Under the pieces are notes generated by a model. It did not search any database. It saw only the letters and a list, made by a program, of their open reading frames with translations, and had not been told where the DNA came from. 43,788 bases of DNA from Draconibacterium sp. (GTDB lineage: Bacteria; Bacteroidota; Bacteroidia; Bacteroidales; Prolixibacteraceae): the NCBI GenBank assembly GCA_011620585.1, contig WOYV01000030.1:1-43788 (forward strand). Reading direction: 5' to 3'. This document shows positions 1-43,788 of the stretch, piece by piece; positions within the stretch are counted from its first letter, which is position 1, and each line of letters begins with the position of its first letter. A program made the position numbers and the translations under genes.

Positions 1-68
1 AGACACAACGAGTAAAACTCTGAATAAGAATATTTTATAAAAAATACACTTTCAAAATAATAAATAAT

Positions 69-473
69 ATGAATATATACAAAAAGATTTTTGAAAAGCC
101 AGATATGAAAGGGAGACTCTCAGCACTATGGCTGTTTGCAATGCTCACTTATACTTACGGCGATGTTGTAACATTAATGGATCCTGTTAAACACGGGTCG
201 ATGCAATTGACGGAAAGTTTCCTGTTGGGAGGTTCCATATCATGATGATTCCGATAACCATGGTTCTTTTGTCCCGGATATTAAAGTTATCGGGCAAGTC
301 GCCTGTCAAGCATCATCGCAGGTGCAATAATGACTGCTGCTCTGCCCGTAACACTATTTGTTGCAAAACCAACTACTTATTACGTGTTTTTCACAGTTAT
401 AGAAATTGTAACTACTACTTTAATTGTCTGGTTCGCATGGAAGTGGCGTGACCCTGAAGTCGAATCTGTGTAA
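69..473 (+). pseudogene. DUF6326-type small membrane protein, frame-disrupted
   Basis: The reading frame opens at 69 (MNIYKKIFEKPDMKGRLSAL, then LWLFAMLTYTYGDVVTLMD) and hits tandem stops at 243. The protein sense continues from 242 in another frame (IPITMVLLSRIL), and from 288 it is back in the first frame (YRASRLSSIIAGAIMTA through FVAKPTTYYVFFTVIEIV to WKWRDPEVESV and a stop at 471). The two shifts compensate: about one base lost near 240 and one gained near 287. Joined, the product is about 135 residues with several hydrophobic helices and resembles the DUF6326 membrane family, whose function is unknown. The family call is from memory of its TYTYGDVVTLMD-like start. It is either a decayed gene or two sequencing errors; the broken dehydrogenase next door favours decay. 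Confidence 0.6.
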
Positions 474-479
474 ATATCT

Positions 480-583
480 ATGAAATCAATTGTCTGTACA
501 AAATATAGGATCACCTGCCGTTCATCAGCTCAAGGAGGTTATAAGACCTACTCCAGGTGATAATAAAATAGAAAGTTTGATGA
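480..583 (+). pseudogene. N-terminal relic of a zinc-type alcohol dehydrogenase / quinone oxidoreductase
   Basis: A start at 480 reads MKSIVCTKY. After a frame change near 506 it continues GSPAVHQLKEVIRPTPGDNK before running out at a stop around 580. This matches the opening of medium-chain NAD(P)-dependent alcohol dehydrogenases (pattern MKAIVCTKYGSPDVLQLKEV...PTP.DNEV, established family knowledge). The catalytic and nucleotide-binding parts are absent, so only about 35 codons remain. It starts 7 bases after the DUF6326 relic; I recall such genes as neighbours elsewhere, so both probably come from one lost operon. Confidence 0.5.
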
Positions 584-746
584 AGAACTGATTAAGCTTG
601 CAGGAAAATGAGCTTACTGACATTTGGCTCTAAATGAAAAATGTGTGAAACATGTAATTCTTAAAAAAATAAACAATCAAAGTGCAAATAAAGAGTGCAA
701 CAACAGAAATTAATCGTAACTTGCGCCCAATTAATAATTTAACACA

Positions 747-938
747 ATGAACAAAGGAACAGTAAAGTTTTACAATGAATCCAAAGGATTTGGGTTCATT
801 AAAGACGCCAATTCATCGAAAGAATATTTCGTACATTCATCAGGATTAAAAGATAATGTTGGAGAAAATGACGAAGTAACTTTTGATTTGGAAGAAGGAA
901 AAAAAGGATTAAATGCAGTGAACGTTAAACTAGCTTAG
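747..938 (+). CDS. Cold-shock domain protein (CspA family)
   Basis: This 63-residue single-domain protein binds single-stranded RNA and DNA. Cold-shock proteins of this kind melt mRNA structure in the cytoplasm. The RNP1 motif KGFGFI is at residues 13-18 and the RNP2 motif YFVHSS at 27-32; the canonical RNP2 is VFVHFS, so two positions differ conservatively. The length is that of a typical bacterial Csp. It is monocistronic, with an AT-rich upstream region of about 270 bases and a strong terminator right after the stop. Whether it is cold-induced cannot be read from the sequence. Confidence 0.95.
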   Translation: MNKGTVKFYNESKGFGFIKDANSSKEYFVHSSGLKDNVGENDEVTFDLEEGKKGLNAVNVKLA

Positions 939-966
939 TTTAAAACATATACCATTTAAAATTTTG

Positions 967-993
967 TCCCGCTCTTTATGCGGGATTTTTTTT
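967..993 (+). terminator. Intrinsic terminator of the cold-shock gene
   Basis: The stem TCCCGC/GCGGGA (967-972 with 980-985) encloses a 7-base loop and is followed by eight T residues. It sits 28 bases after the cold-shock stop codon. The T-run touches the 3' end of the minus-strand glycosyltransferase gene. Confidence 0.85.
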
Positions 994-3238
994 ATCCCAA
1001 TTTCAGGTCCGAGCGGTGAAATTCTTCGTAGGCCTGTAGTACTGTCAAATGCGAAATTAAATACGCAAGCGAACTTTCAGCGCCCTGGTTCCGGTTTACG
1101 CCATAACGTTCGAAACCATCACAACAACCTTTGGTTTCAAAATCGTACAAACTCATCCGCAAATCGTTTTCACCCAGAAACCACAAAAACGAAGTGTACA
1201 GTTTATTAAGATATTCCTTGTCTTTGGTAACAAAGTATGCCTGGTGATACATTAAAACCGTTGCCATTGCATCAATCGGCTGCTGTGCAAAAACTGATCG
1301 TTCACCTTCTTTTTTATACCACTTTTCGTTTCCGATAATCGAAAGATAGCTATCCTTTAAAGTATGGCTGGTCAGAAAGTCCATCGATTCAATGGCGGTC
1401 TTTGTAATATTCTCATCGTTTAGTATTTCAGCCGAGTGTAAAAGCGCCAAAGGCAAAATGCCATTATCGTATGCCAGCAACGATTCAAACCAATCCCAAC
1501 CGGGGGCCTGGTTTTCGTTGTAATGTTTGATCAGCCCGTTCGCGAGATTTCTCAATCTCTCGGTCATCGAATCGTCGGATGGATTGCTTTTCAGGTAATA
1601 ACTGATCCCGATCATAGTATTGGCAATTCCCCTGATCGATTTTAGCTTTTCAAAATTGGGCGCTGCATAAAAAAACATCAGTTTGCCGGTTTGGTAATAT
1701 GCATCGTTTGGAGCATTCGCGAGTAAATAACCCAGCGCCCAAATGGTACGGCCAAACGAATCTTCAGAGCCAATTTCATCCAAAAAATTTCGGTTGAAAC
1801 TCAGGAAATTCCTGAATGTCCCGTCAGAATTTTGCATATAATGGATGTAACTCAGGTAGATCGGCGACAATTCGAGAGCCCGCACATCTTTCATTTGCTT
1901 GTAAGCCATTAATACCATTAACAAGGCACGCGAATTATCATCCAGGCAATAGCCTTCCTTTAAATTGGGAATTCCAAATTTGGCATGTTGAATGATGCCC
2001 GTGTCGTCAGTCAGGCGATTGATGTGTGCCAGCGAAAAGGGGGGAAGGATGAGTAGATCAGGTTCGGTTTCTTTCTTTGCAAGAACTGGATGCTCATCCT
2101 TCACAATTTTTTCAGCAAGGGCCAGGTATTTTTCGCCGGTCTTTGGCCAGGTAATCCTTTTACCATACTCACCAGCTTTGTTTTGAAGTTTCTTGAGTTC
2201 TTCAGGGTTGTCGAGGAGTTCGGTTAGTGTTACAGAGAGCTCGTCCGAATCATTAAAATTAAATAACCTTCCTCTCCCTTTCGCCAGCAATTCTGCGGCA
2301 TGCCAGTAGGGTGTTGAAAGAACAGCCGCCCCCACTCCAACGGCATACGATAGTGTTCCACTGGTAATCTGGGCTTCGTTTAAATAAGGCGTAATGTAAA
2401 TATCGCAGGCATATAAATACTTGAACAGATCCTGTTCGTCGATAAATTCATTCAGGAAAATAACGTTATTTTCGAGTTGAAGATTTTTCACCAAACGTAA
2501 AAGGAAAACCCGGTATTCCTCGCCCGAATGACGTAGTACATTTGGATGGGTTTTTCCTAAAACAATATAAATAAGTTCGGGGTATTTTTTTACTACTGCC
2601 GGCAAGGCTCTAATTACGGTTTCAATGCCTTTGCTCCGGCCTATAAAACCAAAAGTCAGGAGTACTTTTTTGTTTTCGAGTTTAAACTCTTTTTTCGATT
2701 TCCCGGGATTAAAATGAATATCCGGCACACCGTGTTCGATCAGTACGATTTTTTCATTCGGCACATCGTAAATATTCACCAGAAAATCAACGGCTTTATG
2801 GCTCATTACCACAATTCTATGCGCCATTTTACAAATCTCCTTCAGCACCGCTTTTTCGTTATACGAAGGTGTTTTAAGGATCGTGTGCAGTGTAACAATG
2901 AGCGGAATCTCAAGCCGGTGAAGCAAAGGAAGAATGTAAACCCCGCTTTGTCCGCCAAATATGCCAAATTCGTGTTGGAGGATACAGAGGTCGGCGCCAC
3001 TCAGATTTATGTATTTTACGGCTTTCAGGTAGTCCTCCTGATGGTCCTGGCGGATGGTTAATTTAACTTCCCCGGGGTATTTGTAGCTGAGATCGTTGTC
3101 GTTTATTGCAATTACAAAACCTTCATTTGTTTCTTCATCCGGCTTGTTTTGCCCTAACATCGATTTGAACAGGTTGTTGGTGAAGGTTCCGATACCACAT
3201 TCTCGGGGAGGGTATGTTGCAATATATGTGATCTTCAT
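992..3238 (-). CDS. GT4-family glycosyltransferase fused to a C-terminal helical (six-hairpin-like) domain
   Basis: The protein has 748 residues. Residues 1 to about 370 form a GT-B fold glycosyltransferase of family 4: the start MKITYIATYPPRECGIGTF carries the acceptor-side glycine loop, and LTFGFIGRSKGIETVIRALP followed by YITPYLNEAQITSGTLSYAV and the terminal-helix region is the nucleotide-sugar side. From about 395 (LILPPFSLAHINRLTDDTGI) to the end it is a separate alpha-helical domain rich in repeats such as GYCLDDNSRALL and GWDWFESLLAYDNGILPLAL, resembling an (alpha/alpha) barrel. There is no signal peptide, so it is cytoplasmic. The sugar donor and product are unknown. Its ATG overlaps the stop of the upstream 71-residue gene by four bases, implying translational coupling. 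Confidence 0.85.
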   Translation of the reverse strand: MKITYIATYPPRECGIGTFTNNLFKSMLGQNKPDEETNEGFVIAINDNDLSYKYPGEVKLTIRQDHQEDYLKAVKYINLSGADLCILQHEFGIFGGQSGVYILPLLHRLEIPLIVTLHTILKTPSYNEKAVLKEICKMAHRIVVMSHKAVDFLVNIYDVPNEKIVLIEHGVPDIHFNPGKSKKEFKLENKKVLLTFGFIGRSKGIETVIRALPAVVKKYPELIYIVLGKTHPNVLRHSGEEYRVFLLRLVKNLQLENNVIFLNEFIDEQDLFKYLYACDIYITPYLNEAQITSGTLSYAVGVGAAVLSTPYWHAAELLAKGRGRLFNFNDSDELSVTLTELLDNPEELKKLQNKAGEYGKRITWPKTGEKYLALAEKIVKDEHPVLAKKETEPDLLILPPFSLAHINRLTDDTGIIQHAKFGIPNLKEGYCLDDNSRALLMVLMAYKQMKDVRALELSPIYLSYIHYMQNSDGTFRNFLSFNRNFLDEIGSEDSFGRTIWALGYLLANAPNDAYYQTGKLMFFYAAPNFEKLKSIRGIANTMIGISYYLKSNPSDDSMTERLRNLANGLIKHYNENQAPGWDWFESLLAYDNGILPLALLHSAEILNDENITKTAIESMDFLTSHTLKDSYLSIIGNEKWYKKEGERSVFAQQPIDAMATVLMYHQAYFVTKDKEYLNKLYTSFLWFLGENDLRMSLYDFETKGCCDGFERYGVNRNQGAESSLAYLISHLTVLQAYEEFHRSDLKLG

Positions 3239-3450
3239 TTGTTGATAATTACGTTTAAGGAAGTTAATAAACCTATATTTTGGATATCGAGTGGCATGAG
3301 TTCCCGTTCGAAATAAACCAAATCTTTATGACTGGGATTCTCTTGTATCTTACAATAATAAATACGGTCGACATACCGCCTTACTATCAGATTTTGGTTT
3401 GGATTAACCTTCGCCCGCACCACCTCGCCTTCTTTAAATTTGTTTTCCAT
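3235..3450 (-). CDS. Small conserved hypothetical protein, 71 aa
   Basis: I do not recognise a named family. The protein is soluble, mixed charge and predicted beta-rich (GEVVRAKVNPNQNLIVRRYV followed by RIYYCKIQENPSHKDLVYFE), like a small barrel or KOW/SH3-type fold. It has no signal peptide and no cysteine pair. Its stop overlaps the start of the glycosyltransferase gene (3235-3238), so the two are almost certainly co-transcribed. It begins about 70 bases downstream of the 41-residue basic ORF on the same strand. A role with the glycosyltransferase is inferred only from position. Confidence 0.7.
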   Translation of the reverse strand: MENKFKEGEVVRAKVNPNQNLIVRRYVDRIYYCKIQENPSHKDLVYFERELMPLDIQNIGLLTSLNVIINK

Positions 3451-3522
3451 AATTGAGATTGAACTTGCATCATACCGTTCGAAACCGAAAATTCCCGTTT
3501 AGGAATTCTGTCGACCAGCGAA

Positions 3523-3648
3523 TTATAGTAAACCCGAGTCGCTTTTGCCCGACTTTTTTGCTGCTTTGGCTGCCCTTTTTTCTTTCAGGGTCATTACAGC
3601 CTCTTTTTTCTCATTCTTCCGCTCTTTCCCTTCTTTACTTTTTGCCAT
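3523..3648 (-). CDS. Tiny highly basic protein, 41 aa
   Basis: The ORF runs from ATG at 3648 to TAA at 3523 and encodes MAKSKEGKERKNEKKEAVMT followed by LKEKRAAKAAKKSGKSDSGL and a final L. It is almost entirely Lys, Arg, Glu and Ala, so it is probably a charged helix or disordered tail. I recall similar 40-60 residue KEGK-type proteins in other Bacteroidota, but no function is established. It lies on the same strand just upstream of the 71-residue gene and the glycosyltransferase, so a three-gene unit is plausible. Real coding is supported by the clean start, the stop and the consistent composition; nucleic-acid binding is only a guess from charge. Confidence 0.55.
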   Translation of the reverse strand: MAKSKEGKERKNEKKEAVMTLKEKRAAKAAKKSGKSDSGLL

Positions 3649-3744
3649 GATGTCTGTTTTTAAATGAAATTTATACTTTGTACCTAAACGCCAGATTATC
3701 TTTTGCCTCTGATCTCTCCACTTTGGGGGAGTTGGGGTAGGCCA

Positions 3745-4089
3745 CTAAATTATATTTCCTTCGTACCCACTTTTTATGACGGTGGAAATCATCTTGAACC
3801 TACCGTTGGCCCGCATCATGTTCGATGTGTGTGCCGGAATAATTATGCCTTGCCCGGTTTGTAATATATTTGGCTGGTCATCAATCACAACTTCGGCAGT
3901 ACCTTCAATAATCTGAATAAAAGTGTCGAAAGGCGATATTTTTTCGGCAAGCGTTTCACCGGCATCCATAGCTACCAAACTTATATTTCCGGTTGTTTTG
4001 TGGATAATTGTTTTGGTTACTACCGAGTTGGAAACGTATTCGATAATTTCGACGAGAATATGGGTTTTTGATTTTTCAAGTTCTTTCAT
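3745..4089 (-). CDS. Cupin-domain protein
   Basis: This single-domain cupin has about 114 residues. The beta-barrel core includes GETLAEKISPFDTFIQIIEG (motif 1 region) and GQGIIIPAHTSNMMRANGRF (motif 2 region). Motif 1 lacks the usual HxH, so metal binding is uncertain; the single His in PAHTSNMM fits motif 2. I chose ATG at 4089 over an in-frame GTG at 4110 because a GGAGG sits about 10 bases before it and family members begin near MKEL. Upstream are a perfect TACCTTTG -7 box and the 41-bp two-half-site element described separately, so it is probably controlled by the AraC regulator. The function may be sensing or detoxification; unknown. Confidence 0.8.
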   Translation of the reverse strand: MKELEKSKTHILVEIIEYVSNSVVTKTIIHKTTGNISLVAMDAGETLAEKISPFDTFIQIIEGTAEVVIDDQPNILQTGQGIIIPAHTSNMMRANGRFKMISTVIKSGYEGNII

Positions 4090-4119
4090 GAGAATTCGCC
4101 TCCGGGACACTTACTTTAA

Positions 4120-4127
4120 CAAAGGTA
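4120..4127 (-). promoter_or_regulatory. -7 promoter box (TACCTTTG) of the cupin gene
   Basis: The minus strand reads TACCTTTG, a full match to the Bacteroidota TAnnTTTG element, 30 bases before the cupin ATG. The putative AraC site ends 19 bases upstream, where the -33 box would lie. There is no clear TTG at -33, which fits an activator-dependent promoter (inference). Confidence 0.55.
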
Positions 4128-4146
4128 CGCCCATCATTTATTTAAT

Positions 4147-4187
4147 GTGTTACACAATTGATCTTATAATTTACATCATTCTCACAT
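4147..4187 (-). promoter_or_regulatory. Putative AraC-type operator, copy A (upstream of cupin)
   Basis: Read on the minus strand, this holds two direct half-sites, AATGATGTAAA and AATTGTGTAAC, whose starts are 21 bp apart (two helical turns). A second copy with identical half-sites and spacing is at 7006-7046. Only the 10-bp spacer differs much. It lies just upstream of the expected -33 position of the cupin promoter. Confidence 0.55.
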
Positions 4188-4258
4188 TTTTAGCCGCGAT
4201 GTAATTTAATTTTACGCAGGGAAGACCAGGTACATTCTCCAATCCCGCCATTTCTTTA

Positions 4259-5374
4259 TTATTCCTGGAAACCCATAGGTAGTTTGCCCACATTTTGGAC
4301 TTTCCCAAGTAATCTCAGCATTTGAATATGTTGCCATAATGCGCTTGCAAAACTATTGTTTACATGGTAAGGCAGATCGTATTTTTTTGCTTTGGCTTGC
4401 ACAATTTTTGAAATATTTCGGTAGTGAACATGACTGATATTAGGAAACAAATGATGTTCAACCTGGTAATTTAATCCTCCAACCAACCAGGAGAAAATCC
4501 TGCTTTTGGGAGCATAGTCACTTGTTGTATACAATTGGTGTACTGCCCAGTTCTTATCAAGCTCTCCGTTTACATCGGGAACCGGATATTCGGATGAGGG
4601 AACAACATGAGCAGTTTGGAAAATGCTGCTCAATACCAGGCCGCTTGTAAAATGCATAAGTAAAAACCCGGCAATAATCCAGTACCATGCAATGGAGATG
4701 GTTAATAAGGGAAGGATAAGGAATACCCCGTAGTAAGCAATTTTTGATATAACTATATCAGCAAGCAAGCTGTTCATTTTTCGTTTTCGGCTTAATCTGA
4801 CACCCATTCCCTTGTACTTGCCATAGCGGTTGAAATCTTTTGTAACAACCCAGGAAATAGTCATTAAACTATAAAAGAACCAGGCATAAATGTATTGGTA
4901 TCGATGTATTTTTTTAAGGGGCCGGTGAGGCGAAAATCTTAATATCCCGGGCGGGGCAATATCTTCATCGTGCCCATCCACATTAGTGAATCCGTGATGA
5001 AGCGTGTTGTGCTGAAAACGCCAATTGGGGGGAAACCCTCCAAGCAGATATAATGAATTTCCAAACAAACGGTTCACCCACTGGTGCCTCGAAAAAGAGC
5101 CGTGATTTGCATCGTGCATGGTTACCATTCCAAGCCCCGACATTCCCAATCCCATAATAAACCAGCAAAGCAATACAAAGAAAATGGAGGAAACTACCCC
5201 TGAAATCATCAGGATAAAAGGAGCAAAATATAAAAGTCCCATGAAAATGGTTTTCAAGTAGATTTTTTGGTTTCCATATTGTTGGATCTTATTCTTGCTA
5301 AAATATTCATTTACCGTATTCCTTAAATCGGTTGTGAAATCGAGCTTATATTTTGAGTATCTGACGTTTTCCAT
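4259..5374 (-). CDS. Membrane fatty-acid desaturase (acyl-CoA/acyl-lipid, front-end-like)
   Basis: This 371-residue integral membrane di-iron desaturase introduces double bonds into acyl chains at the inner membrane. The three histidine boxes are complete: HDANH (87-91), HNTLHH (122-127) and QVEHH (304-308). The Gln in the third box is typical of front-end/delta-6-like enzymes; no cytochrome b5 domain is fused. Hydrophobic segments lie around 43-80 and 205-250. The gene begins 20 bases after the radical SAM gene on the same strand, so the two form an operon. Regiochemistry and electron donor cannot be told from sequence. Confidence 0.92.
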   Translation of the reverse strand: MENVRYSKYKLDFTTDLRNTVNEYFSKNKIQQYGNQKIYLKTIFMGLLYFAPFILMISGVVSSIFFVLLCWFIMGLGMSGLGMVTMHDANHGSFSRHQWVNRLFGNSLYLLGGFPPNWRFQHNTLHHGFTNVDGHDEDIAPPGILRFSPHRPLKKIHRYQYIYAWFFYSLMTISWVVTKDFNRYGKYKGMGVRLSRKRKMNSLLADIVISKIAYYGVFLILPLLTISIAWYWIIAGFLLMHFTSGLVLSSIFQTAHVVPSSEYPVPDVNGELDKNWAVHQLYTTSDYAPKSRIFSWLVGGLNYQVEHHLFPNISHVHYRNISKIVQAKAKKYDLPYHVNNSFASALWQHIQMLRLLGKVQNVGKLPMGFQE

Positions 5375-5393
5375 CCTTCTTTAACGATAATGT

Positions 5394-6893
5394 TCAATAT
5401 TTGTGCGGCATTTGCCTTAATCCGTACACGGTTCTGAAGTGATAACCATAAACCGTGTAGGTAATGGCATCAACCATCAATTTTGGTTTATTAAAAAGTG
5501 TCCAGAATATAAACATCCAGTATTCGGTTCTTCCCCTGTTAAGGAACCCTATAACAAACACCGATTTCAAAAATGCCATGACCAACGAGAAGCTTATTGT
5601 ACTTTGTCCTTTCGACAAGCGTTTGTAATTCAGCAATAACTGGCGGACCCGTTTATAATAGGGTTTTACTGAATAAATATTCCTGATTATCTTTTTGTAT
5701 CCTTCCTGGAGATCGTTGTAATCCATCTTCGGAATAAAATTCATTGATGAATCGGTATTATTCCCGGTAGCTTCTGTGGTTAGCCGGTTTTCGGCTTTCA
5801 TTTGATGATAGAGTTTGGTGTTCTTGGGAGCATTTAGTAACCCAACCATGGCCGAAACGATTCCGCTTTTCTGAATAAAATCGATCTGGCGTTGAAAAAC
5901 CGTCGGGGTATCGCTGTCGAAACCAACGATAAATCCGGCTGAAACCTGTATGCCAGCCTGCTGAATTTTTTTAACACTTTGAATTAAATCGCGATTTATA
6001 TTTTGCACTTTATTGCAGTAATTCAACGACTTTTCTTCGGGTGTTTCGATACCAATAAATGTAGAGTTAAATCCGGTTTCTACCAGCAAAGACATCAGTT
6101 CCTCATCGTCGGCCAGGTTTATTGTAGATTCGATATTAAACGTAAACGGGAATTTGTGCGCTATCATCCACTCTTTCATGGCGGGTAGCAAATTGTGTTT
6201 TACCTCCTTTTTGTTCCCGATAAAATTATCATCGACAACAGAAACCGGGCCGCGCCATTTAATGGTGTGGTATAAAACATCCAGTTCATTAATAATCTGG
6301 GCAGTGCTTTTCATCCTCACTTTGTGGCCAAACAGCGAAGTTATTTCACAAAAGTTACAGGCAAACGGGCATCCGCGCGTTACCTGAATATTCATCAATG
6401 CATAATCTTTCACCGATAACAAATGGTAATCGGGAACCGGTGTTTGCGACAGGTCGGCAAATTCATTGGTTTGATAAAGCTTTTGTGGGTTTCCGGCACT
6501 TAAATCGGCCAGAAAAAGAGGCATGGTTATTTCGGCTTCGTTTAAAATAAAATGGTCCACATCGGGATAATTGGCATATTCCTGGGTAAAGAGCGGGCCT
6601 CCGGCAACAATTTTTTTGTTCCACTTTTTGCTTTCAAGTATTACTTTATCCACCGAATCTTTTTGAATATACATGGCGCTGATGAATACATAATCGGCCC
6701 ACTGGACATCGCTTACCCGAAGTGCAGAAATATTCAGATCGACCAGTTTTTTTTGCCAGGTATGCGGCAACATTGCCGACACTGTAATTAACCCGAGTGG
6801 CGGGACCGCTGCTTTTTTCGAGATAAATTTTAGGGCATGGCTAAAACTCCAGAACGAATCGGGGCATTTCGGATATACCAGTAATATTTTCAT
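5394..6893 (-). CDS. B12-binding-domain radical SAM protein (DUF4070 type, HpnP/HpnJ-like architecture)
   Basis: The protein has 499 residues. The N-terminal Rossmann-like cobalamin-binding region begins MKILLVYPKCPDSFWSF and includes AAVPPLGLITVSAMLP, the pattern seen in hopanoid-type radical SAM proteins. The iron-sulfur motif CxxxCxxC is C175-C179-C182 (RGCPFACNFC), and the SAM-binding barrel continues to about 370, followed by a C-terminal DUF4070-like region. The classical B12 lower-ligand DxHxxG motif is not evident, so cofactor use is uncertain. Related enzymes methylate or rearrange lipids, but no hopanoid genes are seen here. It is co-transcribed with the desaturase, suggesting lipid modification. 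A putative AraC site lies 113 bp upstream. Confidence 0.85.
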   Translation of the reverse strand: MKILLVYPKCPDSFWSFSHALKFISKKAAVPPLGLITVSAMLPHTWQKKLVDLNISALRVSDVQWADYVFISAMYIQKDSVDKVILESKKWNKKIVAGGPLFTQEYANYPDVDHFILNEAEITMPLFLADLSAGNPQKLYQTNEFADLSQTPVPDYHLLSVKDYALMNIQVTRGCPFACNFCEITSLFGHKVRMKSTAQIINELDVLYHTIKWRGPVSVVDDNFIGNKKEVKHNLLPAMKEWMIAHKFPFTFNIESTINLADDEELMSLLVETGFNSTFIGIETPEEKSLNYCNKVQNINRDLIQSVKKIQQAGIQVSAGFIVGFDSDTPTVFQRQIDFIQKSGIVSAMVGLLNAPKNTKLYHQMKAENRLTTEATGNNTDSSMNFIPKMDYNDLQEGYKKIIRNIYSVKPYYKRVRQLLLNYKRLSKGQSTISFSLVMAFLKSVFVIGFLNRGRTEYWMFIFWTLFNKPKLMVDAITYTVYGYHFRTVYGLRQMPHKY

Positions 6894-7005
6894 CTTTTTT
6901 CTGATTTACAATTTGCCCATATGTCTAAACGTAGTTCCTTCGCTACGAGAAACAAATATTGGGCAATCAATTACAAGGTAAATTTCGTGAAACAGGAGCG
7001 GGAAA

Positions 7006-7046
7006 GTGTTACACAATTCTGAATTAGATTTACATCATTCACACAT
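7006..7046 (-). promoter_or_regulatory. Putative AraC-type operator, copy B (upstream of radical SAM-desaturase)
   Basis: The half-sites AATGATGTAAA and AATTGTGTAAC (minus strand) are 21 bp apart, as in copy A at 4147-4187. Thirty-two of 41 positions are shared, and the half-sites themselves are identical. The site overlaps the stop codon of the AraC gene (7039-7041) and lies 113 bases before the radical SAM start. The matching -7 box is less clear here; AATATTTG at 6953-6960 is one candidate. Confidence 0.5.
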
Positions 7047-7599
7047 CTTCGAGTGTTTCGCGACGTGTATTTTTGAGTTTTTTGAAGTGAGTTGGAGTAA
7101 GCCCGGTAAACTTTTTAAACTGGTTTGACAGATGAGCTACACTGCTGTAATGCATTTTCCAGGCAATTTCTGATAGATTTAGTTCATTATAAACAATCAG
7201 CTCTTTCACCCGTTCGATTTTATGCGTGAGGTAAAATTTTTCAATAGTAATACCTTTCACTTCTGAAAAAAGATTGGCGAGGTAAGTATAATCGTAATTG
7301 AGTTTTTCGCTTAGATAATCCGAGAGATTAACCTTAATCTGATCATCGGTATAATGTACCAGTTCTATAATTGCGCTCTTAATTTTTTCGACCAGTACAC
7401 TTTTCTTATTGTTCATTAACACCAGGCCTGCTTTTTTTAGGTCGGCTTTTAAGTGCTCCAATTGTTCCGGCTTAACATCTCCAATAATATCTGCTTCTCC
7501 GATTTTTACATAACCATAGTTTAACCCGAGTTTTTCGAGTTCGGCTTTCACTACCATCTGGCAGCGGATGCAAACCATATTTTTGATGTATAACTTCAA
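7039..7599 (-). CDS. AraC-family transcriptional regulator with small N-terminal CxxC domain
   Basis: The protein has 186 residues. The N-terminal part (1 to about 65) looks like a small ferredoxin-like/HMA-type fold with the pair C10-I-R-C13 (MVCIRCQMVV). Residues about 85-180 are an AraC DNA-binding domain with two helix-turn-helix motifs; LNLSEIAWKMHYSSVAHLSN followed by QFKKFTGLTPTHFKKLK is the diagnostic second half. The start is TTG at 7599, chosen because MKLYIKNM precedes the CxxC and matches how I remember relatives; the first in-frame ATG (7578) would cut that strand. It probably regulates its own neighbours through the two 41-bp sites. Whether CxxC binds metal or senses redox is unknown. 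Confidence 0.88.
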   Translation of the reverse strand: MKLYIKNMVCIRCQMVVKAELEKLGLNYGYVKIGEADIIGDVKPEQLEHLKADLKKAGLVLMNNKKSVLVEKIKSAIIELVHYTDDQIKVNLSDYLSEKLNYDYTYLANLFSEVKGITIEKFYLTHKIERVKELIVYNELNLSEIAWKMHYSSVAHLSNQFKKFTGLTPTHFKKLKNTRRETLEDV

Positions 7600-7827
7600 T
7601 ACGCGTTTCCTTTACCAACTAAATATACACATAATAGTTACGTGATATTCTGTTTTTGGTTTATTCGGTAGCCCGAAAACCTAAAAGTTGTTGCAGAGGC
7701 TAAATGTTTTAATTTACTTCAATCTGTGTTCGGGCTGGTTTTCTCTCGTTCTCCTGATTTGAAGTTATATAAAATTCAGAGCACCTCCAGCTACCAGAGA
7801 CTGACTTTACTTTGAAATTTTGTGCAC
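7600..7827. other. Non-coding gap between the AraC and DUF1080 genes
   Basis: This stretch is AT-rich without a credible gene. On the minus strand TATATTTA (7620-7627) is a near match to the -7 consensus, about 20 bases before the AraC start. The rest shows nothing I recognise until the terminator at 7828. Confidence 0.5.
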
Positions 7828-7857
7828 AAAAAAAGAGATCAAAAGCGACCTCTTTTT
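7828..7857 (-). terminator. Terminator of the DUF1080 gene (repeat-associated, copy 1)
   Basis: Hairpin AAAAAGAGGTC/GATCTCTTTTT on the minus strand with one mismatch; the 3' arm runs straight into a T-tract. It is 55 bases after the DUF1080 stop. It resembles the hairpin at 10863-10884, sharing the flanking GCACAAAAAAAGAG on the plus strand. Confidence 0.7.
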
Positions 7858-7870
7858 CCTGCCTGCCCCC

Positions 7871-7895
7871 CCAAACCATTGGAAGTTGCAAGTTC
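7871..7895 (-). repeat. Degenerate copy of the post-gene repeat block (copy 1)
   Basis: The core TTGCAACTTCCAA (minus strand; 7879-7891) is identical to copies 2 and 3 (9123-9153, 10895-10925). The C-rich part beside it is diverged. It again lies between a stop codon and a hairpin terminator. Confidence 0.5.
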
Positions 7896-7911
7896 CTCTT
7901 TAAAATGCAGT

Positions 7912-8898
7912 TTAATTAACCGACGGTGTAACAACAAATTTGCGGAATTCCACCGGCCCGTGATCACCCTGAATCATAAATGGGCCAGGTTCTCCTTCTT
8001 TGCTATCGAGCGAGCCACCTGTAATTCCGGGAATAGGACGGTTAGAAATAACTTCTGTTCCATTAAGCACAACAGTAACATGGCGCCCAACAAGCGTAAC
8101 TTCATAAGTCTGCCATTCTCCCGGTTTTTTAGCTGCATATACTGCCGGAGCGATAAAACCGTAGATACCGCCTAAACTTACGAGATCAGTTCTTCCTTTT
8201 GAATCTTCAATCTGGAGCTCATGACGGCCGCGAAGATAAATTCCACTGTTACTTCCTGCCGGGTACCGGAATTCCACACTGAGTTTGAAATCGTTAAATT
8301 TTTGGGTGCTGACCAGGTTGCCACCCGATTCGGTGTTAACCATTACTCCATCAATCATTTGAAATTTACAGTTCTCAGGAATAATCCATCTGTCCATATT
8401 TTCGGTAATCAAATTGATGGGGTTACCCCAAATTGGCGGTTCTTTTCTTTCCAGCGACGGAGCCCGTACACCTGTCCATTCCAATTTATTACCGGCAAGC
8501 ATTTGATAACCAGAGAGCTTATCATCTTTCAACGTAAATTCAAAATAAAGATCATCTATATCCATCCACTGCGGGGGAATGGTAAAATGATATTTATCCG
8601 TACTGGCATCATAGATTACTTCTGCTATTGGCCTTGCACTACCTTCGTATCCAACATAGTATCCAACCAGGGTAGAAAAGCCCGATAATTTAACTTCAAG
8701 CCATCCCGGGAAACCATTTGAAGTCATTAATCCGTGTCTGAAAAGTCCGAGATTCTCAATCTGATCATCCGTCATATTTATGGTAAGATCCCACTTGCCA
8801 ATTAACGGCGAGTCACTTTCAACGCGTTGTGCCTGTAAGGGAACGAAACCAATTAGGGTAAAAACAAATAATAAAACGTAAGCTTTTAGTTTTTTCAT
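7912..8898 (-). CDS. Secreted DUF1080 protein (3-keto-disaccharide hydrolase-like)
   Basis: This 328-residue exported protein has a clear signal peptide (MKKLKAYVLLFVFTLIGFVP then LQAQ). The C-terminal half, about residues 150-325, is a DUF1080 concanavalin-like beta sandwich: FNDFKLSVEFRYPAGSNSGI, YLRGRHELQIEDS and VLNGTEVISNRPIPG. The family includes 3-keto-disaccharide hydrolases and putative glycan-binding proteins acting in the periplasm or on the surface. The N-terminal third (KWDLTINMTDDQIENLG) is an additional lipocalin-like or beta domain with no name I can give. It is isolated from other sugar genes and bounded by repeat-associated hairpins, so it may be accessory cargo. Substrate unknown. 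Confidence 0.85.
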   Translation of the reverse strand: MKKLKAYVLLFVFTLIGFVPLQAQRVESDSPLIGKWDLTINMTDDQIENLGLFRHGLMTSNGFPGWLEVKLSGFSTLVGYYVGYEGSARPIAEVIYDASTDKYHFTIPPQWMDIDDLYFEFTLKDDKLSGYQMLAGNKLEWTGVRAPSLERKEPPIWGNPINLITENMDRWIIPENCKFQMIDGVMVNTESGGNLVSTQKFNDFKLSVEFRYPAGSNSGIYLRGRHELQIEDSKGRTDLVSLGGIYGFIAPAVYAAKKPGEWQTYEVTLVGRHVTVVLNGTEVISNRPIPGITGGSLDSKEGEPGPFMIQGDHGPVEFRKFVVTPSVN

Positions 8899-9088
8899 AG
8901 CATATCTATTTTGATTAATAAAATGACAAATTTGCTTTTAGATATACAAATCTACTCAAAATCAGTGTTTGATTAAAAACTTCTACCTGTTTTCTTCCTT
9001 TTAAATATCCTGAATTTGCGCATATTTAGAGTTGGTAGTTAACGTTTTCGTAGATGTTCCTGTACTATCGTCTCAAAAATCCGGGCAT

Positions 9089-9122
9089 AAATAAGGTCAA
9101 CCGAAACCGATTGACCTTATTT
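9089..9122 (-). terminator. Perfect hairpin behind the DUF4143 ATPase gene (repeat-associated, copy 2)
   Basis: Arms AAATAAGGTCAA (9089-9100) and its exact complement (9111-9122) form a 12-bp stem with a 10-base loop. It lies about 190 bases downstream of the ATPase stop and upstream of the DUF1080 gene. The T-run is short, so termination strength is uncertain. Confidence 0.55.
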
Positions 9123-9153
9123 GCTCCCCTGACAGTTGGAAGTTGCAACCTGA
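9123..9153 (-). repeat. 31-bp post-gene repeat, copy 2
   Basis: Matches 10895-10925 at 30 of 31 positions (plus strand begins GCTCCCCTGACAGTTGG). Read on the minus strand, it ends CAGGGGAGC just before a hairpin, as the 3' end of a tRNA followed by its terminator would. No complete tRNA can be folded here. Confidence 0.7.
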
Positions 9154-9310
9154 TTTGTGAAAGTTTGGTGTGAATTAACACCAAATTGGGTTAATTTGAA
9201 TCTCATAGTTTTTCAGACATATATCGGACATTGAGCCCATATATCGGACATTTTTCAGACACTCAGGGTGTAAAATATTCCTTTCTTTTCGCCTTCTTTT
9301 TTCAATTCTA
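9154..9310. other. Gap with a duplicated 15-mer
   Basis: CATATATCGGACATT occurs twice, at 9218-9232 and 9238-9252, flanked on both sides by TTTTTCAGACA (9210-9220 and 9251-9261). No gene is visible. Such short nested repeats occur at ends of some insertion sequences, but no transposase is present. Confidence 0.45.
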
Positions 9311-10645
9311 TTATACTTTATCTAATTCCTGTTCAATGCGGTGTACAAGGTAAAAAGGCAGGTTGAGAAGGGTGAACGCTTTGCCAGCAATGGTTTTGGC
9401 TTTTTGCACCAGGTATTCACCTTGATAAACTCTTACAGCAATATTATGGGGGGCGCGGTCAATAAATTGGTGCAATGATTTTAATTTTCCAATACTTCCT
9501 GATTTTACTTCAATGGGAATAAGTTTTCCCTGCCAAGGTAAAATATAATCGACCTCTGCACTTGATTCTCTTTTTTCGCGTACCCAAAAATTTAATTTGG
9601 TGCTAATCGAAAAATTGGATGCAAGCAGCTCCTGTCCGGTAATGTGCTCGGCAATAATTCCCCGGTATGTATCACTAATATTTTCGTTAAAAACGAGCTC
9701 GCCCATCAATCCCCGTGCATGATTAATCAATCCGGTATCCAACACGTGAAGACGGGGTTTCCGTTTCAGCGAGGGAGAAACCGGCGCTTCCACTGTGATG
9801 CTTGGATGTACCAACTGGATCAACATTGTTTTTTCAAGGGCACGGAATGCTTCTCTCATTTCTCTTGAACGGTATTCCGAATTTCCGAATTTTTCAAATG
9901 TAATCTTTGTTCCACCCATAGCAAAAGCATGGTCAATAATATGTCTGATGTAAGTTGTTTGTGCTGAAGAAACAGCATACTTTTCCACATCGTCGGAAAA
10001 AGAATAAATCAGGCTGTCATAAACCGAACCGAGTGATGAAATATCGGTTCCGCTTGCATAAAGTTTCAATACTTCGGGCATTCCGCCAATAGTGGCATAT
10101 TTTTTAAATTGTGCAGTAAGCTGGTTATGTAAAAATGCCGGAACCGTAATTTTTTCAAGCTCTGCCGCTAATAATTTGTTATCGGTAGCATACAGAAATT
10201 CCTTGAAAGAACAGGGATGAATTGCCATGTACTCCACTCTGCCTACAGGAAAGGAAATTTTTCGATCCATTATGCTCTCTAAAAGAGACCCCGCAGTTAT
10301 TACGAACAGGTCATTAGCCTCTTCATAAAAATACCTGAGAAGAGCTATGGCCTTTGGAGAATTCTGAATTTCATCAATAAAAATAAGGGTTGTCCCCCCG
10401 TTTCTCTTCTTCCCTGCAAAAATAAACAGGTTAGTGATTAAATCGTGGAAAGGATAATTTTGTTCGAATAATTGTTTTTCTTCTTCCTTTTCAAGATTAA
10501 GGTAAATATACTGGTCGAATTGTTCCGAAAACATATTTATAGCAGTAGTTTTCCCTACCTGCCTGGCACCTCTTATGACAAGAGGTTTTCGGAATTGCTT
10601 CTTTCTCCATTTTCCTAGTTCTACTAATATTTCCCGCTTAAACAT
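9311..10645 (-). CDS. AAA ATPase with DUF4143 domain
   Basis: The protein has 444 residues. The Walker A is GARQVGKTT (26-34) and the Walker B TLIFIDEIQ (about 86-94), so residues 1 to about 200 are a P-loop ATPase. The C-terminal half is DUF4143, including the conserved nuclease-like segment NFWVREKRESSAEVDYILPW followed by LIPIEVKSG, a PD-(D/E)xK-like arrangement. These proteins are widespread, often horizontally moved, and their biological role is not established. Three 15-bp direct repeats at 33-bp intervals stand immediately before the start codon and probably regulate it. It is transcribed alone. Confidence 0.9.
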   Translation of the reverse strand: MFKREILVELGKWRKKQFRKPLVIRGARQVGKTTAINMFSEQFDQYIYLNLEKEEEKQLFEQNYPFHDLITNLFIFAGKKRNGGTTLIFIDEIQNSPKAIALLRYFYEEANDLFVITAGSLLESIMDRKISFPVGRVEYMAIHPCSFKEFLYATDNKLLAAELEKITVPAFLHNQLTAQFKKYATIGGMPEVLKLYASGTDISSLGSVYDSLIYSFSDDVEKYAVSSAQTTYIRHIIDHAFAMGGTKITFEKFGNSEYRSREMREAFRALEKTMLIQLVHPSITVEAPVSPSLKRKPRLHVLDTGLINHARGLMGELVFNENISDTYRGIIAEHITGQELLASNFSISTKLNFWVREKRESSAEVDYILPWQGKLIPIEVKSGSIGKLKSLHQFIDRAPHNIAVRVYQGEYLVQKAKTIAGKAFTLLNLPFYLVHRIEQELDKV

Positions 10646-10655
10646 TTATTTGATT

Positions 10656-10736
10656 GTATTAAAGTGAGGGTTAAAAATACAATAAATCGTATTAAAGTGA
10701 GGGTTAATTATGAAAAATATTGTAATAAAGTGAGGG
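10656..10736 (-). repeat. Three 15-bp direct repeats at exact 33-bp spacing before the DUF4143 ATPase gene
   Basis: GTATTAAAGTGAGGG occurs at 10656-10670 and 10689-10703, and GTAATAAAGTGAGGG at 10722-10736 (plus strand). The period is exactly 33 bp, about three helical turns. The first copy ends 11 bases from the ATG of the ATPase gene. It looks like an operator array or binding iterons; function is not known. Confidence 0.75.
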
Positions 10737-10857
10737 ATGCATTTCATATCAGATAAACAGTTTTATAAATTAACTCAACTATCTAAAGTCATCAAATATG
10801 AAATTCAATTTACTTACAAAAGTCAGTGATATCAATAGTTTTGAAAGGTTCAAGCAC

Positions 10858-10884
10858 AAAAAAAGAGGTCGAAAATAACCTCTT
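10858..10884 (-). terminator. Terminator of the MntA-HepT operon (repeat-associated, copy 3)
   Basis: On the minus strand the stem AAGAGGT/ACCTCTT with an 8-base loop is followed by a run of T residues (10858-10864 on the plus strand are all A). It lies 45 bases beyond the HepT stop. Confidence 0.75.
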
Positions 10885-10894
10885 GTCCTGTGTG

Positions 10895-10925
10895 GCTCCC
10901 CTGACAGTTGGAAGTTGCATCCTGA
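10895..10925 (-). repeat. 31-bp post-gene repeat, copy 3
   Basis: Nearly identical (30/31) to 9123-9153. It sits between the HepT stop codon (10929) and the terminator hairpin, the same arrangement as the other copies. Confidence 0.7.
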
Positions 10926-10928
10926 ATT

Positions 10929-11270
10929 TTAATTTTCGTCAATAATTTCCACTATTTGCGGATATAATTCAGGTATCTTATTCTTAACCACATCCCATAC
11001 AATGGAATAGTTAACTCCCATGTAATCATGAATTAATTTATCACGCATCCCCGCCATATTTTTCCATTGTATGGAATTCCGGTTATATTTAAAATCAGCA
11101 GGAATCTTTTTGGATGCTTCACCAATTATTTCAAGACTTCTGACAACCGCACGTTTTAAGGTTTCATCGGATAAAAAGTCATCTTTTGTGAAACCATCAG
11201 GGATGACAGACAAAATAAAAGATATTTCATCTCTAATATGCTTGAGATAATCCAACGGTTCTTTAGACAT
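10929..11270 (-). CDS. hepT: HepT-like (DUF86) RNase toxin
   Basis: This 113-residue all-helical protein carries the HEPN-type signature RX4HXY as R76-DKLI-H81-D-Y83, the catalytic motif of HepT RNases. In MntA/HepT modules the partner nucleotidyltransferase adds AMP to the toxin tyrosine and silences it (established knowledge of the family). The start overlaps the end of the mntA-like gene by eight bases, giving translational coupling and the usual antitoxin-first order. The motif is intact, so the system is probably functional. It lies beside tRNA-Asn in an accessory stretch. Confidence 0.9.
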   Translation of the reverse strand: MSKEPLDYLKHIRDEISFILSVIPDGFTKDDFLSDETLKRAVVRSLEIIGEASKKIPADFKYNRNSIQWKNMAGMRDKLIHDYMGVNYSIVWDVVKNKIPELYPQIVEIIDEN

Positions 11271-11559
11271 ACTGAACCTCTTTAAGAATTTTAGTACCTA
11301 TGTATGGACTTAGACCATTTTTTGTAACCACTTCAACCCTAATGTTCTTAAATAGCTTCTCCAATAATTCATAAACAGCCATATAATTGTCAAAGGTTTC
11401 TTTTTCAGGATCGAAATCAATGAGAATATCAATATCACTTTGTTCGGTTTGTTCATTTCGAACATACGAACCAAACAAACCAAGCTGCCTGATTCCTTTT
11501 ACAGAAAGATCTGCTTTTTTAGTTTTTAAAGCAGATAATATGTATTCTTTATTTGTCAT
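11263..11559 (-). CDS. mntA: MntA-like minimal nucleotidyltransferase antitoxin
   Basis: This 98-residue minimal polymerase-beta fold nucleotidyltransferase has the signature GSx10DxD: G30-S31 in LFGSYVR and D42-I-D44 in QSDIDILIDF. It would AMPylate the HepT toxin encoded directly downstream with an 8-base overlap. A perfect -7 box TATATTTG lies at 11568-11575 only eight bases before the ATG, so the transcript may be nearly leaderless. It is 112 bases from tRNA-Asn on the same strand. Confidence 0.9.
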   Translation of the reverse strand: MTNKEYILSALKTKKADLSVKGIRQLGLFGSYVRNEQTEQSDIDILIDFDPEKETFDNYMAVYELLEKLFKNIRVEVVTKNGLSPYIGTKILKEVQYV

Positions 11560-11567
11560 TTCAATAA

Positions 11568-11575
11568 CAAATATA
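11568..11575 (-). promoter_or_regulatory. -7 promoter box (TATATTTG) of the toxin-antitoxin operon
   Basis: A full match to TAnnTTTG on the minus strand, eight bases before the mntA ATG. A TTG at -33 is not evident. If used, transcription would begin at or within a few bases of the start codon. Confidence 0.45.
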
Positions 11576-11671
11576 CGAATCTAATTAATATGAAATTTTG
11601 ATTCTCTTGTAGTATGAAAAAAGAAAAGCGTTACATGAAACTCATATAGCGCTAATACTTTTATACTGGTG

Positions 11672-11745
11672 CTCCCCAGGTAGGACTTGAACCTACGACC
11701 TACGGATTAACAGTCCGCCGCTCTAACCAACTGAGCTACTAGGGA
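11672..11745 (-). tRNA. tRNA-Asn (anticodon GTT)
   Basis: The acceptor stem TCCCTAG/CTGGGGA has 7 pairs with one G-T. The D-arm region is TAGCTCAGTTGGTTAGAGC, the anticodon stem GCGGA/TCCGT encloses loop CTGTTAA, and the T-arm is TAGG-TTCAAGT-CCTA. The anticodon GTT reads Asn codons. The discriminator is G and CCA is not encoded. Length 74. Confidence 0.95.
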
Positions 11746-11786
11746 ATTTTTTTCTCTTCGAGAACGTTTGCTTTTCAAAAGCGTTG

Positions 11787-11815
11787 CAAAAGTAATAGCT
11801 TTTCTGAAATCTCAA
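11787..11815 (-). promoter_or_regulatory. Promoter of tRNA-Asn
   Basis: The -7 box TACTTTTG (11787-11794) is a full TAnnTTTG match, with TTG (11813-11815) 18 bases upstream. The box is about 40 bases before the mature tRNA 5' end. Confidence 0.6.
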
Positions 11816-12000
11816 AACTTTTTTTTCAAAATTTTATCGTATTCATAGTTCTCAACCCATCGTATAACGGAGAAGAACAGCCGCCACATAAAACCATGAT
11901 AACCAGACAAAAACATTAAATACCCTAATAAATAAAAAGGAACTGTTCCGGGTTCATTCCCGATTGCGTAAATTTATGCCCATCAACACAAAAGTTAGAT

Positions 12001-12927
12001 ATGAGAATTACTAGTACTGCGTTATTCCTGATCGTGTTTATTTCAATTTACAGTAAAAATACGAGTGCCCAAAGCTACAACTTACAACTGGAAATTATCA
12101 ATCAGCCCAACAACCCGGTGATTCTCGAATGGGTGAGCGGCGACAGCTATACAAAGATCGATAGTTCGTTAGTTAATAACTGTACGCTGAGTTTTCAGTT
12201 CCCCGCAGATACACATGTTGGAGTTTACCGCTTAAATTTTGGCAAAACCGGTTATGCGCGTGTAATGAATACAGACCCGCAAACACTCGACTTTATTTTT
12301 AATCGTGAAAATATCCACTTTAAAACCGACTTCAAAAATCCATTTGTGACAGCAGAAGTGGTGTATTCGAAAGAAAATGAAGTTTATTTCGATTTCCTGA
12401 AACGGCTGAAAGAATACCAAGGACTTTTGGAAATAATAGAAAAAGAACTCGACAGCTACTGGCAACAAAGCGACACAGCAAAAGCCATCGATGCCGCCAA
12501 CGAGTTTAACCGTTTACAAATGGAATGGGATCTTCGGGTGGTGCAAACCGTTCAGCAAAACAATGATCTTTTTGCTTCAAAGTTGATCGCGATAAAACGG
12601 GTTCCTCTAAAAGACGGATTCTTGACCCCGGAAGAAAGAATGAAAAACTACCGGAAAAACTTTTTACAGGATGTGGATTTCAGTGACGAGTCGCTGATTT
12701 ACTCAACTGCTCTCAGCGACAAAATCTTTAACTTTCTGGTGCTTTTTAATCAACCCGGGTTCACACGCGAACAACGAGTTGCCAATTATTTCGGAGCTGT
12801 CGACGAAATCTTATCCCGGACCAGGGAAAATGAACAGATCCATAATTTTATTGTCGATTACCTTATCCATGGATTCGAAGTTCTTGACATGAAAGAAATA
12901 ATCCGCCACATCATCGAAAAAGATTAA
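12001..12927 (+). CDS. Exported DUF4369-like protein lacking a thioredoxin domain
   Basis: The protein has 308 residues with a signal peptide (MRITSTALFLIVFISIYSKN then TSAQ). Residues about 25-125 resemble the DUF4369 beta-sandwich found before TlpA-like thioredoxins (LEIINQPNNPVILEWVSGD with VGVYRLNFGK). The remainder is helical and charged (FDFLKRLKEYQGLLEIIEKE). There is no CxxC, and the protein stops where a thioredoxin domain would begin; compare the complete version at 35696-36790. It is therefore a stand-alone periplasmic or surface protein of unknown function. Its stop codon overlaps that of mqnC on the other strand by two to four bases. Confidence 0.75.
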   Translation: MRITSTALFLIVFISIYSKNTSAQSYNLQLEIINQPNNPVILEWVSGDSYTKIDSSLVNNCTLSFQFPADTHVGVYRLNFGKTGYARVMNTDPQTLDFIFNRENIHFKTDFKNPFVTAEVVYSKENEVYFDFLKRLKEYQGLLEIIEKELDSYWQQSDTAKAIDAANEFNRLQMEWDLRVVQTVQQNNDLFASKLIAIKRVPLKDGFLTPEERMKNYRKNFLQDVDFSDESLIYSTALSDKIFNFLVLFNQPGFTREQRVANYFGAVDEILSRTRENEQIHNFIVDYLIHGFEVLDMKEIIRHIIEKD

Positions 12928-14033
12928 TGGGCCGCCGCTTCTCCAGGTAAAGCTTCGTCTTCATAAGCCTGGTTGCGGTAACGTGGCTCGTACCCGGCAT
13001 CGCGGATAGCTTGTTGAATCCCCGTAGCATTTAGCTGGTAGCGGGCTCCGGCAGCCGAAACCACATTTTCTTCCATCATAATCGATCCGAAATCGTTAGC
13101 CCCCCCATGCAAACAAAGCTGACCGGTAGCAGCGCCCACGGTAAGCCACGAAGCTTGCAGGTTCTTAATATTATTGAGCATGATTCGGCTCATTGCAATC
13201 AAACGCAGGTAATCGTTCGAAGTGCTTTTACTTCTTATTCCTTCTGTTTGCAAAACGGTGCCCTCATCCATAAATGGCCAGGGCACAAAAGTCACAAAAC
13301 CATAATTTCCTGTTGCCCTCTCGCTTTGTACTTCGCGTAAATAAATAAGATGTTGCAAACGCTCCTCTTTCGTTTCAATGTGTCCATACATCATCGTAGC
13401 CGAAGTCACCATATTCATTTTGTGTGCCTCACGCATCACATCGAGCCAGTCTTGCGTATTACATTTCCCGGGCGAAATGGTTTTCCGAACACGGTCAGAA
13501 AGTATCTCGGCACCCGCACCCGGCAGGCTTTCCAGTCCGGCTTCAACCAGGAGTTCGAGAACTTCGCGAAAACTCTTTCGTGCTTTTTTAGCTAAAAAGG
13601 CTATTTCAGGTGGTCCAAGAGCATGTAATTTTACGTTGGGATAGCGTTTCTTTAACTCCGTAAAAAGATCGGTATAATACTCTACTCCCAGTTTTGGGTG
13701 CATTCCACCCTGCATCAGAACTTGTCGACCTCCGGCAGCGATAAGCTCATCAATTTTTTCGCAATATTCTTCAATCGATGTGATGTATTGGTCATCCTCG
13801 TTTATCTTACAATGAAAGTTGCAGAATTTACATCCTGAAACACAAACATTGGTGATATTCACGTTGCGGTCGATAATCCACCCCACTTGATTCCCGGGAA
13901 CCTGCTTCTGCCTACATTCGTTCGCCACAAGCATCAACTCGCTGGTAGGAACGGTATCGTACAAATGCATTCCTTCGGCAAGCGAAAGCGCTTCAAGTTG
14001 TAAAGCTTTATTTAAGATTTGATCTGTATTCAT
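12924..14033 (-). CDS. mqnC: Cyclic dehypoxanthinyl futalosine synthase (MqnC)
   Basis: This 369-residue radical SAM enzyme of the futalosine route to menaquinone cyclises dehypoxanthinyl futalosine. The cluster motif CxxxCxxC is C64-C68-C71 (NVCVSGCKFCNFHC). Other family blocks visible are GRQVLMQGGMHPKLGVEYY, LHALGPPEIAFLAKKA, ESLPGAGAEILSDRVR and TSATMMYGHIETKEERL. The length is normal. MqnE is the nearest relative, but the GPPEI and LPGAGAEI blocks fit MqnC. It is transcribed alone; the other mqn genes are not in the window. It implies menaquinone-based respiration. Confidence 0.9.
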   Translation of the reverse strand: MNTDQILNKALQLEALSLAEGMHLYDTVPTSELMLVANECRQKQVPGNQVGWIIDRNVNITNVCVSGCKFCNFHCKINEDDQYITSIEEYCEKIDELIAAGGRQVLMQGGMHPKLGVEYYTDLFTELKKRYPNVKLHALGPPEIAFLAKKARKSFREVLELLVEAGLESLPGAGAEILSDRVRKTISPGKCNTQDWLDVMREAHKMNMVTSATMMYGHIETKEERLQHLIYLREVQSERATGNYGFVTFVPWPFMDEGTVLQTEGIRSKSTSNDYLRLIAMSRIMLNNIKNLQASWLTVGAATGQLCLHGGANDFGSIMMEENVVSAAGARYQLNATGIQQAIRDAGYEPRYRNQAYEDEALPGEAAAH

Positions 14034-14204
14034 TCAATTTCACATCTTTCGGTTTCTCAGAAACAGTTATTCAGTGTTGGTTTAATATATTAATAAAGCT
14101 ATGATTTCCTATCATTTCATATTAACACCTGGCTGTCAGCTATCTCGCTAAATTCTTCGGCTTTTGTTTGATATAATCCCTATTTTAGCCTAAAAATAAA
14201 CGCT

Positions 14205-15629
14205 ATGTTTCCAAAAATTTCAAAAATAACAGAAAACCGACAGAATATTTCAACAGCCACTTTAATTGAAAGTTCAGATCAAATTATTGACAACCGTTTA
14301 ACACAGGATGAAAAGCGCTATTTCTCTCTTCAGCTTGAAAAAAATGAAGATTGTAGTTTATTAAAAGTTCCGATTCTGCTCTTTTACAAAAAGGTGGGTA
14401 CCTCGAAAGAGCATTACCTTGCACTTGAAGCCGCAAGAACTGCCGGATCGAAACTATATTCCAAACTAAAATCCGCTAAAATTGAATCCGTTCAGCTTCA
14501 GAATTTTTGTGCCGGCGATTACCTCTCAGCATTTCTTGAAGGCTTGTTGCTGAGTGTTTACACTTTCGACAAATATTTAAAAGAAAAAGAAAGTTTTGTT
14601 TTGAACGAGATTTTTCTGATTGGAGAAATTTCGCCGTCCGAGATCGATGAACTGCTGACACTTACCAAAGCAGTTTTTGCAGCACGCGACCTGGTTAACG
14701 AACCACTCTCCTACCTTACCGCACAGCAGTTTTCGAAAGAAATAGAGAAACTGGGTGAAATAGCCGGATTTTCGGTGGAGGTGTTCAACAAGCAAAAAAT
14801 TGAAGCTTTAAAAATGGGTGGTTTGCTCGCAGTTAACCGGGGAAGTATCGATCCTCCCACCTTTAATATTCTGGAATGGAAACCAAATAACGCGAAAAAT
14901 TCGAAACCCATTGTTTTGGTGGGAAAAGGAATTGTTTTCGACACCGGTGGACTTAGTCTGAAACCAACTCCCAATTCGATGGATTTTATGAAAACCGATA
15001 TGGCCGGAGGCGCTGTTGTGGTTACTACCCTATTTGCCCTGGCCCAAAATAAAATACCCGTTCATGTGGTTGCCTTGGTACCGGCTACCGATAACCGTCC
15101 CGATGGAAATGCCTACGTCCCGGGCGATATCATCACGATGTTTGATGGGACAACGGTAGAAATCAGAAATACCGATGCCGAAGGACGCCTTATTTTGGCA
15201 GACGCACTGAGTTACGCAAAAAAATACGGTCCGCTTCTGGTGGTCGATTACGCTACACTTACAGGAGCTGCTGATATTGTCGCCGGTCAATATGCTGCGG
15301 TTGCCATGGGAAACACGCCTGCGAATCTGGAAAAACTAAAATCCACCGGACTGGATACGTTTGAGCGCCTGATAGAAGTTCCGCTGTGGGAAGAATATGC
15401 CAAACCGCTGAAATCGAAAATTGCCGATCTGAACAACCTCGGTGTCCGCGAAGCACAATCGACGATCGCCGGAAAATTTCTGGAACATTTTACCGATTAC
15501 GAATGGATACACATCGACTCGGCCGGAACACCCTACCTGAACGAAGCCGACTCCTACCGTCCTGCCGGCGGTACCGGATACGGTACCCGGCTACTTTACC
15601 ATTTTATAAAACGTTCTTTTGCCATGTAA
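14205..15629 (+). CDS. pepA: Leucyl aminopeptidase family protein (M17)
   Basis: This 474-residue cytoplasmic zinc/manganese aminopeptidase removes N-terminal residues from peptides. The M17 signature NTDAEGRL is near residues 322-329, and the metal/catalytic lysine block is VGKGIVFDTGGLSLKP, with the further ligand in MKTDMAGGA. The N-terminal macro-like domain (1 to about 150) is diverged, as usual. The C-terminal block ending RPAGGTGYGTRLLYHFI is typical. It has its own upstream region; pdxA starts about 100 bases after its stop. Confidence 0.93.
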   Translation: MFPKISKITENRQNISTATLIESSDQIIDNRLTQDEKRYFSLQLEKNEDCSLLKVPILLFYKKVGTSKEHYLALEAARTAGSKLYSKLKSAKIESVQLQNFCAGDYLSAFLEGLLLSVYTFDKYLKEKESFVLNEIFLIGEISPSEIDELLTLTKAVFAARDLVNEPLSYLTAQQFSKEIEKLGEIAGFSVEVFNKQKIEALKMGGLLAVNRGSIDPPTFNILEWKPNNAKNSKPIVLVGKGIVFDTGGLSLKPTPNSMDFMKTDMAGGAVVVTTLFALAQNKIPVHVVALVPATDNRPDGNAYVPGDIITMFDGTTVEIRNTDAEGRLILADALSYAKKYGPLLVVDYATLTGAADIVAGQYAAVAMGNTPANLEKLKSTGLDTFERLIEVPLWEEYAKPLKSKIADLNNLGVREAQSTIAGKFLEHFTDYEWIHIDSAGTPYLNEADSYRPAGGTGYGTRLLYHFIKRSFAM

Positions 15630-15681
15630 CCCCAGCGTTGCTTACAAACAATTCGAACTATGATTCTTTGAAATTAAAAAT

Positions 15682-15689
15682 TAACTTTG
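15682..15689 (+). promoter_or_regulatory. Possible -7 box (TAACTTTG) of the pdxA-ruvA-sprA unit
   Basis: Full TAnnTTTG match 41 bases before the pdxA ATG. A correctly spaced TTG at -33 is not obvious, so this is tentative. Confidence 0.4.
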
Positions 15690-15730
15690 CACCTCTTGTT
15701 TAGCAGGATATTTAACTGAAAAAGAAAGAA

Positions 15731-16843
15731 ATGAAGATTCATAAAAATCAAGATAGCATACGGATCGGAATTACCCATGGCGACATTAACGGCATTGGTT
15801 ACGAGGTAATTATGAAAACTCTCGAAGATCCTCGTATTCTGGAAATGTGTACCCCGATAATTTACGGTTCACCCAAGGTAGCCGCATATCACCGGAAAGC
15901 GCTGAATATCGAAGATATTAGTTTTAACCATATCCGGCATGCCAACGAAGCTTATGCCAATAAAGCCAATATCATCAATTGTGTGGATGAAAATGTTCGC
16001 GTGGAATTGGGCAAATCGACAGAAGAAGCCGGACTTTCGTCCTTTAATGCACTTGAGAAAGCCACTTCCGATCTTGAAAAAGGGTACATCGATGCACTGA
16101 TTACCGCACCAATCAACAAAGACAATATTCAGAGCGAAAAATTCAAATTTCCGGGACACACTGAATACCTCGCCGAAAAATTTGGAACACGTGATTATGC
16201 CATGTTGATGGTGAGCGAAACAATGAAAGTTGGTGTCGTTACCACTCACATTCCGCTGTCGGCAGTGGCTTCAAGCTTAAGCAAGGAAGCGATTCTTTCC
16301 AAAATTCGGATCATTGCCCGTTCGCTGAAACAGGATTTTGCCATCAACAAGCCACGAATAGCGGTATTTGGCTTGAATCCACACGCCGGCGACAATGGTT
16401 TGGTAGGCGCCGAGGAAAAGGAGATTATCCTCCCGGCTATTATTCAGGCTAAAAAAGAAGGAATAGTAGCCTTGGGCCCATACCCGGCCGATGGTTTTTT
16501 TGGTTCGGAAGATTACCGGAAATTTGATGCGATTTTGGCCATGTACCACGACCAGGGGTTGATCCCTTTCAAACTGGCTTCGTTCGAACGTGGCGTGAAT
16601 TACACCGCCGGGTTACCGGTTGTACGCACATCGCCTGCACACGGAACTGCCTATTCGATAGCCGGAGAAGGTAAAGCATCTCCTGAGTCATTCAGACAGG
16701 CTTTATACCTTGCCATCGACATTCATAAAAACAGGGCGATTTACGACGAGATTACTGCAAATCCACTCAGAACTTACGACATCAACCCGAACCAGGTAGA
16801 TGAAAGCGTGGATATTGAAGCAAGCGAAGAAGACAACTTATAA
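15731..16843 (+). CDS. pdxA: 4-hydroxythreonine-4-phosphate dehydrogenase (PdxA)
   Basis: This 370-residue NAD-dependent, metal-requiring dehydrogenase serves DXP-dependent pyridoxal phosphate synthesis. Family blocks are all present: ITHGDINGIGYEVI at the start, ITAPINKDNIQ, FPGHTEYLAE (metal His), GLNPHAGDNGLVGAEE, MYHDQGLIPFKL and VRTSPAHGTAYSIAG. The protein is about 40 residues longer than E. coli PdxA, as is common in Bacteroidota. ruvA follows after 11 bases, so they share an operon although the functions are unrelated. Confidence 0.95.
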   Translation: MKIHKNQDSIRIGITHGDINGIGYEVIMKTLEDPRILEMCTPIIYGSPKVAAYHRKALNIEDISFNHIRHANEAYANKANIINCVDENVRVELGKSTEEAGLSSFNALEKATSDLEKGYIDALITAPINKDNIQSEKFKFPGHTEYLAEKFGTRDYAMLMVSETMKVGVVTTHIPLSAVASSLSKEAILSKIRIIARSLKQDFAINKPRIAVFGLNPHAGDNGLVGAEEKEIILPAIIQAKKEGIVALGPYPADGFFGSEDYRKFDAILAMYHDQGLIPFKLASFERGVNYTAGLPVVRTSPAHGTAYSIAGEGKASPESFRQALYLAIDIHKNRAIYDEITANPLRTYDINPNQVDESVDIEASEEDNL

Positions 16844-16854
16844 AGACCACAAAA

Positions 16855-17436
16855 ATGTACGAATATATCCGGGGAAGCATTGCGGATATTAGCCCGGCCA
16901 ACATTGTGATTGATGCAGGCGGAGTAGGCTATTTCATTAACATTTCACTGAATTCATACAGCCAGCTAAGTGGCAAGAGAGAAGCCCGTCTTTTTCTGCA
17001 CCAGGTAGTGCGTGAAGATGCCCATCTCCTGTTTGGTTTTGCCGAACAAAATGAACGCGAATTGTTCCGAAATCTCATTTCAGTTAACGGGGTGGGTGCG
17101 AACACCGCAATTATGATGCTTTCGTCACTTAATCCGGACGAGATCAGATCGGCTGTAGCAACCGGAAATGTTGCTGTTTTGCAAGGAGTTAAAGGTATCG
17201 GGGCGAAAACCGCCCAGCGGATCATTATCGATTTAAAAGATAAGCTTGGAAAATTGCAGGAAACAAGCCAAATTTTAGCAACAGCAGACAATACAACACA
17301 AATTGAAGCGTTATCTGCTTTAGTCATGCTGGGATTTTCAAAGAAGGATGCAGATAAGGTGGTTTCAAAGATTTTACAGGAACAACCCGATGCGTCGGTG
17401 GAAGTCCTAATAAAGCTGGCTTTAAAACGATTGTAA
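16855..17436 (+). CDS. ruvA: Holliday junction branch-migration protein RuvA
   Basis: 193 residues. An N-terminal OB fold (MYEYIRGSIADISPANIVID) is followed by helix-hairpin-helix DNA-binding motifs (FRNLISVNGVGANTAIMML and LQGVKGIGAKTAQRIIIDLK) and a C-terminal RuvB-interacting domain from about 145. It tetramerises on Holliday junctions and directs RuvB. It stands between pdxA and sprA; ruvA-sprA adjacency is common in Bacteroidota. Sixty-one bases separate it from sprA. Confidence 0.96.
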   Translation: MYEYIRGSIADISPANIVIDAGGVGYFINISLNSYSQLSGKREARLFLHQVVREDAHLLFGFAEQNERELFRNLISVNGVGANTAIMMLSSLNPDEIRSAVATGNVAVLQGVKGIGAKTAQRIIIDLKDKLGKLQETSQILATADNTTQIEALSALVMLGFSKKDADKVVSKILQEQPDASVEVLIKLALKRL

Positions 17437-17497
17437 GGGCGGGATAATAGGCTAAATGGGCCCCGGGAAACAGTGCCTTGGTAGTAATTGAATTTGT

Positions 17498-20400
17498 ATG
17501 AGACTGGACCGAAGTTTACGAAAAATATACTTCTTATTATTTCTGATTTTTTCTCTGGTCGTTCCTTTTGCAGGATTGGCGCAGGACTTGCCCGAAATGG
17601 ATACAACCGGGACACTTCCCTACCCTTTCAAAGACCAACCTGCATTTGGATATACAAACCAGGATTCACTCAAGCTTTTTCTGAACCGCCCAAGCAATAT
17701 CAAATACGAAGTGGAGTACGACCCCGTGCTCGGCCAATATGTTTTTTACGAGAAGATTGGCAATTTGAACTATCGTCTTCCGCAAAGCATGTCGCTCGAA
17801 GATTACATCGATTACGACTTCGATAAATCGGTCCGTGAATACTGGAAATCACGCAACCAACTGGTTGATCAGGATCGTCGCGGTGGTATGTTGCCAAAAC
17901 TGACCATCAAAAACGAATCGTTCAACCGGATTTTTGGCGGAAATACCATCAATATTCAGCCACAGGGTTATGTTGAAGTGAGTTTTGGTTACCAGGTGAA
18001 TAAAACCGACAACCCTTCAATTCCTGAGCGGCTCCGCAAGGTTCCGACTTTCGACTTCAACGAAAAGATCCAGATGAACGTTACAGGCCAGATCGGGACC
18101 AAAATGAACATGCGCGTGAATTACAATACCGAGGCTACTTTCGATTACGAAAACAAAATGAACCTTGAGTACACGGGCGATGAAGACGAAATTTTAAAAC
18201 GCATTGAAGCAGGGAACGTTTCTCTCCCGCTCAACGGTTCGCTCATCACCGGAGCCTCGAACCTTTTTGGGGTAAAAGCCGAAATGCAGTTCGGGAAACT
18301 CAACGTGACCACCATTTTCTCGCAGCACAAAGGCGAATCGAAAACCGTTGAAACCGAAGGTGGGGCGCAGGTCGCAACTTTCGAAATATCGGCTGCCAAC
18401 TACGATGCCAACCGCCACTTCTTTCTTGCACAATATTTCCGCGATCATTACAACGAATGGTTAAAAAGTACTGCGGTTCCTCGTTCTCCGATCACGATCA
18501 ATAAAATTGAAGTCTGGGTAACCAACAAATCAAATGATTTTACCGAGGCAAGGAATATTCTGGCTTTCCAGGATTTGGCAGAACACGACCCGAATATCTA
18601 CAACAACATCACTCAGTTTCAGGCGACACCCGGTTTACCTTATCCTCAAAATGTTTATCCAAACAACAGCGCCAATAACTTGTATAGCGAAATGAGTACA
18701 ACATATAATGGTGTTCGCCAGGTTGAGAACATCACAAGCATCATGTCGCAATTCGGACAGGATTTTGTTGGAGGGACCGATTTCGAAAAAATTGAACAGG
18801 CACGTAAACTAAGCCCATCGGAATATACTGTAAATACTACACTTGGTTATATTTCGATAAACACCGCCTTGAATGCCGACGAGGTACTGGCTGTGGCCTA
18901 TAATTTCACTTCAAACGGACAAACTTTCCAGGTGGGTGAATTCTCGACCGACGGGATTGATGCCCCAAAAACGCTTTTCCTGAAAATGTTGAAAGGGACC
19001 AACCTTTCGCCCGGTAAACCTACCTGGAAGCTGATGATGAAAAACATTTACAACCTGAATGCCTATCAGCTTAGCAGCGAGGATTTTGAATTAAATGTGG
19101 TGTACCAGAATGATTCTACCGGATCATACATCAATTATCTTCCTGAAAGCCGGATTGAAGGACATATTCTTTTGGAGGTAATGCGGCTTGACATGTTTAA
19201 TAAACAACTTGACCCTTCGAAAGACGGGCAATTTGACTATGTTGAAGGAATTACCGTGAATTCAAACACAGGCCGGATTATTTTCCCGGTAGTTGAACCT
19301 TTTGGACGACACCTCGCCGATTCGATCATCGACCCGGGTTATATCGACAAATACGTGTTCCAGACACTTTACGATTCAACCCGTGTGAAAGCCGAGCAGG
19401 ATGCCGAACACAATAAAATTAAATTGATTGGGAGTTATAAAGGTTCTTCGAGTTCTGAAATTATGCTGGGGGCGCTTAACCTGGCACAGGGTTCGGTAAA
19501 AGTTACCGCCGGTGGACAGGTGTTGATTGAAAACGTTGATTATACAGTCGATTACTCACTTGGAAGGGTGAAGGTCATTAACCAGGCGCTCCTTGAAGCC
19601 GGCACACCGATCCAGGTTTCTACCGAAAGCGAAGACTTGTTTACCATGCAGCGCAAAACCTTGATGGGGACCTACGCAAACTATGCTTTCTCTGATAATT
19701 TCAATATTGGCGCGACGATGCTTTATATGCACGAACGTCCGTTGACCGAAAAGGTTGGTTATGGCGAAGATCCGATTTCGAACCTGATGTACGGATTGGA
19801 TGCCCGCTACAATACCAAAAGTATGTTGCTGACCCGCGCTCTCGATGCTTTGCCATTTTATTCCACCACTACTGAATCGTCAATCGATTTTGAAGCCGAA
19901 TTCGCCAAGCTGGTTCCGGGAAGCGCCAAATCGATAAAAGGTGCTGTATACATCGACGATTTTGAAGCCACCAAAACACCGATCGACATGAAAGCGCGGC
20001 GATCGTGGATGCTGGCCAGTACGCCTCAATACCAAAGCGACCTGTTCCCCGAAGGAAACGTAAACAATGCACTTGATTATGGCGCCAACCGTGCCAGACT
20101 AGCATGGTATAACATCGACCCTTTGTTCCTGAGAAATAACTCGCTAACACCCGACCACATTAAAAACGACCGCAACATGCAGTCGAACCATTTTGTCCGC
20201 GAGGTTTTTGAGCAGGAATTATTTCCTGAAAAAGAATTTACTACCGGCGAACCCACCAATATTTCCGTTCTCGATCTGGCCTTCTACCCAAAAGAAAGAG
20301 GCCCCTACAACTACGATGCCGGTAACAGTGTTTACACAGCCGGTGTAAATCCCGACGGCACACTGAAAGCGCCGCAAACACGCTGGGGTGGTATCATGCG

Positions 20401-23400
20401 TGAAATTCAGACAAGCGATTTCGAAAATGCAAACATCGAATACATCGAATTCTGGATGATGGACCCTTTTGTTTACGATACTCTGAATCAAAACGAAGGA
20501 GGTGATCTGTATTTCAACCTGGGTGATGTTTCAGAAGACTTGCTGAAAGATTCGCGAAAATCGTTTGAGAACGGCTTACCTACAACAGCCGAAGTAACCA
20601 ATGTTGATACAACCATTTGGGGACGTGTTTCCAACCAGCAATCGTTGGTAAATGCCTTCGACAACACCCTCACTTCGCGCCAGTACCAGGATATTGGTTT
20701 TGATGGATTGAACGACGATGATGAAAAATCTTACTTCCAGCAGTATCTCGATGAATTGAAAAACAAGGTAAACGACGATGCATATCAGGAAGCATTCAAC
20801 GACCCTGCAAATGATAACTTCCACTACTACCGTGGAAGCGATTACGACCAGCAGCAACTCGACATTCTGTCCCGATATAAAAAATACAATGGCCCGGAGG
20901 GGAACTCTCCAACGGCAGAAATGTCGCCTGAAAGTTATCCCGCATCAGCTACCACCATCCCCGATATTGAGGACATCAACGGCGATAATACATTAAACGA
21001 ATACGAACGTTATTTCCAATACAAGGTTAGTATCCGTAAAAAAGACATGAACCTTGGCGAGAACTATATCACCGACATTAAACACAGCAAGGTTGAATTG
21101 AAAAACGGTACCATCGGAGAAGTTGACTGGTACCAGTTCAAGATCCCGGTGAATACTCCGGATAAAGTAATTGGCAACATCAGCGACCTGAAATCAATTC
21201 GTTTCATGAGGATGTTCATGCGAGAATTCTCCGACTCGGTAATCATGCGTTTTGCCTACCTCGACCTGGTGCGTGCCGACTGGCGCCGTTATACCGGAGA
21301 TCTTTCGGACAAGGATGCAGCGCCTTCCGCCAATGCCGATTTCGAAATTTCGGCGGTTAGTATCGAAGAAAATGGCAGCCGCTCGCCTGTAAACTATGTT
21401 TTACCTCCCGGAATTTCGAGGGTGATCGATCCGGCTAATCCGCAACTTCGACAGTTAAACGAACAATCAATTGTTTTAAAAGCCACCGATCTGGAGCAGG
21501 GGGACGCCAAAGCTGCTTACAAAACCTTGTACATGGATTTCCGCCGTTACAAAACCTTACAGATGTATGTACATGCCGAAGAGATGGAAGGCACTTCGCT
21601 AAACGACGATGAATTGTATTTCTTTATTCGTTTGGGATCGGATTATAATTACAACTACTACGAATATGAAGTTCCTTTAAAAATAACGCCTCCGTGGTCG
21701 GGTATACCTTATAACAATGATCGTGAAAGCGACCGGATTATCGTTTGGCCGGAAGAAAACCTCCTGGATATCCCGCTTGACCTTTTTACCAACCTAAAAC
21801 TCGACCGTAATGACGAGATTCGGGCAAGTGGCTCGGGGATGACCATGCAAACCATTTACGAGAAAAGCGATCCGGACCGCAACAACGGTAAAAACCGGGT
21901 AAAAATAAAAGGTAATCCCAACCTGGGGAATGTGGAAGTATTTATGATGGGGGTTCGAAACCGCCGTGGCCAGGTAAATACCGGGCCAAAATCGGTAGAA
22001 GTTTGGGCCAACGAATTGCGCCTTACCAACATTGACCAAAGTGGTGGCTGGGCAGCCAATGCACGTATGTCGGCCCGACTGGCAGACCTGGGTAGTGTAA
22101 CCATGGCCGGAAGAAAACGGACCTCAGGCTTTGGCAGTATCGATCAAAATGTAAACAGCCGCGAAATGAACGATGTAAATGAGTTCGATATTTCAGCTAT
22201 GGTCGACTGGGGGAAATTCTTCCCCGAGCAGGCCGGAGTCCGTATCCCAATGTATTATGGATATTCAAAAAGTACTATTAATCCAAAGTACAACCCGCTC
22301 GATCCCGACATCGAATTAAAAGAATCTATGTCGAGACTCGACACCAAACAGGAAAAAGATTCCCTGAAGTTTATAGCACAGGATGTGGTGGAACGAAAAA
22401 GCATCAACTTTACCAACGTAAAAGTGGAACCACAGCGCCAAAAGGAAAAAACTCATGTTTGGGATCCTGAAAACTTTGCGGTAACCTATTCATACAACGA
22501 AATTGCCAAACGGAATTTAAATACCGAATACAACGTTGACAAGACCCACCGTCTAATGTTCTCGTACAATTACAGCAGCCGTTCAAAATTAGTGGAACCA
22601 CTGGCGAAAGTTCCGTTTTTGCAAAAAGGGCCTTTAAAATTAATCGGTCAGTTCAATTTTTATCCCTTACCAACCCAGATTTCGTATCGCACCGATTTGT
22701 TCAGGCGTTACCACGAAACACAACCCAGGAATATTACCAATCCACAGCTAATATTGCCTGCCAATTACGAAAAAGACTTTTTGTGGAACCGGTATCTCGA
22801 TATTCGTTACGATATGACACGTTCGCTCAAGTTCGATTTTTCGTCGCGTGCCACTTCGCGGATCGATGAGCCCGATGGTCGCATCAATCGCCGCGACGAC
22901 GATTATGAATGGAAGCGAGACTCAATCTTGACTAATCTTTGGCACCTGGGAAGGCCAACACTTTACGGGCACAATTTCAACATTAATTACATGGTGCCAT
23001 TGCGAACTTTCAAAGCGTTGAACTGGGTGAGTGCGACAGTACGGTATTCAGGCACCTACGACTGGATAGCCGGGCCATTGACCGATGAAACCACAAACCT
23101 TGGAAACGTAGTCTCTAACTCGCGAAACTTGTCGCTTACCGGAAATACCAACTTACAATCGCTCTTCAACAAGGTGTCCTATTTCAAAGAAGTAGATCAG
23201 AAATTTAAACGAACCGGGCGGGGACGAGGCAGTTTGAGCCAAAGTTCGGGGACGCGAAACCGGCAGCAAAACACGCAACCCCTCGAAAGAAAGAAAGAAG
23301 AGACCTTTAGCAGCAACCTGAAATTAAAAACAGGTACGGCACAGAAAATACAACACAAGCTAAATACAAAAAAGATTAAGGTACTGGTAACCGGGACCGA

Positions 23401-24976
23401 AGGGAAAGTAATTCCGGGGAAAGTGGATATTATCGACGCCAACACTATCGAGTTCACACCGTCAGAAGATGCCAACCAGGCTATGTTAACGGTTACCGGT
23501 AAACGTGGCGACCAATCGTTTGCACGAGACATGCTCGATCTGACCACTCGAATGGTAATCGGGGTACGAACAATTTCATTGAACTATACCAAAAGCGGAA
23601 GTTCGGTACTTCCGGGTTATTTGCCCGAACCTACCTTGTTTGGGGCCGGCAATTATACAAGCGATCCGCAGTGGGGACTGCCAAATGCCGGGAACAATTT
23701 TGCCCCCGGACTGCCCTTCCTGTTCGGATGGCAGGACCGCGATTTTGCAATAAAAGCAGCCGAAAGAGGATGGATAACCATCGACTCGACATTGAACCAG
23801 CCTTTTATGTTCCGTACCAACGAAAGGATAAATCTCCGTGTTTTGTGGGAACCACTTCCCGACCTTCGGATCGATATTACCGGAGAACGCTCGTTCTCGA
23901 CTAACATAACCGAATTTTACGATTACGATTATGCCTCGGGAAGTTTCATGGCCAACAGTTTCTCCGAATCAGGAAATTTCAGTATAACCACGATGACTTT
24001 GAAAACGGCTTTCTTTTCAATTGGGAGAGAAGAAGTAACCAGTTCGGCGGCTTTCGACAAAATGAAGGAATATCGCCAGGTGATTGCACATCGACTCGCA
24101 AATGAGCGCGCCGCAGGTGGAAACTATGATCCGGATTCGCCACACCCAAACTACCCGGGTTATCCCGAAGGTTACGGTCCTAATTCGATTGAAGTACTGG
24201 TGCCGGCATTCCTGGCAGCCTACCAGAACAAAGATCCGAACAAAGTTTCGCTTGGTCTCTTCCCCTCGTTCAAATACATTCGTCCAAACTGGAGCATTCG
24301 CTACGAAGGAATGGTGTCGCGCATTCCGGGCCTGAACAAAGTAATGCGGTCGCTGAACCTGCAACATACCTACCGCTCGAGTTACACGGTAGGTTCGTAC
24401 ATTACCAACCTCAATTACATGGACAGTGGCGATGGTTTTAGTTATATTAAAGATTTGGCAGATAACTTTGTACCTGCCTACGATTTTAATTCGGTGAGCA
24501 TCGTGGAAGCATTTAACCCCTTGATTAATATCGATATTATGTGGATGAGCGACCTGACGACCCGAGGAGAGATCAAACGTGCCCGGAACCTTAATCTTTC
24601 GTTTGCCAACAACCAGCTAACCGAAGTACTGACCAGTGAATACATTTTGGGAGTGGGCTATCGCTTTACGCACATGGACCTCATCATCAAAACCAAGAAT
24701 TCGCAACGCGCTTACTCAAACGACCTGAATATCCGCGCCGATGTTTCATACCGAAAAAGCAAAACCATCCTGCGTCAGCTCGACAGCGACGATAACCAGA
24801 TTACTGCCGGACAAGGTAACTTCACTATTAAAACCTACGCCGACTATCGCTTAAGCGACAAATTCGAAATGAGAGTTTTTTACGACCGTGTTCTGAATGA
24901 TCCGTTTACTTCATTATCGTACCGTACTACCAACTCTAATTTTGGGGTAAGTTTCCGTTTTACCTTGTCGAATTAG
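17498..24976 (+). CDS. sprA: Type IX secretion outer-membrane translocon protein SprA/SOV
   Basis: 2492 residues, near the size of known SprA proteins (about 2400). A signal peptide (YFLLFLIFSLVVPFAGLAQ, cleavage about residue 28) precedes a huge beta-barrel protein that forms the protein-conducting pore of the type IX secretion system in the outer membrane. Recognisable blocks include the early repeat-like segment NRIFGGNTINIQPQGYVEVSF and the plug/lid-type insertions such as GAVYIDDFEATKTPIDM. It ends in a strand-like segment with terminal aromatic residue (NFGVSFRFTLSN). The frame is intact for 7.4 kb. It implies secretion of CTD-bearing cargo, though none of the other por/gld genes lie in this window. 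Confidence 0.96.
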   Translation: MRLDRSLRKIYFLLFLIFSLVVPFAGLAQDLPEMDTTGTLPYPFKDQPAFGYTNQDSLKLFLNRPSNIKYEVEYDPVLGQYVFYEKIGNLNYRLPQSMSLEDYIDYDFDKSVREYWKSRNQLVDQDRRGGMLPKLTIKNESFNRIFGGNTINIQPQGYVEVSFGYQVNKTDNPSIPERLRKVPTFDFNEKIQMNVTGQIGTKMNMRVNYNTEATFDYENKMNLEYTGDEDEILKRIEAGNVSLPLNGSLITGASNLFGVKAEMQFGKLNVTTIFSQHKGESKTVETEGGAQVATFEISAANYDANRHFFLAQYFRDHYNEWLKSTAVPRSPITINKIEVWVTNKSNDFTEARNILAFQDLAEHDPNIYNNITQFQATPGLPYPQNVYPNNSANNLYSEMSTTYNGVRQVENITSIMSQFGQDFVGGTDFEKIEQARKLSPSEYTVNTTLGYISINTALNADEVLAVAYNFTSNGQTFQVGEFSTDGIDAPKTLFLKMLKGTNLSPGKPTWKLMMKNIYNLNAYQLSSEDFELNVVYQNDSTGSYINYLPESRIEGHILLEVMRLDMFNKQLDPSKDGQFDYVEGITVNSNTGRIIFPVVEPFGRHLADSIIDPGYIDKYVFQTLYDSTRVKAEQDAEHNKIKLIGSYKGSSSSEIMLGALNLAQGSVKVTAGGQVLIENVDYTVDYSLGRVKVINQALLEAGTPIQVSTESEDLFTMQRKTLMGTYANYAFSDNFNIGATMLYMHERPLTEKVGYGEDPISNLMYGLDARYNTKSMLLTRALDALPFYSTTTESSIDFEAEFAKLVPGSAKSIKGAVYIDDFEATKTPIDMKARRSWMLASTPQYQSDLFPEGNVNNALDYGANRARLAWYNIDPLFLRNNSLTPDHIKNDRNMQSNHFVREVFEQELFPEKEFTTGEPTNISVLDLAFYPKERGPYNYDAGNSVYTAGVNPDGTLKAPQTRWGGIMREIQTSDFENANIEYIEFWMMDPFVYDTLNQNEGGDLYFNLGDVSEDLLKDSRKSFENGLPTTAEVTNVDTTIWGRVSNQQSLVNAFDNTLTSRQYQDIGFDGLNDDDEKSYFQQYLDELKNKVNDDAYQEAFNDPANDNFHYYRGSDYDQQQLDILSRYKKYNGPEGNSPTAEMSPESYPASATTIPDIEDINGDNTLNEYERYFQYKVSIRKKDMNLGENYITDIKHSKVELKNGTIGEVDWYQFKIPVNTPDKVIGNISDLKSIRFMRMFMREFSDSVIMRFAYLDLVRADWRRYTGDLSDKDAAPSANADFEISAVSIEENGSRSPVNYVLPPGISRVIDPANPQLRQLNEQSIVLKATDLEQGDAKAAYKTLYMDFRRYKTLQMYVHAEEMEGTSLNDDELYFFIRLGSDYNYNYYEYEVPLKITPPWSGIPYNNDRESDRIIVWPEENLLDIPLDLFTNLKLDRNDEIRASGSGMTMQTIYEKSDPDRNNGKNRVKIKGNPNLGNVEVFMMGVRNRRGQVNTGPKSVEVWANELRLTNIDQSGGWAANARMSARLADLGSVTMAGRKRTSGFGSIDQNVNSREMNDVNEFDISAMVDWGKFFPEQAGVRIPMYYGYSKSTINPKYNPLDPDIELKESMSRLDTKQEKDSLKFIAQDVVERKSINFTNVKVEPQRQKEKTHVWDPENFAVTYSYNEIAKRNLNTEYNVDKTHRLMFSYNYSSRSKLVEPLAKVPFLQKGPLKLIGQFNFYPLPTQISYRTDLFRRYHETQPRNITNPQLILPANYEKDFLWNRYLDIRYDMTRSLKFDFSSRATSRIDEPDGRINRRDDDYEWKRDSILTNLWHLGRPTLYGHNFNINYMVPLRTFKALNWVSATVRYSGTYDWIAGPLTDETTNLGNVVSNSRNLSLTGNTNLQSLFNKVSYFKEVDQKFKRTGRGRGSLSQSSGTRNRQQNTQPLERKKEETFSSNLKLKTGTAQKIQHKLNTKKIKVLVTGTEGKVIPGKVDIIDANTIEFTPSEDANQAMLTVTGKRGDQSFARDMLDLTTRMVIGVRTISLNYTKSGSSVLPGYLPEPTLFGAGNYTSDPQWGLPNAGNNFAPGLPFLFGWQDRDFAIKAAERGWITIDSTLNQPFMFRTNERINLRVLWEPLPDLRIDITGERSFSTNITEFYDYDYASGSFMANSFSESGNFSITTMTLKTAFFSIGREEVTSSAAFDKMKEYRQVIAHRLANERAAGGNYDPDSPHPNYPGYPEGYGPNSIEVLVPAFLAAYQNKDPNKVSLGLFPSFKYIRPNWSIRYEGMVSRIPGLNKVMRSLNLQHTYRSSYTVGSYITNLNYMDSGDGFSYIKDLADNFVPAYDFNSVSIVEAFNPLINIDIMWMSDLTTRGEIKRARNLNLSFANNQLTEVLTSEYILGVGYRFTHMDLIIKTKNSQRAYSNDLNIRADVSYRKSKTILRQLDSDDNQITAGQGNFTIKTYADYRLSDKFEMRVFYDRVLNDPFTSLSYRTTNSNFGVSFRFTLSN

Positions 24977-25008
24977 TGTTAACCGAATCTTATTCAGGAA
25001 AAAGAATT

Positions 25009-25040
25009 TTGAGCTTCTCACTGATTTATTTTGATTTTTG
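25009..25040 (+). promoter_or_regulatory. Candidate promoter of the trp leader
   Basis: TTG (25009-25011), a 21-base spacer, then GATTTTTG (25033-25040), one mismatch from TAnnTTTG. It would give a transcript starting about 30 bases before the first leader peptide. Confidence 0.35.
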
Positions 25041-25079
25041 GAAAAAATGATTTTTCTTGCAGGTGAATTATTTAAAAGA

Positions 25080-25130
25080 ATGAAAAAAATAAATACAATA
25101 TGGCTTCCGTGGTGGGGTCTTCTTACGTAA
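25080..25130 (+). CDS. trpL: Tryptophan leader peptide 1 (16 aa, W...WW)
   Basis: The ORF reads MKKINTIWLPWWGLLT. Three Trp codons in 16 (UGG at 25101, then UGG UGG at 25110-25115) are far above chance and mark it as a leader peptide for ribosome-mediated attenuation. It is followed by a self-complementary segment and an intrinsic terminator (25182-25208). Pairing CAATATGGCT (25096-25105, covering the first Trp codon) with AGCCATATTG (25145-25154) is perfect over 10 bp and forms the 1:2 hairpin. CAGGAG (25133-25138), just after the stop codon, can pair with CTCCTG (25186-25191) as antiterminator. Stalling at WW would free CAGGAG; finishing translation would mask it. Confidence 0.85.
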   Translation: MKKINTIWLPWWGLLT

Positions 25131-25181
25131 GTCAGGAGTTAAAGAGCCATATTGGTATTTTTGAAAGATATTAAATAAAGG

Positions 25182-25208
25182 CCTGCTCCTGTTAAGAGCG
25201 GGTTTTTT
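25182..25208 (+). terminator. Attenuator terminator 1 of the trp operon
   Basis: Stem CCTGCTC/GAGCGGG (7 bp, one T-G wobble) with a 7-base loop, then six T residues. The 5' arm and loop (CTCCTG) are also the partner of CAGGAG after leader 1, so formation is mutually exclusive with antitermination. Confidence 0.8.
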
Positions 25209-25209
25209 A

Positions 25210-25281
25210 ATGACAAAAAACGAGATGAAACAATACAATAATAATTGGTGGTGGCACAACAACTTTTTACAACATTCGTGA
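25210..25281 (+). CDS. Tryptophan leader peptide 2 (23 aa, WWW)
   Basis: The ORF starts one base after the T-run of terminator 1 and encodes MTKNEMKQYNNN, WWW, HNNFLQHS; an internal ATG at 25225 could also start it. Three consecutive UGG codons at 25246-25254 are diagnostic of a Trp leader. TGGCA (25252-25256) can pair with TGCCA (25292-25296). CATTCGTGAA (25273-25282, spanning the stop codon) can pair with TTCACGATG (25325-25333) with one bulged base, which would break terminator 2. A ribosome stalled at WWW leaves that segment free, whereas one at the stop codon covers it. This is a complete second attenuation switch in series with the first. Confidence 0.85.
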   Translation: MTKNEMKQYNNNWWWHNNFLQHS

Positions 25282-25310
25282 AAAGAGAATATGCCATTGG
25301 TAAAAATGGG

Positions 25311-25348
25311 AACGGCTCATCGAATTCACGATGAGCCGTTTCTTTTTT
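25311..25348 (+). terminator. Attenuator terminator 2 of the trp operon
   Basis: A perfect 12-bp stem, AACGGCTCATCG (25311-25322) with its complement at 25329-25340, loop AATTCA, then TCTTTTTT. The loop and 3' arm contain TTCACGATG, complementary to the end of leader peptide 2. trpE begins 37 bases later. Confidence 0.9.
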
Positions 25349-25384
25349 AGGCACTTAACAACATGAAATTAAAAATACACGATA

Positions 25385-26794
25385 ATGGAGAAATTAAATT
25401 TTAAACCGGTAGTTCGAAAAATATTGGCCGACACCGTAACCCCGGTGAGCATTTATCTTCGGCTGCGCACGCTCTATCCGAAGTCAATTCTACTCGAAAG
25501 TTCGGATTACCATGGGAACGAGAACGCTTACTCATTTATCGCTTTTAGTCCGCTGGCCTGTTTTACTGTCAACAACGGCGAAGTAGTAAAAGAAATTCCT
25601 GGCTACGAAAAAGAAAAGTTTCACTTATCAACGGATCGAATTTTACACAACGAACTTGACGCCTTTTTTAAAAGTTTTAATGTGGAAAGCGATCAGATTG
25701 AACTACCGGCAAACGGTTTGTTTGGTTACCTGAGTTTCGATGCTATCCAGCATTTCGAAAACATCCGTTTTACGTCAGAAAAAAAGGAAGAATACCAGAT
25801 TCCCGAAGTGAAATACTGTTTTTATAAATATGTTGTCGCTATTGATCATCACAAAAACCAAATTCATATGGTAGAGAACCTTCGCGAAGGCGAAGATTCA
25901 CAAATCGATTACATCCATCATTTGCTGGTCAATCTGAATTTTACAACGGCAAGTTTTGAAACCACCGGCGACGAGCTCTCAAATATTACCGACGACGAAT
26001 ACAAATACATGGTACGAAAAGGAAAAGAACATTGCTACCGGGGCGATGTATTCCAGATTGTACTGAGCCGCCAGTTCTCACAGGCATTTAAAGGCGACGA
26101 TTTTAATGTTTATCGTGCCCTTCGTTCGATTAATCCTTCGCCTTACCTTTACTTTTTTGACTATGGCGACTACCGCATTTTTGGATCGAGTCCCGAAGCT
26201 GAAATCCGGATCAAAAAGAATAAAGCCTACATCCATCCTATTGCCGGAACTTTTAAGCGCAGCGGAAACGACGAACAAGACCGTGAACTGGCTGAACAAC
26301 TCAGCCTCGATCCTAAAGAAAATGCCGAACACGTGATGCTGGTCGACCTGGCTCGTAACGATCTGAGCCGGAACGCCGATAATGTGATCGTGGAAACCTA
26401 TCGCGAAATACAGTTCTTCTCGCATGTGATCCACCTGGTTTCGCAGGTTTCGGGCGAAATTACCGACAACACCAACCTGGTAAAAGTACTGGGCGAAACT
26501 TTCCCCGCAGGAACACTTTCGGGCGCTCCCAAATACAAGGCCATGGAACTGATCGACCACTACGAAAACCAGAACCGTGGATATTACGGTGGATGTATTG
26601 GCTACCTGGGTTTCGACCGAAGCGTAAACCATGCGATTATGATCCGGTCGTTTTTGAGCCGTAACAACAAATTGTTTTTCCAGGCAGGTGCCGGTGTAGT
26701 TGCCGATTCGCAGGAAGAAAACGAATTGCAGGAAGTGAATAACAAACTGGCTGCGTTAAAAAAGGCAATAGAAATGGCCAGTGGAATTAGTTAA
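25385..26794 (+). CDS. trpE: Anthranilate synthase component I (TrpE)
   Basis: This 469-residue enzyme converts chorismate to anthranilate with ammonia supplied by TrpG, the first committed step to tryptophan. The Trp-feedback motif LLESS is at residues 36-40. The catalytic chorismate-binding region includes GDVFQIVLSRQF, SPSPYLYFFDYG-like sequence, RDLSRN-type segment DLARNDLSRNAD and FPAGTLSGAPK. The length is typical. It is first in trpEGDCFBA, behind two attenuators; the presence of LLES suggests additional allosteric control by tryptophan. Confidence 0.96.
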   Translation: MEKLNFKPVVRKILADTVTPVSIYLRLRTLYPKSILLESSDYHGNENAYSFIAFSPLACFTVNNGEVVKEIPGYEKEKFHLSTDRILHNELDAFFKSFNVESDQIELPANGLFGYLSFDAIQHFENIRFTSEKKEEYQIPEVKYCFYKYVVAIDHHKNQIHMVENLREGEDSQIDYIHHLLVNLNFTTASFETTGDELSNITDDEYKYMVRKGKEHCYRGDVFQIVLSRQFSQAFKGDDFNVYRALRSINPSPYLYFFDYGDYRIFGSSPEAEIRIKKNKAYIHPIAGTFKRSGNDEQDRELAEQLSLDPKENAEHVMLVDLARNDLSRNADNVIVETYREIQFFSHVIHLVSQVSGEITDNTNLVKVLGETFPAGTLSGAPKYKAMELIDHYENQNRGYYGGCIGYLGFDRSVNHAIMIRSFLSRNNKLFFQAGAGVVADSQEENELQEVNNKLAALKKAIEMASGIS

Positions 26795-26826
26795 TTGAAC
26801 AGCAAGAATGCATTAAAAAGAATGAA

Positions 26827-27411
26827 ATGAAAATACTTGTAATAGATAATTACGATTCGTTTACCTACAACCTGGTCCATGCCATAAAAAAGATTTCTGG
26901 CTTTCAGGTGGATGTGTACCGAAACGATGAAATTACGCTTGATGAGATAGAGAAATACGATAAAATTGTTTTATCGCCGGGACCTGGAATTCCGGAAGAA
27001 GCGGGTTTATTGCTCGACATCATTCGTAAATTTGGGCCAAATAAAAGCATATTAGGTGTTTGTTTAGGGCACCAGGCCATTGGCGAAGCTTTTGGTGGCG
27101 AACTCCACAACATGAACCGCGTATTACACGGGATTGCCACTCCGGTACATCTCACACAAAATAAATCGGTGTTATTCGAGGGGCTTCCTGAGTGTTTCGA
27201 TGTAGGCCGTTATCATTCGTGGATTGTAAAAGAAGAAAACCTGCCCGATTGTTTCGAAGTAACAAGCTACGACGACGAAGGCCGGATTATGTCGATGAAA
27301 CACAAGAAATATGATGTTCAGGGAGTTCAATTCCATCCCGAATCGGTGCTAACACCACTTGGTGAGAAAATGATCGAGAATTGGTTATTCCCCGAAGGAA
27401 ATAAAAAATAA
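26827..27411 (+). CDS. trpG: Anthranilate synthase component II, glutamine amidotransferase (TrpG)
   Basis: A 194-residue class I glutamine amidotransferase that feeds ammonia to TrpE. The nucleophile is C79 in GVCLGHQ, with H171 and E173 in VQFHPESV completing the triad. The opening MKILVIDNYDSFTYNLV is family-typical. It is not fused to TrpD. It starts 32 bases after trpE. Such subunits can also serve p-aminobenzoate synthase, but the operon position argues for tryptophan. Confidence 0.95.
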   Translation: MKILVIDNYDSFTYNLVHAIKKISGFQVDVYRNDEITLDEIEKYDKIVLSPGPGIPEEAGLLLDIIRKFGPNKSILGVCLGHQAIGEAFGGELHNMNRVLHGIATPVHLTQNKSVLFEGLPECFDVGRYHSWIVKEENLPDCFEVTSYDDEGRIMSMKHKKYDVQGVQFHPESVLTPLGEKMIENWLFPEGNKK

Positions 27412-27431
27412 GTTTTTTAACGCTGAATACT

Positions 27432-28421
27432 ATGAAAGAAACCTTACAATATTTATTCGAAGGAAACCGGCTAACACGTCAGGAAGCAAAAAACAGTTTA
27501 TTGGAAGTGGGCAAAGGCCTGCATTCCGAAAACGAATTTGCTTCGTTTCTTACCGTATTCAAAATGCGCCCGATTCATTCAGATGAGCTGGCAGGTTTTC
27601 GTGATGCCATGTTCGAACTGAGTACGCATGTCGACTTGTCGGAGTTTGAAGCCATTGATGTAGTGGGTACCGGCGGCGACGGGAAAAACACCTTTAATAT
27701 TTCTACTATTGCGTGTTTTGTGCTGGCAGGAGCGGGTGTAAATGTAACCAAGCACGGCAATTATGCCGTAAGCTCTAATAGCGGATCGTCAAATGTACTG
27801 GAGTATATGGGATACAAATTCAGCAACAACATCGATAAACTTAAGAATGATTTGGAAAAAGGTGGCTTTTGTTTTCTGCATTCACCGCTTTTCCACCCGG
27901 CCATGAAACACATTGCCCCGGTACGCCGTGCGTTGAAGGTGCCAACTTTCTTCAACATCCTGGGACCGATGATCAACCCTTCGGCACCCCAACACCAGTT
28001 GCTTGGAGTTAACAATACCGAAAATTTCGAGCATTACAGGAATATATTTGAAACCCTGAATATTAACTTTGCGATTGTAAACAGTGTCGACGGTTACGAC
28101 GAAATTTCGCTGACTTCGAAAACACGAATTGCCGAACGAGGAAAAGAACTGCTGCTTTCTTCGGCTGATTTTGGTTTCGGGGAGCTGGTTCCAGAAAGCC
28201 TTTACGGAGGAAATTCAGTAGAGGATGCAGCCAAAATTTTCATCGCCGTGTTGGAAGGAAAAGCAACAGCGGCACAAACCAACGTAGTACTTGCAAATTC
28301 GGCGCTGGCGTTGAAACTCATAAATCCACAACAATCGTTAATCGATTGTGTTGAAATTGGCCGGCAGTCGATTGAAAGTGGCAATGCATTGAAAAAGCTA
28401 AAAGCAGTGATCAGCGAATAA
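27432..28421 (+). CDS. trpD: Anthranilate phosphoribosyltransferase (TrpD)
   Basis: 329 residues. It transfers phosphoribose from PRPP to anthranilate. The PRPP-binding glycine loop GTGGDGKNTFNIST is intact, followed by VTKHGNYAVSSNSGSSNVLE, the anthranilate/metal site, where the usual KHGNRA has Tyr for Arg. FHPAMKHIAPVRRALKVPTF and NILGPMINPS are standard blocks. Stand-alone form, 20 bases after trpG. Confidence 0.95.
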   Translation: MKETLQYLFEGNRLTRQEAKNSLLEVGKGLHSENEFASFLTVFKMRPIHSDELAGFRDAMFELSTHVDLSEFEAIDVVGTGGDGKNTFNISTIACFVLAGAGVNVTKHGNYAVSSNSGSSNVLEYMGYKFSNNIDKLKNDLEKGGFCFLHSPLFHPAMKHIAPVRRALKVPTFFNILGPMINPSAPQHQLLGVNNTENFEHYRNIFETLNINFAIVNSVDGYDEISLTSKTRIAERGKELLLSSADFGFGELVPESLYGGNSVEDAAKIFIAVLEGKATAAQTNVVLANSALALKLINPQQSLIDCVEIGRQSIESGNALKKLKAVISE

Positions 28422-28442
28422 TAAAACCTGCAAATTAATTTC

Positions 28443-29237
28443 ATGAACATGACAATACTCGACAAAATTATTGAAGCAAAGAAAGTAGAGATTGCACACC
28501 AGAAACAACTGGTGGAAATGGAAGTTCTGCAAGACGTTTTTGATTTTTACCGCGAGTGCAATTCACTCAAATCAAGCTTAATAAAACCTGGTTCATCGGG
28601 AATTATTGCCGAGTTTAAACAACGTTCACCATCGAAAGGCGACATCAACCTGACAGCCAAAGTTGATGAAGTGACTGAAGCCTATGTAAAAGCAGGCGCC
28701 GCTGGACTTTCAGTTCTTACCGAAAAGAACTTTTTTGGAGGATCACAATCGAACCTGGTAATTGCCCGCGAACACAATCCCAACATTCCAATTCTTCGGA
28801 AAGATTTTATGGTCGACGCTTACCAGATTGTAGAGGCAAAAGCCTACGGCGCCGACGTTATCCTGCTTATTGCGGCATGTTTAAGCAAGGAGCAGGCTGC
28901 CGAACTCACTGCAACTGCCAAGGAATTGGGGCTCGAAGTGCTGATGGAGATTCATAATGCGGAAGAACTGGAGATTGTAAACGACCAGGTCGATATTGTA
29001 GGTGTGAACAACCGAAACCTGAAAACCTTTGAGCTAAACATCGAGACTTCGGTGGAACTGGCCAAACTCATCCCCAAAAAGTTTGTAAAAATCTCGGAGA
29101 GTGGGCTGGCAGGGGCGAGCGAAATCCACTACCTGCAAAAGAATGGTTTTTCGGGTTTCCTTATTGGCGAAACATTTATGAAAACAAGCAATCCGGGAGA
29201 AACTTGCCGGAGGTTTATTGAAGAACTTGGACAATAA
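28443..29237 (+). CDS. trpC: Indole-3-glycerol phosphate synthase (TrpC)
   Basis: 264-residue TIM barrel that closes the indole ring from CdRP. Catalytic blocks are IIAEFKQRSPSKGDI (Glu and Lys), SVLTEKNFFGGS, ILRKDFMVDAYQI (Lys), VNNRNLKTFELN and ISESGLAG. It is not fused to TrpF, which is separate here. The gene lies 21 bases after trpD. A second ATG (MTILDKI) three codons in could also start translation. Confidence 0.95.
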   Translation: MNMTILDKIIEAKKVEIAHQKQLVEMEVLQDVFDFYRECNSLKSSLIKPGSSGIIAEFKQRSPSKGDINLTAKVDEVTEAYVKAGAAGLSVLTEKNFFGGSQSNLVIAREHNPNIPILRKDFMVDAYQIVEAKAYGADVILLIAACLSKEQAAELTATAKELGLEVLMEIHNAEELEIVNDQVDIVGVNNRNLKTFELNIETSVELAKLIPKKFVKISESGLAGASEIHYLQKNGFSGFLIGETFMKTSNPGETCRRFIEELGQ

Positions 29238-29303
29238 AAGAAAGATTTATTCAGCAGAATAATCCCCACAAGTGAATAATTGAAGGAAAAAGAGTAACAG
29301 AAA

Positions 29304-29936
29304 TTGATGAAGAAAAGTCTGATCATAAAAGTCTGCGGAATGAAGTTTGCTCAGAACCGGGAAGAGGTCGAAAAGCTTGGCGTCGACCTGCTGGGCTACA
29401 TTTTTTTCGCGCCATCGGAACGTTTTGTGGGCGATCAACCCGAAACAGGGCTTTTCGATTCAGCAAAACCCAAAGTAGGTGTTTTTGTGGATGAGAACGT
29501 TTTTGAAATTCTCGGACTGGCTAAAAATTTTGATTTTGAATACATTCAGTTACACGGAAAGGAGAATCCACTTACCTGCTCAATCATCCAAAAACAAGGC
29601 TTAAAAGTTATTAAAGCTTTTCCGGTCGACGATCAATTCAATTTTACTTCTACTTTATCTTTTGAGGGGCTGGCCGATTATTTTCTTTTTGATACAAAAA
29701 CCAAACAACATGGTGGATCAGGGAAAAAATTCAACTGGCAGATTCTCGATAGCTATAAGGGAAAAACCCCTTTCTTTTTAAGTGGGGGTATTGAACCTGA
29801 AGATGCTGAAAAGATATTGCAACTCGATCACCCGATGCTGGCCGGAGTTGATCTAAACAGTGGCTTTGAAGACGAACCGGGATTAAAGAATATTAAAAAG
29901 TTGAAGAAATTTATTGAAAAAATACAATCTCTGTGA
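29304..29936 (+). CDS. trpF: Phosphoribosylanthranilate isomerase (TrpF)
   Basis: 210-residue TIM barrel catalysing the Amadori rearrangement PRA to CdRP. The catalytic Cys lies in IKVCGMKF, and the general-acid Asp is in the block VDLNSGFEDEPGLK. GYIFFAPSERFVG and FLSGGIEPED are also standard. The stop codon and last three codons (CAA TCT CTG TGA) belong to a palindromic repeat that fills the trpF-trpB gap, so the natural C-terminus may have been replaced. This should have little effect, since the last helix is complete. Confidence 0.94.
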   Translation: MMKKSLIIKVCGMKFAQNREEVEKLGVDLLGYIFFAPSERFVGDQPETGLFDSAKPKVGVFVDENVFEILGLAKNFDFEYIQLHGKENPLTCSIIQKQGLKVIKAFPVDDQFNFTSTLSFEGLADYFLFDTKTKQHGGSGKKFNWQILDSYKGKTPFFLSGGIEPEDAEKILQLDHPMLAGVDLNSGFEDEPGLKNIKKLKKFIEKIQSL

Positions 29937-30021
29937 TTCTCTGCGAGATCCCTGTTCTCTCTGTGGTTGATTCTATAAAATTAAACCACAAAGAGCACGG
30001 AGAAAACACAGAGTTACACAA
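29928..30021. repeat. Palindromic CTCTGTG/CACAGAG repeat between trpF and trpB
   Basis: Imperfect inverted repeat: TCTCTGTGATTCTCTGCG and TCTCTCTGTGGTTGATT on one side, TTAAACCACAAAGAGCACGG and AGAAAACACAGAG on the other. Elements with CTCTGTGGTT ends are dispersed in many Bacteroidota genomes (memory, not checked). It begins inside the last codons of trpF and contributes its stop. Confidence 0.55.
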
Positions 30022-30038
30022 AGACCAATGCATAAAAC

Positions 30039-31220
30039 ATGAAATATCAAGTTAACGAAAAGGGTTATTACGGAGAGTTTGGCGGAGCATGGATTCCGGA
30101 GATGATGTATACCAACATCGATTTATTAAAGCGCCGCTACCTTGAGATTATAGAAGCAGATGACTTTAAAAAAGAATTCGACCAATTGTTAAAAGATTAT
30201 GTTGGAAGGCCTTCGCCATTATACTATGCCAGCCGTTTGTCGGATCATTACGGAACAAAAATCTATCTAAAACGCGAAGATTTAAACCATACCGGTTCGC
30301 ACAAGATAAATAACACCGTTGGACAGATACTGCTGGCACAAAAACTTGGGAAAACCAGGATTATTGCCGAAACCGGGGCAGGGCAACACGGAGTAGCCAC
30401 AGCCACAGTTTGCGCGTTAAAAGGTTTAAAATGTGTGGTTTATATGGGTGCGCTCGATGTTTCGCGGCAAGCGCCCAACGTAAAAAAAATGAAGATGCTG
30501 GGTGCTGAAGTGGTTCCTGTACAAAGTGGAAACAAAACGTTAAAAGATGCCACCAACGAAGCCTTGCGCGACTGGATCAACAACCCGGTTGATACGCATT
30601 ACATTATCGGTTCGGTGGTGGGGCCGCACCCTTACCCCGATATGGTTGCCCGTTTCCAATCAGTAATCAGTAAGGAAATGAAAAGCCAGTTGTTCGAACA
30701 AACAGGTTCGGAACTGCCTGCCCGGGTACTGGCTTGTGTTGGTGGAGGGAGCAACGCCGCCGGGGCTTTTTATCATTTTCTCGATAACGAGCAGGTAGAA
30801 TTGATTGGGGTGGAAGCCGCGGGGAAAGGCGTAGATACTGATGAAACCGCTGCCACATTAACCGTTGGGTCGCCAGGTGTCTTGCATGCAGCGCGTACCA
30901 TGTTGATGCAAAATGCCGACGGACAGATTACCGAACCGTACTCGATTTCTGCGGGGCTCGATTATCCTGGAATTGGTCCTTTACACGCGCACCTGCATAA
31001 AACAGGTCGTGCAAAATTCCTGTCTGCAAACGATGAAGAAGTGCTGAAAGCCGCACTTTTGCTCACGCAAAAAGAAGGCATTATCCCCGCGCTTGAATCG
31101 GCGCACGCACTTGCCGCACTTGATCAACTCAAAATGAAACCCGACGATGTGAACGTGATTAACCTTTCAGGAAGTGGCAACAAGGACATGGAAACTTACC
31201 TCGATTATTTTGGGTATTAG
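30039..31220 (+). CDS. trpB: Tryptophan synthase beta subunit (TrpB)
   Basis: 393-residue PLP enzyme condensing indole with serine. The PLP lysine is K89 in HTGSHKINN, and the cofactor phosphate loop is GGGSNAAG. Other blocks include [46 protein letters not shown] and [17 protein letters not shown] at the end. This is the canonical TrpB1-type, pairing with TrpA, which is encoded 404 bases downstream after a mobile nuclease cassette. Confidence 0.96.
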
Positions 31221-31228
31221 TTTTCCGC

Positions 31229-31608
31229 TGTCATTTCGAAGGAGGAACGACTGAGAAATCTTTATCATCGAATGAAAGACCATAATTACTTCGTTTATAT
31301 CGTGACCAATAAAAACAGAACAGTATTGTATGTTGGAGTTACCAACGATTTGCAACGCAGAATATTTGAACATGAAAATGGAGTGATCGCTGGCTTTTCG
31401 AAAAAATATAATTGCAAATATTTGCTTTATTACGAGCATTTTCAAAATATAGAAGAAGCAATAGAAAGAGAAAAAGAAATTAAAAATGGCGACGAGAAAA
31501 GAAGAACAATCTAATTAATTCAACAAATCCTGAGTGGATTTTTTTGAATACGCAGATTTACGACTCTTTGTAATGGCAGATTTCTCCTCATTCATCGTCG
31601 AAATGACA
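31229..31608. mobile_element. GIY-YIG cassette with terminal inverted repeats, inserted between trpB and trpA
   Basis: The left end (31229-31261) begins TGTCATTTCGAAGGAGGAA and finishes GAGAAATCT. The right end (31578-31608) is its imperfect inverse, AGATTTCTCC to GTCGAAATGACA. The enclosed gene encodes a GIY-YIG nuclease. There is no transposase, so mobility would depend on the nuclease or be passive. It starts nine bases after the trpB stop. Confidence 0.65.
31272..31573 (+). pseudogene. GIY-YIG endonuclease, C-terminally frameshifted
   Basis: The open frame 31272-31514 gives 80 residues: YFVYIVTNKNRTVLYVGVTN holds the GIY (VYI) and YIG (YVG, 20-22) elements, with the catalytic Arg in LQRRIFEH and Glu in IEEAIEREKEIK. 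After EIKN the frame goes to GDEKRRTI and stops. One frame over, the expected family ending continues: KWRREKKNNLINSTNPEW and so on to a stop at 31571. One A appears lost from an A-run near 31485. The active-site domain remains intact, so the shortened protein might still fold. Either recent decay, polymerase slippage or a read error. Confidence 0.75.
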
Positions 31609-31623
31609 TAAAATTTAAGTGAA

Positions 31624-32397
31624 ATGAACAACAGGATCAATCAACTTTTTAGCCAAAAACAAAACAATATATTATCGGTATATTTTACAGCTGGCTACCC
31701 AAATCTGCACGATACAGTTGAAATAATACAGGAACTCGAAAAGAACGGCGCCGACCTCATCGAAATCGGAATTCCGTTTTCGGACCCGACTGCCGACGGC
31801 CCCACCATTCAGCGAAGTAGCGAAAAAGCGTTACGAAACGGAATGAGCCTTAACCTGCTTTTCGATCAACTGAAAGAAATCCGCCAATCAGTGAATATTC
31901 CATTGATTTTAATGGGCTACATCAATCCCGTTTATCAGTATGGGATCGAACGTTTTTGTAAGAAATGTGCCGAAATAGGCATCGACGGAACCATCCTTCC
32001 CGATCTTCCGCCGGATGAATTTAACGAATTCTATAAACCTTATTTCCAGGAGAATAATCTTCATAATATTTTACTTATTACGCCGCAAACTACCGAGAAC
32101 AGAATTCGGGATATTGATGAAGCCTGCTCGGGTTTCATTTATATGGTTTCGTCGGCATCGACTACCGGCGCCGGCAAAAAAGTAGAAGATTTTCATCGCG
32201 GTTACTTTGAAAAAGTGCAGAACATGCAATTAAAAAATCCGCGTATTATCGGATTTGGGATTTCGGATAAGGCAACGTTTACCAATGCCTGCGAATTTGC
32301 CAGCGGCGCCATTATCGGGAGCGCTTTTGTAAATATATTGAAGGATTCGACTGATTTAAAAAACGACATTGCCAATTTTGTGAAAAGCATTCGGTAA
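31624..32397 (+). CDS. trpA: Tryptophan synthase alpha subunit (TrpA)
   Basis: 257-residue TIM barrel that cleaves indole-3-glycerol phosphate to indole, which is channelled to TrpB. Catalytic residues are E47 in DLIEIGIPFSDP and D58 in TADGPTIQ. YFTAGYPN and MVSSASTTGAGKK (phosphate loop) are standard. It is the last trp gene, separated from trpB by the GIY-YIG element, so operon continuity relies on read-through of that insertion. A hairpin with T-run follows. Confidence 0.96.
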   Translation: MNNRINQLFSQKQNNILSVYFTAGYPNLHDTVEIIQELEKNGADLIEIGIPFSDPTADGPTIQRSSEKALRNGMSLNLLFDQLKEIRQSVNIPLILMGYINPVYQYGIERFCKKCAEIGIDGTILPDLPPDEFNEFYKPYFQENNLHNILLITPQTTENRIRDIDEACSGFIYMVSSASTTGAGKKVEDFHRGYFEKVQNMQLKNPRIIGFGISDKATFTNACEFASGAIIGSAFVNILKDSTDLKNDIANFVKSIR

Positions 32398-32424
32398 AGA
32401 ATAGAATAAGCCTGTTTTTGTTCA

Positions 32425-32456
32425 GAAAAAAGGAATGTTTTGAAACACTCTTTTTT
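32425..32456 (+). terminator. Probable terminator of the trp operon
   Basis: An imperfect stem AAAAAAGGAATGTTT/AAACACTCTTTTTT with a two-base loop core and a run of six T, about 30 bases after the trpA stop. Confidence 0.5.
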
Positions 32457-32603
32457 AGAAAAAACGTAAATAACTTATTTGCAAATAGTTATTGATTCCC
32501 GGCAAAATTTTAATCTTAAATTGTGTTAAACCATATTCTTCAGCATACTCAAATTCGTTTTTAGAAGTTAATTTAAGTGCAAACAGTTCTAAAAACAAAA
32601 GCT

Positions 32604-32795
32604 ATGATGGAATATGCAAAAGTAATTCTTCCGAAAGTAAGTTTTAGCAAAGATTTGTTCAGAAAAGAATTAAACAAATGCATCAACTGGGTAGAACCTG
32701 ATCAGAGAATGGAGTTGTACCATTGGTGCCATCAAGAATTTAATGATTTGTATCCCGATGTGCTGGCAAAAGCTTTTGCCGACATCGCGGCATAA
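32604..32795 (+). CDS. Conserved small protein, 63 aa
   Basis: MMEYAKVILPKVSFSKDLFR followed by KELNKCINWVEPDQRMELYH and WCHQEFNDLYPDVLAKAFAD. I recall close relatives of this size across Bacteroidota (pattern YAK.ILPKVSF..LF.KEL.K...W), but no function is known. It is predicted soluble and helical, without signal peptide. I chose ATG at 32604 rather than 32577 because the conserved part begins at MMEYAK. It is monocistronic with a strong terminator seven bases after its stop. Confidence 0.75.
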   Translation: MMEYAKVILPKVSFSKDLFRKELNKCINWVEPDQRMELYHWCHQEFNDLYPDVLAKAFADIAA

Positions 32796-32801
32796 TGCTA
32801 C

Positions 32802-32826
32802 AGGCGGGTTTTCCCCGCCTTTTTTT
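32802..32826 (+). terminator. Terminator of the 63-aa protein gene
   Basis: Stem AGGCGGG/CCCGCCT (7 bp, 5-base loop) followed by a run of seven T. Confidence 0.9.
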
Positions 32827-32832
32827 GTGCAA

Positions 32833-33283
32833 AAAAATAAAACCAACTTTAAAAATAGATTTTTAATAGACTCTCACAATGAAACACCCAAGAAAATTCA
32901 ACCAATTAATTTAAAAGTTGATTACCCTGACATTTATGAATACTTAAAAAATGTTGATGATGCTAATAGTGGTAAAGTTAGGAATAGAACAGACAAAGGT
33001 CATCATTGGACTAATCTTAGAAACTGTGCATTTTTAGAACTTTTCAGTAAAAATAAAATTGGTTGGGCATTAACATCTGACAAATGGGGTTTTACGCTTG
33101 ATAAAGAAAAATATTTTTTAACAAGTGGCGGATTTTTCCTTGTTTCAGAGAATATTTCTTTAAAGTACATTTTGGCATCACTTAATAGTAATTTAATGGA
33201 GTACTATTTCAAGTTTATTGGTGTTATGACTGCCGGATGGTGCTTATACATTTAAAAAAGCCACTATTGAGGAATTACCGTAA
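32833..33283 (+). pseudogene. C-terminal fragment of an Eco57I/TaqI-like type IIG restriction-modification enzyme
   Basis: Beginning right after a terminator, with no start codon of its own, the frame reads NRFLIDSHNETPKKIQPIN, then DYPDIYEYLKNVDDANSG, DKGHHWTNLRNCAFLELF and SGGFFLVSENISLKYILASL. This is the TaqI-like specificity (target-recognition) domain found at the C-terminus of type IIG enzymes (pattern GHHWWNLR.C.Y and LA.LNS.L...YF). A one-base insertion near 33238 shifts the end; the true ending GAYTFKKATIEELP is in the next frame, to a stop at 33281. The methyltransferase and nuclease parts are absent. Confidence 0.75.
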
Positions 33284-33352
33284 GAAAACGCCTTGTAAAT
33301 TCATGCCCGATTAAGGGAAACAAGGGAATAATCTCACATCAGAATAAAAAGA

Positions 33353-34657
33353 ATGAAACAACTGTTCCTGATTTTTTCAATCCTATTAACTGTCAGCATC
33401 GCTCTGGCCCAGCAATCCGGTATCGGACAATTCTTAAAAGCTCAACCCGAGATTAAAAGTGTGGAAGAAATTCCGGGAAACAACTTTTTTACCGTCACCT
33501 ACAAGATCATGGTGGAACAGGCTATCGACCATTCTCATCCCGAAAAAGGCGCTTTTCTACAACGTGTTTTTGTGGCCGATAAAGCAACGACAGCTCCGGT
33601 TGTTTTTATCACCGAAGGATACTCCGCTTCGTACGCTGCCATTCCGCGTTACATAAACGAACTGAGCCCCATGCTAAACGCGAACCAGATTTGTGTGGAA
33701 CACCGCTATTTCGGCGAATCGTGGCCCGAACCACTCGACTGGACTTCCCTGACTGTACGAAATGCAGCCGCCGACCAACACCGGGTTTTGGAAATAATGA
33801 AAAGATATTACACCGGGAAATGGATCAGCACCGGTATCAGCAAAGGCGGCCAAACCGTGGTGTACCATCGCTGGTTGTATCCCGACGATGTAGATGTTTC
33901 GGTACCTTATGTAGCCCCCTTAAACTTTGGGGTGGAAGATCGCCGGCACGGGCCTTTTATTGCCAACGTTCCGGGAACAGCCGGACAGCGCCAAAAAATC
34001 TTCGATTTTCAAGCCGAAATATTAAGGAATAGAACAGTGTATCTTCCCAAACTAAAATCGTTTTGTGAACAGAAAAAGTATACTTTCCGTATCAGCCTCG
34101 ATGAAGTGCTCGATTATTGTGTGCTCGAATATCCGTTTGCACTGTGGCAATGGGGAAATCTGGTGGATCAGGTTCCTGACGTGAACGCAAGTCCTGACTC
34201 GCTTTTTGAACATTTAATGATTGTTTCAGGGCCTTCGTATTTTGCAATAGAGGGAATGGAAAGTATAAAATCGTTTTTTGTGCAAGCCAGGCACGAACTG
34301 GGCTACTATGGATACGATACACGACCCTTCAAGAAATATCTTTCGATTAAAACAGCCAGGAATTACCTCTCAAAAATCTTTCTCCCTGAAGATTTGAATA
34401 TCAAATACGATAAGAAACCATCGAAGGAAGTGCGAAAATTTATCGATACTACCGACGCCCGTATTCTGTTTATCTATGGCGCTTGGGATCCCTGGTTTGC
34501 AAGCGGGTTCGAAGTTCCTCAAAAAAATAATTTGCTTCGCATTGTAAAAGCCGGCGGCAGTCATTCTACCCGAATAAACAACCTTACAAGCGACCAAAAA
34601 GAAGTGGTTAGAACGACCCTGGAGAAGTGGCTTGAAATGCCTGTAAATATGGAATAA
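33353..34657 (+). CDS. Secreted S28/S37-like serine peptidase (prolyl tripeptidyl-type)
   Basis: 434 residues with a signal peptide (MKQLFLIFSILLTVSIALAQ). The alpha/beta-hydrolase nucleophile is S163 in STGISKGGQTV. The acid is in IYGAWDPWFASG and the His in KAGGSHSTRI near the C-terminus, the triad of the S28/PS-10 (S37) group that removes tripeptides or prolyl peptides outside the cytoplasm. The oxyanion block FITEGYSASYA is also present. It converges with the EamA gene; the two stops abut exactly. Peptide utilisation is the likely role. Confidence 0.88.
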   Translation: MKQLFLIFSILLTVSIALAQQSGIGQFLKAQPEIKSVEEIPGNNFFTVTYKIMVEQAIDHSHPEKGAFLQRVFVADKATTAPVVFITEGYSASYAAIPRYINELSPMLNANQICVEHRYFGESWPEPLDWTSLTVRNAAADQHRVLEIMKRYYTGKWISTGISKGGQTVVYHRWLYPDDVDVSVPYVAPLNFGVEDRRHGPFIANVPGTAGQRQKIFDFQAEILRNRTVYLPKLKSFCEQKKYTFRISLDEVLDYCVLEYPFALWQWGNLVDQVPDVNASPDSLFEHLMIVSGPSYFAIEGMESIKSFFVQARHELGYYGYDTRPFKKYLSIKTARNYLSKIFLPEDLNIKYDKKPSKEVRKFIDTTDARILFIYGAWDPWFASGFEVPQKNNLLRIVKAGGSHSTRINNLTSDQKEVVRTTLEKWLEMPVNME

Positions 34658-35569
34658 CTACAAAAAGAAAAGAGCTACTCCCCCAACAGTGATGATGGCA
34701 CCAGAAATTTCTTTCCAGTTTACTTTCTCTTTAAAAAGAAGGATCGAAGGGCCAATGATCAGAACCGGTACAATGGCCATCAAAGTCGCTGCAATTCCTG
34801 TTTGCGTATGCTGAACGGCCAGCAACGAAAAAGAAACCCCAAGAAAAGGACCAAAAAAAGCGCCCAACGAGATCCGTTTCATCGCCGAACCATTTTTAAG
34901 AGCAGTCCATACCCGTGGCCAGCGTTTGATAAAAATGAATAAGATCGAGAACCCGGCCACCCCGGTTAAAACCCGAATTTGAGTGGCAGAAAATGCATCG
35001 TAATCACCCATCCCTTTTTTGCTGATCACCAAACCTGCTGCCTGTCCAAGTGCACCACCTAACGCGAGCAAAAGTCCGGGGACCGAATACGACGACGACA
35101 ATTTCCTTTTCATTACCCCGTTTTCTTCTTTTTTGTCACGTTTGAGGATTACAAGGACAATTCCACTCATGGTGATTGCCATGCCCAACCAGTTCATCGG
35201 AGACAGCACCTCGCCCAACATCAGCCAACCGATAAAAGCGGCAAACGGTGGTGCCAGGGCCATAATCAACATGGCCACCCGCGCCCCAATAATCAGGTAC
35301 GACTGAAATAGCATCAAATCGCCAATTACAAAACCAACAAGACCGGAGAGTGCCAGCCACTTCCAGTTGTACAGTGTGGCATCTGTGGGAAAGAAAAAAC
35401 CGCGAACAACCCAGCTATAGGTTCCGATCAGAAAAAAAGCGATAACCAGCCGAATAAGATTCACGGCCAGCGAACCAACTTTTTTCCCGGCCGATTCGAA
35501 TGCGAGCGCTGTAACGGTCCAGAAAACCGCGGTTAGTACTCCTGCTATTTCTCCAAAATGATTTTGCAT
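34658..35569 (-). CDS. EamA/DMT-family transporter
   Basis: 303 residues with about ten hydrophobic helices in two homologous halves; the loop around residues 140-160 is charged (ILKRDKKEENGVMKRKLSSS). Typical EamA blocks: AVFWTVTALAFESAGKK and IVPVLIIGPSILLFKEKVN with a C-terminal glycine-rich helix. The substrate (metabolite or amino acid export) cannot be inferred. It is transcribed alone toward the peptidase gene, whose stop codon is immediately adjacent, leaving no room for a terminator between them. Confidence 0.88.
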   Translation of the reverse strand: MQNHFGEIAGVLTAVFWTVTALAFESAGKKVGSLAVNLIRLVIAFFLIGTYSWVVRGFFFPTDATLYNWKWLALSGLVGFVIGDLMLFQSYLIIGARVAMLIMALAPPFAAFIGWLMLGEVLSPMNWLGMAITMSGIVLVILKRDKKEENGVMKRKLSSSYSVPGLLLALGGALGQAAGLVISKKGMGDYDAFSATQIRVLTGVAGFSILFIFIKRWPRVWTALKNGSAMKRISLGAFFGPFLGVSFSLLAVQHTQTGIAATLMAIVPVLIIGPSILLFKEKVNWKEISGAIITVGGVALFFL

Positions 35570-35633
35570 GGATCAAAAAATAGTAAATACTTGTTCGCAC
35601 CGTTTAAGGGGTGTGATAACTTGGTGCTTTGTT

Positions 35634-35673
35634 AAAAAAGAACCATTCTTTTGATTTCAAAGAATGGTTCTTT
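35634..35673 (-). terminator. Terminator of the TlpA-like lipoprotein gene
   Basis: Perfect 15-bp stem AAAGAACCATTCTTT with its complement, 7-base loop, followed on the minus strand by six T. About 23 bases beyond the stop codon. Confidence 0.9.
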
Positions 35674-35695
35674 CGGTTTATCAGTTTAGAGAAAC

Positions 35696-36790
35696 TTAGT
35701 TTGCCAGGAATTCCTGAACGGCCGCACGAAGTTCATCGCCACGTTTATTTTTTGCAAGGATCTTTCCATCCTGTCCAACCAGGATACTGTGAGGAATAGA
35801 GTTAACGGCATATTTTTGAGCCACTTCGTTGCTCCAGTAAGCTAAATCTGAAACCTGTGACCAATGTAAACCATCATCTTCAATTGCCTTTAACCAGCCT
35901 TCTTTATCACGGTCGAGCGAAACACCAAATACCGTAAATCCCTGATCTTTAAATTCGTTAAAAACGGCTACCACATTTGGATTTTCCTGGCGACACGGCC
36001 CACACCACGATGCCCAGAAATCGAGCAGAGTAACTTTGTTTTGAGTATATACATCCGAAAATTTGACCGGATTCCCATCAGGATCGTTTTGTGTAAAATC
36101 AGGAGCAATTTGACCTATCGCAACAGTTTTCAATTTTTCGATTTTCTCTTTTAAATCAACGATCATGGGAGAAGCCTGGATTTTGGGGTCCAGGTTATTA
36201 ACCAATTCTTCCAGTTCATCGGCTTCTTTTCCGTATTGGATTCCGGCTAAAATGTAAGGAGTGGCATACGATGCCGGATTGTTTTTCACAAACTCTTCCT
36301 GCAAGGTTTCGGTACTTTCGTACATTTCTTCCACCTTAGCCATCAATTCATTCGATTTGGCAGTGTCCCCACTTGCACTGGCGGCACGTGCTTCCTCGTA
36401 CATTGCCATATATTCGTCGCTAATCTTTTTCAACTGTTCGTCGAGCTTAGCGTATTCATCGTGAGTGGCCGAACCGTTAACTTTTGCAAAACGAATTGAA
36501 TCGGCCTTCCCGGTGAAAGTCATGTTTGCATTTTCGACAAAAACCAATGCTTTTGCCCTCTGGCCCAACACCGACACGTAATAAGCGCCAGGCATTTCAA
36601 CTTCACCTTCAAGAACTGCTTTTCCATCCACTACATCGGCGGTGTCTACGCCAATCCAGTTACCGTCTTTTCGTTCTTCAAGAACTAACTGGCCGTCAGC
36701 GCCGTCAAGGTTAACTTCGATTTTAAAACCTCCCTTTTGTGAGCAGGCAAAAAGCGCAACTCCCAGAACTAAAATAAAATACTTTTTCAT
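35696..36790 (-). CDS. TlpA/ResA-like thiol-disulfide lipoprotein with DUF4369 domain
   Basis: 364 residues. The lipobox LFAC at 13-16 gives a lipid-anchored cysteine (C16). Residues about 22-110 are a DUF4369 beta domain and 110-170 a charged helical linker (EARAASASGDTAKSNELMAK). From about 225 there is a thioredoxin fold with active site W262-CGPC (263-266) in FWASWCGPCRQEN, and cis-Pro in VNSIPHSILVG. It works as a periplasmic thiol reductant, possibly in cytochrome c or surface-protein maturation. It is monocistronic. Confidence 0.93.
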   Translation of the reverse strand: MKKYFILVLGVALFACSQKGGFKIEVNLDGADGQLVLEERKDGNWIGVDTADVVDGKAVLEGEVEMPGAYYVSVLGQRAKALVFVENANMTFTGKADSIRFAKVNGSATHDEYAKLDEQLKKISDEYMAMYEEARAASASGDTAKSNELMAKVEEMYESTETLQEEFVKNNPASYATPYILAGIQYGKEADELEELVNNLDPKIQASPMIVDLKEKIEKLKTVAIGQIAPDFTQNDPDGNPVKFSDVYTQNKVTLLDFWASWCGPCRQENPNVVAVFNEFKDQGFTVFGVSLDRDKEGWLKAIEDDGLHWSQVSDLAYWSNEVAQKYAVNSIPHSILVGQDGKILAKNKRGDELRAAVQEFLAN

Positions 36791-36932
36791 TTGTACAGTT
36801 TTTCGATAATTGAACTTGGGTTCGAAGATAATTAAAACATTTAGAATATTAGATACAGGAAATATGACCTTTGTTTAGCGATTTCGAACAGAAAATACTA
36901 TTCTTTGTAATTTTACGCAACAAATAAAAAAT

Positions 36933-37564
36933 ATGAGTAGGAATATAGCACTTGTATTATCGGGAGGAGGTGCTCGCGGAATGGCACATATCGGTGTGAT
37001 CGAAGAATTGTTGAAACGCGATTATAGGATTACTTCAATAGTCGGCACTTCGATGGGTGCATTGATTGGCGGTGTTTATGCGCAAGGGAAACTTGAAGAA
37101 TTTAAAAATTGGGTAACCGCCCTCGATCAGTTGGAGGTATTCAAGCTGGTTGACCTCACGATAGGAAAAGGCGGCCTGGTAAAAGGAGAAAAAGTTTTGA
37201 ATAAGATGAAGGAATTCATCCCCGATACCAACATAGAAGATCTGCCGATTCCATATTCTGCCACGGCTGTGGATATTATCAAACACGAAGAAGTAGTTTT
37301 CAAAAGTGGCTCAGTGGCTTTAACGATCATCTGCATATCAATCATTCAAAAGAAAAGAAAGAAAGCTTAGGATGAATGTCAGTAATCGATAATGCGTTAA
37401 CCACCGGGATGCTGGCGCTGGCAAATTTTGCTATCGAAAAAGGGAACCCCGATATTCTTATCAATATTTCGAGAGAATCGTGTGGAACCTATGATTTTTA
37501 TAAGGCAAAAGAATTGATCGAAATTGGAAGGCTGGCAGCGGTTCAAACCTTGGACAAAATTTAA
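36933..37564 (+). pseudogene. Patatin-like phospholipase, internally deleted and frameshifted
   Basis: The 5' part (36933-37310) encodes a good patatin start: SGGGARGMAHIGVIEELL with oxyanion loop GGGARG (11-16) and nucleophile S40 in GTSMG, up to EEVVFKSGSV. The stretch carrying the catalytic Asp (DGG/A) is missing. The sequence resumes in another frame as NDHLHINHSKEKKESLG, meets a TGA, then MSVIDNALTTGMLALANFAI and LINISRESCGTYDFYKAKEL to a stop at 37562. About 80-100 residues are lost. The dyad is incomplete, so the product cannot be a working lipase. Confidence 0.8.
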
Positions 37565-37585
37565 GCTCACCCGGAGCTGGAAATA

Positions 37586-37615
37586 AAAAACCATCCGTTA
37601 AAACAGATGGTTTTT
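37586..37615 (-). terminator. Terminator of asnB (possibly bidirectional)
   Basis: Stem AAAAACCATC/GATGGTTTTT with a 10-base loop; T-rich on both strands. It lies 28 bases after the asnB stop and just after the patatin relic. Confidence 0.75.
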
Positions 37616-37642
37616 GAATTGACCAATTAAATATCCAATAGT

Positions 37643-39331
37643 TTAGTTCTTCTTTATATCATCAAAGGATTTCCCTTGTGAGTGCACCATGTTTACTGCC
37701 CTGCCCGAAGGATCGGCGTTATTTTTAAACGACGCGTCCCACTCAAGTGCTGCTGCAGTGCTACAGGCAATCGAAGCTTCAGATGGAACACACTTTGCCG
37801 CTGCATCCGAAGGGAAGTGTTCGCTGTAGATTTCGCGGTATACATATTCTTCCTTGTTCATAGGCGGATTCACAGGAAAACGGTATTGAGCATTTGCCAT
37901 CATTTCATCCGATACTTTTTCGTTGGCAATTTTTTTCAGGGTATCGATCCAACCATAACCTACTCCATCCGAAAATTGTTCTTTCTGTCGCCATGCCACT
38001 TCGTATGGCAGGTATTTTTCAAAACCCTGGCGCAAACAGTGTTTTTCCATTTTGCCGTCCTTTGCCATTTTGGCTTCGGGGTTAAAACGCATCGCCACAT
38101 CCACAAATTCCTTGTCGAGGAACGGAACGCGACCTTCCACACCCCAGGCAGCCAAAGATTTATTGGCACGCAAACAATCGTACATATGTAAGCGACTAAC
38201 TTTCCGAACACTTTCTTTATGAAATTCCTCTGCATTCGGTGCCTTGTGGAAATACAGGTAACCGCCAAAAATTTCGTCGGCACCTTCGCCGGTGAGCACC
38301 ATTTTAATCCCCATCGATTTGATTACGCGCGCGAGCATGTACATCGGCGTTGATGCCCGAACAGTGGTTACATCGTAAGTTTCGATATGGTAGATTACGT
38401 CTTTAATGGCATCCAAACCTTCCTGTATGGTGTATTTAATTTCGTGATGAACAGTGCCAATATGATCAGCCACTTTGCGGGCTGCTGCCAAATCGGGCGA
38501 ACCATCCAACCCAATCACAAACGAATGTAAACGCGGCCACCAGGCATCTTTCTTGTCATCGTCTTCCACCCTTTTTGTCGAATATTTTTTGGCAAGCGCC
38601 GAAGTGATCGAGGAATCGAGACCACCCGATAAAAGCACACCATAAGGAACATCAGACATTAATTGACGATGAACCGCATTTTCGAGTGCCTGCGACAACT
38701 CTTCCACACTGGCCGGATTGTTCTTCACATTTTCAAAATCTTCCCAATCGCGGGTGTACCATCTTTTCAATTCACCATCCTTGCTATACAGGTAATGTCC
38801 GGGAGGAAATTCTTCAATTTTTTTGCAATACCCTTCAAGAGCCTTTAATTCGGAAGCCACATAATAATTTCCCCACTTGTCCCAACCCTGGTACAAAGGA
38901 ATAATTCCAATATGGTCGCGACCGATCAGGTAAGCATCCTCATCCTCATCGTACAAGGCGAAAGCAAAAATTCCGTTCATTTCGTCGAGGAACGTCTCTT
39001 TCTTATCGCGATACAAAGCCAAAATCACTTCGCAATCCGATCCGGTTAAAAACTCATATTTCCCGGCGTATTGTTTCCTAATTTCGCGGTGGTTATAAAT
39101 TTCGCCATTAACACCCAAAATCAGTTTCCGGTCTTTGCTGTACAAAGGCTGGCCGCCCGACTCGGGGTCCACAATCGAAAGTCGTTCGTGTGCGATCACT
39201 GCTTTTTCGCCACAATAAATACCTGACCAGTCCGGCCCGCGATGCCGTACTTTTCTCGACATCTTTAATACTTGCGGACGCAATTCCTCAGCACCTATCT
39301 TTAAATCAAATACACCTACAATTCCACACAT
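37643..39331 (-). CDS. asnB: Asparagine synthase B, glutamine-hydrolysing
   Basis: 562 residues. The mature N-terminus is C2 (MCGIVGVFD), the glutaminase nucleophile. Glutamine-site blocks are RHRGPDWSG and HERLSIVDPESGGQPLYS. The C-terminal synthetase domain has the P-loop LLSGGLDSSITSALA and VLTGEGADEIFGGYLYF. The length fits the AsnB (E. coli type, about 554) class. A well-formed promoter precedes it and a hairpin terminator follows; single-gene unit. Confidence 0.96.
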   Translation of the reverse strand: MCGIVGVFDLKIGAEELRPQVLKMSRKVRHRGPDWSGIYCGEKAVIAHERLSIVDPESGGQPLYSKDRKLILGVNGEIYNHREIRKQYAGKYEFLTGSDCEVILALYRDKKETFLDEMNGIFAFALYDEDEDAYLIGRDHIGIIPLYQGWDKWGNYYVASELKALEGYCKKIEEFPPGHYLYSKDGELKRWYTRDWEDFENVKNNPASVEELSQALENAVHRQLMSDVPYGVLLSGGLDSSITSALAKKYSTKRVEDDDKKDAWWPRLHSFVIGLDGSPDLAAARKVADHIGTVHHEIKYTIQEGLDAIKDVIYHIETYDVTTVRASTPMYMLARVIKSMGIKMVLTGEGADEIFGGYLYFHKAPNAEEFHKESVRKVSRLHMYDCLRANKSLAAWGVEGRVPFLDKEFVDVAMRFNPEAKMAKDGKMEKHCLRQGFEKYLPYEVAWRQKEQFSDGVGYGWIDTLKKIANEKVSDEMMANAQYRFPVNPPMNKEEYVYREIYSEHFPSDAAAKCVPSEASIACSTAAALEWDASFKNNADPSGRAVNMVHSQGKSFDDIKKN

Positions 39332-39366
39332 ATCATTTAATACTTAATCCGTTGTTATTATTTCTC

Positions 39367-39396
39367 CAAAAATAGTCACTTTGTCATAGTAAACAA
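39367..39396 (-). promoter_or_regulatory. Promoter of asnB
   Basis: On the minus strand TTG (39394-39396), a 19-base spacer and TATTTTTG (39367-39374), a full match to the Bacteroidota -33/-7 consensus, 36 bases before the asnB ATG. Confidence 0.7.
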
Positions 39397-39743
39397 CTTT
39401 TTGTGTCTATTTTCTATCTATTTTAATATTTTTAAAATATTTTCTATCATTTTAATATTCGTCCGAACATTCTAACATTTCACTATTTCGAAATCGACCC
39501 CATATTTCAACATACCCCTTTAAGATATTTGCCATCAATAATTAGGATATCCATGAGAACCGAAGGGTCGTGTTTCAAATTAAGTGCTTTTATTTATAAT
39601 ATGCCCTGAAATATTTACCCCTGAAATAATTTCTCACATATTTCGGATTTTTGCTTTTATAACTGACAATATGCTATTTATTTCACCGATTGCCTGTTAC
39701 AATTTTATTTAATAATTTACCAATTGTATAAAAAACCGGGACC
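39397..39743. other. AT-rich intergenic region upstream of asnB with a direct repeat
   Basis: No gene is seen. TTTTCTATCTATTTTAATATT-like sequence occurs at 39410-39430 and again, one base shorter, at 39440-39459, just upstream of the asnB promoter. The rest shows no coding signal. Confidence 0.5.
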
Positions 39744-39823
39744 ATGAAATTTAAAATTCGGCTCCTGCTTTTTGTCTTGGTTTGTGCAATCATTAACTTT
39801 AAGCAAACTATAAATCAACACGC

Positions 39824-40036
39824 ATGGATGCCAGCATTTTTATGGATTTAGGCCAAGGTCCAAATAACCAGGTATTAATTTTTCAAGTCGACGTATCACA
39901 TGAAAATTTGGTAAGAGAAGCGGTGAATAAGTCGTTTCGATTAAACGGGAATATTTATGGTGTGATAAATAATGCAGCGATTTCAGCCAACAAACCAATT
40001 ATCGACCTTTCGGTGGAGGACCATTTGAGTCTTTAA
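39824..40036 (+). pseudogene. Short-chain dehydrogenase (SDR) fragment
   Basis: A 70-residue frame reading VLIFQVDVSHENLVREAVNK, then NGNIYGVINNAAISANKPII and DLSVEDHLSL. The DV (adenine-binding) and NNAA (central strand) motifs identify a classical SDR. The N-terminal glycine-rich cofactor motif and the YxxxK active site are both absent, so this is an internal remnant. It stops abruptly at TAA (40034-40036). Confidence 0.7.
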
Positions 40037-40071
40037 AACAAAAGCCACCCTCCATATCGGAAAGTGGCTTT
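40035..40071 (-). terminator. Terminator of the etfBA-acyl-CoA dehydrogenase operon
   Basis: Stem AAAGCCAC (minus strand from 40071) with GTGGCTTT (to 40041), 15-base loop, followed by TGTTTTAAAG. It lies about 50 bases after the dehydrogenase stop. Confidence 0.6.
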
Positions 40072-40119
40072 AATATTCTAACTGCTCACAGCGGCCTACT
40101 CGTAGCCCAAGCTAGTGGC

Positions 40120-41829
40120 TTATATCTCAATTTTATAGTTACTCAGATCAGCTAATTCAGATGCACGAATAAACTCGGCGTGCGCTTTTACCTGACCTTT
40201 TGCAAAAGTGAGGTAATTCTGAGCTGACTTCAGGAAACTCTCATCGCGGTTAGTATCCAGCAACAACAAGTAACTCATAATGATATGACCGGCCATCTCT
40301 ACCAAACGACGTGCATGAAAATCGATAAACTCATTATCACCGGCTGAAGTTACTTTTTTCACAGCTTGTTCATAGTCATCCGTCAGGATAATCAGCGAAC
40401 GTTTCATGTACTCCAATTTCGGGGATACACGCTCTGCTTCGTAATCCCTGATTTGGTTGAGATATGCACCGGTAGTCACGCCCCGAATGGCAGCAACCAC
40501 CTGCAACTGAGTAGTTCCTTCGTAAATAGAAGTGATACGTGCGTCACGATAAATGCGTTCAACCGGATAGTCTTTCATAAAACCCGAGCCCCCGTGAATC
40601 TGTACTGCATCGTATGCCAACTGATTACTGAATTCACTTGACATACCCTTTACAAGTGGGGTATAAATATCAGCCAGCCGCTGGTATTTTTTCATTTCTT
40701 CGCGTTCTTCTTTTTCCAGCGAACGCTCTTCCGAAATGTGCATGTAGGTTTTATACATATCCACAAATCGGGCTGTTTCGTACAATAAGGTCCTTGAAGC
40801 ATCGAGCTTGGCTTTCATTAGCGATAGCATTTCGTAAACAGCGGGGAAACGGACAATGGCTTTTCCAAACTGCATCCGTTCTTTTGCATAAGCAATCGAT
40901 TCGCGGTAAGCCGCTTCGCAAATACCCACCGACTGGGCAGCAATACCAAGGCGCGCTCCGTTCATTAACGCCATTACATATTTGATCAGACCCATTTTTC
41001 GTGAACCCACCAACTCGGCCGGGGCATTTTTAAACACCAGCTCGCAAGTTGGCGAACCGATGATCCCCATTTTGTGCTCGATACGACGAACAGTAACTCC
41101 GCCATCTTGCTTATCGTAAATAAACATCGAGAGGCCACGTCCATCTTTTGTTCCTGGCTCTGAGCGCGCCAATACCAATGAAATATCGCCGTCGCCGTTG
41201 GTGATAAAACGTTTTACGCCGTTGAGCAACCAGATTTGTTTCTTTTCGTCCCAGGTCGCTTTTAACTGCACGGCCTGAAGATCGGAGCCGGCATCGGGTT
41301 CGGTCAGGTCCATGGCCATGGTATCGCCGTTTGATACGCGCGGCAGGTATTTTTCTTTTTGCTCTTCCGAAGCAAATTCGTTTATGGTTTCGGCACAATC
41401 CTGCAATCCCCAAATGTTTACAAAGCCAGCGTCGGCTCTCGAAACAATGTCGGCTGCCATAATGTAGGGAACAATCGGGAAGTTCAGCCCGTCGTATTTG
41501 TAGGGCAACGACATCCCCATTAACCCGGCCTGGTTCAGGGCATCGATGTTTTCCTGGGTCCCGCGGGCATAAATCACATGCCCGTCAACTACCTGAGGAC
41601 CTTCGGCGTCGATGCTTTCCGCATTTTCGGCCACAATGTTACCACAGATTTCACCAACTACTTCCAGTACCCGGTCGTAATTGTCGATGGCATCCTCGTA
41701 ATCCATCGGGGCAAAATTAAACGCCTTTTTAAAGGAATATTCCCGTTCTTTTAACCGAACGATCTTTTCCATCAAAGGGTGGGTTAAATGAAATTTTAAT
41801 TCGCTGTTGTCAGTATAATAATTAGCCAT
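40120..41829 (-). CDS. Acyl-CoA dehydrogenase
   Basis: 569-residue flavoprotein of the acyl-CoA dehydrogenase superfamily, oxidising an acyl-CoA at C2-C3 and passing electrons to EtfAB. The family blocks are AMDLTEPDAGSDLQAVQLKA (FAD/substrate), LNGVKRFITNGD and IHGGSGFMKDYPVERIYRDA. The catalytic Glu lies in SIYEGTTQLQ. It has an N-terminal extension (to about 90) and a C-terminal helical extension beyond the usual 380-residue core. It follows etfA after 23 bases in one operon. Chain-length specificity is unknown; butyryl or other short chain is plausible but not shown. Confidence 0.95.
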   Translation of the reverse strand: MANYYTDNSELKFHLTHPLMEKIVRLKEREYSFKKAFNFAPMDYEDAIDNYDRVLEVVGEICGNIVAENAESIDAEGPQVVDGHVIYARGTQENIDALNQAGLMGMSLPYKYDGLNFPIVPYIMAADIVSRADAGFVNIWGLQDCAETINEFASEEQKEKYLPRVSNGDTMAMDLTEPDAGSDLQAVQLKATWDEKKQIWLLNGVKRFITNGDGDISLVLARSEPGTKDGRGLSMFIYDKQDGGVTVRRIEHKMGIIGSPTCELVFKNAPAELVGSRKMGLIKYVMALMNGARLGIAAQSVGICEAAYRESIAYAKERMQFGKAIVRFPAVYEMLSLMKAKLDASRTLLYETARFVDMYKTYMHISEERSLEKEEREEMKKYQRLADIYTPLVKGMSSEFSNQLAYDAVQIHGGSGFMKDYPVERIYRDARITSIYEGTTQLQVVAAIRGVTTGAYLNQIRDYEAERVSPKLEYMKRSLIILTDDYEQAVKKVTSAGDNEFIDFHARRLVEMAGHIIMSYLLLLDTNRDESFLKSAQNYLTFAKGQVKAHAEFIRASELADLSNYKIEI

Positions 41830-41852
41830 TTTTCCGGAATTTAAAGGGTGAA

Positions 41853-42902
41853 TTACTTGGTGTTCTTTTTGTAATACTTGATCATTTTAGGAATCACCTC
41901 GGCCACGTCTCCGTTAATCACGTAATCGGCAATGGCGTTAATCGGAGCTTCCGGGTCGGTGTTGATCGCGATGATCTGCGCCGATTCTTCCATCCCGGCG
42001 CGGTGCTGTATCTGCCCCGAAATTCCACAGGCAATGTATAATTTCGGACGAACGGTAACCCCGGTTTGTCCGATCTGACGTTCGTGAACAGTATAACCTG
42101 CATCAACGGCTGCACGCGATGCACCCACTTCTCCGCCCAAGACATCGGCCAAATCATAAAGCAAATTAAAGTTTTCTTTCGACCCCATGCCGTAACCGCC
42201 TGCTACTACGACAGGCGCTCCTTTAATATTCAATTTACTTTTTTCGATATGACGTTCGATGATTTCTACTACAAAATCGGTGTCGCTAACATATTTTGAA
42301 ACGTCGAGATTGACCACTTTCCCTTTGTATTCTGGATCGCGGATTTCCTTTTTCATCACACCTTCGCGAACCGTTGCCATTTGCGGACGACAGTCGGGAT
42401 TGATGATGGTTGCGATGATATTTCCGCCAAACGCAGGACGAATCTGATACAATAGGTTTTCGTAGTTCTTATCCTGTTTTTTATCGAAGTGATCGCCAAT
42501 TTCGAGGCTGGTACAGTCGGCAGTTAAACCGCTGTGTAGCGCTGATGAAACACGTGGCCCCAAATCGCGCCCAATCGACGAAGCTCCCATCAGTGCAATC
42601 TGTGGTTTTTCTTCCTTAAAAAGATTCACAATCACCGAGGTGTGTGGCAAGGTTTGAAAAGGATACAGACGTTTATCATCGGCCAGGTACAAAGTATCCA
42701 CGCCATAAGGCATCACTTGTTTTTCTACTTTATCGAGTTGATGCCCGATGGCAATCGCCCCGAGGTTGCATTTGAGCTGATCGGCCAGAGTTCTGCCTTT
42801 GGTCAACAACTCCAGGCTTACGTCCACTACGAGGCCGTCTTCTATTTCGCAATAAACAAATACGTTATTCATTTCTTTTGAATTATTAGGGTAGTTAACC
42901 AA
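41853..42902 (-). CDS. etfA: Electron transfer flavoprotein alpha subunit
   Basis: 349 residues. The C-terminal FAD-binding domain has the ETF-alpha signature: ADVLGGEVGASRAAVDAG, then QIGQTGVTVRPKLYIACGIS and GIQH-like segment SGQIQHRAGM, ending INTDPEAPINAIADYVINGD. The N-terminal domain (HSGLTADCTSLEI) pairs with EtfB. It shuttles electrons from the dehydrogenase downstream. It overlaps etfB by eight bases. Whether it is bifurcating cannot be decided here. Confidence 0.95.
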   Translation of the reverse strand: MVNYPNNSKEMNNVFVYCEIEDGLVVDVSLELLTKGRTLADQLKCNLGAIAIGHQLDKVEKQVMPYGVDTLYLADDKRLYPFQTLPHTSVIVNLFKEEKPQIALMGASSIGRDLGPRVSSALHSGLTADCTSLEIGDHFDKKQDKNYENLLYQIRPAFGGNIIATIINPDCRPQMATVREGVMKKEIRDPEYKGKVVNLDVSKYVSDTDFVVEIIERHIEKSKLNIKGAPVVVAGGYGMGSKENFNLLYDLADVLGGEVGASRAAVDAGYTVHERQIGQTGVTVRPKLYIACGISGQIQHRAGMEESAQIIAINTDPEAPINAIADYVINGDVAEVIPKMIKYYKKNTK

Positions 42903-43770
42903 TTGTATGACTTTTTATTAACTCTACCATCATTTCTTCGATATCGGTATCCGACGACGAAATCACCTTTGAATCTTTGGCATGGAGTACCACGTTCTCG
43001 ATGGTTTTTACTTTGGTTGGCGAACCGCTAAGTCCAAGCTGCGACTGATCGGTTTCGATATCGTTTACCGACCACTCCGGAATATTCAGCTCGGGATGAT
43101 CGTTGTACATGTGCGTGTAATCCACATTCTTGTTTTGAAGTTCGGTAATGGTGCAGGCGTGTTTATAACGCATAATGCGTTTGGCATTTCTGGCACGGCA
43201 CTCGGGTGCCGAACCATTTACTGTCATTACCAGCGGAAGCGGACAACGCACGGTTTCAACCCCGTTCTCAAGCCTACGTTTCATTGTAATGATATTATCT
43301 TTCAACTCCACTACTTCTTCAACATAAGTTACCTGTACCATCCCAAGTTTTTCGGCCACCTGCGGCCCCACCTGGGCAGTGTCTCCATCAATGGCCTGAC
43401 GACCTGCGATGATGATATCGACCTTCCCCATTTTTTTCAGGGCCTGACCCAGTGCGTACGATGTTGCAAGCGTATCAGATCCGGCAAAAGCACGGTCGGT
43501 TAGCAAAACACCACCATCGGTTCCCCTGAAAAGGCCCTCGCGAATGATGTCGGCGGCACGGCCCGGGCCCATGGTCAAAATCTTCACTGTGGATCCGGGA
43601 AATTTATCTTTGATGCGCAAAGCTTGTTCCAGCGCGTTTAAATCCTCCGGATTAAAGATGGCCGGCAGCACGGCCCTGTTGATAGTCCCGTCAGCTTTCA
43701 TGGCATCTTTGCCCACATTCCGGGTATCAGGAACCTGCTTAGCCAAAACAATAATGTTATAAGCTTTCAT
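42895..43770 (-). CDS. etfB: Electron transfer flavoprotein beta subunit
   Basis: 291 residues with AMP-binding ETF-beta fold. Blocks: IIVLAKQVPDTRNVGKDAM, the NPEDLNALEQALRIKD segment, and the signature GRQAIDGDTAQVGPQVAEKL. It is somewhat longer than the usual 250-260, with a C-terminal extension (VVLHAKDSKVISSSDTDIEE). First gene of etfB-etfA-acyl-CoA dehydrogenase; its ATG is 18 bases from the window edge, so its promoter is not seen. Confidence 0.95.
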   Translation of the reverse strand: MKAYNIIVLAKQVPDTRNVGKDAMKADGTINRAVLPAIFNPEDLNALEQALRIKDKFPGSTVKILTMGPGRAADIIREGLFRGTDGGVLLTDRAFAGSDTLATSYALGQALKKMGKVDIIIAGRQAIDGDTAQVGPQVAEKLGMVQVTYVEEVVELKDNIITMKRRLENGVETVRCPLPLVMTVNGSAPECRARNAKRIMRYKHACTITELQNKNVDYTHMYNDHPELNIPEWSVNDIETDQSQLGLSGSPTKVKTIENVVLHAKDSKVISSSDTDIEEMMVELIKSHTIG

Positions 43771-43788
43771 CTAATTAAGATTTTTTAA

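Follow-up and report, generated by a model that had tools for sequence, protein, structure and literature searches.

The trp leader of Escherichia coli (trpL; RF00513) is a single leader that carries Trp codons and follows the logic of a protective hairpin, an antiterminator, and a terminator; we know of no nucleotide-invariant core in it of the kind described below. The trp operon presented in this study shares with trpL a stop codon placed so that a terminating ribosome would mask the antiterminator strand; however, it is preceded by two leaders, and RF00513 scores only 16.2 bits (cutoff, 41) in the window, i.e., the whole 43,788-nucleotide stretch of Draconibacterium sp. DNA that was analyzed. 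According to its Rfam description, the Bacteroid-trp RNA (RF01692; Weinberg et al. 2010, PMC2864571) is a leader RNA of trp genes in Bacteroidota, and it is a single leader, whereas the window has two. Its likeness to the downstream of these leaders (leader 2) is loose, since the cutoff of 49 bits was reached in none of 13 loci outside the family Prolixibacteraceae and in only 1 of 20 family loci (L168, 49.8 bits; L122 scored 41.9). The single RF01692 match in the window lies at the upstream leader (leader 1) with 33.7 bits, below the cutoff, and no match to leader 2 was listed. At the gathering score, no trp leader family reached its cutoff in the window or in the 13 outside-family loci, and a relaxed Rfam search gave nothing above the cutoff at the conserved RNA element within the leader 1 region (element 1), with RF01692 matching leader 1 of both the window and L118 below its cutoff.

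As described by Lee and Groisman (2012; PMC3641672), the tandem attenuators of Salmonella mgtCBR comprise two short leader ORFs placed serially on a single leader mRNA; each ORF is linked to attenuation, and each responds to a different signal (ATP and Pro-tRNA). mgtCBR is another kind of operon with two signals, whereas the present leaders both contain Trp codons and precede a biosynthetic operon. The trpB motif (RF04312; PMC11109978), assigned to Firmicutes and Fusobacteria, has a hairpin ahead of a terminator, and the 3' shoulder of that hairpin may act as an antiterminator; it was discarded as a candidate for this locus, at which it scored 24.8 bits (cutoff, 59). In searches confined to the open-access literature, no description of tandem Trp leaders was found by title or start of abstract.

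The operon in the window has the order trpE-G-D-C-F-B-A on the forward strand, with trpE at positions 25385 to 26794 (Pfam PF00425 and PF04715) and trpG, trpD, trpC, trpF, trpB, and trpA at 26827 to 32397. TrpE is most similar to that of Maribellus sp. YY47 (88-89% identity), and those of Draconibacterium, Mariniphaga, Tangfeifania, and further Prolixibacteraceae are also close. Between trpB and trpA, an 80-amino-acid ORF (31272-31514) presumably resembles a GIY-YIG nuclease domain protein, as judged from a motif. The upstream neighbor of the trp leader is an SprA-type gene that ends at 24976. A putative promoter on the forward strand (25035 to 25061) consists of a T-rich block and TTTTCTTG at a suitable distance, which we take to be of the Bacteroidota -33/-7 type; similar TTCTTTTG blocks are present in relatives.

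The leader between this putative promoter and trpE probably contains two ribosome-mediated transcription attenuators in series on one trp transcript. Leader peptide 1 (MKKINTIWLPWWGLLT) is encoded at 25080 to 25130 of the forward strand, with Trp codons at 25101, 25110, and 25113 and a TAA stop codon at 25128. On the same strand, the stem P1 is formed by CAATATGGCT (25096 to 25105) and AGCCATATTG (25145 to 25154), and the competing antiterminator 1 pairs CAGGAG (25133 to 25138) with CTCCTG (25186 to 25191), the latter lying within intrinsic terminator 1 (25182 to 25208; hairpin at 25182-25202, followed by T6 at 25203-25208). Leader peptide 2 (ending in NNNWWWHNNFLQHS) is encoded, also on the forward strand, at 25210 to 25281 as the full ORF MTKNEMKQYNNNWWWHNNFLQHS; the ATG at 25225 is its likelier working start because most relatives start approximately 7 to 8 codons before WWW. 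Here, TGGCA (25252-25256) pairs with TGCCA (25292-25296), and antiterminator 2 is formed by CGTGAA (25277 to 25282), which overlaps the leader 2 stop codon, and TTCACG (25325 to 25330), which occupies the loop and 3' arm of intrinsic terminator 2 (25308 to 25349; hairpin at 25308-25343, then a U-tract). A preliminary description of this DNA had proposed two W-rich leader ORFs, each before an intrinsic terminator, and four pairings competing in two switches; both ORFs and terminators are present, and all four pairings were recovered with coordinates right to within 1 to 2 nucleotides. The region from 25060 to 25384 folds with a lower energy than every one of 100 dinucleotide shuffles (z = -5.8). 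Within the family, both ORFs are found repeatedly, whereas ORFs with a W.?W motif arose in only 121 of 9,600 mononucleotide-shuffled 450-nucleotide regions from other loci.

The two leaders differ in their spread. For comparison outside the family, 52 loci (L060 to L111) were reduced to 48 by removing three family members (L065, L098, and L104) and one locus with no upstream DNA (L080), where "outside" means the lack of a leader-sequence match to family genomes and is not based on taxonomy. A W-rich ORF is present in the last 450 nucleotides before trpE in all 48 loci, and exactly one is present in 46. The extra W.?W ORFs of L062 and L100 we read, from sequence rather than annotation, as parts of the upstream gene, and no credible second W-rich leader before trpE was found in the 48 loci. 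Judged from this survey, leader 2 is the ordinary trp leader across Bacteroidota and leader 1 is an addition specific to the family, a division between phylum-wide and family-specific leaders that the preliminary description missed. Leader 2 and terminator could be extracted from 159 of 176 upstream regions, and the other 17 were dropped. In 133 unique pairs, the antiterminator 2 strand paired with its own terminator 2 at -9.71 kcal/mol versus -7.65 kcal/mol when partners were swapped (0 of 1,000 permutations as low), and the 41 outside-family pairs alone gave -10.47 versus -7.84 kcal/mol (0 of 1,000), relatedness among the sequences not being removed in these swap tests. The 5' arm of terminator 2 gave a smaller excess (-7.59 versus -6.94; 0 of 1,000, or 9 of 1,000 outside the family), and part of the antiterminator 2 effect is therefore due to relatedness or composition. 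Across the phylum, leader 2 thus comprises a W-rich ORF, a terminator, and an antiterminator at the stop codon that changes together with the terminator. In stepwise folding, antiterminator 2 was favored only over a few nucleotides of transcript length.

The distribution of the leader 1 region was followed with a covariance model, R1, built from 47 family sequences. It matched 102 of the 140 family genomes, in 16 of the 23 genera; the match in G032 is weak (33 bits) and off the trpE contig and was treated as chance, which leaves 101 genomes in 15 genera, with a single copy per genome at that match strength. In the upstream set, 97 of the 101 copies sit upstream of trpE, and in the remaining genomes (G023, G047, G055, and G097), the element was not seen on a contig with a full trpE match. 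Outside the family, no convincing match was obtained: with drawn samples and strict filters, R1 gave 4 matches in 393 genomes at the order level, namely, three family members and one terminator-like hairpin between convergent genes (G462) that was treated as chance, and 1 in 395 at both the class level and the phylum level, each being the window's own genome. Terminator 1 was called in 79 of the 97 genomes, 17 have neither the leader 1 start nor terminator 1, and G021 belongs to neither group; its start is in frame, and its terminator-like hairpin, in which a base is broken, was not called. The form with both the ORF and terminator 1 is present in 10 of the 15 element-bearing genera.

In these 79 genomes, the arrangement of leader 1 closely follows that expected for ribosome-mediated attenuation. 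All 79 have an in-frame ATG no more than 12 codons from the first TGG, compared with 0 of the 17 that lack terminator 1. The W frame closes 27 to 42 nucleotides past that TGG in every one of the 79 genomes, while the stops of the other frames are scattered. Of the control frames, frame +1 has such an ATG in 0 of 79 and frame +2 in 78 of 79, the latter being the AUG inside P1. This AUG (AAU AUG GCU; position 25100 in the window) is in another frame and the length of the frame downstream of it is not conserved; it is conserved because the P1 stem is. In L163 (G100), this AUG joins element 1 and leader 2 in one fused ORF (MANSWWDPSKEG...NIWWWQ...). Antiterminator 1, searched from 18 nucleotides past the first TGG to 4 nucleotides into the P1 3' strand, starts 16 to 23 nucleotides past the last TGG and -11 to +7 nucleotides from the stop codon in 79 of 79 genomes, the placement that ribosome-mediated attenuation calls for. 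Its strand fits its own terminator 1 better than swapped terminators (-13.0 versus -10.1 kcal/mol, 65 unique pairs, 0 of 2,000 permutations as low), although this comparison, too, includes related sequences. Leader 1 is accordingly a Trp-codon ORF ahead of a trp operon whose terminator and antiterminator change together, with relatedness not removed. The preliminary description made its proposal depend on conservation in relatives, where the two W-rich ORFs and the pairings of both switches are indeed conserved.

Stepwise folding over transcript length yielded antiterminator 1 before terminator 1 when a ribosome was masked at the Trp codons and no antiterminator 1 when it was masked at the leader 1 stop codon (these masks were set 1 nucleotide too far 3', which was judged immaterial). 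By folding and geometry, the antiterminator strand would be free during a stall at the Trp codons and covered by a ribosome at the stop. Without a ribosome, antiterminator 1 still forms transiently (0.71-0.87). At full length, terminator 1 prevails over antiterminator 1 in every state, including that with the stalled ribosome, and the leader 1 switch must therefore be kinetic. When charged tRNA-Trp is scarce, a ribosome would stall at the Trp codons and sequester the 5' side of the protective hairpin, so that the strand at the stop codon could pair with the terminator and RNA polymerase would read on; a ribosome arriving at the stop would cover the antiterminator strand, and the terminator would form. 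The polymerase would have to pass both switches before trpE. The ORFs, the terminators, the matched competing pairings, their geometry and conservation, and the joint absence of the start codon and terminator 1 are features of the DNA itself; from them, we infer the translation of both leaders, the stalling, and the response to Trp, and also that the two stages tighten or grade this response. In the same interpretation, leader 1 would be superimposed on element 1, an RNA with a further, translation-independent role.

Element 1 (25091 to 25169, forward strand; R1 score of 83.2 bits) is a nucleotide-conserved RNA hairpin that consists of P1, a GUGGUGGGG core, P2, and a U-tract. P1 is a 10-bp stem that extends beyond a one-base bulge, where 62 of 80 cells are paired in 16 unique flank pairs and both A-U and U-A are common; the one-base bulge was the best of three offsets tried (31 of 80 without a bulge and 48 of 80 with two bases). 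In seven of eight folded elements, the predicted fold is, by our reading, a three-way junction, with the forms UCC[GUGGUG]GGG in five elements, CC[GUGGUG]GG in G016, and UUC[GUGGUG]GGA in G100 and none in G074. The P1/P2 structure fits the model-fitted alignment A2, which has 76 matches in 74 distinct rows (including the reverse strand of L165), far better than slid structures do. RNAalifold recovered P1 only. The covariation of P1 and P2 on this alignment was not above that of shuffles, 291 of 500 of which reached the observed pairing. The strands of P2 fit each other better than swapped strands (-5.46 versus -4.56 kcal/mol, 54 unique segments, 0 of 2,000), a result that is confounded by relatedness. 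Because column covariation is no better than in shuffles, support for the structure comes from the inverted repeat, the energies, and the alternative found in g23 (see below). Pairing of the core with downstream sequence was also considered and was dropped; the best duplexes (-9.8 to -16.3 kcal/mol) have differing partners.

The 17 genomes without the leader 1 start and terminator 1 (six in g21, four each in g15 and g8, and one each in g2, g7, and g12) nevertheless keep element 1. Among the 16 scored, an ATG, GTG, or TTG within 25 codons was found only in G076 (TTG), and the element ends approximately 16 to 21 nucleotides before leader 2 in the 12 where this distance was measurable. In 12 start-less genomes from g2, g7, g15, and g21, 30 of 30 positions around P1 and the core (11 unique segments) and 17 of 17 positions of the P1 3' strand and U-tract (12 unique) are invariant, 47 positions in all, against a mean identity of 0.60 and 0.65 in the flanks. 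The core is altered in the other five (four g8 and one g12). Conversely, five g23 genomes that lack element 1 retain a W-rich ORF, an antiterminator, and terminator 1 in other nucleotides, and their antiterminator starts 18 to 20 nucleotides past the last W codon and -9 to -1 nucleotides from the stop. One of them, G136 (L131), has only the leader 1 type of attenuator before trpE, and leader 2 appears to be lost. Since the core is kept without the start and terminator and the logic of the ORF is kept without the core, the core probably has a role independent of the translation of its Trp codons, and the conservation of the region cannot be credited to attenuation alone. The proposed leader peptide consequently holds with respect to the geometry of attenuation, but a peptide alone does not explain nucleotide conservation that persists where the Trp codons have no start codon. 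In a TrpE tree of 50 rows, the element-bearing, start-less, and g23 types fall together in a group of 35 (support 89/88, not starred) in which the start-less type occupies three places and the g23 type is nested; the base of this tree does not order the three states. Additional genes lie upstream of leader 2 in some relatives (L220 and L221, which are the same sites as L197 and L198; also L048 and L025): G132 has nucleotidyltransferase and HepT-like genes of the toxin-antitoxin type between terminator 1 and leader 2, G042 has the nucleotidyltransferase there as an open frame but not the HepT-like gene, and L048 and L025 have a similar HepT-like sequence upstream of leader 2.

Several explanations of element 1 compete with that of a leader superimposed on an RNA of additional function. 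It is possible, although we do not favor it, that element 1 serves mainly as a structured sensor or as a binding site for a small molecule, an RNA-binding protein, or a tRNA, on which the W-rich ORF and terminator 1 were overlaid in some lineages. The invariant positions in the 12 start-less, terminator-less genomes would be expected of such a site, as would the conserved loop between P1 and P2, the three-way fold that we read in seven of eight elements, and the codons that flank the first Trp codon, i.e., ATA before it in 74 of 79 genomes and CTT after it in 72 of 79, which make up 12% of Ile codons and 17% of Leu codons, respectively, in 15 trpE genes. On the other hand, no ligand or protein is known to bind it, the internal loop is variable on its 3' side, the five g8 and g12 genomes have a different core, the stems lack covariation above shuffles, and the ORF and antiterminator in the 79 genomes fit attenuation too well for by-products. 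A more specific form of this idea, which we hold only tentatively, is that element 1 is a new structured RNA found in the trp operons of Prolixibacteraceae and capable of sensing Trp status itself, as an aptamer or through a protein or tRNA-Trp, with the Trp-codon attenuator superimposed and a second, conventional attenuator downstream. Within this form only, a T-box-like contact may be envisaged, in which the anticodon loop CTCCAAA of tRNA-Trp and the GC at the end of its gene would allow pairing with UGG and UGGC.

Polymerase pausing provides another account. In the trp leader of E. coli, the 1:2 hairpin is a pause hairpin that synchronizes polymerase with translation, and by analogy P1 and its U-tract could be a pause site or weak terminator of this kind and for that reason be kept in all lineages. 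The U-rich tract after P1 (mostly GUAUUUUU), its pairing past the bulge with the A-rich stretch that precedes P1, and the terminator-like nature of the chance match in G462 are consistent with this account; however, a pause hairpin needs neither an invariant stem nor an invariant core, and in start-less genomes leader 2 is still untranscribed when polymerase is at this U-tract, and we consider the account doubtful. TnaC is a nascent arrest peptide that senses free Trp, and the peptide of leader 1 (IWLPWWGLL) is nearly identical in g1, g6, g11, g16, g22, and most of g2. Nevertheless, an arrest peptide at leader 1 would be very improbable and was rejected as the main explanation, as the codons are approximately as invariant as the residues, other peptides occur with the same architecture in g9 and g17 (IWLWWG) and g23 (e.g., IWSWWQ), G008, G011, and G014 of g2 also depart, and start-less genomes keep the nucleotides of the element. 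It is equally hard to regard the inverted repeat, which is a nearly perfect one of 10 bp and closely follows the likely promoter, as a DNA operator for a repressor, since the spacing of its arms varies (the segment between the core and the P1 3' strand measures 17 to 29 nucleotides); the conserved blocks are also asymmetric, and the P2 strands fit better matched than swapped, with relatedness not removed.

Two attenuators in series, the first of them placed on an RNA element with a role of its own, would add to the textbook trp attenuator a two-stage form maintained in several genera. If the core itself senses Trp or tRNA-Trp, it would represent a kind of tryptophan-responsive RNA that was not found in the literature searched. 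The family offers natural comparisons, i.e., genomes with both stages, with the core but no ORF, with the ORF but no core, and with one leader lost, and the value of the second attenuator and the role of the core are therefore directly testable.
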